From Thermoanaerobaculia bacterium (GTDB lineage Bacteria > Acidobacteriota > Thermoanaerobaculia > Multivoradales > JAHEKO01): a stretch of DNA of 54,954 nt. Below are positions 1 through 54,954 of this stretch, piece after piece. The DNA is taken from positions 5,164-60,117 of the forward strand of contig CALZKB010000001.1 in the NCBI GenBank assembly GCA_945787575.1. The letters are read 5' to 3'. Below the pieces are notes generated by a model, which saw nothing but the letters and a program-made list of their open reading frames with translations, had not been told where the DNA came from and did not search any database. The stretch's first letter is position 1; every line of letters starts with the position of its first letter. The translations under genes were made by a program, and so were the position numbers.

Positions 1-275
1 CGGAAGATCCACGCCACCCAGCCGGCGAGCAGGCCGTCGAGCCACCAGGCGCCACCGCGCCCCTGGACGAGCAGGAAGAGTGCGACGAGAGCGGTGGCCT
101 CGAGCAGCCAACCGCCAAGGGTCGTCGCACCGCCAAGCCGGGGGCCGAAGTCGCCGGAGTCGAGGGCGTCGAAGCCGAGCGTCGCCCCTCCGATCAGCAA
201 CACGGTCAGCGGGATCACGAAAACGAGGTATCGAAACAAGGGAAGCCGATGATAGCTCAGCCGATCTCGCGCCAA
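1..275 (-). CDS. Membrane protein, N-terminal part only (runs off the left edge)
   Basis: An open frame on the minus strand is cut by the window edge. From a TTG at 275 it reads about 90 residues with at least two strongly hydrophobic segments: one begins LVFVIPLTVLLIGG, a second runs WLLEATALVALFLLV, and a third seems to start at WLDGLLAGWVAWIF. This pattern is typical of a polytopic inner-membrane protein. The start is uncertain: an in-frame TTG at about 236 (within LPLF) is another option. It is divergent from the glycosyltransferase gene that starts at 336. I do not recognise a family and do not assign a function. Confidence 0.5.
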   Translation of the reverse strand, partial: MARDRLSYHRLPLFRYLVFVIPLTVLLIGGATLGFDALDSGDFGPRLGGATTLGGWLLEATALVALFLLVQGRGGAWWLDGLLAGWVAWIF

Positions 276-335
276 AGCAGGTACACTCCGCGATCAAACC
301 GGTTCCAGTTCGGCCACGTAGTGTCCTCGGAGATC

Positions 336-1070
336 ATGCACAGACTCGGCTCGCCCACGCTGCTCGTCTTCACTCTCGGCCCCGGCCGGGAGCAGGCCCG
401 TCGACGCTGGCTCGGTCGCAGGGGGGCGGCCGCCGAGCGCAGGGTGCACGAACAGTGTCTCGAGTCCGTGCTCGAGGCCGGTCGGGCGGCAGACTGTGTC
501 TTGCGTCTCGCCTCACCTACCGCACCTCCGTCGGGAGTCGATGTCGAAGTCGCCGGACAGCGAGGAGCGACCTTCGGCCGGCGCTTGCTCAATGCCGTCG
601 CCGACGCCGAGCGCCGCGCATCCGGTCCCCTCGTCGTCGTCGGAACCGACACTCCCGGCGTCGGTCCGGAGCTCGTCGCCGAAGTGCTCGAGGCAGTCGA
701 CTCGGATCCGGACACGGTAGTGATCGGTCCCGCCGCCGACGGCGGCATCTACCTGCTGGCGGCGGCCCGCTCGATTATCGAAGAGCTCGGGCGGGTGAAG
801 TGGCGATCGTCGCAAACGCTCGAGTCGCTGCGAGCCGCGCTCCGCGAGAGCGGACGCGCGATGCGGCTGTTGCCGGTCCTAAGGGACCTCGACACCCGCC
901 GGGATCTCGAGCGCTGGACCGCCCTGGGCGCCCTCCGCTCCGGCTGGCGCCGGGTCGTCGCTCTCGTGCGGGAGGCTTTGGCCCGGCTGGTCGAAGCGCC
1001 CCCGCCGATCGCTCGGGCCCTCGGGCCGCTGTCAGTGACGGTCGCCGCCGGCCGCGCCCCGCCGCGCTGA
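336..1070 (+). CDS. DUF2064 / TIGR04282-type glycosyltransferase-like protein
   Basis: A 244-residue protein of the DUF2064 family, whose members have a GT-A nucleotide-sugar transferase fold and are often found beside arsenosugar-type radical SAM genes. Supporting features are the N-terminal LLVFTLGPGREQAR strand-turn (family pattern: KxPxPGRVKTRL), the middle VVVGTDTPGVGPELV segment (usual GSDxPxL) and VVIGPAADGGIYLLAA (family: GPAxDGGYYLLG). The longer open frame starts at 249, but residues before MHRLGSP do not look like the family, so ATG 336 is preferred. It lies 99 bp upstream of arsM on the same strand. The lysine/arginine triad of the N-terminal motif is partly changed, so activity is less sure than the fold. 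Confidence 0.72.
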   Translation: MHRLGSPTLLVFTLGPGREQARRRWLGRRGAAAERRVHEQCLESVLEAGRAADCVLRLASPTAPPSGVDVEVAGQRGATFGRRLLNAVADAERRASGPLVVVGTDTPGVGPELVAEVLEAVDSDPDTVVIGPAADGGIYLLAAARSIIEELGRVKWRSSQTLESLRAALRESGRAMRLLPVLRDLDTRRDLERWTALGALRSGWRRVVALVREALARLVEAPPPIARALGPLSVTVAAGRAPPR

Positions 1071-1169
1071 GCCTTCATCACGACAACCGTTTTCGCGCAT
1101 GCCCGCCGGGGTGTGCGCCAAGTCCGTTTTGGGATCTGGCCGTGAGAGCCGTATCGAAGGAGAGGACCG

Positions 1170-2318
1170 ATGACCGTCGCCAAGGTTGAGAAAAACGTGC
1201 GGGAGCGCTACAGCGAGGGCGCCCAGACTCGGGTCGCCAAGCTGTGCTGCCCGGTCGACTACGACCCGCAGTACTTGAAGATCATCCCGCAGGAGGTGAT
1301 CGACCGCGACTACGGTTGCGGCGACCCGTCGAGGCACCTCCGCTCCGGCGAGACGGTGCTCGATCTCGGCAGCGGCACCGGCAAGATCTGCTTCATCGCC
1401 TCACAGGTCGTCGGTCCCCAAGGGCGGGTGATCGGCGTCGACATGACGCCCGACATGCTGGAGGTCGCGCGCCGCAACGCACCGGTGGTGGCCCGGCGAA
1501 CCGGCTTCGCGAATGTCGAGTTCCGGCGCGGACGGATCCAGGACCTGGCGCTCGACCTCGACCGGTTGGAGGAGGAGATCGTCGATCGACCGGTCGACAG
1601 CGTCGCGCGCCTGATCGAGGTCGAAGAGCGGGCCGACGAGCTCCGGCACGAGGAGCCGATGATCGCCGACGGCGAGATCGACGTCGTCGTCTCGAACTGC
1701 GTTCTGAACCTCGTCGAGAACGATCAGAAGGAGCGGCTCTTCGCCGAGATCTACCGGGTACTGCGCCGCGGCGGGCGGGCCGTAATCTCGGACATCGTGA
1801 GCGACGAGGAGGTACCTGTCGCCCTGCAGCACGATCCTGAGCTGTGGAGCGGCTGTATCTCGGGAGCGTTCACCGAGAGCGGCGTCCTCGAGGCGTTCGA
1901 GCGCGTCGGCTTCCACGGGATCCGCGTTCTCGAACGGGAGGTCGAGCCCTGGCAGACTGTCCACGGCATCGAGTTCCGCTCGTTGACCGTCGAGGCCTTC
2001 AAAGGCAAGGAGGGACCGTGTTGGGAGCGCAGGCAGGCGGTCGTCTACCGCGGCCCGTTCAAGGAGGTGCTCGATGACGACGGCCATCGGATAGTGCGCG
2101 GCTACCGCTACGCGGTCTGCGACAAGACCTACCAGCTCTACGGCCAGGAGCCTTACGTAGACAGCTTCGACTTCATCGATCCGCTGGAGGAGGTCGAGCT
2201 TGCAGCCGCCGAGCCGTTCGATTGCTCTCGCACGGTGCTGCGTCATCCACGGGAGACCAAAGGCGAGGATTACGACGTCACCGCGGCTGGAGAGTGCGGT
2301 CCCGACGGTTGCTGCTGA
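1170..2318 (+). CDS. arsM: ArsM-type arsenite S-adenosylmethionine methyltransferase
   Basis: 382 residues. The class I methyltransferase core has the SAM motif LDLGSGTG (about 65-72) and the acidic strand end GVDMTPDML (89-97). The arsenic-binding cysteines of ArsM enzymes are all present: CC at 26-27, C50 in DYGCG, C177 in SNCVLNL and C229 in SGCISGAF, matching the four conserved cysteines of characterised ArsM. The C-terminal half has the usual ArsM extension, and the last seven residues, CGPDGCC, form an extra thiol tail. ArsM converts trivalent arsenic to methylated forms using SAM and thiols in the cytoplasm. AAGGAGAGG lies just before ATG 1170. Its stop overlaps the start of the transporter binding-protein gene by 1 nt, so it is part of the same operon. 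Confidence 0.9.
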   Translation: MTVAKVEKNVRERYSEGAQTRVAKLCCPVDYDPQYLKIIPQEVIDRDYGCGDPSRHLRSGETVLDLGSGTGKICFIASQVVGPQGRVIGVDMTPDMLEVARRNAPVVARRTGFANVEFRRGRIQDLALDLDRLEEEIVDRPVDSVARLIEVEERADELRHEEPMIADGEIDVVVSNCVLNLVENDQKERLFAEIYRVLRRGGRAVISDIVSDEEVPVALQHDPELWSGCISGAFTESGVLEAFERVGFHGIRVLEREVEPWQTVHGIEFRSLTVEAFKGKEGPCWERRQAVVYRGPFKEVLDDDGHRIVRGYRYAVCDKTYQLYGQEPYVDSFDFIDPLEEVELAAAEPFDCSRTVLRHPRETKGEDYDVTAAGECGPDGCC

Positions 2319-3172
2319 TGAGGCGCACATTCGCACTGCTCGTCGCGGGAGTCCTGGCCGGCGTGCCGGCCGCCGCCGCCCTTCGGGTCATCGGTTCGAC
2401 GACCGTCAACCCGGTGGTGAGCGAAGCCGCCGCCATCCTGCGAGCGGAAGCCGGTTTGGAGATCCAGGTGGACACTGCGGGCGGCAGCTCCGGAGGGATC
2501 GCTGCGCTCGCCGACGGACGAGCCGAGATGGCGATGGTCTCGCGGCCGATCAAGGTCGCCGATCGGCAGCGTTTCCCGGGCGTGGACTTCCGCTCGACGA
2601 CGATCGGTGCCGACGCGCTGGCGCTGGTGGTGTCGGCCGATGTCTGGTCGGCCGGCGTGCGCTGTCTGTCGCGCGAGCAGGTGCGAGGCCTCTACGAGCG
2701 CCGGATCGCCCGTTGGAGTGAAGTCGGTGGCCCCGACCGTCAGGTCGTCTTCTTCAACAAGGAGCCGGGGCGCGGCACCTGGGAGGTGTTCGCGGACTGG
2801 CTCTACGGGGGCGTCGAGGCGACGCCGATGGTGAGCCATCCCGAAGTCGGCTCGAACGAAGAGGCACGCAGCAAGGTGGCCTCCACCCGCGGCGCCATCA
2901 CCCAGCTGTCGGCGGCCTGGGCCGACGGCGTGCGGACGTTCGCGCTCGGTCTGTGTGAGACTGGCCTTCCCGTCGCCCACCCGACCCGCGCCGCGGTCGC
3001 GGCCGGCGACTACCCGCTGAGCCGTCCCCTCACTGTGGTGACCGACGGGCCGCCGGTCGGGGTCGCGCGGCGGCTGATCGACTTCGTGCTCGGCGGCCGC
3101 GGACAGGCTTTGGTCACCCGCCACGGCTATCTACCGCTGTCGCAGGCGAACGGTGAGGGCGGTCACCCTTGA
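2318..3172 (+). CDS. PstS-type periplasmic phosphate/oxyanion-binding protein
   Basis: 284 residues, starting at the ATG that overlaps the arsM stop (TGATG); an upstream start in the same frame at 2222 would lie inside arsM. A signal peptide covers residues 1 to about 20 (MRRTFALLVAGVLAGVPAAA). The mature protein begins LRVIGSTTVNPVVSE and has the PstS pattern of anion-binding loops: GSTTV near the N terminus, DTAGGSSGGIAAL in the middle and NKEPGRGTWEVF later. PstS proteins deliver phosphate to the PstCAB permease; arsenate is a known poor to good competitor depending on the protein. Gene order (arsM-pstS-pstC-pstA-pstB) makes arsenate or an arsenical a possible ligand, but this cannot be read from the sequence. 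Confidence 0.85.
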   Translation: MRRTFALLVAGVLAGVPAAAALRVIGSTTVNPVVSEAAAILRAEAGLEIQVDTAGGSSGGIAALADGRAEMAMVSRPIKVADRQRFPGVDFRSTTIGADALALVVSADVWSAGVRCLSREQVRGLYERRIARWSEVGGPDRQVVFFNKEPGRGTWEVFADWLYGGVEATPMVSHPEVGSNEEARSKVASTRGAITQLSAAWADGVRTFALGLCETGLPVAHPTRAAVAAGDYPLSRPLTVVTDGPPVGVARRLIDFVLGGRGQALVTRHGYLPLSQANGEGGHP

Positions 3173-4059
3173 GATCGAGCTTGGCCCGCTGGGCGAGCTA
3201 CGGGGCGACCGGGCTGACTCTCGTCTTCGGCACCGCCCTCCTCGTTTCGTTCGTGGCGCAGAGTCTGCCGGTGTGGCGGCACGAGGGTCTCGCCTACGTG
3301 ACCGGGAGTGTCTGGCACTTCCGCAGCGAACAGTTCGGCGTGCTCCCGATGATCTACGGATCGGTGGTGGTTTCGATCGTCGCGCTGGCACTCGCCGCGC
3401 CGCTGGCCGTCGGGGCCGCGATCTGGAGCGCGGAGTATCTGAACGGTCGCAACCGTTGGTGGTTCAAGGTTCCGATCGAGCTGCTCGCAGGCATACCCTC
3501 GGTCGTCTACGGACTCCTCGGCGTGCTCCTGCTGCGTAACTGGATCTACGAGCTGTTCGAGCGTTTCGAGCCGCTGTCGGGCGACACCCTGCTGACCGCC
3601 GGCGTGCTCTTGGCGGTGATGATCCTACCGACGGTGATGACCCTGGCGGACGACGCGCTCCGGGGAGTGGCGTCGAGTCAACGGCGGGCGGCGCGAGCGC
3701 TCGGTTTCACGCAGGCGGAGGGAGTGCTTCGAGTGAGTCTGCCGCAAGCGGCGCCGGGTCTGGTGGCGGCGCTTCTGCTCGGCCTCGGACGGGCGATGGG
3801 GGAGACGATCGCCGTCTTCTTGGTCGTCGGTCGCCAGGACAGCCAGGCGGACTATGGCTTGCGGTCATGGCTGGAGGCGGGCCAGACCCTGACCAGCAAG
3901 CTGGGCTCGTCCGAGACGTTCCTCGCCTACGGCGATCCGCTGCACTGGTCGGCCATCGTCGGCTTGGGGCTCGTCCTGCTGGCGCTCGTGCTCTCGCTGA
4001 CTCTCGCGGCGGGGCGCTGGTTGCCCGAGACCGGGCTCGCGAGGAACCGGCGTGCGTAA
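3169..4059 (+). CDS. PstC-type ABC transporter permease
   Basis: 296 residues with six predicted membrane spans and the binding-protein-dependent permease loop LADDALRGVASSQRRAARALG followed by a conserved G-rich stretch (LLLGLGRAMGETIAV), as in PstC. It starts at a TTG inside a TTGA overlap with the pstS-like stop, so translation is probably coupled. It forms the membrane channel with the PstA-like protein. The length is close to that of PstC proteins, and the order S-C-A-B is the usual one for phosphate systems. Confidence 0.87.
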   Translation: MRSSLARWASYGATGLTLVFGTALLVSFVAQSLPVWRHEGLAYVTGSVWHFRSEQFGVLPMIYGSVVVSIVALALAAPLAVGAAIWSAEYLNGRNRWWFKVPIELLAGIPSVVYGLLGVLLLRNWIYELFERFEPLSGDTLLTAGVLLAVMILPTVMTLADDALRGVASSQRRAARALGFTQAEGVLRVSLPQAAPGLVAALLLGLGRAMGETIAVFLVVGRQDSQADYGLRSWLEAGQTLTSKLGSSETFLAYGDPLHWSAIVGLGLVLLALVLSLTLAAGRWLPETGLARNRRA

Positions 4060-4903
4060 GTGGATCGATCGCGGTCTGCCGATCGCTTGCGCGATCTGCG
4101 CGGTCGCCTGCTGTGCCCTGCTGCTCGGCATCGTCGCGACGATCCTGGCGCGCGGTCTGCCGGTCTTGAGTGGCGAGTTCCTCAGCGCCGCCGACGGCGA
4201 GCTCTTGGGCAGCGGCGGGATCCGCTATCAACTCTTCGGTACCGTGCTGCTGGTGGCGACGGCGCTCGCGGTAGGAGCCCCGCTGGCGCTCGGTTGGGCT
4301 CTCGTGCAGGCCGTGTGGGTACGGTCGCAGCGAGGGCGGCGGCTGCTTCGACGAACCCTCTATGCGGTCAATGCCGTGCCGTCGATTCTCTTCGGCATCT
4401 TCGGGCTGATCGTCTTCGTGAAATACCTCGATTGGGGCAAGTCGTGGCTTGCCGGGGGAATCCTGCTGGGGCTGATGATCGTCCCGACCATCGCCGTCGC
4501 TCTGGTCGAGAGGATCGAGGCGCTCCCGGCCAAGTACGTCCGCGCAGCCGCCGGGCTCGGGCTCTCGAAAGGCCGGATCGTCACCTCGGTGATCTTGCCT
4601 CAGTGCTGGTCGGGCGGCGCCTCGGGCGCCCTGATCGGCCTCGCCAGAGCGGCGGGCGAGACCGCACCGATTCTGTTTACGGCGGCGGTCTTCTCGGGGG
4701 TTACCGTACCCCACGGGGTCGTCGAAAGCCCGGTCCTCGCCCTGCCGTACCACATCTTCGTGCTGGCCCAGGACTCCTTCGATCCAGAGGCTGGAGCCCA
4801 CCTCTGGGGCTCGGCCTTCGTGCTGCTCGCGCTGGTCCTGGCGCTGAGCCTGTTGGCGCTGCCCCTGCGGCTGCGCGCCGCCGAGGAGGCGCAGCATGGC
4901 TGA
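4052..4903 (+). CDS. PstA-type ABC transporter permease
   Basis: 283 residues, starting at GTG 4052, 8 nt inside the end of the PstC-like gene. Six hydrophobic spans are visible, with the ATPase-contact (EAA-type) loop VERIEALPAKYVRAAAGLGLSK and the following conserved segment GLARAAGETAPILFTAA, typical of PstA. It pairs with the PstC-like permease. Its end overlaps the ATPase gene by 8 nt. I see no premature stop or missing segment; the whole transporter looks intact. Confidence 0.87.
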   Translation: MRKWIDRGLPIACAICAVACCALLLGIVATILARGLPVLSGEFLSAADGELLGSGGIRYQLFGTVLLVATALAVGAPLALGWALVQAVWVRSQRGRRLLRRTLYAVNAVPSILFGIFGLIVFVKYLDWGKSWLAGGILLGLMIVPTIAVALVERIEALPAKYVRAAAGLGLSKGRIVTSVILPQCWSGGASGALIGLARAAGETAPILFTAAVFSGVTVPHGVVESPVLALPYHIFVLAQDSFDPEAGAHLWGSAFVLLALVLALSLLALPLRLRAAEEAQHG

Positions 4904-5702
4904 CATTCTGCGAATGCCGAGCGCACCGCGCCCGATCTTGAGCGCCCGCGCAGTGTCGGTCGCGAGCGCCGAACGAGCGCTGTTGCACGACGTCGACCTC
5001 GACATTCCGGAAGCCGGAGTGTTCGGCATCATCGGGCCGTCCGGCGCCGGCAAGAGCACGCTGCTGAAGGTGTTCAACCGCCTGCTCGAGCTCGAGACCC
5101 CTCCCCTCGAGCTCGCCGGCGACGTCCGCTTCCGCGGCCGGCCGGTGTACGGCGCCGGGGTCGATGCCGACGCCTTGCGCAGCCGCGTCGGAATGCTCTT
5201 CCAGCAACCGGTAGTCTTCCCGGCGTCGATCCGACGCAACGTGCTCTTCGGTGTCCGCCACGTCGAGCGTCTCTCTCGCGCCGGCCTCGAGGAGCGGCTG
5301 GTGGAGGCTCTCGAGGGAGCGGCGCTGTGGGACGAGGTCGCGGATCGCCTCGACCGGCCGGCGGTCGAGCTCTCGGTAGGCCAGCAGCAACGGCTCTGCC
5401 TCGCCAGGACGCTCGCGCTGCGGCCGGAAGTGGTCCTCATGGACGAGCCGACCAGTGCTCTCGATCCGCGCGCGACGGCGGCGATCGAGACGTTGATTCG
5501 GCGGCTCGCCGACGTTCACACCATCGTGCTCGTGACTCATGATCTTGATCAGGCCCGAAGATTGGCCGATCAGGTGGCGTGCGTCTGCCGGCGCGACAAC
5601 GTCGGCCAGGTGATCGAGACCGGATGCTGCACCGAGCTCTTCGACAACCCTCGATGCCCGGAGACGATGGACTACCTCGATTCGAGAGGAACCGACCAGT
5701 GA
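4896..5702 (+). CDS. PstB-type ABC transporter ATPase
   Basis: 268 residues with all ATPase motifs: Walker A GPSGAGKST, Q-loop LFQQPVVFP, signature LSVGQQQRLCLAR, Walker B VVLMDEPTSALDP and switch histidine VTHDL. The sequence follows the PstB pattern (a VRFRGRPVYGAGVDADALR insert before the Q-loop). The C terminus has an unusual CC pair in ETGCCTELFDNP. It energises the PstC/PstA-like channel. The start ATG lies inside the preceding permease gene and its stop overlaps the radical SAM gene start, so it is in the middle of a tightly packed operon. Confidence 0.9.
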   Translation: MADILRMPSAPRPILSARAVSVASAERALLHDVDLDIPEAGVFGIIGPSGAGKSTLLKVFNRLLELETPPLELAGDVRFRGRPVYGAGVDADALRSRVGMLFQQPVVFPASIRRNVLFGVRHVERLSRAGLEERLVEALEGAALWDEVADRLDRPAVELSVGQQQRLCLARTLALRPEVVLMDEPTSALDPRATAAIETLIRRLADVHTIVLVTHDLDQARRLADQVACVCRRDNVGQVIETGCCTELFDNPRCPETMDYLDSRGTDQ

Positions 5703-6619
5703 CCGAGCCCGGAAAGTCCCCTCCGCTGTCGGTGGCCCCTTCGCCGGCTGCTCGCCCGGGCGAAGTCCCGTTCGTCGAGCTGCAGTCGTTCGATACCCTC
5801 TGGTTCCAGGTCGCGGGCACCGTGTGCAACCTGGCGTGCACCCACTGCTTCGTCTCGTCGTCACCGACCAACCACACCCACGAGGCGATGACTCTGGCGC
5901 AGATCGTCCCCTATCTCGACGAGGCCGCCGAGCTCGGCGTCAAGGAGTTCTACTTCACCGGTGGCGAGCCGTTCCTCAATCCTGAGATGGAGGCGATCCT
6001 CGCCAAGACCCTCGAGTACGGTCCCGCCAGCGTACTCACCAACGGCCTGATGCTCGACCCCGCGCGTTGCGGCCGACTGGCGGCGCTCGCCGCCGGGGTC
6101 GAGTACTCCCTGGATTTCCGAGTCTCGATGGATGGCTACGACGCCGAGTCGAACGACCCGATCCGCGGTGAAGGGACGTTCGAACGGATCCTCGAAGGGA
6201 TCTCGAATCTGGTCGTGGCGGGAATCAACCCGGTAATCACGGTCACCGAGGTCCATGACGACAACGGCACGGTGCGTGGCAAGGAGAGGTTCTTCGAGCT
6301 GCTTCGCGAGCTCGGCGTCGAGCGTCCGCGCCTGAAGATCCTGCCGGTCTTCAAGATCGGCGCCGAAGCCGAGCGGTCGGCCGCCTACGAAAGCTGGCAG
6401 GTGCTGCGCGACGTCGATGCGCCCGATGGCGACTGGGGCCATCTGCAGTGCTCGAGCTGCCGGATGGTCACCGACCAAGGGGTGTGGGTCTGCCCGATCC
6501 TCGTCAACGAGCCGAGCGGCAAGATGGGCGAGAGGTTGAAGGACACCCTCAACGCCTTCCCCCTCGCCCACCCGGCGTGCTGGACCTGCCACGTCTACGG
6601 CGTGAGCTGCAAGACCTGA
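5699..6619 (+). CDS. Radical SAM protein with SPASM/twitch-like C-terminal cysteines
   Basis: 306 residues from GTG 5699 (GAGAGGA lies 9 nt upstream; GTGA overlaps the ATPase stop). The radical SAM cluster motif is CNLACTHCF (CxxxCxxC), followed by the SAM-binding FTGGEPFLNPEM. The C-terminal quarter carries further cysteines (CSSC, VCPI, CWTC, SCKT) that look like an auxiliary iron-sulfur cluster site of the SPASM/twitch kind. It is not a clear match to ArsS, whose first motif differs (CNQ.C..C) and whose C-terminal domain is DUF3641. Its place in the arsM-pstSCAB operon suggests modification of an organoarsenical or of a co-transported compound; this is inference. Confidence 0.8.
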   Translation: MTEPGKSPPLSVAPSPAARPGEVPFVELQSFDTLWFQVAGTVCNLACTHCFVSSSPTNHTHEAMTLAQIVPYLDEAAELGVKEFYFTGGEPFLNPEMEAILAKTLEYGPASVLTNGLMLDPARCGRLAALAAGVEYSLDFRVSMDGYDAESNDPIRGEGTFERILEGISNLVVAGINPVITVTEVHDDNGTVRGKERFFELLRELGVERPRLKILPVFKIGAEAERSAAYESWQVLRDVDAPDGDWGHLQCSSCRMVTDQGVWVCPILVNEPSGKMGERLKDTLNAFPLAHPACWTCHVYGVSCKT

Positions 6620-6656
6620 CGCGATCCTGGCTCCATCCGAGCCGCACTCCCGTAGC

Positions 6657-7065
6657 CAGGGGACCCGTGCCCCCCGGTTTCTCTGAGTCGTCGCTGCCTG
6701 ATCACCGGCCCTCGTTGAGACAGGGATGAGCCCCAGGGGCACGGCACTTCTCATCCCTCTCTCGCCGGGGCCTACGGTCGAGGGCATGAGATCGGTCGCC
6801 GGATGGCGGCAGCAAAGAACAAGCGTTCATGGTTTGTCGTTCGAAAAACGCCCATGGACCCATTTGCGAAGCCGACCAACCGGGCCTTAAGCGAAGGCCC
6901 ACTACTCGCTCCACCGGTAGGCCCCAGGCGAGAGAGCCGCGCGTCGCCGGTCCAACAATTGAATGCGCGCGAGCGTCCCCCTGGGGGTCAGCGGCTCTCT
7001 CGCCGCCAGGGCCGGGCATCAGGGAGCGACGACTCAGAGAAACCGGGGGGCGCGGGTTCCCCGGG
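6657..7065. repeat. Long imperfect palindromic element in a gene-free stretch
   Basis: The 620 bp between the radical SAM gene and the BMC regulator has no convincing gene. Instead it holds nested inverted repeats. A perfect 27 bp pair lies at 6669-6695 and 7025-7051 (core GGTTTCTCTGAGTCGTCGCT and its complement), and a second pair at 6757-6775 and 6917-6935 (CTCTCGCC-GGGGCCTAC, one gap). Weaker matches join them, so the whole stretch could fold as one long hairpin with a centre near 6850. It resembles a MITE-like or structured intergenic element. Short open frames inside it have no family look. Confidence 0.6.
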
Positions 7066-7143
7066 TACGCTCGAGAGAGGGCCTCTTCGAAGTGGTCGGT
7101 TGCGAAAAGCCACGACTTCACCAAGAGCAAGCGGTGATAATAA

Positions 7144-7160
7144 ACTTCAAAATATGAAGT
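7144..7160. promoter_or_regulatory. Palindromic operator 1 of the BMC regulator promoter
   Basis: ACTTCA-N5-TGAAGT, a perfect 6-5-6 inverted repeat centred about 71 bp upstream of the second copy at 7215-7231. The identical geometry and near-identical half-sites suggest a dimeric winged-helix protein binds both, most simply the regulator encoded at 7243. Confidence 0.6.
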
Positions 7161-7188
7161 GAAGAGTTTTGCAACCTAACCAAGTTCC

Positions 7189-7217
7189 TTGACAGGGAGC
7201 CCAACGGGGCACATACT
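7189..7217 (+). promoter_or_regulatory. Sigma70-type promoter of the BMC operon
   Basis: A consensus -35 box TTGACA (7189-7194) is followed after exactly 17 bp by CATACT (7212-7217), close to the consensus -10 box. Transcription would begin near 7224, just ahead of the regulator gene. The second operator overlaps the -10 box and start site. Confidence 0.7.
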
Positions 7218-7231
7218 TCGCAATACGAAGT
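7215..7231. promoter_or_regulatory. Palindromic operator 2, over the -10/start site
   Basis: ACTTCG-N5-CGAAGT, the second perfect 6-5-6 palindrome. It overlaps the last bases of the -10 box and the expected transcription start, the classic place for a repressor site, and matches operator 1 at ten of twelve half-site positions. Confidence 0.65.
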
Positions 7232-7242
7232 TCAACTGCCGT

Positions 7243-7605
7243 GTGTCTGACCGCGCCTTGGCCATCCACTTCGACGAAATGATCAGCTCTCCGGCCCGCC
7301 TAGCCATTCTCGCCACCTTGGCGCCGGGTGCCTCCGTCCGTTTCACCGAGCTCAAGCGCGAGACCGGTCTCGCCGACGGCAACCTGCACGTCCAGACCGG
7401 CAAGCTCGCCGACGCCGGCTACATCGCGGTGCGCAAGGCAATGCGCGGCAAGCGGTCGGTCACCGAGTTCCGGCTCACCGAGCTCGGGCTCGAGCGGCTG
7501 CGGATTCACGTCCGAACTCTGCAGGCGGTGCTCGAGAGCGAGAGCGGCGTCATCCGGCCGGTGCTCGCGGCGGAGCGGGAGGACGACTCGGAGGTGTGGT
7601 CGTGA
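7243..7605 (+). CDS. Winged-helix transcriptional regulator of the BMC locus (HTH_34/ArsR-MarR-like)
   Basis: 120 residues. The DNA-binding core begins [17 protein letters not shown] and continues with the helix-turn-helix [28 protein letters not shown] and a wing containing [12 protein letters not shown], matching the short winged-helix family PF13601. The open frame extends to a TTG at 7189, but that codon is part of the -35 box, so the start must be further in: GTG 7243 is chosen, with TTG 7258 and ATG 7279 as alternatives. It lies first in the BMC operon, 10 bp before the RpiB-DeoC gene, and probably represses its own promoter through the two ACTTC palindromes. The inducer is unknown; a deoxysugar phosphate is a reasonable guess. 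Confidence 0.82.
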
Positions 7606-7615
7606 GGAGTGCTCG

Positions 7616-8965
7616 ATGAGCCGGCCGAGGCGGATCGCGATCGGCGCCGACCATGGGGGGGTCGACCTCAAGGCGCGGCTGAGTCGACATCTGACAAGGT
7701 CGGGCCACACCGTCGAAGACTTGGGCACTTCGACCGGCGCGGCGGTCGACTATCCGGTCTTCGCCCGAGCCGTGGCCGAGGCGGTCGCCGCGGGTCGTGC
7801 CGACGTCGGGATCATGATCGACGGCGCGGGCATCGGCTCGAGCATGGCGGCCAACAAAGTGCCGGGAGTACGAGCGGCGCTCGCCTATGACCTGTCGAGC
7901 GCGCGCAACAGCCGCGAGCACAACGACGCCAACGTGCTGACCCTGGGAGCCTCGCTCATCGGTCCGGGGCTCGCCGAGCAGATCGTCGATGTCTGGCTCG
8001 AGACGGAGTGCACCGAGCCGCGGCACCGCAAGCGAGTGGCGATGATCGGCGACGGCGCAGCGGCTGCGCCGATCGATGCTTCGACGATCGGTGGCGCGGT
8101 GCTGTCCGAGGATGACTTCGAGCGGGTCGTCGCGAGACTCCAGCAGTTGATCGGGCGGCTCCCCGGCGCCGCCGGCAACGGCCCGTGCGTGGGCAGCAGC
8201 CCGGATACCGCCCGCGGCTTCATCCGTCTGGGAGCCACCGGTCTCACCAGCGTCGCCGAGGTCGATCCTCCGGGCCGGATCCCCGAGGACCTGGCCCGTT
8301 TCATCGATCACACCCTCCTCAAGCCGGACGCCACCGAGGATCAGGTGCGCGAGCTCTGCGCCGAGGCGCTCGAGTACAACTTCCGCTCGGTGTGCGTCAA
8401 CGCCACCTGGGTGCCGCTCGCGGCGAAGCTGCTCGCGGGAAGCGACGTTCTCACCTGCACGGTGGTCGGGTTCCCGCTCGGTGCCAGCGAGCCGGCGATC
8501 AAGGCTCTGGAGGCGCGGCGTGCGATTCGAGCCGGGGCTCGCGAAGTCGACATGGTGCTCAATATCGGCGCCCTCAAGAGCGGGCAGGAGGATCTCGTGC
8601 TCAAGGATATTCGCGCCGTCGTCGAGGCGTGCCGCGACGGCAGCGCCGTCTGCAAGGTGATCCTTGAGACCGCGCTCTTGACCGACGCCGAGAAACGCCG
8701 TGCAGCGGAGCTCGCGAGAATCGCCCGCGCGCACTTCGTGAAGACCTCGACCGGCTTCTCGAGCGGCGGCGCGACGGTCTCCGACGTCGCGCTCCTCGCC
8801 GAGGTCGTGCGCGGCGCGGGGATGGAGGTCAAGGCTTCGGGAGGCATCAAGTCCTACGACGACGCCAAGGCGATGATCGAAGCCGGTGCGACCCGGCTGG
8901 GCGCCAGCGCCTCGATCGCCATCGTCCAGGAGGCGGTCGCCGCAACCGTGGGCATGAGCCGATGA
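7616..8965 (+). CDS. RpiB-like / deoxyribose-phosphate aldolase (DeoC) fusion, BMC core enzyme
   Basis: 449 residues from ATG 7616 (GAGGAG upstream). Residues 4 to about 148 are an RpiB/LacAB sugar-phosphate isomerase domain ([11 protein letters not shown] at the start, then [20 protein letters not shown]). Where RpiB enzymes such as that of E. coli have a catalytic cysteine (CGTGIG), this protein has aspartate (D69 in MIDGAGIG). Residues about 225-445 are a class I DeoC aldolase, with both key lysines in KTSTGF and KASGGI. DeoC splits 2-deoxyribose-5-phosphate to acetaldehyde and glyceraldehyde-3-phosphate. The linker contains a short amphipathic helix (about 164-183, [17 protein letters not shown]) like those that target enzymes into BMC shells. 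The gene overlaps the first shell gene by 4 nt. Confidence 0.9.
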
Positions 8966-9585
8966 GCGACATCGACCTCAGAGCGTTCGTCATCCTCGAT
9001 TCGCTCCAACCGCAGTTCGCGTCGTTCCAGGCGACGATCTCGAAGGGTTATCTGCCGAGGGTGGGGCAGGCGAGTCTCTTCGTCGAGATCGCGCCGGGGA
9101 TGGAGGTCAACCGGATCACCGACGTGGCGCTCAAGTCGACGGACGTCACTCCCGGTATGCAGATCGTCGAGCGCCACTTCGGGATGCTCGAGGTCCACTC
9201 GGACAGTCAAGCTCAAGTCCGGCAGGCGGGTGCGGCCATCCTCGATGCCCTGGACCTCGACGAGGGTGATCGAATGAAGCCCCGGGTGGTCTCGAACCAG
9301 GTGGTCCGCCATCTGGCCGACACCCAGACGATGCTGGTCAACCGGATGCGGCACGGAAACATGATCCTCTCCGGCCAGACCCTGTTCGTCCTCGAGTGCG
9401 AGCCCGCCGCCTATGCGGCGCTCGCCGCCAACGAGGCGGAAAAGGCCGCCGACATCAACATTCTGGAGGTGCGCGCGGTCGGCAGCTTCGGCCGTGTCTA
9501 CATCGGAGGCGAGGAGGAGGACGTCGAGGTTGCGCAAGCCGCGGCCACACAGGCGATCGAAGGCCTCACCGGGAGGACGAAATGA
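8962..9585 (+). CDS. BMC-T trimeric shell protein (tandem BMC domains), first copy
   Basis: 207 residues made of two BMC domains in tandem. Each ends in the typical strand-helix unit: [21 protein letters not shown] in the first and [19 protein letters not shown] in the second. Such proteins form pseudohexameric trimers that tile with BMC-H hexamers in the facets of the shell and can carry larger gated pores. Start ATG overlaps the stop of the aldolase fusion (ATGA). It is followed by 64 bp with a hairpin and then the BMC-H gene. It differs clearly from the second BMC-T at 11703, so the shell uses two kinds of trimer. Confidence 0.85.
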
Positions 9586-9615
9586 TCGGACTCCTCGACA
9601 TCGCGAGGCGAACCC

Positions 9616-9630
9616 GGGCCCTTAGGGCCC
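9616..9630 (+). promoter_or_regulatory. Small stem-loop just before the BMC-H gene
   Basis: GGGCCC-TTA-GGGCCC can form a six base-pair GC-only hairpin. It lies 8 bp before an almost perfect Shine-Dalgarno sequence (AGGAGG at 9639-9644) and ATG 9650. It may protect a processed mRNA end and raise expression of the major shell protein, as differential mRNA stability would require; it lacks a T-run and is unlikely to be a terminator. Confidence 0.4.
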
Positions 9631-9649
9631 GCTGTCCTAGGAGGTAGGA

Positions 9650-9952
9650 ATGTCAGAAGCTTTGGGAATGGTCGAATGCCGGTGCTTTCCGGCGATGGTC
9701 GAGGCGGCCGACGCGATGGTCAAGGCCGCTCGGGTCGAGCTCGTGAGCTACGAGAAGACCGGCGGGGGCTACACGACGGCGGTGATCCGCGGCGACGTGG
9801 CCGCGGTCAAAGCCGCCTGCGACGCCGGACAGACGGCCGCCGCGCGGGTCGGCGACGTGGTGGCGGTCCACATCATCGCCCGTCCGCACGTCAACGTGGA
9901 TCTGGTGATCCCACTGGGGCGCGACGCCGAAGCCGCCAAGAGCAAGAAGTAG
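9650..9952 (+). CDS. BMC-H hexameric shell protein
   Basis: 100 residues, one canonical BMC domain (PF00936). It starts [20 protein letters not shown] and has the pore-loop region [23 protein letters not shown] followed by a Cys-containing helix, close in pattern to PduA/CcmK-type proteins. The residues TGGG line the expected central pore. It has the best ribosome binding site in the operon, fitting its role as the main facet protein. A lysine-rich tail (AKSKK) ends the protein. It is the only BMC-H gene in the locus, so all hexamers should be the same. Confidence 0.92.
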
Positions 9953-9955
9953 GAC

Positions 9956-10258
9956 GTGAAGCTCGCCAAGGTGCTCGGCACCGTCGTCGCCACCCAGAAG
10001 GACGCCAAGCTGCAGGGCTTTCGCTTCTTGATGCTCGGGCTCTACGGCCCGGACAATCGACCGACCGAGGGCTCGGTGGTAGCGGTGGACTCGGTCGGAG
10101 CCGGGGTCGGGGAGATGGTGCTCTTCGCGAGCGGGTCGTCGGCTCGCCAGACGCCGGCGACCGACAACAAACCGGTCGACGCCGTCGTCATGGCGATCGT
10201 GGATAGCTGGGAGGTCGATGGCGAGGAACGCTACCGGAAGGGGGATCCTGACGGGTGA
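9956..10258 (+). CDS. BMC-P pentameric vertex protein (EutN/CcmL), first copy
   Basis: 100 residues of the EutN/CcmL family (PF03319): KLAKVLGTVVATQKDAKLQG at the start, GLYGPDNRPTEGSVVAVDSVGAGVGEMVL in the middle and DAVVMAIVDSWEV at the end. Pentamers of this family close the vertices of the icosahedral shell. GTG start 3 bp after the BMC-H stop; its end overlaps the aldehyde dehydrogenase gene by 4 nt. It is one of three different pentamer genes in the operon. Confidence 0.9.
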   Translation: MKLAKVLGTVVATQKDAKLQGFRFLMLGLYGPDNRPTEGSVVAVDSVGAGVGEMVLFASGSSARQTPATDNKPVDAVVMAIVDSWEVDGEERYRKGDPDG

Positions 10259-11700
10259 GCGCCCTGACCGAACGCCAGGTCGACCGGATCGCCGAGCAGC
10301 TCGCCGCGCGGCTCCGCGGGAGTGCGGCGTCGAGCGGCCCGGTGAGCGCACCGTCCACCGCCACGGCCGGCCTGGGCGAGGGCATCTTCGCGACCGTCGA
10401 CGACGCGGTCGCGGCGGCACGCGAGGCCTTCCGGCAGCTCGACGCTCTTTCGCTCGACCGGCGGGTGGCGATCATCGGCGCAATCCGAGCGTCGATGCTC
10501 GAGCACGCGACGGAGCTGGCGCGGCTCGCCCACGAGGAGACCGGTCTCGGAAGGCCGGAGGACAAGATCGTCAAGAACCGGTTGGTGACGACCAAGACCT
10601 CGGGCGTCGAAGTGCTCACCGCTCGGGCGGTGACCGGAGACGACGGACTGACGCTCACCGAGTACGCGCCCTACGGAGTGATCGGCGCGATCACCCCGAC
10701 CACCAATCCCACCTCGACGATCATCTGCAACACGATCGCAATGATCTCGGCGGGCAACTCGATCGTCTTCAACGTCCACCCCAACGCCAGCGAGTGCTCG
10801 AAGGCCAACATCCGCCTGCTGCACCGGGCGATCGAGGGCGCCGGGGGCCCGCCGAACGTGGTCTGCGGCGTGGCGCAGCCGACGATCGAATCCGCCCAGC
10901 AGCTGATGACCCACCGCGGCATCCGGCTGCTCGTCGTCACCGGCGGCACCGGCGTCGTCCGGGCGGCGATGAAGAGCGGGAAGCGGGCGATCTGCGCCGG
11001 TCCCGGCAACCCTCCGGTGGTGGTGGACGCGACCGCCGATCTCGCCCACGCCGGCAAATCGATCGTCGCCGGCGCGTCCTTCGACAACAACATCGTCTGC
11101 ACCGACGAGAAGGAGGTCATCGCCGTCTACTCGATCGTCGACGAACTGGTGTCGCAGATGGAGCGTCACGGCGCCTACGTCCTCGAACCGGCCGAGCTCG
11201 AGAAGGTCGAACGGACGATCTTCACCGAGAACCGCGGCCCCGGCCGCCGGTCGGTCGTCGACAAGGAGCTGATCGGCAAGAACGCCGCTCACATTCTCGA
11301 GGCAGCCGGAATCCGGGTGCCTGGGGACCCACGACTCGCCGTCGCCAGAGTCCCCAACGAGCACCCGTTGATCTGGACCGAGCAGATGATGCCGGTGCTG
11401 CCGGTGACGACTGTCCCCGACGTCGATCGTGGCATCGAGCTCGCCAAGGAGGCCGAGCACGGTTTCGGCCATTCGGCAGGCATGTACTCACGGGACATCG
11501 GCGCGTTGAGCAAGATGGCTCGGACGATCGACACCAGCATCTTCACCAAGAACGGTCCGTTCTATGCCGGGCTCGGTGAGGGGGGCGAAGGGCACTGCAG
11601 TTTCACCATCGCCAGCCCGACCGGCGAAGGTCTCACCGATCCCATCAGCTTCAGCCGGCTGCGCCGCTGCGTGCTGATCGATCACTTCCGCATCGTCTGA
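10255..11700 (+). CDS. CoA-acylating aldehyde dehydrogenase of the BMC core (PduP/EutE-like)
   Basis: 481 residues. The catalytic cysteine is C282 in NNIVCTDEKE, and the CoA/NAD-type signatures PYGVIGAITPTTNPTST and CAGPGNPPVVVD are present. Residues 4-21 (LTERQVDRIAEQLAARL) form an amphipathic helix, followed by a flexible Ala/Ser/Thr linker to about 42: a typical N-terminal BMC encapsulation peptide. It would oxidise the acetaldehyde made by DeoC to acetyl-CoA with NAD and CoA. GTG start overlaps the pentamer gene. No alcohol dehydrogenase or PduL phosphotransacylase is seen nearby to recycle its cofactors, as classical metabolosomes have. Confidence 0.92.
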   Translation: MSALTERQVDRIAEQLAARLRGSAASSGPVSAPSTATAGLGEGIFATVDDAVAAAREAFRQLDALSLDRRVAIIGAIRASMLEHATELARLAHEETGLGRPEDKIVKNRLVTTKTSGVEVLTARAVTGDDGLTLTEYAPYGVIGAITPTTNPTSTIICNTIAMISAGNSIVFNVHPNASECSKANIRLLHRAIEGAGGPPNVVCGVAQPTIESAQQLMTHRGIRLLVVTGGTGVVRAAMKSGKRAICAGPGNPPVVVDATADLAHAGKSIVAGASFDNNIVCTDEKEVIAVYSIVDELVSQMERHGAYVLEPAELEKVERTIFTENRGPGRRSVVDKELIGKNAAHILEAAGIRVPGDPRLAVARVPNEHPLIWTEQMMPVLPVTTVPDVDRGIELAKEAEHGFGHSAGMYSRDIGALSKMARTIDTSIFTKNGPFYAGLGEGGEGHCSFTIASPTGEGLTDPISFSRLRRCVLIDHFRIV

Positions 11701-11702
11701 CG

Positions 11703-12350
11703 ATGGCGAGCCCTCGGCGCCACGCCGCTTTCGCCCTGCTCGAGTTCGGGAGCGTGGCATCCGGAGTAGCGGCCGGTGATCGCATGGTGAAGGCGGCGCC
11801 GATCGCGCTGCTGCGCGCCGGCACCGTCCATCCGGGTCGCTTCCTGGTGCTCGTGGGGGGGAGTGTCGCAAGCACCGAAGAGGCGTTCGAGAGGGGACGG
11901 GCCGAAGGTCTCGCGTCGCCGGCGCTCGTCGATAGCGTGTTCCTCGGCGACATCCATCCCGAGCTCCACGATGCCGTCTTGGGTCGTCGCGCGGGGCTGA
12001 CCGGCGAAGCGCTGGCGGTGATCGAGACGGCGTCGTCGCCGGCGCTACTGCGAGCGCTCGACGCGGCGGTCAAGGGCACCCCGGTGACGATCGGCGAGGT
12101 GCGCCTCGCCGACGACCTCGGCGGTCGCGCCGTCGCCCTTCTCAGCGCCAAGCTGACCGATGCCGCCGCTGCGGTCGAGATCTGCACCGAGCTCGCCGGC
12201 GAGTCGCTCGTCGCCTCCGCCCTCCTGCCGCGGCTCGACGACAACCTGCGTCGCCTGCTCGGCGCCGGCACCCGCTTCGCGGCGGGCGAGGGGATCGTGC
12301 CTGACGGAGCGGAACACCCGGAGGAGGTCGTGTGCTCCTGGGAAGGGTGA
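11703..12350 (+). CDS. BMC-T trimeric shell protein, second copy
   Basis: 215 residues with two BMC domains: AFALLEFGSVASGVAAGDRMVKAAP begins the first in standard form, with VLVGGSVASTEEAFERG as its second half, and residues about 100-185 make the second (LAVIETASSPALLRALDAA, then GRAVALLSAKLTDAAAAVEIC). The order of elements is that of standard tandem-domain BMC-T proteins and differs from the first BMC-T at 8962. It starts 2 bp after the aldehyde dehydrogenase stop. Its last 19 nt overlap the next pentamer gene, whose Shine-Dalgarno sequence lies inside this gene. Confidence 0.84.
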   Translation: MASPRRHAAFALLEFGSVASGVAAGDRMVKAAPIALLRAGTVHPGRFLVLVGGSVASTEEAFERGRAEGLASPALVDSVFLGDIHPELHDAVLGRRAGLTGEALAVIETASSPALLRALDAAVKGTPVTIGEVRLADDLGGRAVALLSAKLTDAAAAVEICTELAGESLVASALLPRLDDNLRRLLGAGTRFAAGEGIVPDGAEHPEEVVCSWEG

Positions 12351-12628
12351 CGGGAACCGTCGTGCCGGCGACGATCGTCGACGGTCTCGGCGGCACGCCG
12401 CTCTTGTGGGTTCAACCGCTCGACCGTTCGAGCGACCCGGTGGGAGACCCGATCATCTGTGCGGACGGCACTCGGATGGCCGGTCCCGGACAGCTCGTCT
12501 ACTGGGTGGAGAGCCGCGAAGCCGCGCTCACCCTCGAGCCGAGCTTCGTGCCGGTCGACCATGCGGTGGTCGGCCTCGTCGACGACGTGAAGCTCGAGGG
12601 CGACTCGGACCGGGAGTCGGGCCGATGA
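12332..12628 (+). CDS. BMC-P pentameric vertex protein, second copy
   Basis: 98 residues of the EutN/CcmL type: LLGRVTGTVVPATIVDGLGG at the start, AGPGQLVYWVESREAAL in the middle and DHAVVGLVDDVKLEG near the end. GTG 12332 is preceded by GAGGAGG and lies within the end of the BMC-T gene. Its conserved glycine-rich turn is altered (GAGxGE in the other two pentamers, GPGQL here), so it may have a special vertex role. Confidence 0.86.
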   Translation: MLLGRVTGTVVPATIVDGLGGTPLLWVQPLDRSSDPVGDPIICADGTRMAGPGQLVYWVESREAALTLEPSFVPVDHAVVGLVDDVKLEGDSDRESGR

Positions 12629-12894
12629 TCCTGGGCCGCATCGTCGGCAGCGTCGTCTCGACCATCCATCATCCGATCGTCGGCGGTCGCAAGCTGCTGA
12701 TCGTGGAGAGGCTCGATGCCGAGGGGCGAGCGGCCGGCGGCTACGTCATCGCATTCGACGCGATCGGAGCGGGGGCCGGAGAGACCGTGCTCGTTCTCGA
12801 CGAGGGCAACGGAGCGCGCCAGGTCCTCGACGACGCCGCGGCACCGGTGCGTTCGGTCGTAGTGGGAATCGTCGACGACGTCTCCGCGGAGTAG
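12625..12894 (+). CDS. BMC-P pentameric vertex protein, third copy
   Basis: 89 residues: ILGRIVGSVVSTIHHPIVGG, VIAFDAIGAGAGETVLVLDEG and SVVVGIVDDVSAE, a standard short EutN/CcmL protein. ATG 12625 overlaps the stop of the previous pentamer (ATGA); an upstream frame extension to 12160 lies inside the BMC-T gene and is not coding. It is the last shell gene; a hairpin follows directly. Confidence 0.9.
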   Translation: MILGRIVGSVVSTIHHPIVGGRKLLIVERLDAEGRAAGGYVIAFDAIGAGAGETVLVLDEGNGARQVLDDAAAPVRSVVVGIVDDVSAE

Positions 12895-12895
12895 C

Positions 12896-12917
12896 GGCGG
12901 GACCCGTGCCCGCCGTT
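12896..12917 (+). terminator. Hairpin after the shell genes (possible weak terminator)
   Basis: CGGCGGG, a 7 nt loop and CCCGCCG form a perfect seven base-pair GC stem right after the last pentamer gene. There is no T-run after it, so if it stops transcription it does so weakly or with Rho; it may instead separate mRNA segments. Confidence 0.4.
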
Positions 12918-12950
12918 GCTCTGCGCTTCGGAGCGCCTGCTCCCGGCGCA
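12899..12950 (+). repeat. Diverged copy of the end of the 6657-7065 element
   Basis: The stretch starting GGGACCCGTGCCC, with CTCTG and GCCTG blocks further on, aligns with the left arm at 6660-6712 and with the inverted right arm. The match is about 70-75 percent by eye. It suggests a dispersed intergenic repeat family in this genome, here next to the shell genes. Confidence 0.4.
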
Positions 12951-13012
12951 CCCTCACGGCAAAGAAACGGCGGAGCGCGGTATCATCCGCGCTTCTAGCA
13001 GGGACAACGACC

Positions 13013-13309
13013 ATGAAGCACTCAGTCCAGCATACCCTCGAACGATCGAGGGCCAGGGAGCTCCTCGACGAAGCTCTCGACGCCTACCGCGAGAACTACC
13101 GGGAGTACGAGGTCCACACCGCGTGGGTCGACGAGGAGACCGCGGAAGTGGGGTTCAGGGTGACCGGCACTCGGATCGGCGGCCAGATCAGGGTGTGCGA
13201 GAACCGCTACGCGATCGACGTCAAGGTGCCGTGGCTGTTTCGGCCGTTCAGGCGCAAGATCACCGCCACCGTCGACCGCGAGTTCGAGCGCTGGCTACAA
13301 CGGGCCTGA
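13013..13309 (+). CDS. Small polyhydroxyalkanoic acid system-like protein (PF09650-type)
   Basis: 98 residues. The pattern fits the small PHA-granule-associated family: an N-terminal helix (SRARELLDEALDAYRENY), strands with VGFRVTGTRIGGQIRV, then YAIDVKVPWLFRPFRRKITATVDREFERWL. The family is linked to polyhydroxyalkanoate granules, but its exact job is poorly known. A possible -10 box TATCAT lies about 30 bp upstream. It sits between the shell genes and the phosphorylases and ends 1 bp before the next start. Storage of acetyl-CoA as PHA would suit a route that ends in acetyl-CoA; this is only a suggestion. Confidence 0.6.
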   Translation: MKHSVQHTLERSRARELLDEALDAYRENYREYEVHTAWVDEETAEVGFRVTGTRIGGQIRVCENRYAIDVKVPWLFRPFRRKITATVDREFERWLQRA

Positions 13310-13310
13310 C

Positions 13311-14144
13311 ATGCTCGAGCTGTACAGCCAGATCGAAGAGGTCGTCAGGGCCGTCCGAGAACGGTGGAACGGTCACCCCCAGGCCGGGTTGATCCTCGGT
13401 AGCGGACTGGGCGAGGTCGCGGACGAGATCGAGTCCGCGGTCGCCATCGACTACGCCGATCTTCCCCACTTCCCCCATTCGACGGCGCTGTCGCACGCCG
13501 GGCGCCTGGTGCTCGGCGAGCTCGAAGGCGTCACGGTGGTCGCCATGCAGGGCCGTTTTCACAAGTACGAGGGCTATCCGCTGACCCAGGTGACGCTGCC
13601 GGTCCGGGTGATGAACGCCCTCGGCGCACGACTTCTGATCGTCAGCCAGGCGGCCGGCGGCGTCAACCCGCAATACCACACCGGGGACGTGATGGTGATC
13701 GACGATCAGATCAACCTCCTCGGGGACAACCCCTTGATCGGCGTCAATGACGACCGCCTGGGACCGCGCTTCCCGGACATGAGTGCGCCCTACGACCCCG
13801 AGCTCATCGACGTGGCGTTGGCGGCGGCGCGGCGCGGTGACTTCGTGGCTCACCGGGGGGTGACGGTGGCGGTGACCGGCCCCTGTCTCGAGACTCGCGC
13901 CGAGTACCGCTTCTTGCGGGCGATCGGGGCCGACGTCGTCGGAATGTCGACGATCCCCGAGACGATCACCGCGGTCCACGCCGGGATGAGGGTCTTCGGC
14001 ATGTCGGTGGTGACCGACATGTGCCTCCCGGACGCACTGGAAGTCGCGGATGCCGCCGCCATCGTGACGGTGGCGAAAGCGGCGGCTCCCAACCTGCGAA
14101 CCCTGGTCGGGGCGGTGCTCGCCCACGAAGCCGCGCGAGACTGA
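13311..14144 (+). CDS. Purine nucleoside phosphorylase (trimeric type), first copy
   Basis: 277 residues. Trimeric PNP features: phosphate loop GLILGSGLGEVAD, FPHSTALSHAGRLVLGEL, MQGRFHKYEGY, the conserved AAGGVNPQYHTGDVMVIDDQIN, GPCLETRAEYRFLRAIGADVVGMST and the purine-site loop before VTDMCLPD. It splits purine (deoxy)nucleosides with phosphate into base and (deoxy)ribose-1-phosphate. ATG start lies 1 bp after the preceding stop; it is followed by a paralogue with only 2 bp between them. The usual base-contact asparagine of the SVVTN motif is aspartate here (SVVTDMC), which may change base preference. Cytoplasmic. Confidence 0.9.
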   Translation: MLELYSQIEEVVRAVRERWNGHPQAGLILGSGLGEVADEIESAVAIDYADLPHFPHSTALSHAGRLVLGELEGVTVVAMQGRFHKYEGYPLTQVTLPVRVMNALGARLLIVSQAAGGVNPQYHTGDVMVIDDQINLLGDNPLIGVNDDRLGPRFPDMSAPYDPELIDVALAAARRGDFVAHRGVTVAVTGPCLETRAEYRFLRAIGADVVGMSTIPETITAVHAGMRVFGMSVVTDMCLPDALEVADAAAIVTVAKAAAPNLRTLVGAVLAHEAARD

Positions 14145-14146
14145 CC

Positions 14147-14977
14147 GTGCGGGAGATCCGGGGGCAGGTCGCCGACACGGTCGCCGCGATTCGCGCGCGC
14201 TGGGGAGGGGAGCCAGTCGCCGGCATCGTGCTCGGTACCGGTCTCGGCCCGCTGGCGGATCGGGTGGAGGCGGCGGCCGTCTTCGGCTACGAGACGCTGC
14301 CGCACTTCCCGCGCTCGACCGTCGAGGGACACGCCGGCGAGCTTCTCGCAGGTACTTTGGCGGGGTGCCAAGTACTCATCATGCGCGGTCGTTTTCACCG
14401 CTACGAGGGGTGGTCGATGGCCGAGGTCACCTACCCGGTGCGAGTGATGCGTGCGCTCGGCTGTGAGCTTCTGGTGGTGTCGAACGCCAGCGGCGGCCTC
14501 AACCCGCGCCTCGGCGTCGGCGACGTCATGGTGATCGAAGATCACATCAACATGATGTTCGACAACCCACTCTTCGGCATCAACGACGACGAGCTCGGAC
14601 CCCGGTTTCCCGACATGAGCGCGCCCTACGACCGGGCACTACGCGATGCGGCGCTCGCCGCCGCTCGCCGTCTCGACTGCGTAGCGCACTCCGGGGTCTA
14701 CGCCGGGTTTACCGGCCCGAGCTTCGAGACCCGGGCGGAGTACCGCATGCTCCGACGGCTGGGTGCCGACGCCGTAGGCATGTCTACGGTGCCGGAGGTC
14801 ATCGTCGCGTGCCACGCCGGGATGCGGGTGCTCGGCCTCTCCGTCATCACCAATCTCTGCCGCCCCGACTGTCTGGACGAGACCGGCCATCAAGAGGTGC
14901 TCGCGGCAGCCGAGGGTACGAGTCGCCGAATGACCGGGATCGTCGAGGCGGTGCTTCCAGCGGCGGCAGCGGCGTGA
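14147..14977 (+). CDS. Purine nucleoside phosphorylase (trimeric type), second copy
   Basis: 276 residues from GTG 14147; the longer frame from 14021 lies inside the first copy. It has GIVLGTGLGPLAD, FPRSTVEGHAGELLAGTL, MRGRFHRYEGW, NASGGLNPRLGVGDVMVIEDHIN, GPSFETRAEYRMLRRLGADAVGMST and SVITNLC. Here the base-contact asparagine is kept (VITN), unlike in copy 1. The two copies are clear paralogues, about half identical by eye, so probably an old tandem duplication with split specificity. The stop overlaps the next gene by 4 nt (GTGA). Confidence 0.9.
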   Translation: MREIRGQVADTVAAIRARWGGEPVAGIVLGTGLGPLADRVEAAAVFGYETLPHFPRSTVEGHAGELLAGTLAGCQVLIMRGRFHRYEGWSMAEVTYPVRVMRALGCELLVVSNASGGLNPRLGVGDVMVIEDHINMMFDNPLFGINDDELGPRFPDMSAPYDRALRDAALAAARRLDCVAHSGVYAGFTGPSFETRAEYRMLRRLGADAVGMSTVPEVIVACHAGMRVLGLSVITNLCRPDCLDETGHQEVLAAAEGTSRRMTGIVEAVLPAAAAA

Positions 14978-16260
14978 ATCCGGAGCGGATGATCGCGATC
15001 AAGCGCGACGGCGGCGAGCATTCCGCCGGGCAGATCGAGGAGTGGATCGAGGGCTACACCGCCGGCCGTGTCGGTGACGAGCAGATGGCCGCCTGGGCGA
15101 TGGCGGTCTACCTGAACGGCATGACGGCTGTCGAGACCGCAGCCCTGACCGGCGCCATGGTCGCGAGCGGCACTCGGCTGTCGCGCGGGAAAGGGAAGCG
15201 CTCGCGCGTCGACAAGCACTCGACCGGCGGCATCGGCGACAAGGTGTCGATCGTGCTCGCGCCGCTCCTGGCATGCTGTGGCGTCGATGTGCCGATGATC
15301 TCAGGGCGTAGCCTGGGTCCGAGCGGGGGTACCCTCGACAAGTTGGAATCGATCCCTGGCTTTCGCACCGACCTCGAGCTCGCCGAGATCGACCGGCTGA
15401 TCGCCGACGTGGGGTGCGTGATCACGGGCACGACCGCCGACATCGCACCAGCCGACCGCCGGCTCTACGCGCTGCGGGACGTCACCTCGACCGTCGCATC
15501 GGTGCCGCTGATCACCGGCAGCATTCTCTCGAAGAAAGTAGCCGAGGATCTCGACGCCTTGGTGTTCGACGTGAAGGTGGGGAGCGGCGCCTTCATGAAG
15601 ACCTTCGATCAGGCACGCGAGCTCGCCGATTCCCTGGTTTGCGCCGGCCGTGCATACGGCGTGGAGACGAGCGCTCTGATCACCGATATGAGCCAGCCGC
15701 TCGGCCGTGCGGTCGGCAACGCCCTCGAGATCGACGAAGCGGTGGCGGCACTCGAAGGCGAGGGTCCCGAAGATCTGGTCGAGGTGACCCTGGCGCTCGG
15801 GGCGAAGCTTCTGACGGCGGCGGGAGTGGCGGCGGACGACGCGGCCGCGCGCGACGAGCTCGCCGATCGGATCGCCGACGGCGCGGGCCGCGAGCGGCTG
15901 GCGAGGATGGTCGCCGCCCAGGGGGGCGACCTCGCCGAGCCGCGACCGCTGAGCGAGCGATCGACGATCACAGCGTCGCGCTCCGGCTATGTGGCCGGCT
16001 TCGACGGGGAGGCGATCGGCTTCGCGGTTCTCGAGCTCGGTGCCGGTCGCAAGCGGCAAAGGGACGCGATCGACCCTGGAGTCGGGCTCGAAACACAGGT
16101 GCGAATCGGGGATCGCGTCGAGGTCGGTCACCCCCTCTTCACCCTCTACGGAGATCCCCAGCACCTGGCCTCCGGGAGGCTGGAGTCGACGATCGTGATC
16201 GAAGCGGATCGGGTCGACCCGCCACCGTTGATTCGCGGTCGCGACGACGACGCGGCTTAG
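14974..16260 (+). CDS. Pyrimidine-nucleoside (thymidine) phosphorylase
   Basis: 428 residues from GTG 14974, close to the ~433 of bacterial Pdp and DeoA enzymes. Family signatures are KRDGGEHSAGQIEEWIEG, the phosphate-binding KHSTGGIGDKVSIVLAPL, SGRSLGPSGGTLDKLESIPGF, and KVGSGAFMKT followed by VCAGRAYGVETSALITDMSQPLG. It cleaves thymidine, deoxyuridine and often uridine to the base and (deoxy)ribose-1-phosphate. It overlaps the preceding PNP gene and is 12 bp ahead of cytidine deaminase. Whether it is strictly deoxy-specific (DeoA) or broad (Pdp) cannot be decided by eye, so no symbol is given. Confidence 0.92.
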   Translation: MNPERMIAIKRDGGEHSAGQIEEWIEGYTAGRVGDEQMAAWAMAVYLNGMTAVETAALTGAMVASGTRLSRGKGKRSRVDKHSTGGIGDKVSIVLAPLLACCGVDVPMISGRSLGPSGGTLDKLESIPGFRTDLELAEIDRLIADVGCVITGTTADIAPADRRLYALRDVTSTVASVPLITGSILSKKVAEDLDALVFDVKVGSGAFMKTFDQARELADSLVCAGRAYGVETSALITDMSQPLGRAVGNALEIDEAVAALEGEGPEDLVEVTLALGAKLLTAAGVAADDAAARDELADRIADGAGRERLARMVAAQGGDLAEPRPLSERSTITASRSGYVAGFDGEAIGFAVLELGAGRKRQRDAIDPGVGLETQVRIGDRVEVGHPLFTLYGDPQHLASGRLESTIVIEADRVDPPPLIRGRDDDAA

Positions 16261-16272
16261 TAGGATCCGGGC

Positions 16273-16668
16273 ATGAGCGACGAGAACCTGTCACCACTCA
16301 TCGAGGCGGCGTTGGCTGCCCGCGCCAACGCTCACGCGCCCTACTCCGGCTTTCGGGTCGGCGCCGCCGCCGAGACACCGGACGGGGAGATCTTCGCCGG
16401 CTGCAACGTCGAGAACGCTTCCTACGGGCTCACCAACTGCGCAGAGCGAGTCGCCGTGGCGGCCGCGGTTACCGCCGGCCGGCGGGAGCTGACTCGGGTC
16501 GTGATCGCCTCCGAAGGCAAGGCCGGGCCGTGCGGCGCCTGCCGGCAGGTCATGGCCGAATTCGGGGACCCGGAAGTCGTGATCGTCGACGGCGCGGGCA
16601 AGGTGCACCGGCGTCGCCGACTGGCCGAGCTGCTCCCCGAACAGTTCAAGCTCGATCCACCTCGCTGA
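16273..16668 (+). CDS. cdd: Cytidine deaminase
   Basis: 131 residues, the length of the homotetrameric class. The zinc site is complete: NCAERVAV (Cys and the catalytic Glu) and PCGACRQVM (two Cys). N-terminal HAPYSGFRVGAA and NVENASYGLTN bind the nucleoside. It converts cytidine and deoxycytidine to uridine and deoxyuridine, which Pdp can then split. It is the last gene that clearly belongs to the nucleoside/BMC operon; the next gene starts 37 bp later and encodes an unrelated membrane enzyme. Confidence 0.93.
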   Translation: MSDENLSPLIEAALAARANAHAPYSGFRVGAAAETPDGEIFAGCNVENASYGLTNCAERVAVAAAVTAGRRELTRVVIASEGKAGPCGACRQVMAEFGDPEVVIVDGAGKVHRRRRLAELLPEQFKLDPPR

Positions 16669-16705
16669 GGGACCGCCCGCTCGCCGTTGGTCGGCGGGGC
16701 GCAGG

Positions 16706-18745
16706 ATGACAGAATCTCCTTCGGTGTTCGAGGGATTGAAGGCCAGCTGGATTCGCTACCGAGGGTTGTGGATCGCTGTCCTGGTGCTTGCGGCGGGGCT
16801 TCGGGTTTCGGTGTGGGCCGATATTGCGGCGCTGCCCACCGCCGAGGTTCTGGTCGAGGACGCGCGCCAGTACGATGCCGACGCCCAAGCCCTCATCGCC
16901 ACCGGGGGGGTCCCGCCGGCCGTCTTCTATCAAGCTCCGGCTTACCCGTATTTCCTGGCGTCGGTCTACAAGCTCGCCGGACGCTCCTTCGAAGCCGTGC
17001 GAGCCGTTCAGTGGGCGATGAGCCTGCTGACGGTCGTGCTGCTCGCCGCGACCGCGGCTCGCCTGGGGGGGCGGCGCGCGGCGCTGGTTACCGCGACGCT
17101 CGCCGGAGCGCTGGCGCCGATGCTCCTCTACGTGCCGCTGCTGTTGAAGCCGACTCTCTTGATCGCGCTGGAGACGCTCTTTCTGTTCATGATGCTGGCG
17201 GCCGCTCGCCGGCGAGCGCCCTCCTGGAGGTGGGTGCTGGCCGGCTGCCTGCTCGGCCTCTGCGTTCTGCTGCGAGGCAATCTGCTCCTCCTGGTGCCGG
17301 CAGCACTGGTCTGGATCGTCCAGCGGGAAGGGCCGGGCTGGCCGCGGCCCGCACTCATGTTGGTGGGTGGGTTGGCGGCTGCGATCCTGCCGGTCACGGT
17401 CGTCAACCACAGCGTCTCGGGCCAGTGGGTTCTCACCTCGTCCCAGTCCGGGTCGAACTTCTACATCGGTAATCACCGGGGGGCGCCTGGCTACTACGTG
17501 CCGCTCTTCCCCGGCCGTCAGGGCCCGGAACACGAGCGCGTCGACGCCGAGCGCTTTGCCGCCGAGTTGATCGCGCGCGAGACAGGCGCGGTCCCCGAAA
17601 GCGTCAGCGGCTCCGAGATGTCTCGCGCGTTCTGGCGGGAGGCGGGGCGCCAGATCCGAGATGCTCCGGGAAGCTGGCTCGTCTTGATGGCCAAGAAGGC
17701 TCTGTTCTACTGGAACGACTACGAGATTCCCGACGCCGAGGACCTCAGCGTCTATCGCGAGAAGTCACGCGCTCTGCGCTGGAGCCCAGTCGGGTTCGGA
17801 GCCGTGGCGGTTCTCGGCCTGCTGGGTCTGTGGTGGCGGCGCACCGATTCAGAGGGCTCCCTGCTCGTCTGTCTGACCGCCGCGAGCTGGCTGTCGGTCG
17901 TGCTCTTTTACGTCTTCGGGCGCTATCGGCTGCCGGTCGTTGCCTTTCTGCTGCCCGCTGCCGGGTTCGGCGCCGTCGAGCTGTGGGACCGGCTGCTCGC
18001 ACCGCGCCGGCACGCGTGGGCGCTCTTGACCGCCGGGCTGATGGGGCTGCTCTGCCTCGCGTATTGGCCGGTGCTGCCTCGCGATCAACGGGCACGATTG
18101 TCGGTCGCGCCACGGGTCAACCTCGGCACGGCGGGTCTGCGGGTGGCCGAGGCTCGCGCTGCGAGTGCCGGCGAGAGCGGCGATCGCGAGCTGCTTCTGG
18201 AGGCGATCGATACCGCCCGAGCGGCGACGGCCGAGCTCGAGCGCGCCGTCGCCATCGATTCCGACTTCACGCCGGCCGGAGTTCACCTCGGCTTGGCCCA
18301 TTCACGGCTCGGCAACTATGTCCTGCAGGCCGGCGATCCAGCCGCCGCCCTGGAGCTCTACGCGCTGGCAGAAAGCTGGCTGGCCCGGGCGCTGGCCGGC
18401 CCCGGTGCGGCTCGTCACCAAGCGCTGGTGGCGGAAGCGGAGGAGCTGTTCGCGATCCTGGCGACGAGCCGGTGTCTCGCGCGCGAGGGACTCGCCGCGC
18501 GGCTCTTGGCCGAGGGCGGCCCGCAGCAGGCGCTCGCCGCCGCCGAGGGCTGCGACTCGCCGGTGCTCGACTACTTGCGGGCGGTCGCCCTGCGCGAGCT
18601 GGCCCGACGAGAGGATCGCCCGGCGCTGCTCGCCGAGGCGCTGACGTGCGCGAGGCGAGCCGCAGCGGTGGCCGATGCGCCCCGGCCGTGGCTCGTGCTG
18701 CGTGTGGAGCTCGAGCGCGCCACGAGGCAACAGCCTCCCGGTTGA
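16706..18745 (+). CDS. GT39-like membrane glycosyltransferase with C-terminal repeat region
   Basis: 679 residues. The N-terminal about 430 residues form a polytopic PMT/ArnT-like (GT-C fold) enzyme: a first span, then the acidic loop EDARQYDADAQAL (the D-x-D-like catalytic region), FYQAPAYPYFLASVYKLAG and many further spans, with GRYRLPVVAFLLPAAGFGAVELW before the last spans. Residues about 460-679 are Ala-rich helices that look like tetratricopeptide-type repeats (for example FTPAGVHLGLAHSRLGNYVLQAGDPAAALELY). Such enzymes move sugars from polyprenyl-phosphate donors to acceptors on the periplasmic side. Start at ATG 16706. No link to the BMC operon is evident. Confidence 0.75.
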   Translation: MTESPSVFEGLKASWIRYRGLWIAVLVLAAGLRVSVWADIAALPTAEVLVEDARQYDADAQALIATGGVPPAVFYQAPAYPYFLASVYKLAGRSFEAVRAVQWAMSLLTVVLLAATAARLGGRRAALVTATLAGALAPMLLYVPLLLKPTLLIALETLFLFMMLAAARRRAPSWRWVLAGCLLGLCVLLRGNLLLLVPAALVWIVQREGPGWPRPALMLVGGLAAAILPVTVVNHSVSGQWVLTSSQSGSNFYIGNHRGAPGYYVPLFPGRQGPEHERVDAERFAAELIARETGAVPESVSGSEMSRAFWREAGRQIRDAPGSWLVLMAKKALFYWNDYEIPDAEDLSVYREKSRALRWSPVGFGAVAVLGLLGLWWRRTDSEGSLLVCLTAASWLSVVLFYVFGRYRLPVVAFLLPAAGFGAVELWDRLLAPRRHAWALLTAGLMGLLCLAYWPVLPRDQRARLSVAPRVNLGTAGLRVAEARAASAGESGDRELLLEAIDTARAATAELERAVAIDSDFTPAGVHLGLAHSRLGNYVLQAGDPAAALELYALAESWLARALAGPGAARHQALVAEAEELFAILATSRCLAREGLAARLLAEGGPQQALAAAEGCDSPVLDYLRAVALRELARREDRPALLAEALTCARRAAAVADAPRPWLVLRVELERATRQQPPG

Positions 18746-18759
18746 CTGCGACTGCGCCT

Positions 18760-19230
18760 CTACTCGCCCCAGGTGAGCCGTGCCGGGTTCATCCCGCCAC
18801 AGCCGCCGGCGGCGAACGGCTTGCCACACATCCCGGTGTAGCAGGAGTTGCCGGGGAACCCGTCGGGGTTGACCTTGGCGTACCAGCTCTCGACCTCGGT
18901 CCGCACCGTCTCGGCATCCGCTCCCTGCTCGGCGATCAAGTAGTGCGACAGCCCCCAGACCGTGCGCGACAGGTTGCACGGGCAGCAGCAGGTGTAGGCC
19001 GTGTTGTCCGAGCAGCAGGCGGCGGGGAGCGCTTCGAGCGCCTCTCTCTTGATCGCTTCCTGCTCGGCGGTGAGCACGATCTCTTCGTAGTACCTCATGA
19101 AGCGCTGGGCGTCCGCTCGCGCGTCACCGGAGTCGGGTCCGGCCGCCAGGTAACCGGCTGCGAGGCCGAGAACCACGGTCAGGCCGAGGGTGAGAAAACG
19201 GGTGAATCGGGTGTTGGTGGTCGAGTTCAT
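18760..19230 (-). CDS. Exported cysteine-rich protein of unknown function
   Basis: 156 residues. An N-terminal membrane segment or signal peptide (FLTLGLTVVLGLAAGYLAAG) is followed by a helix-rich part and a cysteine-rich core: ACCSDN, YTCCCPC and later NSCYTGMCGKP and GGCGG. That is eleven cysteines, several paired, suggesting metal or iron-sulfur/copper binding or redox work outside the cytoplasm. The pattern resembles the PCYCGC group of exported proteins but I do not claim membership. ATG 19230 is chosen because GGAG lies 5 nt upstream; an ATG at 19245 overlaps the NUDIX stop (ATGA) but has no ribosome site. It is the second gene after a NUDIX hydrolase. Confidence 0.65.
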   Translation of the reverse strand: MNSTTNTRFTRFLTLGLTVVLGLAAGYLAAGPDSGDARADAQRFMRYYEEIVLTAEQEAIKREALEALPAACCSDNTAYTCCCPCNLSRTVWGLSHYLIAEQGADAETVRTEVESWYAKVNPDGFPGNSCYTGMCGKPFAAGGCGGMNPARLTWGE

Positions 19231-19241
19231 AATGACTCCGC

Positions 19242-19754
19242 TCATTGAAGGTGGAAGGCCACGGGGACCTCGCTGAGCATCTCATGATCGAGCATCGCAT
19301 CCTCGTCGAACACGAAGCGGCCGTAGAACGGCTCGCCGGCGAGCAACTTGGGGATCCAGATCCGATCGTCTTCCCACATTTCGTCGAACGGGATCGCGTG
19401 GAGCGGAGTCCAGAGGGGGATCGCCTCGTCGGTCTCGCGCGGTTCGCGATCGCAGCTGTCGGCACGGAACACGTGGACGTGAATCGAGTAGCCATCGACG
19501 AACTGGAACAGCAGCTGCCCCGCGGCAATCGGCGTGGTGGGGGTGGTGAGCAGCTCCTCCTCGACCTCTCGCACGGCGCAGTCGGCGAGCGACTCGCCAT
19601 CCTCCCGACGCCCGCCAGGGCCGTTGACCTTGCCGGCACCCAGGCCGCGTTTCTTGCGAATGAGGAGGACGTGGCCGTCCCGGATCACGAACAGGAGGGT
19701 GGCGTGGTCGACCGGCCGCCAGTTGTGCCAGTCGATGTCGGTGAGGGCTCGCAT
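19242..19754 (-). CDS. NUDIX hydrolase
   Basis: 170 residues with a full NUDIX box: GGRREDGESLADCAVREVEEELL (G-x5-E-x7-REVxEE pattern, about residues 48-70). The layout, with the ATLLFVIRDGHVLLIRKKRGLGAGKVNGPGG opening and the late WEDDRIWIPKLLAGEPFYGRF segment, resembles MutT/MTH1-type 8-oxo-dGTP and 2-hydroxy-dATP pyrophosphatases, but substrate is not fixed by the box. It would clean oxidised nucleotides in the cytoplasm. It is divergent from tatD and overlaps or abuts the Cys-rich gene. Confidence 0.85.
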   Translation of the reverse strand: MRALTDIDWHNWRPVDHATLLFVIRDGHVLLIRKKRGLGAGKVNGPGGRREDGESLADCAVREVEEELLTTPTTPIAAGQLLFQFVDGYSIHVHVFRADSCDREPRETDEAIPLWTPLHAIPFDEMWEDDRIWIPKLLAGEPFYGRFVFDEDAMLDHEMLSEVPVAFHLQ

Positions 19755-19801
19755 CGCGGAGCGAGTCTATCTGTCCGCGGGCTGCTATCGTCCGGCGCGG
19801 C

Positions 19802-20569
19802 ATGAGCCTGATCGACTCCCACTGTCACCTCACCTACGACGCCCTGGCCGCGGATCCCGACGGAGCGTGGCAGCGGGCGCGCGAGGCGGGGGTGGAGGCG
19901 GCGATCGTCATCGGGATCGACGCCGCCACCTCGCCCCGGGTGCTCGAGTTCGTGGCCGGCTACCCCGACCTCTTTGCGGCGGTCGGCATCCACCCCAACG
20001 AAGTCGGACTAGCCGGGTCCAACGACATGGCGCGGATCGCCGAGCTGGCAAGCGACCCCAACGTCGTCGCCATCGGTGAGAGCGGCCTCGATTCCTACTG
20101 GGACCGCGCTCCGCTCGACCGCCAACGAGGGTTTCTGGAAGAGCACGTCGAGCTCGCGCTCGAGCTCGACAAACCGCTCATCCTCCACATCCGCGACCAA
20201 TATCCGCTGGCCGCGGAGATGCTGGCGCCGCATGCCGAGAGCGGGCTCCGGGGTGTCATCCACTGTTTCGCGGGCGAGGGCCACGAAGCGGATCCCTTCA
20301 TCGCCTGGGGTTGGCCGATCTCGTTCTCGGGTATCTTGACCTTCCCCCAGGCGAACAACGTCCGGGAAGCGGCCCGCCGCACTCCGCTCGATCAGTGTCT
20401 GATCGAGACCGACGCCCCGTGGCTCACTCCGCGCGGTCACGGTAAGGGGCCCAACGAGCCGGCGTTCGTCGCGACCACGGCGGCGCGGCTCGCCGAGGTC
20501 AAGGAGATCAGTCTCGAACGGCTGGCGGAAGCGACGACGGCCAACGCGCGGCGGGTGTTCGGGCTGTGA
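19802..20569 (+). CDS. TatD family metal-dependent deoxyribonuclease
   Basis: 255 residues, a typical TatD length. Metal ligands are visible: DSHCHL at residues 5-10, GIHPNEV, GESGLD, LHIRDQYPLAAEM, IHCFAGEGHEA and the late ETDAPWLTP. TatD proteins are 3'-5' DNases active on single-stranded DNA and damaged ends. Start ATG 19802, 47 bp from the divergent NUDIX gene. In some family members the sequence HxRDA is found where this one has HIRDQ. It fits the loose group of nucleic-acid salvage genes in this region. Confidence 0.92.
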   Translation: MSLIDSHCHLTYDALAADPDGAWQRAREAGVEAAIVIGIDAATSPRVLEFVAGYPDLFAAVGIHPNEVGLAGSNDMARIAELASDPNVVAIGESGLDSYWDRAPLDRQRGFLEEHVELALELDKPLILHIRDQYPLAAEMLAPHAESGLRGVIHCFAGEGHEADPFIAWGWPISFSGILTFPQANNVREAARRTPLDQCLIETDAPWLTPRGHGKGPNEPAFVATTAARLAEVKEISLERLAEATTANARRVFGL

Positions 20570-20597
20570 GCCGCGAGGGAGCTCGCGGGTCAGCTCC

Positions 20598-21221
20598 TCA
20601 GGTCCCGAAGATGCGATCGCCGGCGTCTCCCAGGCCGGGCAGGATGTAGCCGTTGGCGTCGAGCCTCTCGTCGACGGCCGCGGTGTAGATCTCGAGCTCG
20701 GGGTCGGCGTCCTGCAGTCGTGCGATCCCCTCGGGAGCGGCGAGCAGAAAGAGTCCGCGCAGCTCGGTGGCGCCGGCATCGCGCAACAGGCGAGCGGCGG
20801 CGACGGCGCTGCCGCCGGTCGCCAGCATCGGATCGAGGATCACGGTGGAGGCGCCTTGGATGCTCGGCGGGTGCTTCTCGTAGTAGGTACGCGGCTCGAG
20901 GGTGTCCTCGTCGCGCTCGAGGCCGATCGCGGAGACGCTCGCGGAAGGAAGCACCGCATGGACGCCTTCGAGCATCCCGAGACCCGCTCGCAGGATCGGG
21001 CATAGCACGACATTCTCCTCCCGCAGTCGATGGACCGTGGCGTGGCCGGCCCAGGTCGGTACCGTAGTGCTCTGCACCTCGAGATCGCTGAACGCCTCGA
21101 ACGCCATGAGCGAGGCGATCTCGGAGACCAGTCGGCGAAAGAGCGGTGTCTCGGTGCGCTTGTCGCGCAGAAAGCCGAGCTTGTGCTGGACCAACGGGTG
21201 GTCGATTTGATGAACCCCCAT
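20598..21221 (-). CDS. upp: Uracil phosphoribosyltransferase
   Basis: 207 residues, the standard length. The PRPP loop is VILDPMLATGGSAVAAARLL (D-P-M-L-A-T-G-G), the N terminus has HPLVQHKLGFLRDKRT and the C-terminal uracil pocket reads NGYILPGLGDAGDR. It converts uracil and PRPP to UMP, salvaging the uracil released by the pyrimidine phosphorylase. It is convergent with tatD (28 bp between) and 33 bp from the MFS gene, on the same strand downstream of it. Confidence 0.95.
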   Translation of the reverse strand: MGVHQIDHPLVQHKLGFLRDKRTETPLFRRLVSEIASLMAFEAFSDLEVQSTTVPTWAGHATVHRLREENVVLCPILRAGLGMLEGVHAVLPSASVSAIGLERDEDTLEPRTYYEKHPPSIQGASTVILDPMLATGGSAVAAARLLRDAGATELRGLFLLAAPEGIARLQDADPELEIYTAAVDERLDANGYILPGLGDAGDRIFGT

Positions 21222-21254
21222 GCAACGTCTCCTCGTGGCAGACCGACGTAGCTC

Positions 21255-22538
21255 TCAGGATACCGAGTTCGAGACCGTGGAGTCAGGTCCGCGGCCGTCG
21301 CGGGCTTCCCGTCGAGCGACCGTGACGAGCCAGAGAAGACCGGTCGCGACCTGGACGCCACCGAATGCGATGAAGCCCTGCGAGAGGGTGAGGAGGCGTC
21401 GCTCGAGCAACAGGCTCGCCGACACGATCGCTATCGAGTCGACGAGAGTCAGAAAGAGCCACTCGGTGGCGAACACCCGGCCGCGGAACCGGTCTTCAGT
21501 CCGCTCCTGCAGCAGCACGGTGGAGGCGACCCAGTTGGCGCCGCTCGTAGAATGGGCGAAGGTCACCAACAGGACCAGGAGCCAGAGCGCCGACGCGTGG
21601 GCGATGAACCAGTAGACGGTCCCGCTGGCGATGATCCCGAGACCGATCATGAACGGCCAACGGCGTCGATCGGGCACCGTGTTGCGCATCACGACCGGCC
21701 CCAAACCGGTGCCGAGCCCGCGTGCGGCATAGAGCCATCCGATGCCGATGGCCGGAGCCGCCGGCATCAGCTGCTGGCCGAGCAGAGCGAGCATGTAGAC
21801 GATCCCGCCGCCACCGAGCGCCCACGCTGGCTTGGTGAGCACGATGCGGCCGATTCGAGGATGCTCGCGAATGTGGCGCCAGCCGTCCGTGACCTGGCGC
21901 AGGGCGGCGCGGACGAGCGCGCCCTCGGCCGGAGGATCGGTCTCCTGCGGGATCACCGTCCGCCAGATGAAGACCGCGGAGATCAGATAGGTGCCACTGT
22001 CGATCACAAAGACCGCTCGCTCTCCCAGCCATTCGGTGGCGAGTCCGCCGAGAGCGGCACCGATCGCCAGCAACGCCGACCAGGTGGCGGCCGAGAGGGC
22101 GTTGGCGGTCAGCAGCTCCCGCGCGGACGTGATGTTGGGAATGGACGCCGAACGCGCCGGGATGAAGACCGAGCTGATGACCATCTGCAGGGCGCCCAAG
22201 ACGTAGATCCAGACGACGTCCTGGGGCTCGCGAACGGTCAGGAAGCCGAGCACGATCACGGCCCGGATGAGATCGGAGAGAATCATCAGCCGTCGCCGGT
22301 CGAAACGGTCGGCCATCAGACCGGCGATCGGCGAGGCGATGGCAAACGGCAGCGACTTGGTGATGAAGACGAGACCGAGCGCCAGTGGCGAGCCGGTCAA
22401 GCGCTCGACCAGGGTGTAGATCGCGATCGCGTTGAACCAGTCGCCGAGATGCGACGCCACGTCGCCCAGCCACAGACGCCGATAGTTCGCGTTGCCGCGG
22501 ACGAGCTCGAGGTAGCCGGGTTGAGTGGGGCTGCCCAT
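21255..22538 (-). CDS. MFS transporter (EntS/DHA3-like exporter)
   Basis: 427 residues with about twelve hydrophobic spans and the motif A-like loop GLMADRFDRRRLMILSDLIRA between spans 2 and 3, in the arrangement of the DHA3/EntS-like group of exporters. The N terminus (NYRRLWLGDVASHLGDWFNAIAIYTLV) and the C-terminal RTEDRFRGRVFATEWL segment are typical of this group. The substrate is unknown; a drug, siderophore or small metabolite are all possible. Its start is only 23 bp from the divergent selenoprotein gene, so the two promoters must overlap each other's coding ends. Confidence 0.83.
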   Translation of the reverse strand: MGSPTQPGYLELVRGNANYRRLWLGDVASHLGDWFNAIAIYTLVERLTGSPLALGLVFITKSLPFAIASPIAGLMADRFDRRRLMILSDLIRAVIVLGFLTVREPQDVVWIYVLGALQMVISSVFIPARSASIPNITSARELLTANALSAATWSALLAIGAALGGLATEWLGERAVFVIDSGTYLISAVFIWRTVIPQETDPPAEGALVRAALRQVTDGWRHIREHPRIGRIVLTKPAWALGGGGIVYMLALLGQQLMPAAPAIGIGWLYAARGLGTGLGPVVMRNTVPDRRRWPFMIGLGIIASGTVYWFIAHASALWLLVLLVTFAHSTSGANWVASTVLLQERTEDRFRGRVFATEWLFLTLVDSIAIVSASLLLERRLLTLSQGFIAFGGVQVATGLLWLVTVARREARDGRGPDSTVSNSVS

Positions 22539-22561
22539 TTGGCCATGGTAGCCTCAGCTGG

Positions 22562-23182
22562 ATGACGAGAACCGTTACGGTCTTAGGCCTCGTCGGCCTG
22601 CTGGCGATCGCCGGCGTCGTCGATGCCCAGGTCGCTTCGAGCCCCGGTGAGGTGACGCCGCTTCTCATCGGGAGCGAAGTGCCCTCGGCCACGGTTCGCC
22701 AGCTCGACGGCACCGAGGTCGATCTCAGGGAGGTCGTCGGCGACGATAGAACGGTCGTCATCTTCTACCGCGGCGGTTGGTGACCGTACTGCAACGGACA
22801 GCTGGGTCAGCTGCAAAGCATCGAGCAGGAGATCCGGGACCTCGGCTTCCGACTGATCGCCTTAGGCGCCGACCAGCCGAGCAAGATGCAGCCGACCATC
22901 GATCGCCATGAGCTCGGCTACACGCTCTACTCGGACAGCAAGATGAATGCGGCGCGGGCCTACGGAATCGCCTACCGGGTCGACGAAGCGACGGTGACGG
23001 CTTATAAGGGCTACGGCATCGACCTCGAGGCGGCGTCGGGCGAGAGTCACCTTCAGCTGCCGGTGCCGTCGGTGTTCGTCTATCGCGAAGGGGTGATGAC
23101 CTTTCAATACGTAAACCCCGACCACCGGGTGCGGCTCGACGGAGACACCCTGCTGGCCGCGGTCCGCGCCGCGGCGGGCTAG
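22562..23182 (+). CDS. Selenocysteine-containing peroxiredoxin-like protein (in-frame UGA at 22781)
   Basis: 206 residues if the TGA at 22781-22783 is read as selenocysteine (residue 74). An N-terminal signal peptide (about 1-22, ending VVDAQVASS) precedes an AhpC/TSA-fold domain: VPSATVRQLDGTEVDLREV, VVIFYRGGW-U-PYC, LIALGADQPSKMQ and VPSVFVYREGVMTFQ. Cys-containing relatives have FYRGGWCPYC, so the UGA sits exactly at the peroxidatic/first redox cysteine, with the second cysteine at 77. The frame is open for 132 codons after the UGA and keeps the family fold. A hairpin 15 nt downstream fits a bacterial SECIS. It should reduce peroxides in the envelope. A nonsense mutation is the alternative. 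Confidence 0.87.
22781..22813 (+). promoter_or_regulatory. Recoded UGA and bacterial SECIS-like hairpin
   Basis: After the TGA (22781-22783) and a 15 nt gap, CAGCTG (22799-22804), loop GGT and CAGCTG (22808-22813) form a six base-pair stem-loop. The loop starts 21 nt after the UGA and begins with G, within the known limits for bacterial SECIS elements, which sit in the coding region right after the UGA and bind SelB. Outer TGC/GCA pairing could lengthen it. Confidence 0.7.
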
Positions 23183-23189
23183 CTCGAAG

Positions 23190-24107
23190 CTAGGTCGTGA
23201 TCTTGATGTGCCACGGCTCGTGGCGGACCCCGTACTCGTTCGCTTCCGGGTAACGGATGTCGATATAGCCGAGGTCGATCAGCTTCTTGAACTCATCGGT
23301 TTCGGCGAACGATTCGGTGAAGTTGGCGGCGCCGAGGCCACGCTTGCCGATGTCGAAATCTCCGACGGCGTGGAACGAATAGCCGGGTGGGGCGAGCGAC
23401 CGCGCCGCCTGCGAGAGATTGCCTTGGGTCTCGACCGCCTTGCGCAGAAACAGCTGGTACTGCTTGGCCAGGCCGCGCACCCCTGACGTCAGGAGCACCG
23501 AGTCACCGAGATCCGCGGTGATCCTCTCGTACTTTTCGAGCGAGGGACCTCGCAGGAGGTAGTGACCGGTGCCTGGAATCCGCTTCAGGTCCTTTCTCTC
23601 CAACCGGTCGCTGAGATTCTCGATCACCTTCTCGCCGAGGAACCCGTAGCGCGAAGCGTCGGCATGGAAGAGCTCGTCCATCAGGGCCAGCTCATCGACT
23701 TCGAAGGTACCGATGTCCGAATAGCTGTGGCTGAACTCGATGATCTCGTCGAATCCCATCCGGTTGAAGTTCCCGTGTCCGACGACGACCTGGGCTCGTT
23801 CGAGGCGGGCGGCGGTCCTGACGAGCAGGTCCCACTGTTGCTCGGAAACCAAGAGATCGTCGTCGTAGGCTCGGTCGAAGTCACGCGCCTTGATGACGGC
23901 GCGGAGCTGGGAAGGACTGGCGACGTCGATCTCTGGCGCCGCGATCGTCCCCTCGTCGCGGGTCGGCTCCGCCGTTCGGTCGGCGGCCATCGCCTCATCG
24001 ATCGAGCGAGGCTTCGGAGCGCCCGGTGAACCCCCCCGCATCAGGCCGCCGACGGCGACCGCGCCTGCGACTCGAGGCAGAATCCTCAGGAAGGCTCGTC
24101 GATCCAA
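23190..24107 (-). CDS. M15-family (VanY-like) D,D-carboxypeptidase with Tat-type leader
   Basis: 305 residues. The N terminus MDRRAFLRILPRVAGAVAVGG looks like a twin-arginine-type signal with RR at 3-4. The peptidase domain occupies the last ~130 residues: TSGVRGLAKQYQLFL, the zinc ligands in SFHAVGDFDIG (H and D) and the final EPWHIKI (E and H). Such enzymes trim the last D-alanine of peptidoglycan stems. The middle part (about 60-170) is an unrecognised extension with helices and an EIIEFSHSYSDIGTF segment. It is convergent with the selenoprotein gene, 7 bp apart. Confidence 0.85.
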   Translation of the reverse strand: MDRRAFLRILPRVAGAVAVGGLMRGGSPGAPKPRSIDEAMAADRTAEPTRDEGTIAAPEIDVASPSQLRAVIKARDFDRAYDDDLLVSEQQWDLLVRTAARLERAQVVVGHGNFNRMGFDEIIEFSHSYSDIGTFEVDELALMDELFHADASRYGFLGEKVIENLSDRLERKDLKRIPGTGHYLLRGPSLEKYERITADLGDSVLLTSGVRGLAKQYQLFLRKAVETQGNLSQAARSLAPPGYSFHAVGDFDIGKRGLGAANFTESFAETDEFKKLIDLGYIDIRYPEANEYGVRHEPWHIKITT

Positions 24108-24200
24108 GAAGTCGTTCCCCTTTTCGTTTGGTCCGGCTAAACCCCTACCGCCATTGACTTCCCGTCTGGCCGGACGATCGATTATAGACGAGGAGTCGGG

Positions 24201-25448
24201 TCAAATCAGGAGACCTGCTACACAAGCGGTCATGAACGCGGCGAGAGTCCCGCCGATCATCGCTCGAATGCCCAAACGGGCGAGATCGCTTCGGCGCTCG
24301 GGCGCCATCGCACCGATGCCGCCGAGTTGGATCCCGATCGAGCTGAAGTTGGCGAAGCCCGCAAGCGCGTAGGTGAGGATCGTGACCGTGCGGTCGCTGA
24401 AGTTGTCGAGCCGGGTGCTCAGGCTGGCGAAGGCGACGAACTCGTTGACCACGGTCTTGGTACCGATGATCTCACCGGCCATCCGGCACTCGCTCCAGGG
24501 GATGCCCATCAGAAAGGCGAGCGGAGCAAAGACCAGTCCGAAGGCCTTTTCGAGGCTCCACGCCGAGTCTCCGGAGAAGCCGAAGAAGCCCCCGAACCAG
24601 CCGACGATCGCGTTGCCCATCGCCACCAGGGCGACGAAAGCGATCAACATCGCCGCGATGTTGAGGGCGAGCTTGACGCCGTCGCTGGCACCGGTGGCCG
24701 CCGCCTCGACCGCGTTGACGCTCTTCTTCTCGACCGCGAGCTCCACCGTGCCGAGGGTCTTCGGCGTCTCGGTCTCGGGCTGCATCACTTTGGCGATCAG
24801 CAGCGCCGCCGGCGCCGAGATCACCGAGGCGGTGATCAGGTGACCCGCGTCGATGCCCATGGCGACGAAGGCTGCCAGAACGCCGCCGGCGATGGTGGCG
24901 AAGCCCCCCACCATGACCGCGTTGAGCTCGGAAAGAGTCATGTCGTTGACGTAGGGCCGGATGACGAGCGGCGCTTCGGTCTGTCCGACGAAGATGTTCG
25001 CCGCGGCGGAGAGGCTCTCGGCGCCCGAGGTACCGAGAGTGCGCTGCATGACCCAGGCGAAGAACTGAACGATCTTCTGCATCACGCCGACGTGGTAGAG
25101 GACCGCCATCAGCGAGGAGAAGAAGACGACGGTCGGCAACACCCCGAAGGCGAACGAACGCCAGAGCGTGTAGGTCGGCGGAAGCGGCTCGTCGCCCGGC
25201 TTCGGGTAGATGTCGAACATGAACGCCGACCCCTCATCGACGAAGGAGAGGAGCTGCCGGAAGAAGTCACCCATCCAAACGAAGACAGCCTGCCCGGGGC
25301 CGGTCTTCAGGATCAGCAGCGCGAAGACGAATTGCAGGAGCATCCCGCCTCCGACCAGGCGCCAGGAGACCTTCCGCTTGTGCGAGCTCATCAGCCAGGC
25401 GAGACCTACCATGGTGAAGAGTCCAAGCAGGCTGATCAGCCGTTCCAC
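24201..25448 (-). CDS. NupC-type concentrative nucleoside transporter
   Basis: 415 residues with about ten spans. CNT signatures include the first part LISLLGLFTMVGLAWLMSS, GQTEAPLVIRPYVNDMT (nucleoside-binding helical hairpin 1), ESLSAAANIFVG and the second hairpin region KTVVNEFVAFASL, then ALAGFANFSSIGIQLGGIG. They import nucleosides with protons or sodium. The frame is open to 25784, but GTG 25448 has AGGAGG 7 nt upstream and starts where the family starts, so it is used. It lies 8 kb from the BMC operon but provides the obvious substrate uptake for it. Confidence 0.93.
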   Translation of the reverse strand: MERLISLLGLFTMVGLAWLMSSHKRKVSWRLVGGGMLLQFVFALLILKTGPGQAVFVWMGDFFRQLLSFVDEGSAFMFDIYPKPGDEPLPPTYTLWRSFAFGVLPTVVFFSSLMAVLYHVGVMQKIVQFFAWVMQRTLGTSGAESLSAAANIFVGQTEAPLVIRPYVNDMTLSELNAVMVGGFATIAGGVLAAFVAMGIDAGHLITASVISAPAALLIAKVMQPETETPKTLGTVELAVEKKSVNAVEAAATGASDGVKLALNIAAMLIAFVALVAMGNAIVGWFGGFFGFSGDSAWSLEKAFGLVFAPLAFLMGIPWSECRMAGEIIGTKTVVNEFVAFASLSTRLDNFSDRTVTILTYALAGFANFSSIGIQLGGIGAMAPERRSDLARLGIRAMIGGTLAAFMTACVAGLLI

Positions 25449-25593
25449 GCAAGCACCTCCTGGGAAGACGAACCGTTGAGGGGTCGACGGGTGGCGGCAT
25501 CTTAGCAGCGACCGGGGGACTGCCACGGACGGCCGAGGAGGGGAAAACTGGGCAGGCGAATCTAAACCGGTGCCGCCGCCGTAAGGATCTTCG

Positions 25594-26637
25594 GTGGTAC
25601 GCTCCCTCCTCTCGATCATGTCTTCCCGCACGCCCAACGACCCCCGTAGTCCCAAGGAGCTGCGCGACGAGGAGCGTCGCGCCAAGCTGACGGCCCACCG
25701 CGACATGGCGACCTGGGGCGAGCGGTTGGTGCCGCTCGGTGCCTTCCGCGCGGCGACGAGCCGGGCCGGGCGGGAGCTGAGCACCGACGAGCGACGAACC
25801 CAGGCCGGCCGCTATCTCGAGCTGCCGCCCGACCCGACCCCGGTCGAAGGGCCGTACCACCGGGTCGCGGTCTTCGGCGGCGTCTACAACAACCACTACG
25901 CGCTCTCCGCGTTGCTTGCCGATGCCCGCGAGCGCGGTGCGGAGGCGATCTACTGTCTCGGTGACCTCGGTGGCTTCGGCCCCAATCCCGAGAAGGTCTG
26001 GCAGCTGCTCCTCGACGGCGCGGTCAAGGTCATCCAGGGCAACTACGAACAGTCGCTGGCCACCGGTCACGGAGACTGCAACTGCGGCTACACCGACCCG
26101 CGAGACAACCACTTCGCGGAGCTCTCCTACGGCTACACGGCGCAACGGTGCTCGAGCGAGTTCACGGCGTGGATGGGCGCGCTGCCTGAGCGCCGGCGAG
26201 TGCGAGTCGGCGAACGCGAGCTCTTGCTGGTCCACGGCTCGCCGCGCCGGATCAACGAGTTCCTGTTCCAATCGACGTCGTCGGTGGGGTTTCTCGAGGT
26301 GATGCTCGACCGCGAGCGGTGCGACGGACTGCTCTGCACCCACACCGGGCTCCACTGGCACCGCAAGCTGCCATCGGGGCGCGACGTCGTCAACGTCGGC
26401 GTCATCGGACGGCCCGCCAACGACGGGCGCACCAACGTCTGGTACACGATGCTGGAGACGTCGGGCGACGATCTGCAGGTCGATCAGCTGCCTCTCGGCT
26501 ACGACCGCTTGGCGCTGGCGGACGAGATGCGGGCCGAGGCGCTGCCCGACGAGTTCGTGGAGACCGTGCTCACCGGCTGGTGGACCACCTGCCTCGAGAT
26601 TCTGCCGGCGCGCGAGCGGGCCGCGTCGAGGTTCTGA
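25594..26637 (+). CDS. Metallophosphoesterase family protein
   Basis: 347 residues. The calcineurin-like fold begins about residue 89: VAVFGGVYNNHYALSALL, CLGDLGGFGPNPE (family GDxxGxGPxP), VIQGNYE (family GNHD/E), then VHGSPRRINEFLF and CTHTGLHW (histidine ligands). The usual DxH of the first motif is changed to GGVYNN, so one metal site may be altered. An N-terminal ~85-residue extension rich in charge (PKELRDEERRAKLTAHRDMATWG) is unusual. GTG 25594 (AAGGA 6 nt upstream) is chosen; ATG 25618 is the alternative. It is 2 bp from the FAD oxidoreductase gene, so they probably act together. Confidence 0.75.
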   Translation: MVRSLLSIMSSRTPNDPRSPKELRDEERRAKLTAHRDMATWGERLVPLGAFRAATSRAGRELSTDERRTQAGRYLELPPDPTPVEGPYHRVAVFGGVYNNHYALSALLADARERGAEAIYCLGDLGGFGPNPEKVWQLLLDGAVKVIQGNYEQSLATGHGDCNCGYTDPRDNHFAELSYGYTAQRCSSEFTAWMGALPERRRVRVGERELLLVHGSPRRINEFLFQSTSSVGFLEVMLDRERCDGLLCTHTGLHWHRKLPSGRDVVNVGVIGRPANDGRTNVWYTMLETSGDDLQVDQLPLGYDRLALADEMRAEALPDEFVETVLTGWWTTCLEILPARERAASRF

Positions 26638-26639
26638 GA

Positions 26640-27848
26640 ATGGACGCGCGCCACCTCGCGATCTTGGGCGCCGGTCCGACCGGCATCGAAGCGGCCCTCG
26701 CAGCGGCCGAGCGGGGCTGGTCGTTCATCCTCTATGAGGCGGGTGCGGAGGTCGCCGATCACATGCGGGACTGGGGCCACGTGCGACTCTTCTCGCCCTG
26801 GAGTCTCGACGTCTCGCCACGGATGCGGAAAGCGCTCGGCGAGCTCGGGCGCCGCGTTCCCGATGATGACAGTTGCCCGACCGGAGAGGAGCTGCGCACC
26901 GAGGTGCTCGTGCCGCTTGCCCACTCACCGGTGATCGAGCCCTCACTGCGGCTCGGCGTCGAGGTAGTGGCGATCAGCCGGGAACGGCTGCTGAAACACG
27001 AGGCGATCGGAGGCGAGAAGCGCGAGGCGAGCCGTTTCCGACTGCTGCTGCGCGACGGCGCGGGGCGGGAATCGACGGAACACGCCGACGCCGTGCTCGA
27101 CTGCACCGGCAGCTACTCATCCCCCAACTGGCTCGGCGATGGTGGCATCCCGGCGCCGGGAGAGGAGTCGGCGGCTCCCTGGATCGTGCGCCGGATTCCG
27201 GATCTCGACGCCGAGGCCGCGGAGTGGCGGGGTCGCCGGGTGCTGTTGGTCGGGGCGGGACACTCCGCCCAGACCGCGGCGGAGGGTCTGGCGGATTTGG
27301 CGCGCTCGGGAGGCACCGAAACCCCGACGCGGGTGATCTGGGCGCTGCGCGGAGAGGTGCCCGAATGGCCGGTAGACCCCCAGGACCCACTCCCTGAGCG
27401 TTCTCGACTCGCGGCTGCCGCCCGCGAGCTCGTCGCCGGTACCGATCCGAGGTTCGACATTCGCCGAGGGGTGGTGATCGATCGCTTCGAGCCGCGCGGT
27501 GCCGAGGTCGACGTCACCTTGCGGCGAACCGACGATTCACGGGAGATCGTCACCGTGGACCGGGTGCTCGGCCTCACCGGCGCGGTCGGCGACCACACGC
27601 TCTACCGGCAGCTGCAGGTCCACGAGTGCTACGCCACGAGCGGCCCGATGAAGCTGGCTGCGTCGCTCCTGAGTGAAGGGGGCGGCGACTGCCTCGAGCA
27701 GAAGAGCCTTGGGGCGGACACCCTCACCAACCCCGAGCCGAACTTCTTCATCCTCGGTGCGAAGTCCTATGGCCGCAACAGCACCTTCCTCATGCGAGTC
27801 GGTTGGCAGCAGGTCGACGAGATCTACGGGCTCCTCGCGGCCTCCTAG
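26640..27848 (+). CDS. FAD-dependent pyridine-nucleotide oxidoreductase-like protein
   Basis: 402 residues. Two Rossmann sites: LAILGAGPTGIEAALAAAERG at the start for FAD, and RVLLVGAGHSAQTAAEGLADL in the middle for NADPH, with HVRLFSPWSLDVSPRM and DAVLDCTGSYSSPNWLG between. The architecture is that of flavin monooxygenase/thioredoxin reductase-like enzymes, with no redox-active CxxC seen. The C terminus reads NFFILGAKSYGRNSTFLMRVG. It is in an operon with the preceding metallophosphoesterase. Substrate unknown. Similar pairs can occur near arsenic genes, but I have no evidence that this pair is part of that pathway. Confidence 0.75.
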   Translation: MDARHLAILGAGPTGIEAALAAAERGWSFILYEAGAEVADHMRDWGHVRLFSPWSLDVSPRMRKALGELGRRVPDDDSCPTGEELRTEVLVPLAHSPVIEPSLRLGVEVVAISRERLLKHEAIGGEKREASRFRLLLRDGAGRESTEHADAVLDCTGSYSSPNWLGDGGIPAPGEESAAPWIVRRIPDLDAEAAEWRGRRVLLVGAGHSAQTAAEGLADLARSGGTETPTRVIWALRGEVPEWPVDPQDPLPERSRLAAAARELVAGTDPRFDIRRGVVIDRFEPRGAEVDVTLRRTDDSREIVTVDRVLGLTGAVGDHTLYRQLQVHECYATSGPMKLAASLLSEGGGDCLEQKSLGADTLTNPEPNFFILGAKSYGRNSTFLMRVGWQQVDEIYGLLAAS

Positions 27849-27867
27849 CGGCCGGTGGCAGATTCTG

Positions 27868-28278
27868 CTACCGGTTCTTCTTGCGGATCACGAGCTTCAG
27901 GCCTGACCACACGTCGTCGACGGCGCAGACCTTCACATCGACGATCCCGAGCGGTAGAGCGTGGCGGCGGGCGACGTCTTCGGTGACGTCGGTCGGCACC
28001 TTGGAGGCCTTCTTGGGCCACGACACCCAGATCATGCCGTCGGCGACGATACGCCGCAGTTGAGCGGGCAGACGTCGAACGAGATCGGCCTCGCGACGGA
28101 CGAAGAGGTGGACGAAGTTCAGCCTCCGGGCGCGCGGACCGAGCCAGCGGATCGTGTCGGGCTCCGGAGCCAACAGCGAATGGTAGTGATCCGGTGCCCC
28201 GACCGCGCTCGCCCGCATTCCCGACTCGAGCCCCAGCTTCTTGGCGAGGGGTGTCCCGGAATAACCAGCGGTGGCCAT
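27868..28278 (-). CDS. DUF3052 family protein
   Basis: 136 residues. The family marks are GYSGTPLAKKLGLESG at the start, MIWVSWPKKASKVPTDVTEDVARRHALPLG in the middle and KVCAVDDVWSGLKLVIRK at the end. DUF3052 proteins are small, cytoplasmic and uncharacterised. It is convergent with the FAD oxidoreductase gene, and the next minus-strand gene ends nearby (59 bp upstream). Complete. Confidence 0.88.
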   Translation of the reverse strand: MATAGYSGTPLAKKLGLESGMRASAVGAPDHYHSLLAPEPDTIRWLGPRARRLNFVHLFVRREADLVRRLPAQLRRIVADGMIWVSWPKKASKVPTDVTEDVARRHALPLGIVDVKVCAVDDVWSGLKLVIRKKNR

Positions 28279-28337
28279 CCGGCCACCCTAGCAAGAGTCG
28301 CGCAGGTCGCGTGGCGAGCCAGCGACCAGGTGGACCG

Positions 28338-29009
28338 TCAGCGCACGATTCGAGAACGCAGCTCCCCGAACGCGCTCCCGTCTGGCGAGTCGACCAGCAG
28401 CATGGCCGGCATCTCTTCACCTTGGCCGAGCACCAGGATGCCGGCGGGGTCGGGCTGGTCGAGGTCGTAGCCGACGGTCGCGGCCAGGAACTCACGCTCG
28501 GAGGCCGGCAGCACACCCTTGTAGAGCCCGACCACGATCTCCTGGCCGCGAGCGTTGCTCAGGTGGACGACTTCGAGCGCCCACGCGGGGTCCGCCCGCC
28601 GGCCGAAGCCCAGAGCGCAGAGCTCGAAGTACGGGAAGCTGACTCCGTCCGCGCCCAGCGGCCGCTCGGTGCCGAGGGCGTAACGCAGCTCGACGTCGTC
28701 GATCAGGAGCTCGAGCTTGAGCGGCACCGTCGAGGTTTCGAACGCGTCGTAGGGCGCGTCTCGCAGAAGAGCGAGCGGAAGGGTCGCCGCCGGCAAAGTC
28801 TCGCGTTGGCGCACGCACCAACCGGCGATCGGCAGCTCCGCCGAGGCGTCGCCGACCGCTAGGCGGATCTGGGAGCGTTCGAGCTCTCGGACTTCATCGT
28901 CGGCGGCTTGGGGCTGCCACAACTCGAAGTAGAGAATCGAATCGATCTCGGCGAGCAGTCCGCCGGGGAGAAGAGCGAGAGCGAGGACGGCTTTCAGGAC
29001 TTTGGACAC
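28338..29009 (-). CDS. Exported hypothetical protein
   Basis: 223 residues. The N terminus MSKVLKAVLALALLPGGLLAEID is a short signal peptide with a likely cut after LLA. The rest is a beta-rich soluble domain: repeated charged/hydrophobic strands such as LKLELLIDDVELRYALG and LEVVHLSNARGQEIVVGLYKG. I recognise no family and no catalytic motif. It follows the DUF72 gene by 9 bp on the same strand, but their products look unrelated. Confidence 0.55.
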   Translation of the reverse strand: MSKVLKAVLALALLPGGLLAEIDSILYFELWQPQAADDEVRELERSQIRLAVGDASAELPIAGWCVRQRETLPAATLPLALLRDAPYDAFETSTVPLKLELLIDDVELRYALGTERPLGADGVSFPYFELCALGFGRRADPAWALEVVHLSNARGQEIVVGLYKGVLPASEREFLAATVGYDLDQPDPAGILVLGQGEEMPAMLLVDSPDGSAFGELRSRIVR

Positions 29010-29018
29010 GGGTGGGCG

Positions 29019-29717
29019 TCACGCTCCGAGCGCGAGGAACGCGCGGGCGAGCTTCGGTCCGGCTCCGGCGTCCTCGTGCTTGAAGAAGACCAACGCCTGC
29101 GACCAGCTCTGCCGGGAGGTCCAGCGATGCCAGTCGGCGAGTTCCTTCGCCGGGTACTCCTCGCGGCGAAGCCGCAGGTAGCCCCAGTCGGCGGTCGCCA
29201 CCCGCGGCGAGTCGTCGTCGCTCCCCGTGTCCGCCAGACATAGGGCGCAATTGCGTTGGGCGAGCGCTTCGTAGGTGGCGTCGTCGAACCAGCTCGGGTG
29301 GCGAAACTCGAAGGCGGCAGGCGTCCCTTCGGGGAGCAGCGCCAGGAAGTCGTCGAGGCGCGGAGTGTCCTGTTTGAAGTTGGGGGGAAGCTGAAAGAGC
29401 AACGCCCCGAGCCTGGCGCCGAGGGTGCCGACAGTTTCGACGAGGTACGCCGTCTCGTCGACCGGCTGCTTGAGCCGCTTGAAGTGGGTGATGCGGCGTG
29501 ACGCCTTGATCGAGAAACGAAACCCTTCGGGCACCTTGGCGGCCCACCCTTCGAGAACGGAGGCCTTGGGCAGGCGATAGAACGTGTTGTTGATCTCGAC
29601 CGCTGGCAGCTCGCCGCCGTAGAAGTCGAGCATCTTCTTGTCCGGCAGGTCCTCGGGGTAGAAAGACCCCTTCCACGCCTTGTAGCTGAAGCCGCTGGTG
29701 CCGGTGCGAATCTCCAT
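29019..29717 (-). CDS. DUF72 family TIM-barrel protein
   Basis: 232 residues. DUF72 signatures: IRTGTSGFSYKAWKGSFYPEDLP, AVEINNTFYRLP, FRFSIKASRRITH, LGALLFQLPPNFK, AFEFRHPSWF and YLRLRREEY. The family has a TIM-barrel fold like xylose isomerase-type enzymes, but its reaction is unknown. ATG 29717 is chosen since the family begins there; a GTG at 29741 adds eight residues. Complete and normal in length. Confidence 0.88.
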   Translation of the reverse strand: MEIRTGTSGFSYKAWKGSFYPEDLPDKKMLDFYGGELPAVEINNTFYRLPKASVLEGWAAKVPEGFRFSIKASRRITHFKRLKQPVDETAYLVETVGTLGARLGALLFQLPPNFKQDTPRLDDFLALLPEGTPAAFEFRHPSWFDDATYEALAQRNCALCLADTGSDDDSPRVATADWGYLRLRREEYPAKELADWHRWTSRQSWSQALVFFKHEDAGAGPKLARAFLALGA

Positions 29718-29765
29718 GCCGGTGATCTTACGCTCAGTCACCTCACCAGGCGCTGGTGGAGCCAG

Positions 29766-30437
29766 CTAACGAGCGATCTGGTCCATCCAGCCACGCGTCG
29801 TCGACGCCAGCTCCGCTATCACCTCCCCTGCTGTCCGTCCCGACCGTTTGAGCACCGCGAAGCCGTGGTCGGCCCCTTCGACCCTGTGAAGCACCGCTCT
29901 TCGTCCGAGCCGCCGGCAGACCGGCTCCATCAAGTCGAGACCGGCCAGCGGATCGCGAGTCCCCTGGAGAAAGAGCATCGAGTGCTCGACCTCGGAGAGA
30001 TGCGCGGCGCGCTCGATGCCTGGCTTCTTGGGCGGGTGAAGCGGGAAGGAGAAGAACACGAGACCGGCGACGCTCGAGAGCGGTTCCGCCGCCGCCGCTC
30101 GCGAGGTCATGCGGCCGCCCATCGATTTGCCGCCCGCGAACAGGGGCAGGCCGCGTGCGAGCTGGCGGCCCGCCGCGACCGCGGCGCGGACCGCCGCCAA
30201 CAGCCGCGGCGCTCGGTCGGGAGAACGCCGCCCGGCCTCCATGTAGGGGAACTGGTAACGAAGGGTCGCGATCTTCTCGGCTGCCAGCGCTTCGACCAGC
30301 GCCGCCATGAAGGCGTGGCGCATACCGGCGCCCGCACCGTGAGCTAGAACGAGGACCGCCCGCGCGACACGCGGACGCCGCCAGAGAGCCGAGACGACGG
30401 TGTCACCGACCGCGATCGAACGTTCGCTGCCGCTCAT
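29766..30437 (-). CDS. Alpha/beta hydrolase of the dienelactone-hydrolase-like (KANL3/Tex30) type
   Basis: 223 residues. VLVLAHGAGAGMRHAFM holds the oxyanion turn, GGKSMGGRMTS holds the nucleophile serine, and the late GTRDPLAG aspartate and GADHGFAVL histidine complete the triad. The pattern matches the small KANL3/Tex30-type group. Substrate unknown. Start ATG 30437 overlaps the stop of the ATL gene (ATGA); GTG 30449 would add four residues. Cytoplasmic. It is the last gene of a three-gene run with the ATL protein and DUF1499. Confidence 0.82.
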   Translation of the reverse strand: MSGSERSIAVGDTVVSALWRRPRVARAVLVLAHGAGAGMRHAFMAALVEALAAEKIATLRYQFPYMEAGRRSPDRAPRLLAAVRAAVAAGRQLARGLPLFAGGKSMGGRMTSRAAAAEPLSSVAGLVFFSFPLHPPKKPGIERAAHLSEVEHSMLFLQGTRDPLAGLDLMEPVCRRLGRRAVLHRVEGADHGFAVLKRSGRTAGEVIAELASTTRGWMDQIAR

Positions 30438-30754
30438 CGCGGCCGCCACTGATAGCGCTTCAGGTCGACCCGTCCTCTCGCTCCGAAGGTCACCCCTTCA
30501 TCCTCCAGCAGTCGGCGTTGGATTCCCTCGAACATCGGCTCGCGACGGGGGCTCACTTCGCCGCGAGCGTTGATCACCCGCTGCCAGGGGAGGCGCTGGT
30601 CGTCAGGTGTCGCGTGCAGGGCGTAGCCCACTTGGCGAGCGTGCCCGGGAAGACCGGCGAGCGCGGCGACCTGTCCGTAGGTGGCGACGCGGCCTCGGGG
30701 GATGCGTTTCACGACCGCGTAGATCCGCTCATAGGCCGAGCTGCCGCGACTCAC
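30434..30754 (-). CDS. Alkyltransferase-like protein (ATL; MGMT fold without the catalytic cysteine)
   Basis: 106 residues, only the DNA-binding domain of the O6-alkylguanine transferase fold. VATYGQVAALAGLPGHARQVGYAL is the recognition helix region with the arginine finger (ARQVG). The active-site PCHR of true enzymes is PWQRV here: tryptophan replaces cysteine, the mark of ATL proteins. ATLs flip and clamp O6-alkylguanine and hand it to nucleotide excision repair. It overlaps the DUF1499 gene start by 4 nt (MSRG after its stop) and the hydrolase gene. Confidence 0.9.
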   Translation of the reverse strand: MSRGSSAYERIYAVVKRIPRGRVATYGQVAALAGLPGHARQVGYALHATPDDQRLPWQRVINARGEVSPRREPMFEGIQRRLLEDEGVTFGARGRVDLKRYQWRPR

Positions 30755-31128
30755 GGCGCGATCAGACCGTCGGCCACGAGCCGGCGGCGTAAGGCTTCCG
30801 CCCTCCGGCGGTTGACGCCGCGGTCGGAGTAGCCCAGCCGCGAAGCTGAGCGCACGGCGACGCGGTCGGGATCGGGCGCGAGCACCACTTCGAGGTCGTC
30901 GACGAAACGGAAGATCCGGCTTCGCGCCTCCGCCCGCAGGTAGTCGCCGTCGGAGTCGATGATCTTCGTCCGCGGCAGGCTCTCGACCGCCGCCCGGATC
31001 GCCTTCCAGGCAGCTTCGGGGTCGACGATGAGCGGCCAGGGACCGACGCGACGTCTGGGGTCGGTGGCGGTCGACGACACGCAGTTCGGGCGGCGACCAC
31101 AGTCGGCCAGGCGATCGAGGGCGCTCAC
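30751..31128 (-). CDS. DUF1499 family protein
   Basis: 125 residues. DUF1499 features: RPNCVSSTATDPRRRVGPW at the N terminus, a middle VESLPRTKIIDSDGDYLRAEARSRIFRFVDDLEVVL and the closing VRSASRLGYSDRGVNRRRAEALRRRL. The family is widespread and uncharacterised; many members are lipid- or membrane-associated, but no signal peptide is visible here. First gene of the run toward the ATL and hydrolase genes. Complete. Confidence 0.88.
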   Translation of the reverse strand: MSALDRLADCGRRPNCVSSTATDPRRRVGPWPLIVDPEAAWKAIRAAVESLPRTKIIDSDGDYLRAEARSRIFRFVDDLEVVLAPDPDRVAVRSASRLGYSDRGVNRRRAEALRRRLVADGLIAP

Positions 31129-31211
31129 GCCGGGAGTGTAACCCGCCTCGTGGGCGCGTCGCGCCGTGGGAGAGTCTCCGTCACGCTGTCGAGTGGTAGC
31201 CTGCCGGAAGA

Positions 31212-31982
31212 GTGACCGCGACCCTGGCTGATCGAGCTGCTCTAGTCACCGGCGGTGCCGGCGGAATCGGCTCAGCCGTAGTGCGAGCCTTCTCGAAGGC
31301 GGGCGGCCAGGTGGCGGTGCACTATCGGTCCTCCGGCGAAGCGGCCACCACCTTGGCGGCCGAGGTCGGAGGCTTCGCTCTCGGCGCCGATCTTCGGGAC
31401 GAGCGACAGACGGACCGCCTCATCGAAGCGACGATCGAGGGGTTGGGCCGCCTGGACGTCTGCGTCGCCAACGCCGGCGTCTGGCCGGAGGCCGACCAGC
31501 CGATCTGGGAGATGCCGCTCGAGCGCTGGGAGGCGACGATCGAGTCGAATCTCACCGCTACGTTCCTCACCGCCAGGGCGTTCCTGCGCCACGCGGCGAA
31601 GACCAAGAAGGGCTCGCTCGTCCTCATCGGCTCGACGGCGGGGCAGTTCGGGGAGGCGGGGCACGCCGACTACGCGGCGGCGAAGGGGGCGATCCTGACC
31701 GGGCTGCTGCTGTCGGCGAAGAACGAGGCGGCGCGGATCGGCGACGGGGTGCGGGTGAACGCCGTCGCTCCCGGCTGGGTGGCGACGCCGATGTCGAAGG
31801 GCGCGCTCGAGGACCAGCCGCGAGTGGACCGGGCTCTCTCGACGATGGCGCTCAAGAAGGTGGCAACGCCCGAAGACATCGCGGCGGCGGTGCTCTTCTT
31901 GGCATCCGACGAGCTCGCCGGCCACGTCACCGGGCAGGTGATCACGGTCGCCGGAGGAATGGAAGGCCGCCAGATCCCGTAG
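31212..31982 (+). CDS. Short-chain dehydrogenase/reductase (FabG-like)
   Basis: 256 residues from GTG 31212. Classical SDR motifs: TGGAGGIGSAVVRAF for NAD(P), NAGVWPEAD, the catalytic SerYK set (IGSTAGQFGEAGHADYAAAKGAIL with Y-x3-K), and PGWVATPM. It resembles 3-oxoacyl-ACP reductases, though many SDRs with this pattern act on other alcohols. HYRSS in the nucleotide loop favours NADP. Stands alone on the plus strand between divergent minus-strand genes, with 83 bp upstream. Confidence 0.88.
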   Translation: MTATLADRAALVTGGAGGIGSAVVRAFSKAGGQVAVHYRSSGEAATTLAAEVGGFALGADLRDERQTDRLIEATIEGLGRLDVCVANAGVWPEADQPIWEMPLERWEATIESNLTATFLTARAFLRHAAKTKKGSLVLIGSTAGQFGEAGHADYAAAKGAILTGLLLSAKNEAARIGDGVRVNAVAPGWVATPMSKGALEDQPRVDRALSTMALKKVATPEDIAAAVLFLASDELAGHVTGQVITVAGGMEGRQIP

Positions 31983-32015
31983 CGCCGGCACAGCCCCGCC
32001 GGCACCGGTCCCCAG

Positions 32016-32786
32016 CTACTCGCGAGGGAGCGGTCGAATTGCGGCGCCGTGGATCTCGAGGCTCTCGATCGACTGGACGAAGACCACCACTCCGAGCTGG
32101 TCGCGCCGCCACTCGGGGTCGATCTCGATCGTGACCTGTTGGGCCATCTGCTCGCCGGGCGAGATCGAACCGAGAGTGAGGAGTCGACGCACGACGTGGT
32201 CGTTATGGAGGGTCCGCCGGGCGTTCTCCCCACGCCCCACCTCGGTCTCGAGTCCGGTTTCCAGCAGTGCCACCAAAACCTCACTCGGTTCATCGGCAGC
32301 GGCCTCGAGACCGACGGAGACCGCGAGACTGGGCTTGGCGCCGCCAGGTCCGAAAGCGAGCTCGATCTGGGCCAACCCTGCGCGCTCGGCGGCCGCTTGG
32401 ACGTGCTTTCGAACATCGCGGCGGTAGGCGCCGACGCATTCCCGGACGCCGTCGATCACCAGCTGCGGCGTGTAGACCCGATCGTTCTCGAATCGCGCGG
32501 CGTACCTGCGCTGACGCGATGACCACTCGGCGGCCGAGAATGGATCGGTCCAGCCGATGTAGTTCCAGTAGTCGACGTGGAAGGAGAGCGGAATGACGTC
32601 TACGCCGGCGAGTCCCTCGGCCCCGATCTCGCTGAGCAGCCGATCGGCCGCCGGACAGCTCGAGCACCCTTGCGAGGTGAAGAGCTCGACGAGCACAGTG
32701 CGTCGGGGCTCGGCGGCGGACCTCTCCGTGCCGAGCGTCGCGGCGGAAGCGACGAGGGCGAGAACGATGCCGAGCCGTGTCATCAT
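32016..32786 (-). CDS. DUF1223 exported thioredoxin-fold protein
   Basis: 256 residues. A signal peptide (about 1-25, ending SAAEP) precedes the DUF1223 domain: VLVELFTSQGCSSCPAADRLL, with a CSSC redox-like motif, then VIPLSFHVDYWNYIGWTDPFS and NDRVYTPQLVIDGVRECVG. Members are periplasmic and uncharacterised; the fold is thioredoxin-like. It is convergent with the SDR gene and divergent from the hypothetical protein at 32887. Complete. Confidence 0.9.
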   Translation of the reverse strand: MMTRLGIVLALVASAATLGTERSAAEPRRTVLVELFTSQGCSSCPAADRLLSEIGAEGLAGVDVIPLSFHVDYWNYIGWTDPFSAAEWSSRQRRYAARFENDRVYTPQLVIDGVRECVGAYRRDVRKHVQAAAERAGLAQIELAFGPGGAKPSLAVSVGLEAAADEPSEVLVALLETGLETEVGRGENARRTLHNDHVVRRLLTLGSISPGEQMAQQVTIEIDPEWRRDQLGVVVFVQSIESLEIHGAAIRPLPRE

Positions 32787-32871
32787 GACTCCGGTACGTT
32801 ACCGCTCGACGAACCGGTTTCAACGACCGACCTCGGACACCTTCGAACACGACCGCCAGACCACTCGGACG

Positions 32872-32925
32872 AACCGAGCAGTTCGAATGAACCCAGCAGT
32901 TCAGGCCAACCGAGCAATACAGATC
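32872..32925 (+). repeat. Three 18 bp tandem repeats at a gene start
   Basis: Units of AACCSAGCARTWC plus five variable bases at 32872, 32890 and 32908; adjacent units match at about 12 of 18 positions. They are in frame with the following gene, giving six-residue peptides NRAVRM, NPAVQA and NRAIQI, so they either form the gene's N-terminal leader or lie just in front of it. Confidence 0.45.
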
Positions 32926-33432
32926 GCTCAGGCGTACCCGTTCCGCCCTTGGGTACGGAGCACCTGCCGCAAGGCGCTGCTCTGGGGGCTCGGCGTCGTC
33001 GCTCTGCTGGGCGGGATCACTTGGGTCTTGCGGCAGCCCGGCAGCGTGCCGGCGGCGCGCGCTTTCGGAGTGTTGATGCTCTACGGCTCGCTGTTCTGGG
33101 TGACTCTCGCCAAGGTGTGGTGGACCGCCGGCAAGTCGGCGGTGACAATCGACAAGGACGCTCTCGCCTATCAGCCGCTGCACACGTTCCGGCCGAAGCG
33201 CATCCGTCTCGATCGGGTGTTGTCGATGGCCCCTCGCCCGGGGACTCAGGCGCTCCGACTCGTCCACCTCGACAAGAGGGACACCGAGCGGGAGTTCTTC
33301 CTGAACCTGGGAGTGATCGAAGGTCGCAACGAGTTTCTCGACGCCCTGGGCGGGGCGCTCGAGGAGCACGGGCTGGCACCGACTCCGGGCCAGCGCAACA
33401 GCTGGCGTCGTAACGACTGGCTCGCCTGGTAG
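32887..33432 (+). CDS. Small membrane protein, hypothetical
   Basis: 181 residues from ATG 32887. Two hydrophobic spans, LLWGLGVVALLGGITWVL and FGVLMLYGSLFWVTLAKVW, are followed by a soluble part of about 115 residues with IDKDALAYQPLHTFRPKRIRLDRVL. This looks like a bacterial PH-type/membrane-anchored domain, but I do not recognise a family firmly. The frame is open further upstream (to 32593), but that part is opposite the DUF1223 gene and not convincing; the start could be anywhere between 32785 and 32887. The next gene is convergent. Confidence 0.55.
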   Translation: MNPAVQANRAIQIAQAYPFRPWVRSTCRKALLWGLGVVALLGGITWVLRQPGSVPAARAFGVLMLYGSLFWVTLAKVWWTAGKSAVTIDKDALAYQPLHTFRPKRIRLDRVLSMAPRPGTQALRLVHLDKRDTEREFFLNLGVIEGRNEFLDALGGALEEHGLAPTPGQRNSWRRNDWLAW

Positions 33433-33448
33433 GGCGTTGCGCGGATGG

Positions 33449-34873
33449 TCAGCTGCGCGCGTTGGTGATCTGTCGCATCAGGTCGCGCCAGCGCCCGCGC
33501 AGCTCGATGCGCCGTTCGTCAGACCACTTGGGATCGCATCGCCAGCCCGAGGGCGGCGATCGGTCGAGTCTCTGCTCTTCACCGCTCAATCCGGTCGCCG
33601 CCAGCCGGCAGATCCCCACGAGGCCGACCTCTTCGTTGCGCGCTACCTCGACGGGCAGTCCGGAGAGATTCGCGATGAGACCGACCAATCCGCGTAGCCG
33701 CATCAGCTTGCCGCTCACCCTCACGATCGACGGAAGCTCCCCGGCGTCGGCGATCGCTTCGAGGTTGTCGACGACCCGCATGGCGATACCGACGAGCACT
33801 CCGCCGACGAGGTCGCTGCGGCCGGTTGCGGTCGTGAGATTGTGGATGGAGGCGCGGGTGCGCGGCTGCCACCAGGGCGCTCCGAGCCCCGCGAAGGCCG
33901 GCACGACCCACGGCAACTCCTCAGGAGTGAGCTCGCGGGTCGTCCACCTGTCCAGATCCTCGCCGGTGAGCTTGCGCGCCCAATCGACGGCGCTACCGGC
34001 GCTGTTGATCGAGCCCTCGAGCTGGAAACGCCGACCCGTGCTGGTCGACGCGACGGCGGCCGAGAGCAGCCGCTCGTGCCGTCGCACTCGGACGCCGGTG
34101 GCCGCCAGGACGAAAGCGCCTGTACCGAAATGGACGGCGACCACGCCTTCCCGCCAGCCCCCATGGCCGAGCAGGGCGGCCTGTTGATCGCCAGCGCCCG
34201 CGCATACCGGAATTCCCTGGTAGCTGCCCCAGTCACCAGCGCTCGGCCGCAGCAGTGGCAGCGCCTGGACCGGCACTCCGAAGAGATCGCACAGATGAGG
34301 GTCCCAGATTCCACGATCGAGGTTGTAGAGCAGCGTTCGCCCGGCGTGACCTGGCTCGGTCGCGGGCTCGCCGGTCAGCCGTGCCATGAGAAAGGCGTCG
34401 AGGGTGCCGGCCGCCAGCTCTCCGGCGGCCGCCCTTCGTGCCCCGTCCGGAATCTCTTCCAAGAGCGCGGCGAGCTTCACGGCGGCGTAGTGGGGCGAGA
34501 GCCGAAGGCCGGAGATGCGCGCGACGTCTTTGGCGTGCGCCGCGAGTCGATCGACGCGTTCGATCTGACTGGTGTCCTGCCAGGATAACGCCGGCGTCAT
34601 CGCATGGCCGCTCTGACGATCCCAGATCAGGCAGGTCGAACGCTGGCAGGTCATGCCGATGCCGCCGACCGGCTCCTCGTGCAGGAGCGGCGTCAGCAAC
34701 CGGTCGACTGATTCCGCGATCGCCTCGGCGTCGACTTCGATCCGGCCTTCGCGAACCTGAGTCGGTGTCGCTTCCTCGGACCGGCGGTAGACCCGGCCGG
34801 AGAGATCGCACAGTGCGGCCTTCGTCGCCGTCGATCCCTGGTCGACGACGGCATAGGAGAGCTGCTCACTCAT
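33449..34873 (-). CDS. FGGY-family carbohydrate kinase (glycerol kinase-like)
   Basis: 474 residues. The first FGGY half has VVDQGSTATKAALCD (phosphate loop), GIGMTCQRSTCLIWDRQSG and PALSWQDTSQ; the second half has HFGTGAFVL, EGSINSAGSAVDW and VPAFAGLGAPWWQPRTRASIHNLT, close to GlpK in pattern (PAFVGLGAPYW). It is about 25 residues shorter than typical GlpK (about 500). Glycerol is the most likely substrate but another polyol is possible. It overlaps the GDPD gene by 4 nt; a glycerophosphodiesterase partner supports glycerol metabolism. Confidence 0.83.
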   Translation of the reverse strand: MSEQLSYAVVDQGSTATKAALCDLSGRVYRRSEEATPTQVREGRIEVDAEAIAESVDRLLTPLLHEEPVGGIGMTCQRSTCLIWDRQSGHAMTPALSWQDTSQIERVDRLAAHAKDVARISGLRLSPHYAAVKLAALLEEIPDGARRAAAGELAAGTLDAFLMARLTGEPATEPGHAGRTLLYNLDRGIWDPHLCDLFGVPVQALPLLRPSAGDWGSYQGIPVCAGAGDQQAALLGHGGWREGVVAVHFGTGAFVLAATGVRVRRHERLLSAAVASTSTGRRFQLEGSINSAGSAVDWARKLTGEDLDRWTTRELTPEELPWVVPAFAGLGAPWWQPRTRASIHNLTTATGRSDLVGGVLVGIAMRVVDNLEAIADAGELPSIVRVSGKLMRLRGLVGLIANLSGLPVEVARNEEVGLVGICRLAATGLSGEEQRLDRSPPSGWRCDPKWSDERRIELRGRWRDLMRQITNARS

Positions 34874-35622
34874 GCGGCAGCCTCCAGGTCGCTTCGCAGC
34901 CGGCCTGGAAAATCGGAGAAGACGCCGCTGACTCCCCGTCGGAACAACCCACGCGCCCTTGACGCATCGTTGACAGTGTAGACGAGCAGCGGCCTCGCTG
35001 CCTGTCGCGCCGCCGCGATCAACGCCTCGTCGGCGACCGAGTCGCGGCAGTGAATGCTCCAGGCACCGACTTCTTCGGCGGCGTCGAGCAGCGCTGCCGG
35101 ATCGACGGAGCGCCCGCCGAGCGGCGCCAGCCGGACCGACGGCAGGAGCGCGCGGACCGCCGCCAGGAGCGGCCAGTCGAAGCTCGAAACCAGCACCCGC
35201 TCGCGATCGGCGATGGCGCCGGCCAGGCTGCCCGCGACGGTGGCCCGATCCGCCCGCCGTCGCTTGAGCTCGAGATTGAGGGGGATCTCGGGCGGCAGCA
35301 GCGCGAGCGCTCCGGCCAGACTGGCGAGCGGCCGACGTCGCGCGGACGAGCGAAACGGGCCACTAACCTCGATCTGCTCGAGCTCGGCGAGCGCCGAGCC
35401 CTCGACCACCCGCGGATCCCCGCCCATCCGAACGAGATCCCAGTCGTGGCTGAGCACCAGCCATTCGTCGGCGGTCATCTGGACATCGCACTCGATCATG
35501 TCGGCGCCTTGTTCAACGGCGAGCAGGAGACTGTCGAGGGTGTTCTCGGGGGCCTCGCCGCCGGCTCCCCGGTGACCGACGATCCAGGGCGCCTCCGCCA
35601 GACCCAGTTCAGAAAGAGTCAT
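34870..35622 (-). CDS. Glycerophosphodiester phosphodiesterase
   Basis: 250 residues. GDPD signatures: PWIVGHRGAGGEAPENTLDSLLLAVEQGADMIECDVQMTADEW holds the catalytic histidines and metal ligands (HRG, E and D-x-Q), with VLSHDWDLVRMGG next, then LNLELKRR and TVNDASRARGLFRRGVSGVFSDFPG at the end. It releases glycerol-3-phosphate from glycerophosphodiesters. No signal peptide, so cytoplasmic. ATG 35622 is used; the open frame to 36051 is the shadow of the methyltransferase gene. It is joined to the glycerol kinase-like gene by an ATGA overlap. Confidence 0.9.
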   Translation of the reverse strand: MTLSELGLAEAPWIVGHRGAGGEAPENTLDSLLLAVEQGADMIECDVQMTADEWLVLSHDWDLVRMGGDPRVVEGSALAELEQIEVSGPFRSSARRRPLASLAGALALLPPEIPLNLELKRRRADRATVAGSLAGAIADRERVLVSSFDWPLLAAVRALLPSVRLAPLGGRSVDPAALLDAAEEVGAWSIHCRDSVADEALIAAARQAARPLLVYTVNDASRARGLFRRGVSGVFSDFPGRLRSDLEAAA

Positions 35623-35627
35623 TGGAA

Positions 35628-36317
35628 TCAGTATACGGCCGTGCCGGCTCCCGGACGCAGAACCAACGACCAGCGGAAGGGCCAGCGCCGGCGGAGGTCG
35701 ACGATCGCGTTCAATCCCGCAGCACTGCGCACCCTGTGGAGGCTCCACGCCTGGCGCAGGGAGAGCTTGCCGTCGTAGCTCGCGATCGGGCCGAGGCGGA
35801 GGAGACGGAGCACGAGACCGCCGAGCAAGGTGCCGAGCCGTGACCCTCGAAGATCGCTGACGACTCCGGCAATCGAACTGACCCGCCGCATCTCCGCGAG
35901 CACCGCGCTTCCGTCGCGATCGTCGAAATGATGTTGGAAGAGGGTAGAGATCGCGATCTCCATCGCGCCGTCGTCGAAGGGGAGTCGTCGGGCATCGCCG
36001 ACTACCCGCAGTTGGCTCGGCCAGCGGCGGCGCCCGACGACGAGGTGGCACAACTTGCGGTCGAGCCCGACGGCGAGGATCTCGGTGCCCATCGGTCGCG
36101 CACGCTGTGCGACGGTGGCGGCCACGGCGCCGCTACCGGTGCCGATATCGAGCAGCATGATTCGGCTCGGTGCGTCTTCGAGGAGGGGGGCGAGCGCCCG
36201 CCACAACGCGCCGTGACCGACCCAGCGATGGACTCGCTCGATATCGTCGAGCGCCCGCTCCATCTCGGCATACGGAAGCGCCGCGTCGTCCATGAGCTCG
36301 CGTTCGAGAATGGGCAC
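35628..36317 (-). CDS. Class I SAM-dependent methyltransferase
   Basis: 229 residues from GTG 36317. SAM motif IMLLDIGTGSGAVAATVAQ (about residues 53-71), then ILAVGLDRKLCHLV, VVGDARRLPFDDGAMEIAISTLFQHHF and a C-terminal lid. The opening PILERELMDDAALPYAEMERALDDIERVHRWVGH is typical of methyltransferases found near polyketide-type genes, which act on small aromatic or lipid-like products; no such synthase is in the window, so the substrate is open. It starts 8 bp after the preceding gene. Confidence 0.78.
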   Translation of the reverse strand: MPILERELMDDAALPYAEMERALDDIERVHRWVGHGALWRALAPLLEDAPSRIMLLDIGTGSGAVAATVAQRARPMGTEILAVGLDRKLCHLVVGRRRWPSQLRVVGDARRLPFDDGAMEIAISTLFQHHFDDRDGSAVLAEMRRVSSIAGVVSDLRGSRLGTLLGGLVLRLLRLGPIASYDGKLSLRQAWSLHRVRSAAGLNAIVDLRRRWPFRWSLVLRPGAGTAVY

Positions 36318-36324
36318 GGGGCTG

Positions 36325-37278
36325 CTAGGGCAAGGGATGGAGAGGTGCGGCGCGCCATCGTGCGGCGATCTCGGCATCCGCGTCTCGCTCGATCTCGAAG
36401 TACTCGCCCCGATTACGCAGCACCGCGGCGTCCAGCCAAGGGGGCCTCGCCGGCAGCGTCAGATCGCCGATCAGCTCCATCGGGAGAAAGAAGAGATCGT
36501 CGCGGTGACTGGCGATCCCCACTCGACACGCGCGCGCTCCGAGCGCGAGAAGGGTGGGTCGTAGCCGATCGAGGATCTCCCGGTAGATCTCGCGAAAGCG
36601 TCCCCGACGATCACGAGGCGGTCCGCCCGGTGGCACGAGGTTCACGTCGATGTCCGGAGGCTCCTCCGCCCAGGAAGGGGTGAAGGGATCGAGAGCGCCG
36701 AGCCGCTCGCAGCGAGCGTTCCCGTCGACCAGGAAGGCGGCGGCCTCCGGGCTCCGGCACGCATCGACCTGCTGGCCCTGTGCGCGCCGCCGCCGCCGTG
36801 CCGCGGCACCGAGGATCTCGCTGAGCATCGCGTCGTTGAGCTGCGGCATGCACGCGCTCAGCTGTTCCCTGAAGGCCGATTCGAGGGCCGCCACCGAGTC
36901 GGGGACGGTGTCCGGAGAGACCGGCAGCGCTCGACTTGGTGAAAAGCGCAAGCGCATGCGATGGAAGAACATCGCGCCGGCCGGGCGCGCAAGTCCCTCG
37001 TCGGTGCCTCCCGGATCAGCGAGAGCGCGCGCGATCGTCGCTCCGCCGGGGCTCGAATCGAGCAGATGAGCGAGGAATCCGCTGTCGAGCTCCAGGCGGA
37101 GCCTCTCGATCCGGGTCGGCGCCTTGACCGGCAGCGGTAGCCCGAGGTGGTAGAAGGAGTAGCGCAGGCTGGTGACCACGACGTGGCGCAGCAACGTCGC
37201 GCCAAAATGGCTGAGCGGCGGCTGGGGGCCGGAGAGTAAGAGCCCGCGTGAGCCACGCCGCGCACTCGCCTCGGACAT
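36325..37278 (-). CDS. Hypothetical protein with a PEP-synthase-like middle region
   Basis: 317 residues. Parts resemble the middle of phosphoenolpyruvate synthase/PPDK-like proteins: FGATLLRHVVVTSLRYSFYHLGLPLP near the start and REILDRLRPTLLALGARACRVG..DDLFFLPMELIGDL near the end, a pattern seen just before the C-terminal histidine-phosphoryl domain in those enzymes. No phosphohistidine domain and no complete active site follow. It may be a stand-alone relative that has lost catalysis. Located between trkH and the methyltransferase with short gaps (4 and 7 bp), so co-transcribed with them. Confidence 0.4.
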   Translation of the reverse strand: MSEASARRGSRGLLLSGPQPPLSHFGATLLRHVVVTSLRYSFYHLGLPLPVKAPTRIERLRLELDSGFLAHLLDSSPGGATIARALADPGGTDEGLARPAGAMFFHRMRLRFSPSRALPVSPDTVPDSVAALESAFREQLSACMPQLNDAMLSEILGAAARRRRRAQGQQVDACRSPEAAAFLVDGNARCERLGALDPFTPSWAEEPPDIDVNLVPPGGPPRDRRGRFREIYREILDRLRPTLLALGARACRVGIASHRDDLFFLPMELIGDLTLPARPPWLDAAVLRNRGEYFEIERDADAEIAARWRAAPLHPLP

Positions 37279-37282
37279 CGGT

Positions 37283-38731
37283 TCACGCCCTCCAGAAGGC
37301 CCGGGTGAAGAGGGCGGCGATGGCGTACACCTCGAGTCGACCGAGGAGCATTAGGATCACCATCAACACCTTGTGAGGATCCTGAAAGAAGGCGAAGTTC
37401 TGGGTCGGGCCGACGGCACCCAGGCCGGGGCCGATGTTGCCCAGGGTGGCGGCCGAAGCGGTCGCGGTGCTCACCAGGTCGGGTCCCCCGAGACTGAGCA
37501 GGAGCGCGCCCAACGCCCAGGTCGACAGGTACAGAATGAAGAACCCCGCGACGCTTCGCACCACGTTCTCGGGCACCGGCTTGCCGCCGACGAAGACACG
37601 CAGCACCTGGTTGGGGCTGAAGATCTGCTTCGCTTCGCGGACGGCGTAGCGCAGCCCGATCACCATTCGCATCACCTTCATCGATCCCGCGGTCGAACCG
37701 GCGCATCCGCCAACGAACATGAGCGTCACGAGGAACAGGCGACTCAGCGTCGGCCAGCTGTCGAAATCGGCGGTCGCGAAACCGGTAGTCGTGAGCACCG
37801 AAGCGACCTGGAAGGCGGAGTCGAGCAGGGCGCGAAGCGGCTGCGAATAGGCGCTGGTCGCCAGCAGATCGACCGCGACGACCAGGGTAGCGCCGCCGAC
37901 GATCTGCAGGTACAAGCGAAACTCGCTGTCGTTCCAGATCTTCCAGTTGCGGCGCAGCCGCAGACCGTAGAAGAGCGAGAAGTTCGCGCCCGCCAGGATC
38001 ATGAAGACGATGATGATGAGGTCCACCCACACGGAGTCGAATGCGGCGATCGAGGAATTGCGGGGTGAGAAGCCCCCGGTCGATAGCGTCGAGAAGGTGT
38101 GAGTGATGGCGTCGTAGAGGCCGAGGCCGGCGAGCTTGAGCAGCATCGTCTCGGCGAGGGTCAGGAGCAGGTAGAGCTTCCAGAGGATCGCGGCCGTGTC
38201 CTGAATTCGGGGCTGCAGCGATTTCGCCGTCGGGCCCGGCACTTCCAGCTTGTAGAGAAAGCGCGCGCCCGGACCGAGCTCCGGGAGCAGCGCCACGAAC
38301 AGCACGATGATCCCCATGCCGCCCAGCCACTGGGTCATGCTGCGCCAGAAGAGGATGCCCCGGGACATGCTCTCGATGTCCGTCATGACCGAGGCTCCGG
38401 TCGTGGTGAAGCCGGAGACGGATTCGAAGAGAGCGTCGATCGGGCTCGAGAAGGTGCCGGTCAAGAGATACGGCAGGGCGCCGAAGACCGAAGCGAGCAC
38501 CCAGCCCCCGACGACGATCAGGATGCCCTCGCGCCGGAAGACCTGGCCGGCGGACCGGCCGAGCAGGCTGAGCCCGGCGCCGCAGCCGGCCGTCAGGACG
38601 GCGCCGATTACGAAGGCGCTCGTGTCTCCCCAGTCGCGGTAGAAGGCCGAGCAGACGGCGGGCGCCAGCTCGGTGCCCGCGAGCAGGAGCATCAGGCGCC
38701 CGAGAAAGCGCAGAGCGGCGCGGTAATTCAC
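37283..38731 (-). CDS. trkH: TrkH family potassium uptake membrane subunit
   Basis: 482 residues. Four selectivity-filter loops are seen: VSGFTTTGASV, LSTGGFSP, LTTTGFATADF and LGNIGPGLGAVG, each with the filter glycine, and the conserved MTQWLGGMGIIVLF. It forms the potassium channel-like subunit in the inner membrane; TrkA regulates it. Its start lies inside the trkA end (4 nt overlap). Complete. Confidence 0.95.
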   Translation of the reverse strand: MNYRAALRFLGRLMLLLAGTELAPAVCSAFYRDWGDTSAFVIGAVLTAGCGAGLSLLGRSAGQVFRREGILIVVGGWVLASVFGALPYLLTGTFSSPIDALFESVSGFTTTGASVMTDIESMSRGILFWRSMTQWLGGMGIIVLFVALLPELGPGARFLYKLEVPGPTAKSLQPRIQDTAAILWKLYLLLTLAETMLLKLAGLGLYDAITHTFSTLSTGGFSPRNSSIAAFDSVWVDLIIIVFMILAGANFSLFYGLRLRRNWKIWNDSEFRLYLQIVGGATLVVAVDLLATSAYSQPLRALLDSAFQVASVLTTTGFATADFDSWPTLSRLFLVTLMFVGGCAGSTAGSMKVMRMVIGLRYAVREAKQIFSPNQVLRVFVGGKPVPENVVRSVAGFFILYLSTWALGALLLSLGGPDLVSTATASAATLGNIGPGLGAVGPTQNFAFFQDPHKVLMVILMLLGRLEVYAIAALFTRAFWRA

Positions 38732-40083
38732 GCCGAGGGACCGGGGAACAAGAGCCGCACGGTGGCGAGCTCCTCTTCCTGGACGAACAGGATGACGAGG
38801 TCGCCGGCCTCGAGACGATCGTTGCCGTTGGGTACGAAGACCTTCGAATCCCGCGCCACCGCGCCGACGATCAGGCCGCGGGGGGGCTTGATCTCGGCCA
38901 GCGTGACGCCGGCTACCGGGCTGGCGGGCGCCAGCCGGCGCTCGATCACGACGGCCGCGCCACGCTGGAGCGACACGATGTTGGCGCTGTACCCGCTGTC
39001 GATGTACTCACGGATGCGGGCGTAGGCGAGCGCCCGTGGACTGAAGACGTGATGGAGCCCGAGCCGGCGCCACAGGTGTGAAGTCTCCGCTCGGTGAACG
39101 AGCGCCAGCTCGCGCGGAACTCCGAGGTCGCGAGCCAAGAGGGAGGCCATCAGGTTCGACTCGTCGTTGCCGGTAAGGGCGACGAAGAGATTGGCAAGGT
39201 CGATTCGTTCCGCTTGCAGCAGAGAGAGATCGGTTGCGTCTCCGTGCAGCACCTGGTACTCCGGGAACATCGCTGCGAGCTCCTCGGCGTCGGTACGATC
39301 GCGCTCGATGATCTTGACGTCGGCGTCGAAGGATTGAAGGGCGCGGGCGACGGTCCTCCCCGTGCGTCCGCCGCCGGCGATCACCACCGTGCCGAAAACC
39401 TCCTGGCTGCTCGACACCATCCGCTCCGCTTCACGAATCACCGCCGTGGTGCCGAGCAGCAGTGCGTCGTCGCCGGGCTCGGCTCGATCGTCGCCGGCCG
39501 GGATCGTCAACTGCTTGCCCCGGAAATAGGCGACCACGAGACTGTCCTTCGGCAGCTCTACCTCCCGCAGCGGCTTCTGTGTAAGGGGCGAGTCGCCGTC
39601 GAGCCGAATCTTGCGCAGCTGCACCTTGCCGCCGGCGAGGTACTCGACCGCCATCGTGTTGTGGCCGCGGATGAGATTGAGGATCCTGGTAGTGGTCAGC
39701 AGCTGGGTCGAGAGCAGGAGGTCGACTCCGAACACCTCCTCGAGGAGTCGCCGCTCGCTGATCACCTCGTCGGCCTCGCCGACCCTCACGACGGTCCGTT
39801 CCGCGCCGAGGTGCTTGGCGATCCGAGCCCCAGCCAAGTTTGCCTCGTCCGACGACGACACCGCCATGAACAGGTTGCAGGTGTCGGCACCGGCCGCGGT
39901 CAGAACGGGCGGATGTGCGCCGTTGCCGCGGATGACCCGAACGTCGAGCTCTTCTTCGATCCGCTCCTGTTGAGCGGGGTCCACCTCGATGACCGTGACC
40001 TCGTGTCCCTCGGCGGACAGCGAGCGCGCTAGATGGAAGCCCACTTCCCCCGCACCCATCACCACGTAGCGTTGTGGGGCCAT
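38728..40083 (-). CDS. trkA: TrkA, regulatory NAD-binding subunit of Trk potassium uptake
   Basis: 451 residues with the double RCK arrangement: N-terminal NAD site VVMGAGEVGFHLARSLSAEGHEVTVIE, TrkA-C domain, then a second VIAGGGRTGRTVARALQSFDADVKIIE and a second TrkA-C. Aspartates and glutamates that end the beta strands (VIE, IIERD) are kept for NAD(H). It binds NADH/NAD or ATP and gates TrkH. First gene of the trkA-trkH run on this strand. Confidence 0.95.
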   Translation of the reverse strand: MAPQRYVVMGAGEVGFHLARSLSAEGHEVTVIEVDPAQQERIEEELDVRVIRGNGAHPPVLTAAGADTCNLFMAVSSSDEANLAGARIAKHLGAERTVVRVGEADEVISERRLLEEVFGVDLLLSTQLLTTTRILNLIRGHNTMAVEYLAGGKVQLRKIRLDGDSPLTQKPLREVELPKDSLVVAYFRGKQLTIPAGDDRAEPGDDALLLGTTAVIREAERMVSSSQEVFGTVVIAGGGRTGRTVARALQSFDADVKIIERDRTDAEELAAMFPEYQVLHGDATDLSLLQAERIDLANLFVALTGNDESNLMASLLARDLGVPRELALVHRAETSHLWRRLGLHHVFSPRALAYARIREYIDSGYSANIVSLQRGAAVVIERRLAPASPVAGVTLAEIKPPRGLIVGAVARDSKVFVPNGNDRLEAGDLVILFVQEEELATVRLLFPGPSA

Positions 40084-40129
40084 GGCGGGTCATTGTACCG
40101 CCGGGGCCGGGTCCGGCGGGGGTCGGCGA

Positions 40130-40537
40130 TCAGCCTTCGCGACCGGCGGGTGCGAGGGCGACGAGCGCCGCCCAGCGCGCCTCGGTCTCGGAGAGCAGCC
40201 AGCCGCGCACCCGTACCGTCTTCGAGTCGCGAAAGTCGCTGCGAATCCGCCTGACGAGCCGGTCGGAAAGCTCGTGCCGGGTCTGGTCGACGCTCCAATC
40301 GAGGTCGATCGCCAAGCGCTCGGCCAGCGCCTCGATCGAGCTCGCCCCCTGCTCGGGAAGTCCTTCGCGATCGGAGAGATACGCCTCGCCGATCGCCGAC
40401 AAGCTGTCGCGGGTGATCGCCAGATCGACCAGGGCGTCGATCAACGGAGTGAGATCACGGCCCCGGCAGCCGGAGACGGCGAGAACGCCTATTCCCGTTG
40501 CGAAGTGGGTGAGGAGCTGGCGGCGGCTGAGGGTCAT
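40130..40537 (-). CDS. Tat-exported lipoprotein-like small subunit of the GMC oxidoreductase
   Basis: 135 residues. MTLSRRQLLTHFATGIGVLAVSGC has a twin-arginine motif (SRRQLL) and a cysteine after VSG that fits a lipobox, so export by Tat and lipid anchoring are likely. The rest is helical and resembles the small subunits of gluconate 2-dehydrogenase-type GMC enzymes. It follows the large subunit gene, 32 bp apart, which supports a two-subunit complex. It probably escorts the flavin subunit across the membrane or anchors it. Confidence 0.65.
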   Translation of the reverse strand: MTLSRRQLLTHFATGIGVLAVSGCRGRDLTPLIDALVDLAITRDSLSAIGEAYLSDREGLPEQGASSIEALAERLAIDLDWSVDQTRHELSDRLVRRIRSDFRDSKTVRVRGWLLSETEARWAALVALAPAGREG

Positions 40538-40569
40538 GGTGGCGACGGCTAGTGGACAGGAGGAGTATG

Positions 40570-42039
40570 TCAGGACTCTCGCACGAGGTGGTCGGCGAGC
40601 CGCAGCGCCATCGCCATCGCGGTGAGCATCGGCGGGCGGCTCCCGAGGGTGGGAAACACGCCACTCCCGGCGACGAAGAGATTCGGCACGGAGTGAACCC
40701 GGCAGTCGAGGTCGACGACCCCGTGCTCGGGATCGCGGCTCATTCGAGTAGTACAGGCGTGGCAGCCGCGCGGCCGGGCGTAACGGGGCAGGCGGCGGAT
40801 TCGTGGCAAGTAGAGACGGCCGGCGAGTGACCGGCCGACTGCTTCGGCGAGGAGGTGAGAGGTCGCTCGCAGCGTCCAGGCCTCGTACTCATGGTCGGTC
40901 CACTCCAGGTCGATCCGTGGCATGCCGAGGGGGTCGCGGTCCTCGCCGAGCGTGACCCGGTTCCGCGGATCGGGCCGAGGCTCGACGACCAGCGTGACCG
41001 TGGCGTGGTAGCTACCGACGCGCTCGCCCGCCGTTGCCGTCTCCCTGGCGAGGGACTCGACCTCCGCGGTGAGCGGCGGCTCGGTGGCCTCATCCAGCCG
41101 TCCTAGACGGAGCGTGCTCGCGAGTAGCTCGTGCCGACGCTGGAGTTTTGCGGACGGCCGCCAATGGGCTCGGGCTTCGAAGCCCCGGGCGGTCGGAACC
41201 GAATGAAACGGCCTCATCCGGGCGGCCAGACCGGGAAGTAGCAGAGTTCCAATCTGACATTCGATCTGGTCCATGAAATAGCGCCCGACGCGGTCGTGCT
41301 CGTTGCCGATTCCGAGCGGCCGCACTCGGTTCGAAGCGAGCATGAGACGCGCGCTTTCGAGAGCCCCGGCGGCGAGGACGTAGCTGCCGGCGCTGACCGT
41401 CAGCTCGGGTCCCTCGAGACAGCGGGCGCGGATTCGGATGACCCTGCCGGCGGCCGGATCGACTACGATCTCGGTCGCGTTGGCGTGAGTGAGGACCTCG
41501 ATGTCGGAGGCTCCTGCGAGGGCTGGCTCGAGCAGTGCGGTCACGCTTTCTTCCTGCGGATTGCGCAGCCAGGTGATCTCGAACGCCTCGTCCCAGTCCG
41601 GGAGCTCCGTTGCCGCCGGCTCGTCTCCCGCGACCCCGAGCAGATTCTGCGCGCGCTCGACGTAGCCGGCCAGCTCGGAGCGGTCGATCGGCCACCCGCT
41701 GTGATCGATCCACGGGCGCGCCTCGAGCTCGATGCCGTCGATCGCGCCGCATTCGTGTCGCCATTCGGTGGCGGTTCCGCCGAAGCCGCGGACCCGGCTC
41801 TTCTCGAGGTAGGGCTCTCCGGCGCGATAGAGCGAGCTCAGGTGAGCGCGGCCGCGATTGAGCGCCTGCGCCGAGGCGCTGCTCTCGCGTGCGCCGCTTT
41901 CGAGCAGGAGGACGCGGCGGCCCGAGCTCGCAAGGCCGGCGGCGAGGGTGAGGCCGGCGACACCGGCCCCTACGATGCAGTAATCCGCTTCGAGACGGTC
42001 TCCGTGGGCGAGGGTGCGAGCGTCGGTCAGCTGGAGCAT
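40570..42039 (-). CDS. GMC-family FAD oxidoreductase
   Basis: 489 residues. ADYCIVGAGVAGLTLAAGLASSGRRVLLLESG is the FAD Rossmann site; RGFGGTATEWRHECG and a middle SYVLAAGALESARLMLAS segment are GMC-like, and the C terminus has GCHACTTRMS, HGVVDLDCRVHSVPNLFVAGSGVFPTLGSRPPMLTAMAMALRLADHL. The last part carries the catalytic His-Asn-type region common to this family. Substrate probably a sugar or alcohol. With the Tat-exported small protein it likely works in the periplasm as a dehydrogenase. Complete. Confidence 0.85.
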   Translation of the reverse strand: MLQLTDARTLAHGDRLEADYCIVGAGVAGLTLAAGLASSGRRVLLLESGARESSASAQALNRGRAHLSSLYRAGEPYLEKSRVRGFGGTATEWRHECGAIDGIELEARPWIDHSGWPIDRSELAGYVERAQNLLGVAGDEPAATELPDWDEAFEITWLRNPQEESVTALLEPALAGASDIEVLTHANATEIVVDPAAGRVIRIRARCLEGPELTVSAGSYVLAAGALESARLMLASNRVRPLGIGNEHDRVGRYFMDQIECQIGTLLLPGLAARMRPFHSVPTARGFEARAHWRPSAKLQRRHELLASTLRLGRLDEATEPPLTAEVESLARETATAGERVGSYHATVTLVVEPRPDPRNRVTLGEDRDPLGMPRIDLEWTDHEYEAWTLRATSHLLAEAVGRSLAGRLYLPRIRRLPRYARPRGCHACTTRMSRDPEHGVVDLDCRVHSVPNLFVAGSGVFPTLGSRPPMLTAMAMALRLADHLVRES

Positions 42040-42128
42040 CGCGGCGCACCGTCGGGTGAGAGAAGGGAGGAGCTCGTCCGAATGTGACTCGCGTTCGTGT
42101 CGGCGGTCATTAGAGGTATACCCGGTCT

Positions 42129-42177
42129 GAGTCTGGCACCATCGTTCGATTGGCCAGGCTCGAGTCTGACACTATCG
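42129..42177 (+). repeat. Pair of 16 bp direct repeats upstream of the LysM gene
   Basis: GAGTCTGGCACCATCG (42129-42144) and GAGTCTGACACTATCG (42162-42177) differ at two positions and are 33 bp apart, three helix turns. They sit 19-67 bp before the gene start and could be binding sites for a regulator that binds the same DNA face. Confidence 0.4.
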
Positions 42178-42195
42178 GTACCGAGAGAGGACAGT

Positions 42196-44001
42196 ATGAG
42201 ATTGCACAGATTCGCCCCGCTCTGGGTGGCGGGTGTCTTGTTCACGCTAGGGGTAACGATCGGCGCCGCGGCGGAGCCGAGCGGTATGCGCGCCGGCTGG
42301 CACGTAGTCAGGCCCGGTGAGACCCTCCACGCCGTCGCGCAGCGGTACTTGGGAGACAGCGCCGATTGGCCATCACTCGCGGCGCTGAATCCGAGCGTCT
42401 CGGACCCCAACCTCATCTACTCGGGGCAGCGGATTCGGGTGCGGGTGCTGAACGCGGCGGCTCCCGACACCGCGCAGCTCACCAAGGTGAGTCGACGGGT
42501 CGAGGAGCAGCTTCGGCCGCTCGCCTGGTCACCGGCGAGTGAGGAGAACTTCCTCAACACCCGGGACGGTGTGCGAACCTTCCGAGCTTCGTCAGCGGAG
42601 CTCGTCTTCTCGGACGCCTCCAAGCTGGTCGTCAGTGAGGATTCCCTGGTTTTCCTGGGCAGCGGCGGAGACGTCGAGCGGACGGTGAAGCGGGAGGAGA
42701 TCGAGATCGTCGTCGGCCAGGCGGATCTCGAAGCGAGCGAAGGGGGCGAAGCGCCCGAGCTGCGGGTGGGCGAGAGCCTGCTGCGGCCCCAGGCGGGAGC
42801 GGCGGGAGTCAGCCAAGCTCGCGCTCGCCGACCGGAGGGTGGGGGCGCCGAGCTGATGGTCTACGAAGGGGCCGGCGTCGTGCAATCCGGCGGCGCCACT
42901 CAACAGATGCCTCGCGGGACGGGAACCAAGGTCGAGGAAGGCCAACCGCCCGCTCCACCAGAGCGACTGCTGCAGGCAACGGCGGTGATCAGTCCCGAGG
43001 AAGGGAGCTCCTGGCCGATTCCCGACCCGACCTTCTCCTGGGAGCCGCTCGCCGGCGCGGCCCAATACGTCGTCGAGGTCTGCCGCGACCGAGAGTGCTC
43101 GCGGCTCGCGGCTCGCCGCGCGGGGATCACCGATGTCGAGACCCGGTTCGACCCGTTGGAGGCCGGCTCGTACTTCTGGAGAGTCACCGCAGTGGCGCCT
43201 TCCGGACTCGATGGCTACCCGAGCCCCGGTCACGCCTTCAGCGTCGAAGAATCCCGCGATCGGCAAGCACCCCGAATCGCCGCCGAGTTGATCGGGAGCC
43301 GTCGCGAGCACGAGGGTAAGCTCTATCTCGGAGCCGGGTCGCGCTTGGAAGTGTCGGTCGAGGACGACGACAGCGGACTCGAAAGGGTGTTGGCGATCGT
43401 CGACGGTGAAGAACGCTCGCTCGACGATGCGCGTGGCCCGTGGAGTCCGGGCCCTCACGAAATCGAGATCGTCGCCGAGGACCGCGCCGGCAACGAGAGC
43501 CGCAGCGACCGATTCACGTTCGTCTACGATCCCGATCCGCCGGTCCTCGCCTGGGGGCCTGCACGCGGCGTCGTGTACCGCACCTTCAGCGGCGAGACAC
43601 CGCGTTTCGACGACGGGCCGTCGTCGCACAAGCGCGGCTGGAAGCTGCGAGAACTGCTGTGGCACTCGGGCGACGCCAACTGGAAGCTCGCCGGCGACCT
43701 CGAATGGACGGTTCGGAGCCCGGGTACCCCGGCGGTAACCCTCGGGACCAGCAAGCGCAAGCAGCGGCTCTACGCCGAGGCCGGCTTTTATCTCCGGCTC
43801 CGAAAGCGCGGGGGAGCGGTCATCGAAGCATCCGATGCCCTGTCGGGCACGACGGAGTTGAAGTGTCGCGTCGAGCACGACGAGGCCGATCCGCGCCGCC
43901 GCCGCTGGCTTCACGTCGAGGCCGAAGACCGGCTCGGCAACCGCTCGACAGCGGTTTTCGAGCTGTGGCGCGGCCGGTGGACGAGCGCGCGCCGGCCATG
44001 A
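42196..44001 (+). CDS. LysM and FecR-like envelope protein
   Basis: 601 residues. A signal peptide (1 to about 26) is followed by a LysM domain (WHVVRPGETLHAVAQRYLGDS, about 35-78), which binds peptidoglycan. Residues about 120-290 have a FecR-like beta region (FRASSAELVFSDASKLVVSEDSLVFL), then several Ig/fibronectin-like modules (FSWEPLAGAAQYVVEV, GSYFWRVTAVAPSG) and a C-terminal beta-rich part. FecR-like domains commonly sense or carry signals in the periplasm. The ATG 42196 is preceded by GAGAGAGGA. It overlaps the kinase gene by 4 nt (ATGA), so sensor and kinase may be made together. Confidence 0.85.
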   Translation: MRLHRFAPLWVAGVLFTLGVTIGAAAEPSGMRAGWHVVRPGETLHAVAQRYLGDSADWPSLAALNPSVSDPNLIYSGQRIRVRVLNAAAPDTAQLTKVSRRVEEQLRPLAWSPASEENFLNTRDGVRTFRASSAELVFSDASKLVVSEDSLVFLGSGGDVERTVKREEIEIVVGQADLEASEGGEAPELRVGESLLRPQAGAAGVSQARARRPEGGGAELMVYEGAGVVQSGGATQQMPRGTGTKVEEGQPPAPPERLLQATAVISPEEGSSWPIPDPTFSWEPLAGAAQYVVEVCRDRECSRLAARRAGITDVETRFDPLEAGSYFWRVTAVAPSGLDGYPSPGHAFSVEESRDRQAPRIAAELIGSRREHEGKLYLGAGSRLEVSVEDDDSGLERVLAIVDGEERSLDDARGPWSPGPHEIEIVAEDRAGNESRSDRFTFVYDPDPPVLAWGPARGVVYRTFSGETPRFDDGPSSHKRGWKLRELLWHSGDANWKLAGDLEWTVRSPGTPAVTLGTSKRKQRLYAEAGFYLRLRKRGGAVIEASDALSGTTELKCRVEHDEADPRRRRWLHVEAEDRLGNRSTAVFELWRGRWTSARRP

Positions 44002-45926
44002 CTTGGCGCCGCCCTTCGCTGCTGTTCTGGATGGCCTTGGCGCTGCTGGCCGCGGCTCTGTCGCCGGTCGTGATCGGCGCGCTGCAGCTGCGCAGCCATC
44101 GCGACGCGCTGCTCGACCAGGTCCAGCGGATGCAGATCCTTGCGGCGTCGACCGCAGGCGCCGGCATCAAGGCTCGAGTCGAATCCCTCGAGGCTACCGG
44201 GGATCGCGTGATCGGTGGCGCCCTGATGGGTGACGTCGACTCGCCGGCCGCCCAAGAGGTTCTGATCAGTCTCCTGCAAGCCGACGACCAACTGGTCGCG
44301 GCGGTGCTGCGGGACGCCAGCGGGGAAGAGACCCTCAAAGCCCAACGTCGCGAGTTCGCGGATGAGATCACGGCGGCGCTGGCGGCTGCCGGCGACGAGC
44401 AGGTAGCGATCGTTGCCGGCACCGATCGCCGGTGGCTGCGGGTGCGACGCGAGCTCGACGAAGAGGGGCACGAGATCGTGCTCGTCACCGATCTGGTCGA
44501 GCTCCAGGAGAGATTCACCGATACCGGCCTCGTCGGCGACGCCCAGGCGGCGCTGCTCGACGCCGACGGCGACCTGCTGCTCGGCGACGCCCAGACGGTC
44601 GCCGAGCTGCCGGCGGAGCTGATGGCGCTGGCCCGCTCGCGGCGGCTCACCGGCGGCGCGGGACGCTATCGGGCTCCCGACGGTAGCGACGTGGTCGCCG
44701 CGAACTACCCGGTGGCAGGAACCTCATGGGTGGTGCTCTCTCGCCAGCCGCGCGCGGCGGCGGACGAAGCGCGGAGCCGGATGCGACAGGCGACGACCGT
44801 CGCCTCGGCCGGCGCCTTGGTGGTTGCCCTGCTGCTCTCCTGGCTCGGCTACCGTCTCTTGATCCAGCCGATGCGGCGTCTGGCTAGAGCGCAGGCCCAT
44901 ATGGTCGGCGTCGATCTCAGCGACGGCAAGGGGTCCGAGCTCGATCAACTCGAGTCGACCTTCGCCCAGCTGCTCCAGATCGAGCACGATCGAGAGTCGA
45001 TCGGGGAGGTCTTCCTCGGCCGCTATCAGGTGATCAGCAAACTCGGCAAGGGCGGCTCGGGGACCGTCTTCCGCGGCTACGATCCGCTCCTCAAGCGCGA
45101 CGTCGCGCTCAAGACGATCCAGCTCCCTGCCAATTCGGCGGACGCCGACGTGCTGGTGGGCAGACTGCAGGTGGAAGCGGTCCATACGGCGCGCATCAAT
45201 CACCCGAATATCGTGACCGTGCACGACTTCGAGCGCCGTGGCGACGCCGCCTACATCGCGATGGAGCGAGTCGACGGAGTGAGTCTGGCCGACTACATGC
45301 GGGCCAAGCGGCCGCTCGAGATCAACGAGACGATGGCGATAGGCCACGGCGTTGCCCGCGCCCTGATGGCGGCTCACGAGGAGCAGTTGGTGCACGGCGA
45401 TCTCAAGCCGAGCAACGTGATGCTCGGTCGTGATGGCGCGATCAAAGTCGCTGACTTCGGCACCTCGCAGATCGTCCGCCAGCGCCAAGCGGCCGACAGC
45501 GCGATCATCGGCACCCCCGGCTACATCGCTCCCGAAGTGCTGGAGGGCAAGGGCAGCTCGCAAGCCGCAGATCTCTTCTCGTTCGGCGTCGTCCTCTACG
45601 AGGCGCTCGCCGGGAGCAATCCGTTCGGCGGTGGAGGCATCGGCGAGATCATGGCGCGGACCCGCGAAGCGAACCCGACACCGATCGGCGAGATGCGCGA
45701 AGGGTTACCGCCCGAGCTCGAGCGGCTGGTGACGAGCCTCATGCAAAAGGAAACGGGGCGCCGTCCCGGACCGGCCTCGACGATCGCCGATCTGCTGTCC
45801 GCGATGGTGGCCAGCGCGAGGTACGAATGGGAGCCCGATCCCGAGATCATGGCGCAACGTCCGGACGACGAGGGAGATTCGAGCACCGACTTCCTCACCC
45901 GCTATCTCGAAGACCACTCTCGCTGA
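43998..45926 (+). CDS. Membrane-sensor Ser/Thr protein kinase (dCache-like + Hanks-type kinase)
   Basis: 642 residues. The first span (LLFWMALALLAAALSPVVIGAL) and a second at about 262-290 enclose a ~220-residue extracytoplasmic sensor that looks dCache/CHASE-like. The cytosolic kinase starts at about 341: glycine loop GKGGSGTVF, lysine in VALKTI, catalytic HGDLKPSNVML (HGD instead of HRD), DFGTSQIV and APEVLEG. The HGD change (Arg to Gly) is known in some active bacterial kinases. It would phosphorylate Ser/Thr in response to an envelope signal. ATG 43998 overlaps the LysM protein stop. Confidence 0.9.
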   Translation: MTWRRPSLLFWMALALLAAALSPVVIGALQLRSHRDALLDQVQRMQILAASTAGAGIKARVESLEATGDRVIGGALMGDVDSPAAQEVLISLLQADDQLVAAVLRDASGEETLKAQRREFADEITAALAAAGDEQVAIVAGTDRRWLRVRRELDEEGHEIVLVTDLVELQERFTDTGLVGDAQAALLDADGDLLLGDAQTVAELPAELMALARSRRLTGGAGRYRAPDGSDVVAANYPVAGTSWVVLSRQPRAAADEARSRMRQATTVASAGALVVALLLSWLGYRLLIQPMRRLARAQAHMVGVDLSDGKGSELDQLESTFAQLLQIEHDRESIGEVFLGRYQVISKLGKGGSGTVFRGYDPLLKRDVALKTIQLPANSADADVLVGRLQVEAVHTARINHPNIVTVHDFERRGDAAYIAMERVDGVSLADYMRAKRPLEINETMAIGHGVARALMAAHEEQLVHGDLKPSNVMLGRDGAIKVADFGTSQIVRQRQAADSAIIGTPGYIAPEVLEGKGSSQAADLFSFGVVLYEALAGSNPFGGGGIGEIMARTREANPTPIGEMREGLPPELERLVTSLMQKETGRRPGPASTIADLLSAMVASARYEWEPDPEIMAQRPDDEGDSSTDFLTRYLEDHSR

Positions 45927-45928
45927 AA

Positions 45929-45957
45929 TTGACAGCTTCAGGGGCCTCACTTACACT
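45929..45957 (+). promoter_or_regulatory. Promoter of the tRNA-Pro/tRNA-Arg pair
   Basis: TTGACA (45929-45934), exactly 17 bp, then TACACT (45952-45957): a near-consensus sigma70 promoter. Transcription would start near 45964, just before tRNA-Pro. Confidence 0.75.
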
Positions 45958-45968
45958 CAGGCGCCCGT

Positions 45969-46045
45969 CGGGGCGTAGCGCAGTCTGGTAGCGCACCTGC
46001 CTTGGGCGCAGGGGGTCCTCAGTTCAAATCTGGGCGCCCCGACCA
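45969..46045 (+). tRNA. tRNA-Pro (anticodon TGG)
   Basis: The cloverleaf closes: acceptor CGGGGCG with CGCCCCG, anticodon stem CCTGC/GCAGG around loop CTTGGGC (anticodon TGG) and T loop TTCAAAT. The 3' CCA is encoded. It is followed 40 bp later by tRNA-Arg. Confidence 0.95.
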
Positions 46046-46085
46046 TTTCAGCCTCAGCCCTGTCAGAGAACCCCGTCGGCGCCGT

Positions 46086-46162
46086 CTGCCTGTAGCTCAG
46101 TTGGATAGAGCGGCGGCCTTCTAAGCCGCGGGTCGGGGGTTCGAATCCCTCCAGGCAGGCCA
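46086..46162 (+). tRNA. tRNA-Arg (anticodon TCT)
   Basis: Acceptor CTGCCTG with CAGGCAG, anticodon loop CTTCTAA (TCT), T stem GGGGG/CCCTC and encoded CCA. Its 3' half is duplicated at 48362-48411 with one mismatch, so it looks like the target of an integration event. Confidence 0.95.
46112..46161 (+). repeat. Direct repeat copy 1 (tRNA-Arg 3' half, att-like)
   Basis: The 3' half of the tRNA-Arg gene, repeated in the same direction at 48362-48411 with 49 of 50 bases identical and an offset of exactly 2250 bp. Integrases often use this part of tRNA genes as attachment site. Confidence 0.7.
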
Positions 46163-46261
46163 TTTTTCGGAACCGTAGCAGCAGGAGGAAAAGCCCCAGT
46201 ACCACCAGGGAGGTGTGGGCACTTCGTATAGTGCGAAGAGTCGGGTTGGGGCAACCGATCG

Positions 46262-47614
46262 CTATCGGTAGTCGAAGAGGATCGGGAAGAACACCACCAC
46301 CACCCACGCCCAGACTGCGTACACGGGAAGATAGGCCGTCTGCCAGCGCTCGAGGGAGGCGAACGAGGCGCGCGCCGTCAGGAACCGCACGTAGACCACG
46401 GCCGACCAACCGAGGTTCACGAGCAGGACGAGGTTCTCGCCCAGGGCCGCCACCTTGTTGGGGCTGAAGCCGAACTCGGAGATACGGGCCGCGATCGCCC
46501 AAAGAGCGAGCGCGTCGACGACGAGGGCGCAGATCACTAGCAGGAGCTGCAGCGCGTCGAATGCGCCGGGAGGTGCCTGCGGGTCGCGCGCCGAGATCGA
46601 GTAGAGAAGAAGGCCCAGGACGAGCACCAGAAGCAGGTCGAAGCCGATGAGCACAGCCCGCTCGACGTGGATGCCGCTTCCGGTCCAGATCACCGTCACC
46701 AAGAAGACGAGGAGCAGGACCGTGAACAGCGGCGTGAACAGGCGCGTGAGCACCGGCGCCATGTTCTCGATGACGCTCTGTTTGGCCTCCACAAGCCAGG
46801 CGCTGATGAGCACCGCCCCCACGACTCCGCACGGCAGCAGCCACGATTCGAGGAACCACTCGACGTCAAAGCCGATGGCGTTGAAGATAAACAGCGTGAA
46901 GACCGTCAGAACGCCGCCGCCGAAGGCGATCAGGGCGTAGTAGATGAACCACTCGCCGGAAAAGCGCACGAAATCCATGCGCCGGTCGTGGTCGCGCCAA
47001 TGGCCGCGAGCGTAGGCGAAGCCGACAGCCAACCACAACGCGATGGGAAGGTGCAGCGCGGCCAGCACCTCGGTGTGGCCTCCCCGCTCGAAGGGCAGGA
47101 TGTTTACGACCAAGGCAGCTGCGACGAACGGCACTGCCAGCCAGTAGCGACCGACTCGATCGAGGCTGCGCTTCCACGCGAAGTACCCGGCGAGGAGCGG
47201 CAGCATGAAGAGGCTGAAGTTGCGAGCGTAGAACGAGGTGTCGGCGTCGGCCCCCCGAATGCTGAGGCCGAAGAGCTCGGGGAGCTTGATCGCAGCGCTG
47301 GCAGCGATCGCCAGCCCGACCGCCACCATCGCCTCCCGGTTCGCGTCCGACGAGGGCTCGCTTGCGCCCGGCGAGACGACGAGCTGCTTCCAGAGCCTCT
47401 CCGAGTACTCGCGTGCAAACTCGCGCGATAGCGAGTCGAGGTCGCCCATCCGTTTCACCGCAATGAGGAAAGCCTCGTCGTCGGCAAGGCCCGCCTCGCC
47501 TAGAGCCTTGACTTGATTCCGGAGGTGGTCCTCGAGCTCCTCGACATCGACCGGGTGGATCGCTTGCCGGCGGCGCACATAGGCCCGCCATTCCCCGATA
47601 CGTTCTTCCAGCAC
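46262..47614 (-). CDS. Permease-like membrane protein with N-terminal soluble prefix domain, PadR partner
   Basis: 450 residues. The first about 85 residues are a soluble helical domain (LEERIGEWRAYVRRRQAIHPVDVEELEDHLRNQVKALGEAG, then FLIAVKRMGDLDSLSREFARE), as in proteins with a permease prefix or DUF1700-like start, which are nearly always encoded next to PadR regulators. About ten membrane spans follow. It lies 28 bp after padR on the same strand, so the regulator controls it. It probably acts in envelope stress or antibiotic response; exact role unknown. Both genes are inside the tRNA-Arg-flanked insert. Confidence 0.75.
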   Translation of the reverse strand: MLEERIGEWRAYVRRRQAIHPVDVEELEDHLRNQVKALGEAGLADDEAFLIAVKRMGDLDSLSREFAREYSERLWKQLVVSPGASEPSSDANREAMVAVGLAIAASAAIKLPELFGLSIRGADADTSFYARNFSLFMLPLLAGYFAWKRSLDRVGRYWLAVPFVAAALVVNILPFERGGHTEVLAALHLPIALWLAVGFAYARGHWRDHDRRMDFVRFSGEWFIYYALIAFGGGVLTVFTLFIFNAIGFDVEWFLESWLLPCGVVGAVLISAWLVEAKQSVIENMAPVLTRLFTPLFTVLLLVFLVTVIWTGSGIHVERAVLIGFDLLLVLVLGLLLYSISARDPQAPPGAFDALQLLLVICALVVDALALWAIAARISEFGFSPNKVAALGENLVLLVNLGWSAVVYVRFLTARASFASLERWQTAYLPVYAVWAWVVVVFFPILFDYR

Positions 47615-47642
47615 TTGGTTCGTCCTCTCTCCGTCGCGGCCG

Positions 47643-47996
47643 TCAGGTCCCTTGCGGAGCCGGATCGAGAGCGGTGAACCAGATGCCGCGCAGCGTCGAG
47701 TCGACGACCTGCCACTGGCGCTGCTGGCTGGCGAGACACTCCAGCCCCTCTTTCGTCAGGCGGTAGTACTTCCGTCGCCTCCCGGCCTCCGATTTGCCCC
47801 AGTTCGCCTCGACGTATCCGTTGCGCTCGAGGCGGTGCAGCACGGGGTAGAGCATGCCGTCCGTCCACTGCAGCTCTCCTCCCGAGAGGTCGCCGACCCG
47901 CTTGAGAATTGCGTAGCCGTAGCTCTCACCCTCGCTCAGAATGGCCAGCACGAGAGGGGTGGCAGAGGCGGCGACGAGGTCTTTGCTGATGTTCAT
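47643..47996 (-). CDS. PadR family transcriptional regulator
   Basis: 117 residues, typical of the short PadR-s2 type. LVLAILSEGESYGYAILKRV, LQWTDGMLYPVLHRLERNGYVEANWGKSEAGRRRKYYRLTKEGLECL are the winged helix with its wing, and a short C-terminal helix for dimerisation follows. A near-consensus promoter and a perfect inverted repeat lie upstream. It should repress itself and the permease-like gene. ATG 47996. Confidence 0.92.
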   Translation of the reverse strand: MNISKDLVAASATPLVLAILSEGESYGYAILKRVGDLSGGELQWTDGMLYPVLHRLERNGYVEANWGKSEAGRRRKYYRLTKEGLECLASQQRQWQVVDSTLRGIWFTALDPAPQGT

Positions 47997-48036
47997 GCCT
48001 TCTCTTGCAGGTGGAGTACGCTACGTACGTAGAAGT

Positions 48037-48066
48037 ACAATACATTGTAGTCCTATGTATTGTCAA
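48037..48066 (-). promoter_or_regulatory. padR promoter with PadR-type operator
   Basis: Read on the minus strand, TTGACA (48066-48061) is followed after 18 bp by TATTGT (48042-48037). The inverted repeat ACAATACAT-N9-ATGTATTGT (48037-48045 and 48055-48063, perfect 9-9-9) overlaps both boxes; its ATGT..ACAT core is that of known PadR operators. A second palindrome, CTACGTACGTAG (48021-48032), lies at the likely start site. Confidence 0.8.
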
Positions 48067-48361
48067 CCGCGCACTGCCGCTGGGCTGCCCGGAAGCGCGG
48101 CCGCGAGAGAAGGTGCCTGCCAGATCGGCGGTTGACACCGATCTAAGCGCGATCTTGGCGAGGTGCTCGAGTCGAAAGAGAGGGGGCGCGTGGAAGACAT
48201 GATCGGGCGGGGGGTTCCGCCGCGACGCTCCAGGCCTTAAGATCGGCAGCCGCGACGTTGGGGCACACAAGGCCCAGGTCGCAGGTTTCCGCGTAGGTTT
48301 CCCAGTTTGGAGCCGCAGGTCGCCAGAGCCTTACGCGGTAAGGGGATTCGACGCGCGGCAG
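48067..48361. other. Gene-free interval between padR and the tRNA fragment
   Basis: About 295 bp with no convincing gene, no integrase and no RNA gene I can recognise. It belongs to the right end of the insert next to tRNA-Arg. Weak open frames on the minus strand here run into the tRNA fragment and look spurious. Confidence 0.6.
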
Positions 48362-48411
48362 GGCGGCCTTCCAAGCCGCGGGTCGGGGGTTCGAATCCCT
48401 CCAGGCAGGCC
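48362..48411 (+). pseudogene. Truncated tRNA-Arg copy (3' half), direct repeat copy 2
   Basis: Matches 46112-46161 at 49 of 50 bases. It has the anticodon arm and T arm but no acceptor 5' strand or D arm, so it cannot fold into a tRNA. The single change turns the anticodon loop from CTTCTAA to CTTCCAA. It marks the right end of the 2250 bp insert. Confidence 0.85.
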
Positions 48412-48439
48412 GGTTCTTTGTTAGATTCTCGATCTTCAT

Positions 48440-48516
48440 GGTGAGCGTAGCTCAATTGGTAGAGCCCCTGGTTGTGGTCCAGGTGGTTGCGGGTTCAAGT
48501 CCCGTCGCTCACCCCA
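48440..48516 (+). tRNA. tRNA-His (anticodon GTG)
   Basis: GTGAGCG pairs with CGCTCAC, with an extra 5' G (48440) opposite C73 as tRNA-His requires. Anticodon stem CCTGG/CCAGG around loop TTGTGGT gives GTG. CCA is encoded. Confidence 0.93.
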
Positions 48517-48534
48517 TTCGATTCTTCACATCGT

Positions 48535-48611
48535 GCGCCCTTAGCTCAGCTGGATAGAGCGACGGCCTCCGGAGCCGTAGGTCAGGGGTTCGAATCCCTT
48601 AGGGCGCACCA
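48535..48611 (+). tRNA. tRNA-Arg (anticodon CCG)
   Basis: Acceptor GCGCCCT with AGGGCGC, anticodon stem ACGGC/GCCGT around loop CTCCGGA (CCG), T loop TTCGAAT, CCA encoded. It follows tRNA-His by 18 bp and is probably in the same transcript. Confidence 0.94.
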
Positions 48612-48867
48612 TTGTTTTCCCCGTGGTAGAGGGGATTAGAACCAACCTGGTAAGGCTGGCGCGAGAGGATCCGGGGACCTCGTCTTCGAAAGCGCGCTCG
48701 GGGCGTCGCTCTAGCAGCGCCCCGCGCAGCAGCCTGCGATTCACTGTTTGGACCAGCTCGAGAAGCGTGTGGTAGTCGGTGTTCCTCTCTTTCTCGACCA
48801 AAGAGGAGCCTTCGTTCTCCATTGCTAGACTCGCCTTGGGTACCCGACGAGGAATCGAGGAGCAGCG

Positions 48868-49395
48868 ATGAGAGAACGAGCCACGTTGCCGGCGCTACTC
48901 ACCCTGTTGGTGACGCTCGTTGGCTGTGGTCAGCAGACGGGTGACGCGACGGTCGAGGAGATCGCGCGGTTCCCTCTGGACAGCCTCGAAGGCGTCTTGA
49001 CTCGGAGCGGCATCGAGCTGGACTCGGAGGTGACCAGCGACGGCAATGGCTCGGTCCGGATAACCGCCGTGGGGCAGACCGTAGCGCGGCTCTTCGAGGT
49101 CCCTGATCCCGGGGTCGAGAATGCGCGTCTGCTCTATCGCGCCCGCCTCCGAACCGAAAACGTCGCCGGCCAGGTCTACCTGGAGATGTGGTGTCACTTC
49201 GAGGGAAAGGGCGAGTTCTTCTCTCGCGGTCTGCACTCGCCGCTCTCGGGGAGTGTGGACTGGACCACCCAAGAGATCCCATTCTTTCTCCAGGCCGGTG
49301 AGAACCCGGATCTGCTGAAGCTCAACGTGGTCGTCACCGGCCCGGGATCTGTGTGGGTCGATGACATCGTCCTGTCGAAGGGGCCCCTCCAGTAA
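48868..49395 (+). CDS. Exported lipoprotein, hypothetical
   Basis: 175 residues. MRERATLPALLTLLVTLVGC is a lipoprotein signal with lipobox LVGC, cysteine at 20. The mature part is beta-rich and looks like a carbohydrate-binding/jelly-roll type module: FPLDSLEGVLTRSG, LYRARLRTENVAGQVYLEMWCHF and VVVTGPGSVWVDDIVLSKG. I do not recognise a family firmly. GAGGAGCAGCG before ATG 48868 is a reasonable ribosome site. Stands alone after the tRNA genes. Confidence 0.65.
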   Translation: MRERATLPALLTLLVTLVGCGQQTGDATVEEIARFPLDSLEGVLTRSGIELDSEVTSDGNGSVRITAVGQTVARLFEVPDPGVENARLLYRARLRTENVAGQVYLEMWCHFEGKGEFFSRGLHSPLSGSVDWTTQEIPFFLQAGENPDLLKLNVVVTGPGSVWVDDIVLSKGPLQ

Positions 49396-49520
49396 CGATC
49401 GCCGCCAATCTGCGGGCCGACCCCCGCGGGGCGCGCTCGAGTCCGAGTCGCCAGCGTCGACGGGGCTACTCCACCGTGCCGCGAGGTCTCGAGCGCCCTC
49501 GGATCCGAGCTCACTCGCGC

Positions 49521-49946
49521 TCACCACCCAAACCGATCGAGCGGTCCGATCGGGCGAGGAAGCGAGATTGTCTGGCCAACTGCGGGAGGTTCGAAGGTGA
49601 CGTAGCGGCCGTCGTCCCATCGGATCCAGCGGAGGTTGTCGTCGTCGAGTGGCGTAGGAAAGCGGTAGCGCAACGAGCCAGGTGAGCCGTCAGCGGCTAG
49701 CGATAGAATCTCGATCTCGAGTCCGTTGAGGCGCACGAGTTGGCCTGGCGCAAGCGGCTGGGCAACATTGCGAAACAGCCGCCCCAGCGGACCGGCGAAG
49801 AGGCCGCGCTCGAGGTCGACGCGCACGGTGTGCTCATCGATGCGCGCCAACTCGATGGGGGTCGGGCCGGTAGAGAGCGCGCTCAGGCGCCGCGGTCTTG
49901 GCCGGCCTTCGAGCGCTTGCAGGGCGAAAGCCGCTGGGAAGACCTT
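49521..49946 (-). pseudogene. C-terminal remnant of a larger protein
   Basis: A stretch of about 140 codons has the composition of a real protein: KVFPAAFALQALEGR, HTVRVDLERGLFAGPLG, VRLNGLEIEILSLAADGSPGSLRYRF, NLRWIRWDDGRYVTF and EPPAVGQTISLPRPIGPLD. The beginning of the gene is missing: upstream codons in this frame do not look coding and no good start is found. It looks like the C-terminal end of an exported or membrane protein whose N-terminal part was lost. Confidence 0.5.
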
Positions 49947-50230
49947 CCACCCGGCCACCCACGGTGAAGGGCGTCGAGTAGCTCCAATGACGCCCTCCGA
50001 CCGAGACCTCCGGCCTCGCGATCTGCACCAAGCCCCCCTCCAAGGAATACCCGCCGACCGCCCCAATTCCTCTCTGTCGTGCTGGGCTGCAGGCCTCCGG
50101 AGCCGCTCGGGGGTGGTGTAAGTGCCTTCGTTACAGTTACTTCCGCACTTAGACAAAGACGGTATGAGTCTTGCTCTATCCAGTGGCAGCGCTGGCTCAC
50201 TGCCGGGCTACAGGGAAAGGAAGGCGTCAC

Positions 50231-51019
50231 ATGGCAACTCTCGACGGTCCCCTCGATGTGGTCATCAAGAACGATCTGCATGGCCTGCTGCTGATCCCGG
50301 GCAAACCACTGCGCCTCAGGAGAAACGGAAAGGTCGTCGACGTCGGAGAGCTGGAGCTGGACGCTCTCATGATCTTGGATCTAGTCCTCGAAGTGGCGCC
50401 CAAGGGTGGCCCCCCTTCCACCGAAGTCGGCTCGCGCTGGAAATTCGTCTACCGGCGCGCAGGGATCGACTTCGAGTTTTCGGCCGCGCTCACGCCCGAG
50501 GGCTGGTCGGTCGGCTGCTCGCCCAAGGTCCGCACGCTGGGTGCGTGGGCCAAGGAGCGCGATCTCGCCCGCGTGGCTTCGCCCGCGGCGGTGTTCTCGG
50601 ACCGGATCGCTCGAGCCATCTGGTCGAGTGAGGCCAACGGCGACGCCGTCGAATCGGAGCAGCCGGCGACCGCTGACGGTGCCCAGGGCGGGACCGAGGA
50701 AACGGGTCGTGCGGGCGGCGTGGATCTGCGTCAGCACCCGCGGATACCAATCCGGATCGAGATCGAGTTCACCGTCGAGTCGATGAGCTTCTCGGCCCAG
50801 ATCTCGGACCTCGGGGTGGGCGGTGCGTTCGTGGACACCCCCAATCCACTGGCGGAAGGCACCGAGCTCGACTACGAGTTCTGCCTCCCGGGTGACCCGC
50901 GGCCGATCGAGGGTAGGGCGAGAGTAGCTTGGCGGCAGGAGATGTTGGGCATGGGCATCGAGTTCCTCTCGCAGCCGCTGATCTTCGAGGAGAGCCCCCA
51001 ACAGTTTGAGGCCATGTAG
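50231..51019 (+). CDS. PilZ domain protein
   Basis: 262 residues. The last about 95 residues are PilZ: RQHPRIPIRIEIEF (RxxxR c-di-GMP motif R-QHPR), then ISDLGVGGAFVDTPNPLAEGTEL (D-x-S/GxxG motif, DLGVGG) and GRARVAWRQEMLGMGIEFL. The first about 150 residues are a separate uncharacterised domain. Such proteins respond to cyclic di-GMP. ATG 50231 is preceded by AAGGAAGG; the upstream frame to 50171 has no ribosome site. Single gene. Confidence 0.87.
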   Translation: MATLDGPLDVVIKNDLHGLLLIPGKPLRLRRNGKVVDVGELELDALMILDLVLEVAPKGGPPSTEVGSRWKFVYRRAGIDFEFSAALTPEGWSVGCSPKVRTLGAWAKERDLARVASPAAVFSDRIARAIWSSEANGDAVESEQPATADGAQGGTEETGRAGGVDLRQHPRIPIRIEIEFTVESMSFSAQISDLGVGGAFVDTPNPLAEGTELDYEFCLPGDPRPIEGRARVAWRQEMLGMGIEFLSQPLIFEESPQQFEAM

Positions 51020-51180
51020 GCGGATAGGGTTTTGCCGGGGCCACGGAACCTCGCCCCCTTCAGCTAGTCGGTTCGCGCCCGGGGGCGATCTATGCGTCTG
51101 CCGGCGGCGGAGCGGAATCCGCGCGCGGCCCGACGTCGTATACTCTTGCGAGTCCTTCAACGGTTTCCTGGACCGCTGCC

Positions 51181-51432
51181 GTGACCCAGCCATGGGCTGA
51201 ACTCATCGTTCTCGCCATCACCGCCTACGGCCTGATCGGCTTGCTGTTCGCGATCCCGTTCGTAATTCGCGGGGTGCAGGTCATCGACCCGGCGGCAGAG
51301 GGATCGCCGTTCGGTTTTCGACTCCTGATCCTCCCCGGCACCGTCGTTTTGTGGCCGCTTCTCGCCTCTCGCTGGCTGCGTCGGGCCGGGCCGCCCACCG
51401 AACGCAACGACCACCGCGACGCCGCGCGATGA
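51181..51432 (+). CDS. Small conserved-type membrane protein
   Basis: 83 residues from GTG 51181. Two spans: ELIVLAITAYGLIGLLFAIPFVIRG and FRLLILPGTVVLWPLLASRWL with a loop VIDPAAEGSPFG between. The pattern (short loop, FRLLILPG, WPLL) is common in uncharacterised small membrane proteins of many Gram-negative bacteria. It overlaps the next small gene by 4 nt. Function unknown. Confidence 0.6.
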   Translation: MTQPWAELIVLAITAYGLIGLLFAIPFVIRGVQVIDPAAEGSPFGFRLLILPGTVVLWPLLASRWLRRAGPPTERNDHRDAAR

Positions 51433-51587
51433 TCCGTGCGCGGAGAGCCTGGCATCGGCGCTGGTTCCTGCTGATGGCCGTGGTGCTTCCGATTCTCCTC
51501 TTTTTCGCGCTCCGCGATCGACCTCGAGTTCAAACCGTCGAAGAGTTCCCCGAGGCTGCGCGGGCCGAGGCCCCGAGCGAGCGTTGA
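51429..51587 (+). CDS. Small single-span membrane protein
   Basis: 52 residues from ATG 51429, whose ATGA overlaps the previous stop. Basic start [11 protein letters not shown], one span [17 protein letters not shown] and an acidic tail. The overlap with the preceding small membrane protein suggests the two work together. Unknown family. Confidence 0.5.
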
Positions 51588-51843
51588 CCGCCAGGGGCGC
51601 TCCCTCGCCGCGATCAACGGCGTCACCTCCGAGGCGACCCACATCTACGATCCCGCCGGCACCCTCGGCGGCGCCTACCGCGTGCTCTTCGAGCAGTGGC
51701 GCCTCGCCTTCGAGATCGGTCGAGCGAACCGCGCTCGCGGAGCCCGAATAGCGTCGTTTCGCAGCCTGGCTCGCCTGTCGATGGCGCATCTGCTTCGGCC
51801 TCTCGGCACCGATTCTTGGGCAACAACTCGGGAGTCGGCATAA
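51588..51843 (+). pseudogene. Possible gene remnant (C-terminal end)
   Basis: The frame ending at TAA 51841-51843 reads [17 protein letters not shown], then [32 protein letters not shown] and ends WATTRESA. It has protein-like composition, but no start and ribosome site in front; the part before 51588 is used by the small membrane gene. It may be the end of a gene lost by deletion. I do not recognise the family. Confidence 0.35.
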
Positions 51844-51864
51844 TGAGCCGGGGGGGACTCGACC

Positions 51865-52263
51865 ATGGAACTCGACAACAAGTCGCGAATCGTCAGCTGG
51901 TGCGCCCAGATTCTCGCGGCCGCCATCTTGCTGCAGACTCTCTTCTTCAAGTTCACGGGAGCGCCGGAGTCGGTCTACATCTTCGAGACGCTGGGGATGG
52001 AGCCTTGGAGACGATTCGGCAGCGGCATCTCCGAACTGATCGCCAGCGTGATGCTCCTCGTTCCCGCCACCGCGGCGCTCGGAGGCCTCCTGGCCCTCGG
52101 CGTCATGCTCGGCGCTCTCGGGAGCCACTCCACGAAGCTCGGCATCGAGGTTCAGGGCGACGGGGGACTGTTGTTTGCCCTCGCTTGCGTCGTCTTCGTC
52201 TGCGGTCTCGTCGTCGTCTGGATTCGACGGCGGCAGCTGCCTCTCGTCGGCCACCGGTTCTAG
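51865..52263 (+). CDS. DoxX-like membrane protein
   Basis: 132 residues. Four spans in the DoxX pattern: RIVSWCAQILAAAILLQTLFFKFTGAPESVYIFETLGM, then FGSGISELIASVMLLVPATAALGGLLALGVMLGAL with an HSTKLG loop and a final span FALACVVFVCGLVVVWI. DoxX-family proteins are small membrane proteins linked to redox or thiol stress in some bacteria. Start ATG 51865. Complete. Confidence 0.85.
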   Translation: MELDNKSRIVSWCAQILAAAILLQTLFFKFTGAPESVYIFETLGMEPWRRFGSGISELIASVMLLVPATAALGGLLALGVMLGALGSHSTKLGIEVQGDGGLLFALACVVFVCGLVVVWIRRRQLPLVGHRF

Positions 52264-52280
52264 TAGGCTTCGTCCCCGTG

Positions 52281-53213
52281 ATGGCCACTCGTCTCCGCTT
52301 CGCCGGCGTCGTCATCGCCTGCGGACTGGGGCTGGCCGGCTGCTCCATCCGCTCGCTGGCGATCAACAGTCTTGCCGACGCCCTCGCCGAGAGCGGCTCG
52401 GTCTACGCTTCGGACCGCGACCCCGAGCTGGTTCGTGACGCCCTCCCGTTCGCTCTCAAGACCTTCGAGTCACTGCTCGAGAGCGCGCCTGACAATGTAG
52501 ACCTCCTGACGAGCACCTGCTCCGGATTCACTCAGTATTCGAACGCCTTCGTCGAGGGCGAGAGCAACTACCTGGAGTTCTCGGACTACCTCGAATCGAA
52601 GCGTCTCAGGGAGCGCTCGCTCGAGCTCTACCTGCGGGCGCTCGACTACTGTCTGCGGGGCCTCGAGGTCGGGCACGAGGGGATCCGCGACCGGCTGGTG
52701 GCGAAACCGGAAGACTCAGCGGCCGAGCTCGTTCTCGGCGAGATCGACTTGATCTACTGGACCGCCGCAGCCTGGGGCTCGGCGATCTCGGTGGGTCTGC
52801 ATCGCTTCGACGTCGTTGCCGATCTGCCGGTGGTGCGAGCCCTCTTCGATCGGGCGCTGGCCCTCGAAGACGACTACTCCGACGGCGCTCTGCACGAAGC
52901 CCTGATCAGTCTCGAGGCGCTGCCCGAGGCCATGGGCGGCTCTCGGGAGCGGGCCGAGTATCACTACCGGCGGGCCGTCGAGCTCGCCGACGGGAACAGC
53001 GCCTCGCCGCACGTCAGCTACGCCGCGAGCGTGCTCGTCCCGGCTCAGGAGGCCGACGCCTTCCGGGAGGCACTCGACGCGGCCCTCGAGGTCGACCCGG
53101 ACGCTGCGGTCGAGCTCCGGCTGGCGAACCGCCTCGCCCAGCGGCGAGCCCGCTTCCTCCTCGATCACGTGGAGGATCTCTTCCTGGAGCCTCTGGGAGA
53201 GGGCAGCGGTTGA
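52281..53213 (+). CDS. TRAP transporter TatT-type lipoprotein
   Basis: 310 residues. Lipoprotein signal MATRLRFAGVVIACGLGLAGC (lipobox LAGC) and a helical TPR-like body: FALKTFESLLESAPDNVDLLTST, SYLESKRLRERSLELYLRALDYC and YHYRRAVELADG. The pattern, with the SLADALAESGSVYASDRDPELVRDALPF start, is that of TatT, the periplasmic partner of TRAP binding proteins. ATG 52281 is preferred; GTG 52278 is possible. It overlaps the dctP gene by 4 nt, so they form one unit; no DctQ/DctM genes are seen after them. Confidence 0.86.
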   Translation: MATRLRFAGVVIACGLGLAGCSIRSLAINSLADALAESGSVYASDRDPELVRDALPFALKTFESLLESAPDNVDLLTSTCSGFTQYSNAFVEGESNYLEFSDYLESKRLRERSLELYLRALDYCLRGLEVGHEGIRDRLVAKPEDSAAELVLGEIDLIYWTAAAWGSAISVGLHRFDVVADLPVVRALFDRALALEDDYSDGALHEALISLEALPEAMGGSRERAEYHYRRAVELADGNSASPHVSYAASVLVPAQEADAFREALDAALEVDPDAAVELRLANRLAQRRARFLLDHVEDLFLEPLGEGSG

Positions 53214-54234
53214 GGGGGCGCGTCCTCACGGCACTGGGGATCACGTCGGTGCTCGTTGTCGCGCCGGGCCTTGCTCAAGGTCGTGCTCGAACCCTCAAAC
53301 TGGCGACCCTGATTCCGAGCGGGTCGTTTTGGGACCGCTCCTTGCGGGAGATGGCGGCCGACTGGGAGGAGGCTTCTGGAGGGGAGGTGATCCTCCGGAT
53401 CTACCCCGGCGGCGTGGCCGGTGACGACGGGGACATGGTCCGCAAAGTGCGCATCGGCCAGCTCCAGGCGGCGACCGTGACGGTGGCCGGATTGACCGAG
53501 ATCGATCCGGCATTCGCCCTCTTCGAGGTGCCGATGTTCTTCGACTCCTACGAAGAGCTGTTCCACGTGATCGAGCAGCTGCAGCCGGAGTTCGAGGCGC
53601 GCCTCGAGGACAAGGGCTCCAAGCTCCTGCATTGGGCTCACGGTGGCTGGATCCATTTCTTCACGACCGAACCGGTGGAGGACCTGGCGGCGTTTCGAGA
53701 ACGGCGAGTCTTCGTCTGGGCTGGCAACGACCGGATGACCGCGCTCTGGCGCAAGCACGGCTTCGAGCCGGTGCCGCTAGCGGCGACCGACGTTCTCGTC
53801 GGCTTGGAGACGGGGCTCTTTCACACCTTTCCGTCCACCCCGATCGCGTCGCTGTCGCTGCAGTGGTTTCGATCGGCCCCCTACATGATCGACCTCGGCC
53901 TGGCTCCCCTCGTCGGTGCGACGATCGTCGATCTCGAGAGCTGGCGAGCGATCGATCCGGCCTACCGCTCGCAGCTCGAGGCGGCTTCGGAGCAGGCGGG
54001 GATCGTCATGGCCGCGGAGATCCCCGGCGAGGAGCAGACGGCGATCGTCGCCATGGAGAGCGCGGCTTGAAGATCTTGCGGGTGATCGGTTCCGACGAGG
54101 AAGCGTCATGGCGGGAAGCGACGCAGGCCTTTGCCAGCTCGATGCGCGCCGCGTTCGTCCCCGCGGAGATCATGGACCGCGCCCTGGCCGCGCGAGATGG
54201 ATACCGGCGCGAGCGTCACGGTGCCCCACAATAG
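53210..54234 (+). pseudogene. TRAP transporter substrate-binding protein (DctP), frameshifted near the end
   Basis: From TTG 53210 the protein reads a signal peptide (to about 25), then TLKLATLIPSGSFWDRSLREMAADWEE, IYPGGVAGDDGDMVRKVRIGQLQ, VPMFFDSYEEL and VFVWAGNDRMTALW, as in DctP proteins. The frame stops at 54068-54070 after MESAA. The usual DctP ending follows in the -1 frame: LKILRVIGSDEEASWREATQAF, VPAEIMDRALAARDGYRRE, up to 54234. One missing base near 54058 explains this. It may be a sequencing error, a real pseudogene or (less likely) recoding. It is the partner of TatT. Confidence 0.75.
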
Positions 54235-54355
54235 TCGCAGTCGACCGCGAGGCGCAGACCCCACGCTGCCGAACAGAGCGCTCGTGGTCCGTTGCTGCGA
54301 CGCGGACCGAATCTTTCGATTGGCTCAGCCGTAGTCCGCTTTGAGGGAGGAGACC

Positions 54356-54954
54356 ATGAGCGAAGACTCGATGTCGTTGACCGGACCGTTGACTCGAGGT
54401 TGGGGGCAGATGGTGCAGATGCTCTTCAAGCCGTTCGTCTTGGGCAAGTGGCTGGTTGTCGGCTTCGCCGCTTGGTTGGCCGGGCTGGCCGGAGGTGGTG
54501 GCTCGCACGGGGGGGCGAGCTTCGACGCCGACAGCGACGGAGTCGACGTGACTGCTGGCGCGCGCGAGGCCTGGGACTGGGTCCAGGGCCACGAGCTGAT
54601 GATGGGGGTGATCGCCGGTGCGGTGCTTCTGCTCCTGGCGTTGTTCGTGCTCGTGATCTGGGTCAGCTCGCGTGGCAAGTTCGTCTTTCTCGACGATGTG
54701 GTCCACGACCGGGCGGAGATCCTGGAGCCGTGGCGCCGCTTCAAGCGCATGGGCAACTCGCTCTTCCTGTTCCGGATCGTGGTGGGGCTGCTCTGCTTGC
54801 CGATCGCCCTCGGTTTGCTTTGCTTGTTCGGGTGGCTGGCGGTCGGGCCGGACGGCTGGGTTCACCATGAAGGCGCGGCGTCGATCGCCGGCATCGTGGC
54901 GACCGTGCTGCTCGGCTGCGCTCTAGTCTTCGTGACGCTCTACCTCGTCTTCTT
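54356..54954 (+). CDS. DUF4013/DUF7544-like membrane protein (partial, runs off the right edge)
   Basis: At least 199 residues from ATG 54356, preceded by GAGGGAGGAG. It begins SLTGPLTRGWGQMVQMLFKPFVLGKWLVVGFAAWLAGL, has a glycine-rich loop, a strong span VIAGAVLLLLALFVLVIWVSS, a charged loop with FVFLDDVVHDRAEILEPWRRFKRMGNSLF and more spans. This layout matches the uncharacterised membrane family around DUF4013/DUF7544. The 3' end is outside the window. Confidence 0.65.
   Translation, partial: MSEDSMSLTGPLTRGWGQMVQMLFKPFVLGKWLVVGFAAWLAGLAGGGGSHGGASFDADSDGVDVTAGAREAWDWVQGHELMMGVIAGAVLLLLALFVLVIWVSSRGKFVFLDDVVHDRAEILEPWRRFKRMGNSLFLFRIVVGLLCLPIALGLLCLFGWLAVGPDGWVHHEGAASIAGIVATVLLGCALVFVTLYLVF

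Follow-up and report, generated by a model that had tools for sequence, protein, structure and literature searches.

The window analysed here, the whole stretch of 54,954 nucleotides, contains on its forward strand a frame that runs from ATG 22562 to TAG 23180–23182 and is broken by a single internal stop, TGA 22781–22783. An earlier note on this DNA had placed this TGA at the first cysteine of the motif FYRGGW[U/C]PYC, and both the frame and the motif position (residue 74) are confirmed. The features of the locus are as follows.

22562..23182, + strand: predicted selenoprotein gene, 206 aa, with an AhpC/TSA (Prx-like) domain at residues 36–138 (Pfam PF00578, 1.4e-20; 30 orthologues)
22562..22627, + strand: putative signal-peptide-like N-terminus, MTRTVTVLGLVGLLAIAGVVDA (hydrophobic core; similar N-termini in orthologues)
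22781..22783, + strand: UGA predicted to be read as selenocysteine (Sec) U74, first position of UPYC (orthologues; Cys in L075 and other homologues)
22790..22792, + strand: codon of the partner cysteine C77 of UxxC (alignment with 2cx3; invariant in homologues)
22799..22813, + strand: bacterial SECIS-like hairpin CAGCUG-GGU-CAGCUG with apical GGU (covariation, consensus fold; absent from Cys homologues)

The TGA is flanked by 73 codons upstream and 132 downstream, giving a read-through product of 206 residues. This product matched the Pfam family AhpC-TSA (PF00578) with 73.9 bits (cut-off 26), and third-position GC was 0.82 upstream and 0.85 downstream of the TGA. When all TGA codons of the window were scanned for coding continuity in six frames, two passed: TGA 22781 and TGA 21257, the latter being the ordinary end of an MFS gene with upp next in frame. 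The Pfam match, the equal third-position GC and the scan together indicate that the in-frame TGA is real and not a chance occurrence. Sequence inspection revealed no obvious Shine-Dalgarno motif upstream of ATG 22562. In the frame of the gene, a standard ORF listing gave only 22886–23182, a 98-residue C-terminal piece. Standard ORF calling therefore misses the gene.

Within a sample of 72 genomes from the same order, 24 besides that of the window carry a close orthologue (44–58% identity) whose matched stretch contains a single TGA, at the same codon every time. Five orthologues from elsewhere in the phylum (L074, L076–L079) also carry the TGA, so that 30 orthologues, 25 of them in the order and the window gene included, share it at the identical codon. 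The motif WUP[YF]C is common to the 24 and the five. Several of these orthologues come from assemblies of one or a few contigs (G051, G063, G129, G220). Frame and protein sequence are conserved on both sides of the TGA. The window's genome has ten PF00578 matches, and only the window gene contains a TGA.

Alignment of Cys homologues placed cysteine at the U74 position in a single orthologue (L075, with TGC in place of TGA) and in distant homologues. The genome of L075 (G289) encodes SelA and SelB above their cut-offs; tRNA-Sec was not found there at E ≤ 1e-11. Loss of Sec decoding was considered as the origin of this cysteine and is unsupported, as SelA and SelB still exceed their cut-offs. 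That a genome with SelA and SelB carries the Cys form indicates that Sec is not indispensable at this position. The Sec/Cys label was clustered on a quick tree, which gives no branching order within the orthologues and does not distinguish gain from loss of Sec. A search of viral contigs returned no relative, and all plasmid-borne relatives were below 60% identity. No conserved neighbours emerged when the gene neighbourhood was compared across relatives, and hence neither an operon partner nor an electron donor can be named from context.

All components of the Sec system implied by the earlier note were found in the window's genome, a 5.59 Mb draft of 484 contigs that is 97.5% complete. SelA scored 522.6 bits, SelB exceeded its cut-off in one 654-aa frame with both protein ends matched, and tRNA-Sec scored 72.3 bits and has a UCA anticodon. 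SelD was also over its cut-off, with one in-frame TGA at CAGUASK, a motif that fits the UxxK Sec-SelD described in the relevant passages of PMC9312934. This selD gene (L019, 1477–2532 on contig 27 of G000) is thus a selenoprotein gene itself. A second SelD-like gene (L020, contig 35) has no TGA and occupies a 765-residue frame. Among the sampled relatives, tRNA-Sec exceeded the family cut-off in 20 of 20 (21 of 21 genomes with the window's), and SelB did so in 18 of the 21.

The hairpin begins 15 nt past the UGA; its arms are CAGCTG 22799–22804 and CAGCTG 22808–22813, separated by the loop GGT. A SECIS hairpin shortly past the UGA, with a small apical loop containing G, is given as a feature of bacterial selenoproteins in the pertinent part of PMC1088965, and the window hairpin, just downstream of the UGA with a small GGU apical loop, has this form. 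Covariation was analysed for a 7-pair helix in 16 distinct Sec sequences, of which 14 are orthologues and two are paralogues; L049 and L051, paralogues with their hairpin in another register, were excluded from the pair count. In this set, 95.5% of cells were paired, 12 cells were changed on both sides, and four of the seven pairs showed compensatory changes, such as G-C to A-U, C-G to U-A and G-C to C-G. The covariation score was 0.333 compared with 0.165 for shuffled alignments, and none of 500 shuffles reached it, figures that are counts rather than probabilities because the sequences are related. Sliding the partner strand by 1–3 columns destroyed the signal. The RNAalifold consensus fold of the 16 homologues was exactly the 22799–22813 helix, and mean hairpin energy was −7.4 kcal/mol in Sec forms versus −1.0 in Cys forms.

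The single sequence folds less clearly. Folded alone, a 61-nt stretch of the window has a minimum-energy structure other than the hairpin (z −0.72 for this one sequence), and 5.7% of synonymous-codon redraws gave a hairpin as stable as that of the window, which makes this control suggestive at best for the single sequence. Since the peptide QLGQLQ favours a hairpin by itself, it is the compensatory synonymous changes, and not single-sequence energy, that constitute strong evidence. An Rfam search gave no match to a SECIS family, with every match far below its gathering score. The hairpin that had been proposed at SECIS distance is present and covarying, while neither the single-sequence fold nor Rfam supports it.

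Collectively, the Sec machinery, the TGA shared by independent orthologues and the covarying hairpin support the selenoprotein reading first put forward in the earlier note. We assign a probability of about 0.93 to the gene encoding a selenoprotein, as judged from sequence; it would be an exported member of the AhpC/TSA Prx-like UxxC family. The same evidence speaks strongly for decoding as Sec and for the redox motif. SelB carrying Sec-tRNA-Sec would bind the 22799–22813 hairpin, with UGA 22781 being decoded as Sec, as the conserved elements suggest.

Other explanations of the TGA were weighed against the same data. A sequencing or assembly error, with TGC or TGT as the true codon of an ordinary Cys enzyme, could be suspected from the cysteine in L075 and distant homologues and from the draft state of the 484-contig source genome. 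However, 29 other genomes also have TGA at this codon, always accompanied by the hairpin, and some of their assemblies consist of a single contig or a handful. Independent orthologues, several from assemblies of very few contigs, thus exclude such an error, whose residual probability we regard as negligible. A pseudogene, or a genuine stop that leaves a shortened N-terminal product with an independent gene starting downstream at ATG 22886, would agree with the ORF listing, in which only 22886–23182 appears in frame. It is nevertheless very improbable: the frame stays open and the protein sequence is conserved on both sides in orthologues, the redox motif spans the TGA, and in the structural model ATG 22886 would begin inside the thioredoxin fold. 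Decoding of the TGA as Trp or another residue, through a changed genetic code or a suppressor, would likewise keep the frame open. This is hardly credible, given that TGA is the stop codon of seven out of nine neighbouring genes, that the homologous residue is Cys and not Trp, and that the genome has a complete Sec system.

The selenoprotein was then compared with known folds. Its AlphaFold2 model had a pLDDT of 72.6, with low values at the N-terminus and residues 140–165, and adopted a thioredoxin/peroxiredoxin fold (Z 17–19 against peroxiredoxins over about 150 residues). ResA-type proteins were also among the strong Foldseek matches. None of the NCBIfam models reached its cut-off on the read-through protein, and the ResA score was also below threshold. 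Alignment with the archaeal thiol peroxidase 2cx3 placed C77 on the cysteine that we take to be peroxidatic and U74 on the Ser/Thr position. In terms of the peroxiredoxin signature PxxxTxxC, Cys77 is kept, Sec74 stands at the Thr position and R70 at the Pro position; with these two replacements, the protein is not a peroxiredoxin by motif. UPYC at residues 74–77 instead conforms to UxxC. As a qualification of the earlier note's reading, the protein is better placed in the UxxC Prx-like family than among peroxiredoxins proper.

Export of the selenoprotein is likely from its sequence. The N-terminus reaches an 11-residue Kyte-Doolittle maximum of 2.8, and every orthologue with a choosable start, the Cys orthologue included, has a signal-like hydrophobic N-terminus. 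The segment could also remain as an uncleaved membrane anchor. Exported selenoproteins, such as formate dehydrogenases N and O of E. coli, are already known, so that the export which the earlier note called notable is not new.

For its function, we lean towards reduction of peroxides or disulfides in the periplasm by selenol/thiol chemistry, with substrate and donor assigned by inference. The signal peptide would direct the protein out of the cytoplasm, where the Sec74 selenolate in the thioredoxin-fold active site may attack a (hydro)peroxide or the disulfide of a protein or small molecule. The intermediate would be resolved by Cys77 with formation of an Se-S bond, after which a thioredoxin-like donor in the periplasm may reduce the enzyme again. 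Possibly the selenoprotein acts instead as a thiol:disulfide oxidoreductase of the ResA/TlpA kind, perhaps membrane-anchored, and not on peroxides. Its UxxC is thioredoxin-like, its best solved relative by sequence is a ResA protein, and the Thr and Pro of peroxiredoxins are not kept; peroxiredoxins, however, rank highest by overall fold of the model.

Many further TGA-bearing thioredoxin-fold genes occur in the order, of which selenoproteins, the putatively exported one of the window included, are a regular feature. A second group of TGA-bearing Prx-like genes (L049, L051, L087, L091) is followed by a hairpin whose register is shifted, of the type GAGC-TGGAT-GCTC; the two members checked, L049 and L051, have no signal-like N-terminus. 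This group is probably another selenoprotein subfamily of the phylum. A third group in the order (L050, L052) comprises TGA-bearing UPFC redoxins with the hairpin register of the window gene and signal-like N-termini. Elsewhere in the window, 18760–19245 on the minus strand is a small ORF rich in cysteine (ALPAACCSDNTAYTCCCPCNLSRTVWGL); its product has a hydrophobic stretch at the N-terminus and matches no NCBIfam model. For the window gene, a likely annotation error is corrected, as it escapes NCBIfam cut-offs and appears in the ORF listing as the 98-residue piece alone. The natural Sec/Cys orthologue pair is suited to testing what selenium contributes.

Among known systems, ResA/TlpA-type thiol-disulfide oxidoreductases are exported and carry CxxC at the equivalent position of the fold, but the window protein shows low identity to them, scores below the NCBIfam ResA cut-off and has its best Z values with peroxiredoxins. 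Sec-containing peroxiredoxins (PF00578, TxxU) share superfamily and fold with it; in true Sec-Prx, however, Sec is the peroxidatic residue, whereas the window protein has Cys77 there and Sec74 at the conserved Thr/Ser. The orthologues might constitute an exported subfamily of their own, not listed before, with Sec at the Thr position and the peroxidatic Cys kept, a periplasmic seleno-peroxidase of hybrid thioredoxin/peroxiredoxin mechanism maintained across the phylum, which we consider unlikely. Cys homologues annotated 'peroxiredoxin-like family protein' are about 32–37% identical to the window protein and presumably belong to cd02970. The selenoform of the cd02970 type is UxxS in the corresponding passage of PMC13188914, in contrast to the UxxC of the window protein, with Sec and a Cys at +3. 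Prx-like thiol:disulfide oxidoreductase selenoproteins with PF00578 and UxxC/UxxU appear in the selenoprotein passages of PMC9312934 and PMC13188914, UXXC Prx-like selenoproteins in those of PMC1088965, and Prx-like 1 in those of PMC2398784. By PF00578, motif and published description, the window protein fits this family, sharing PF00578, UxxC in place of TxxU, a SECIS-like hairpin near downstream and Cys homologues. The window group differs in its signal-like N-terminus, export being a point on which these published passages are silent. Neither the chemistry nor the export is unprecedented, and a known selenoprotein family gains a member.
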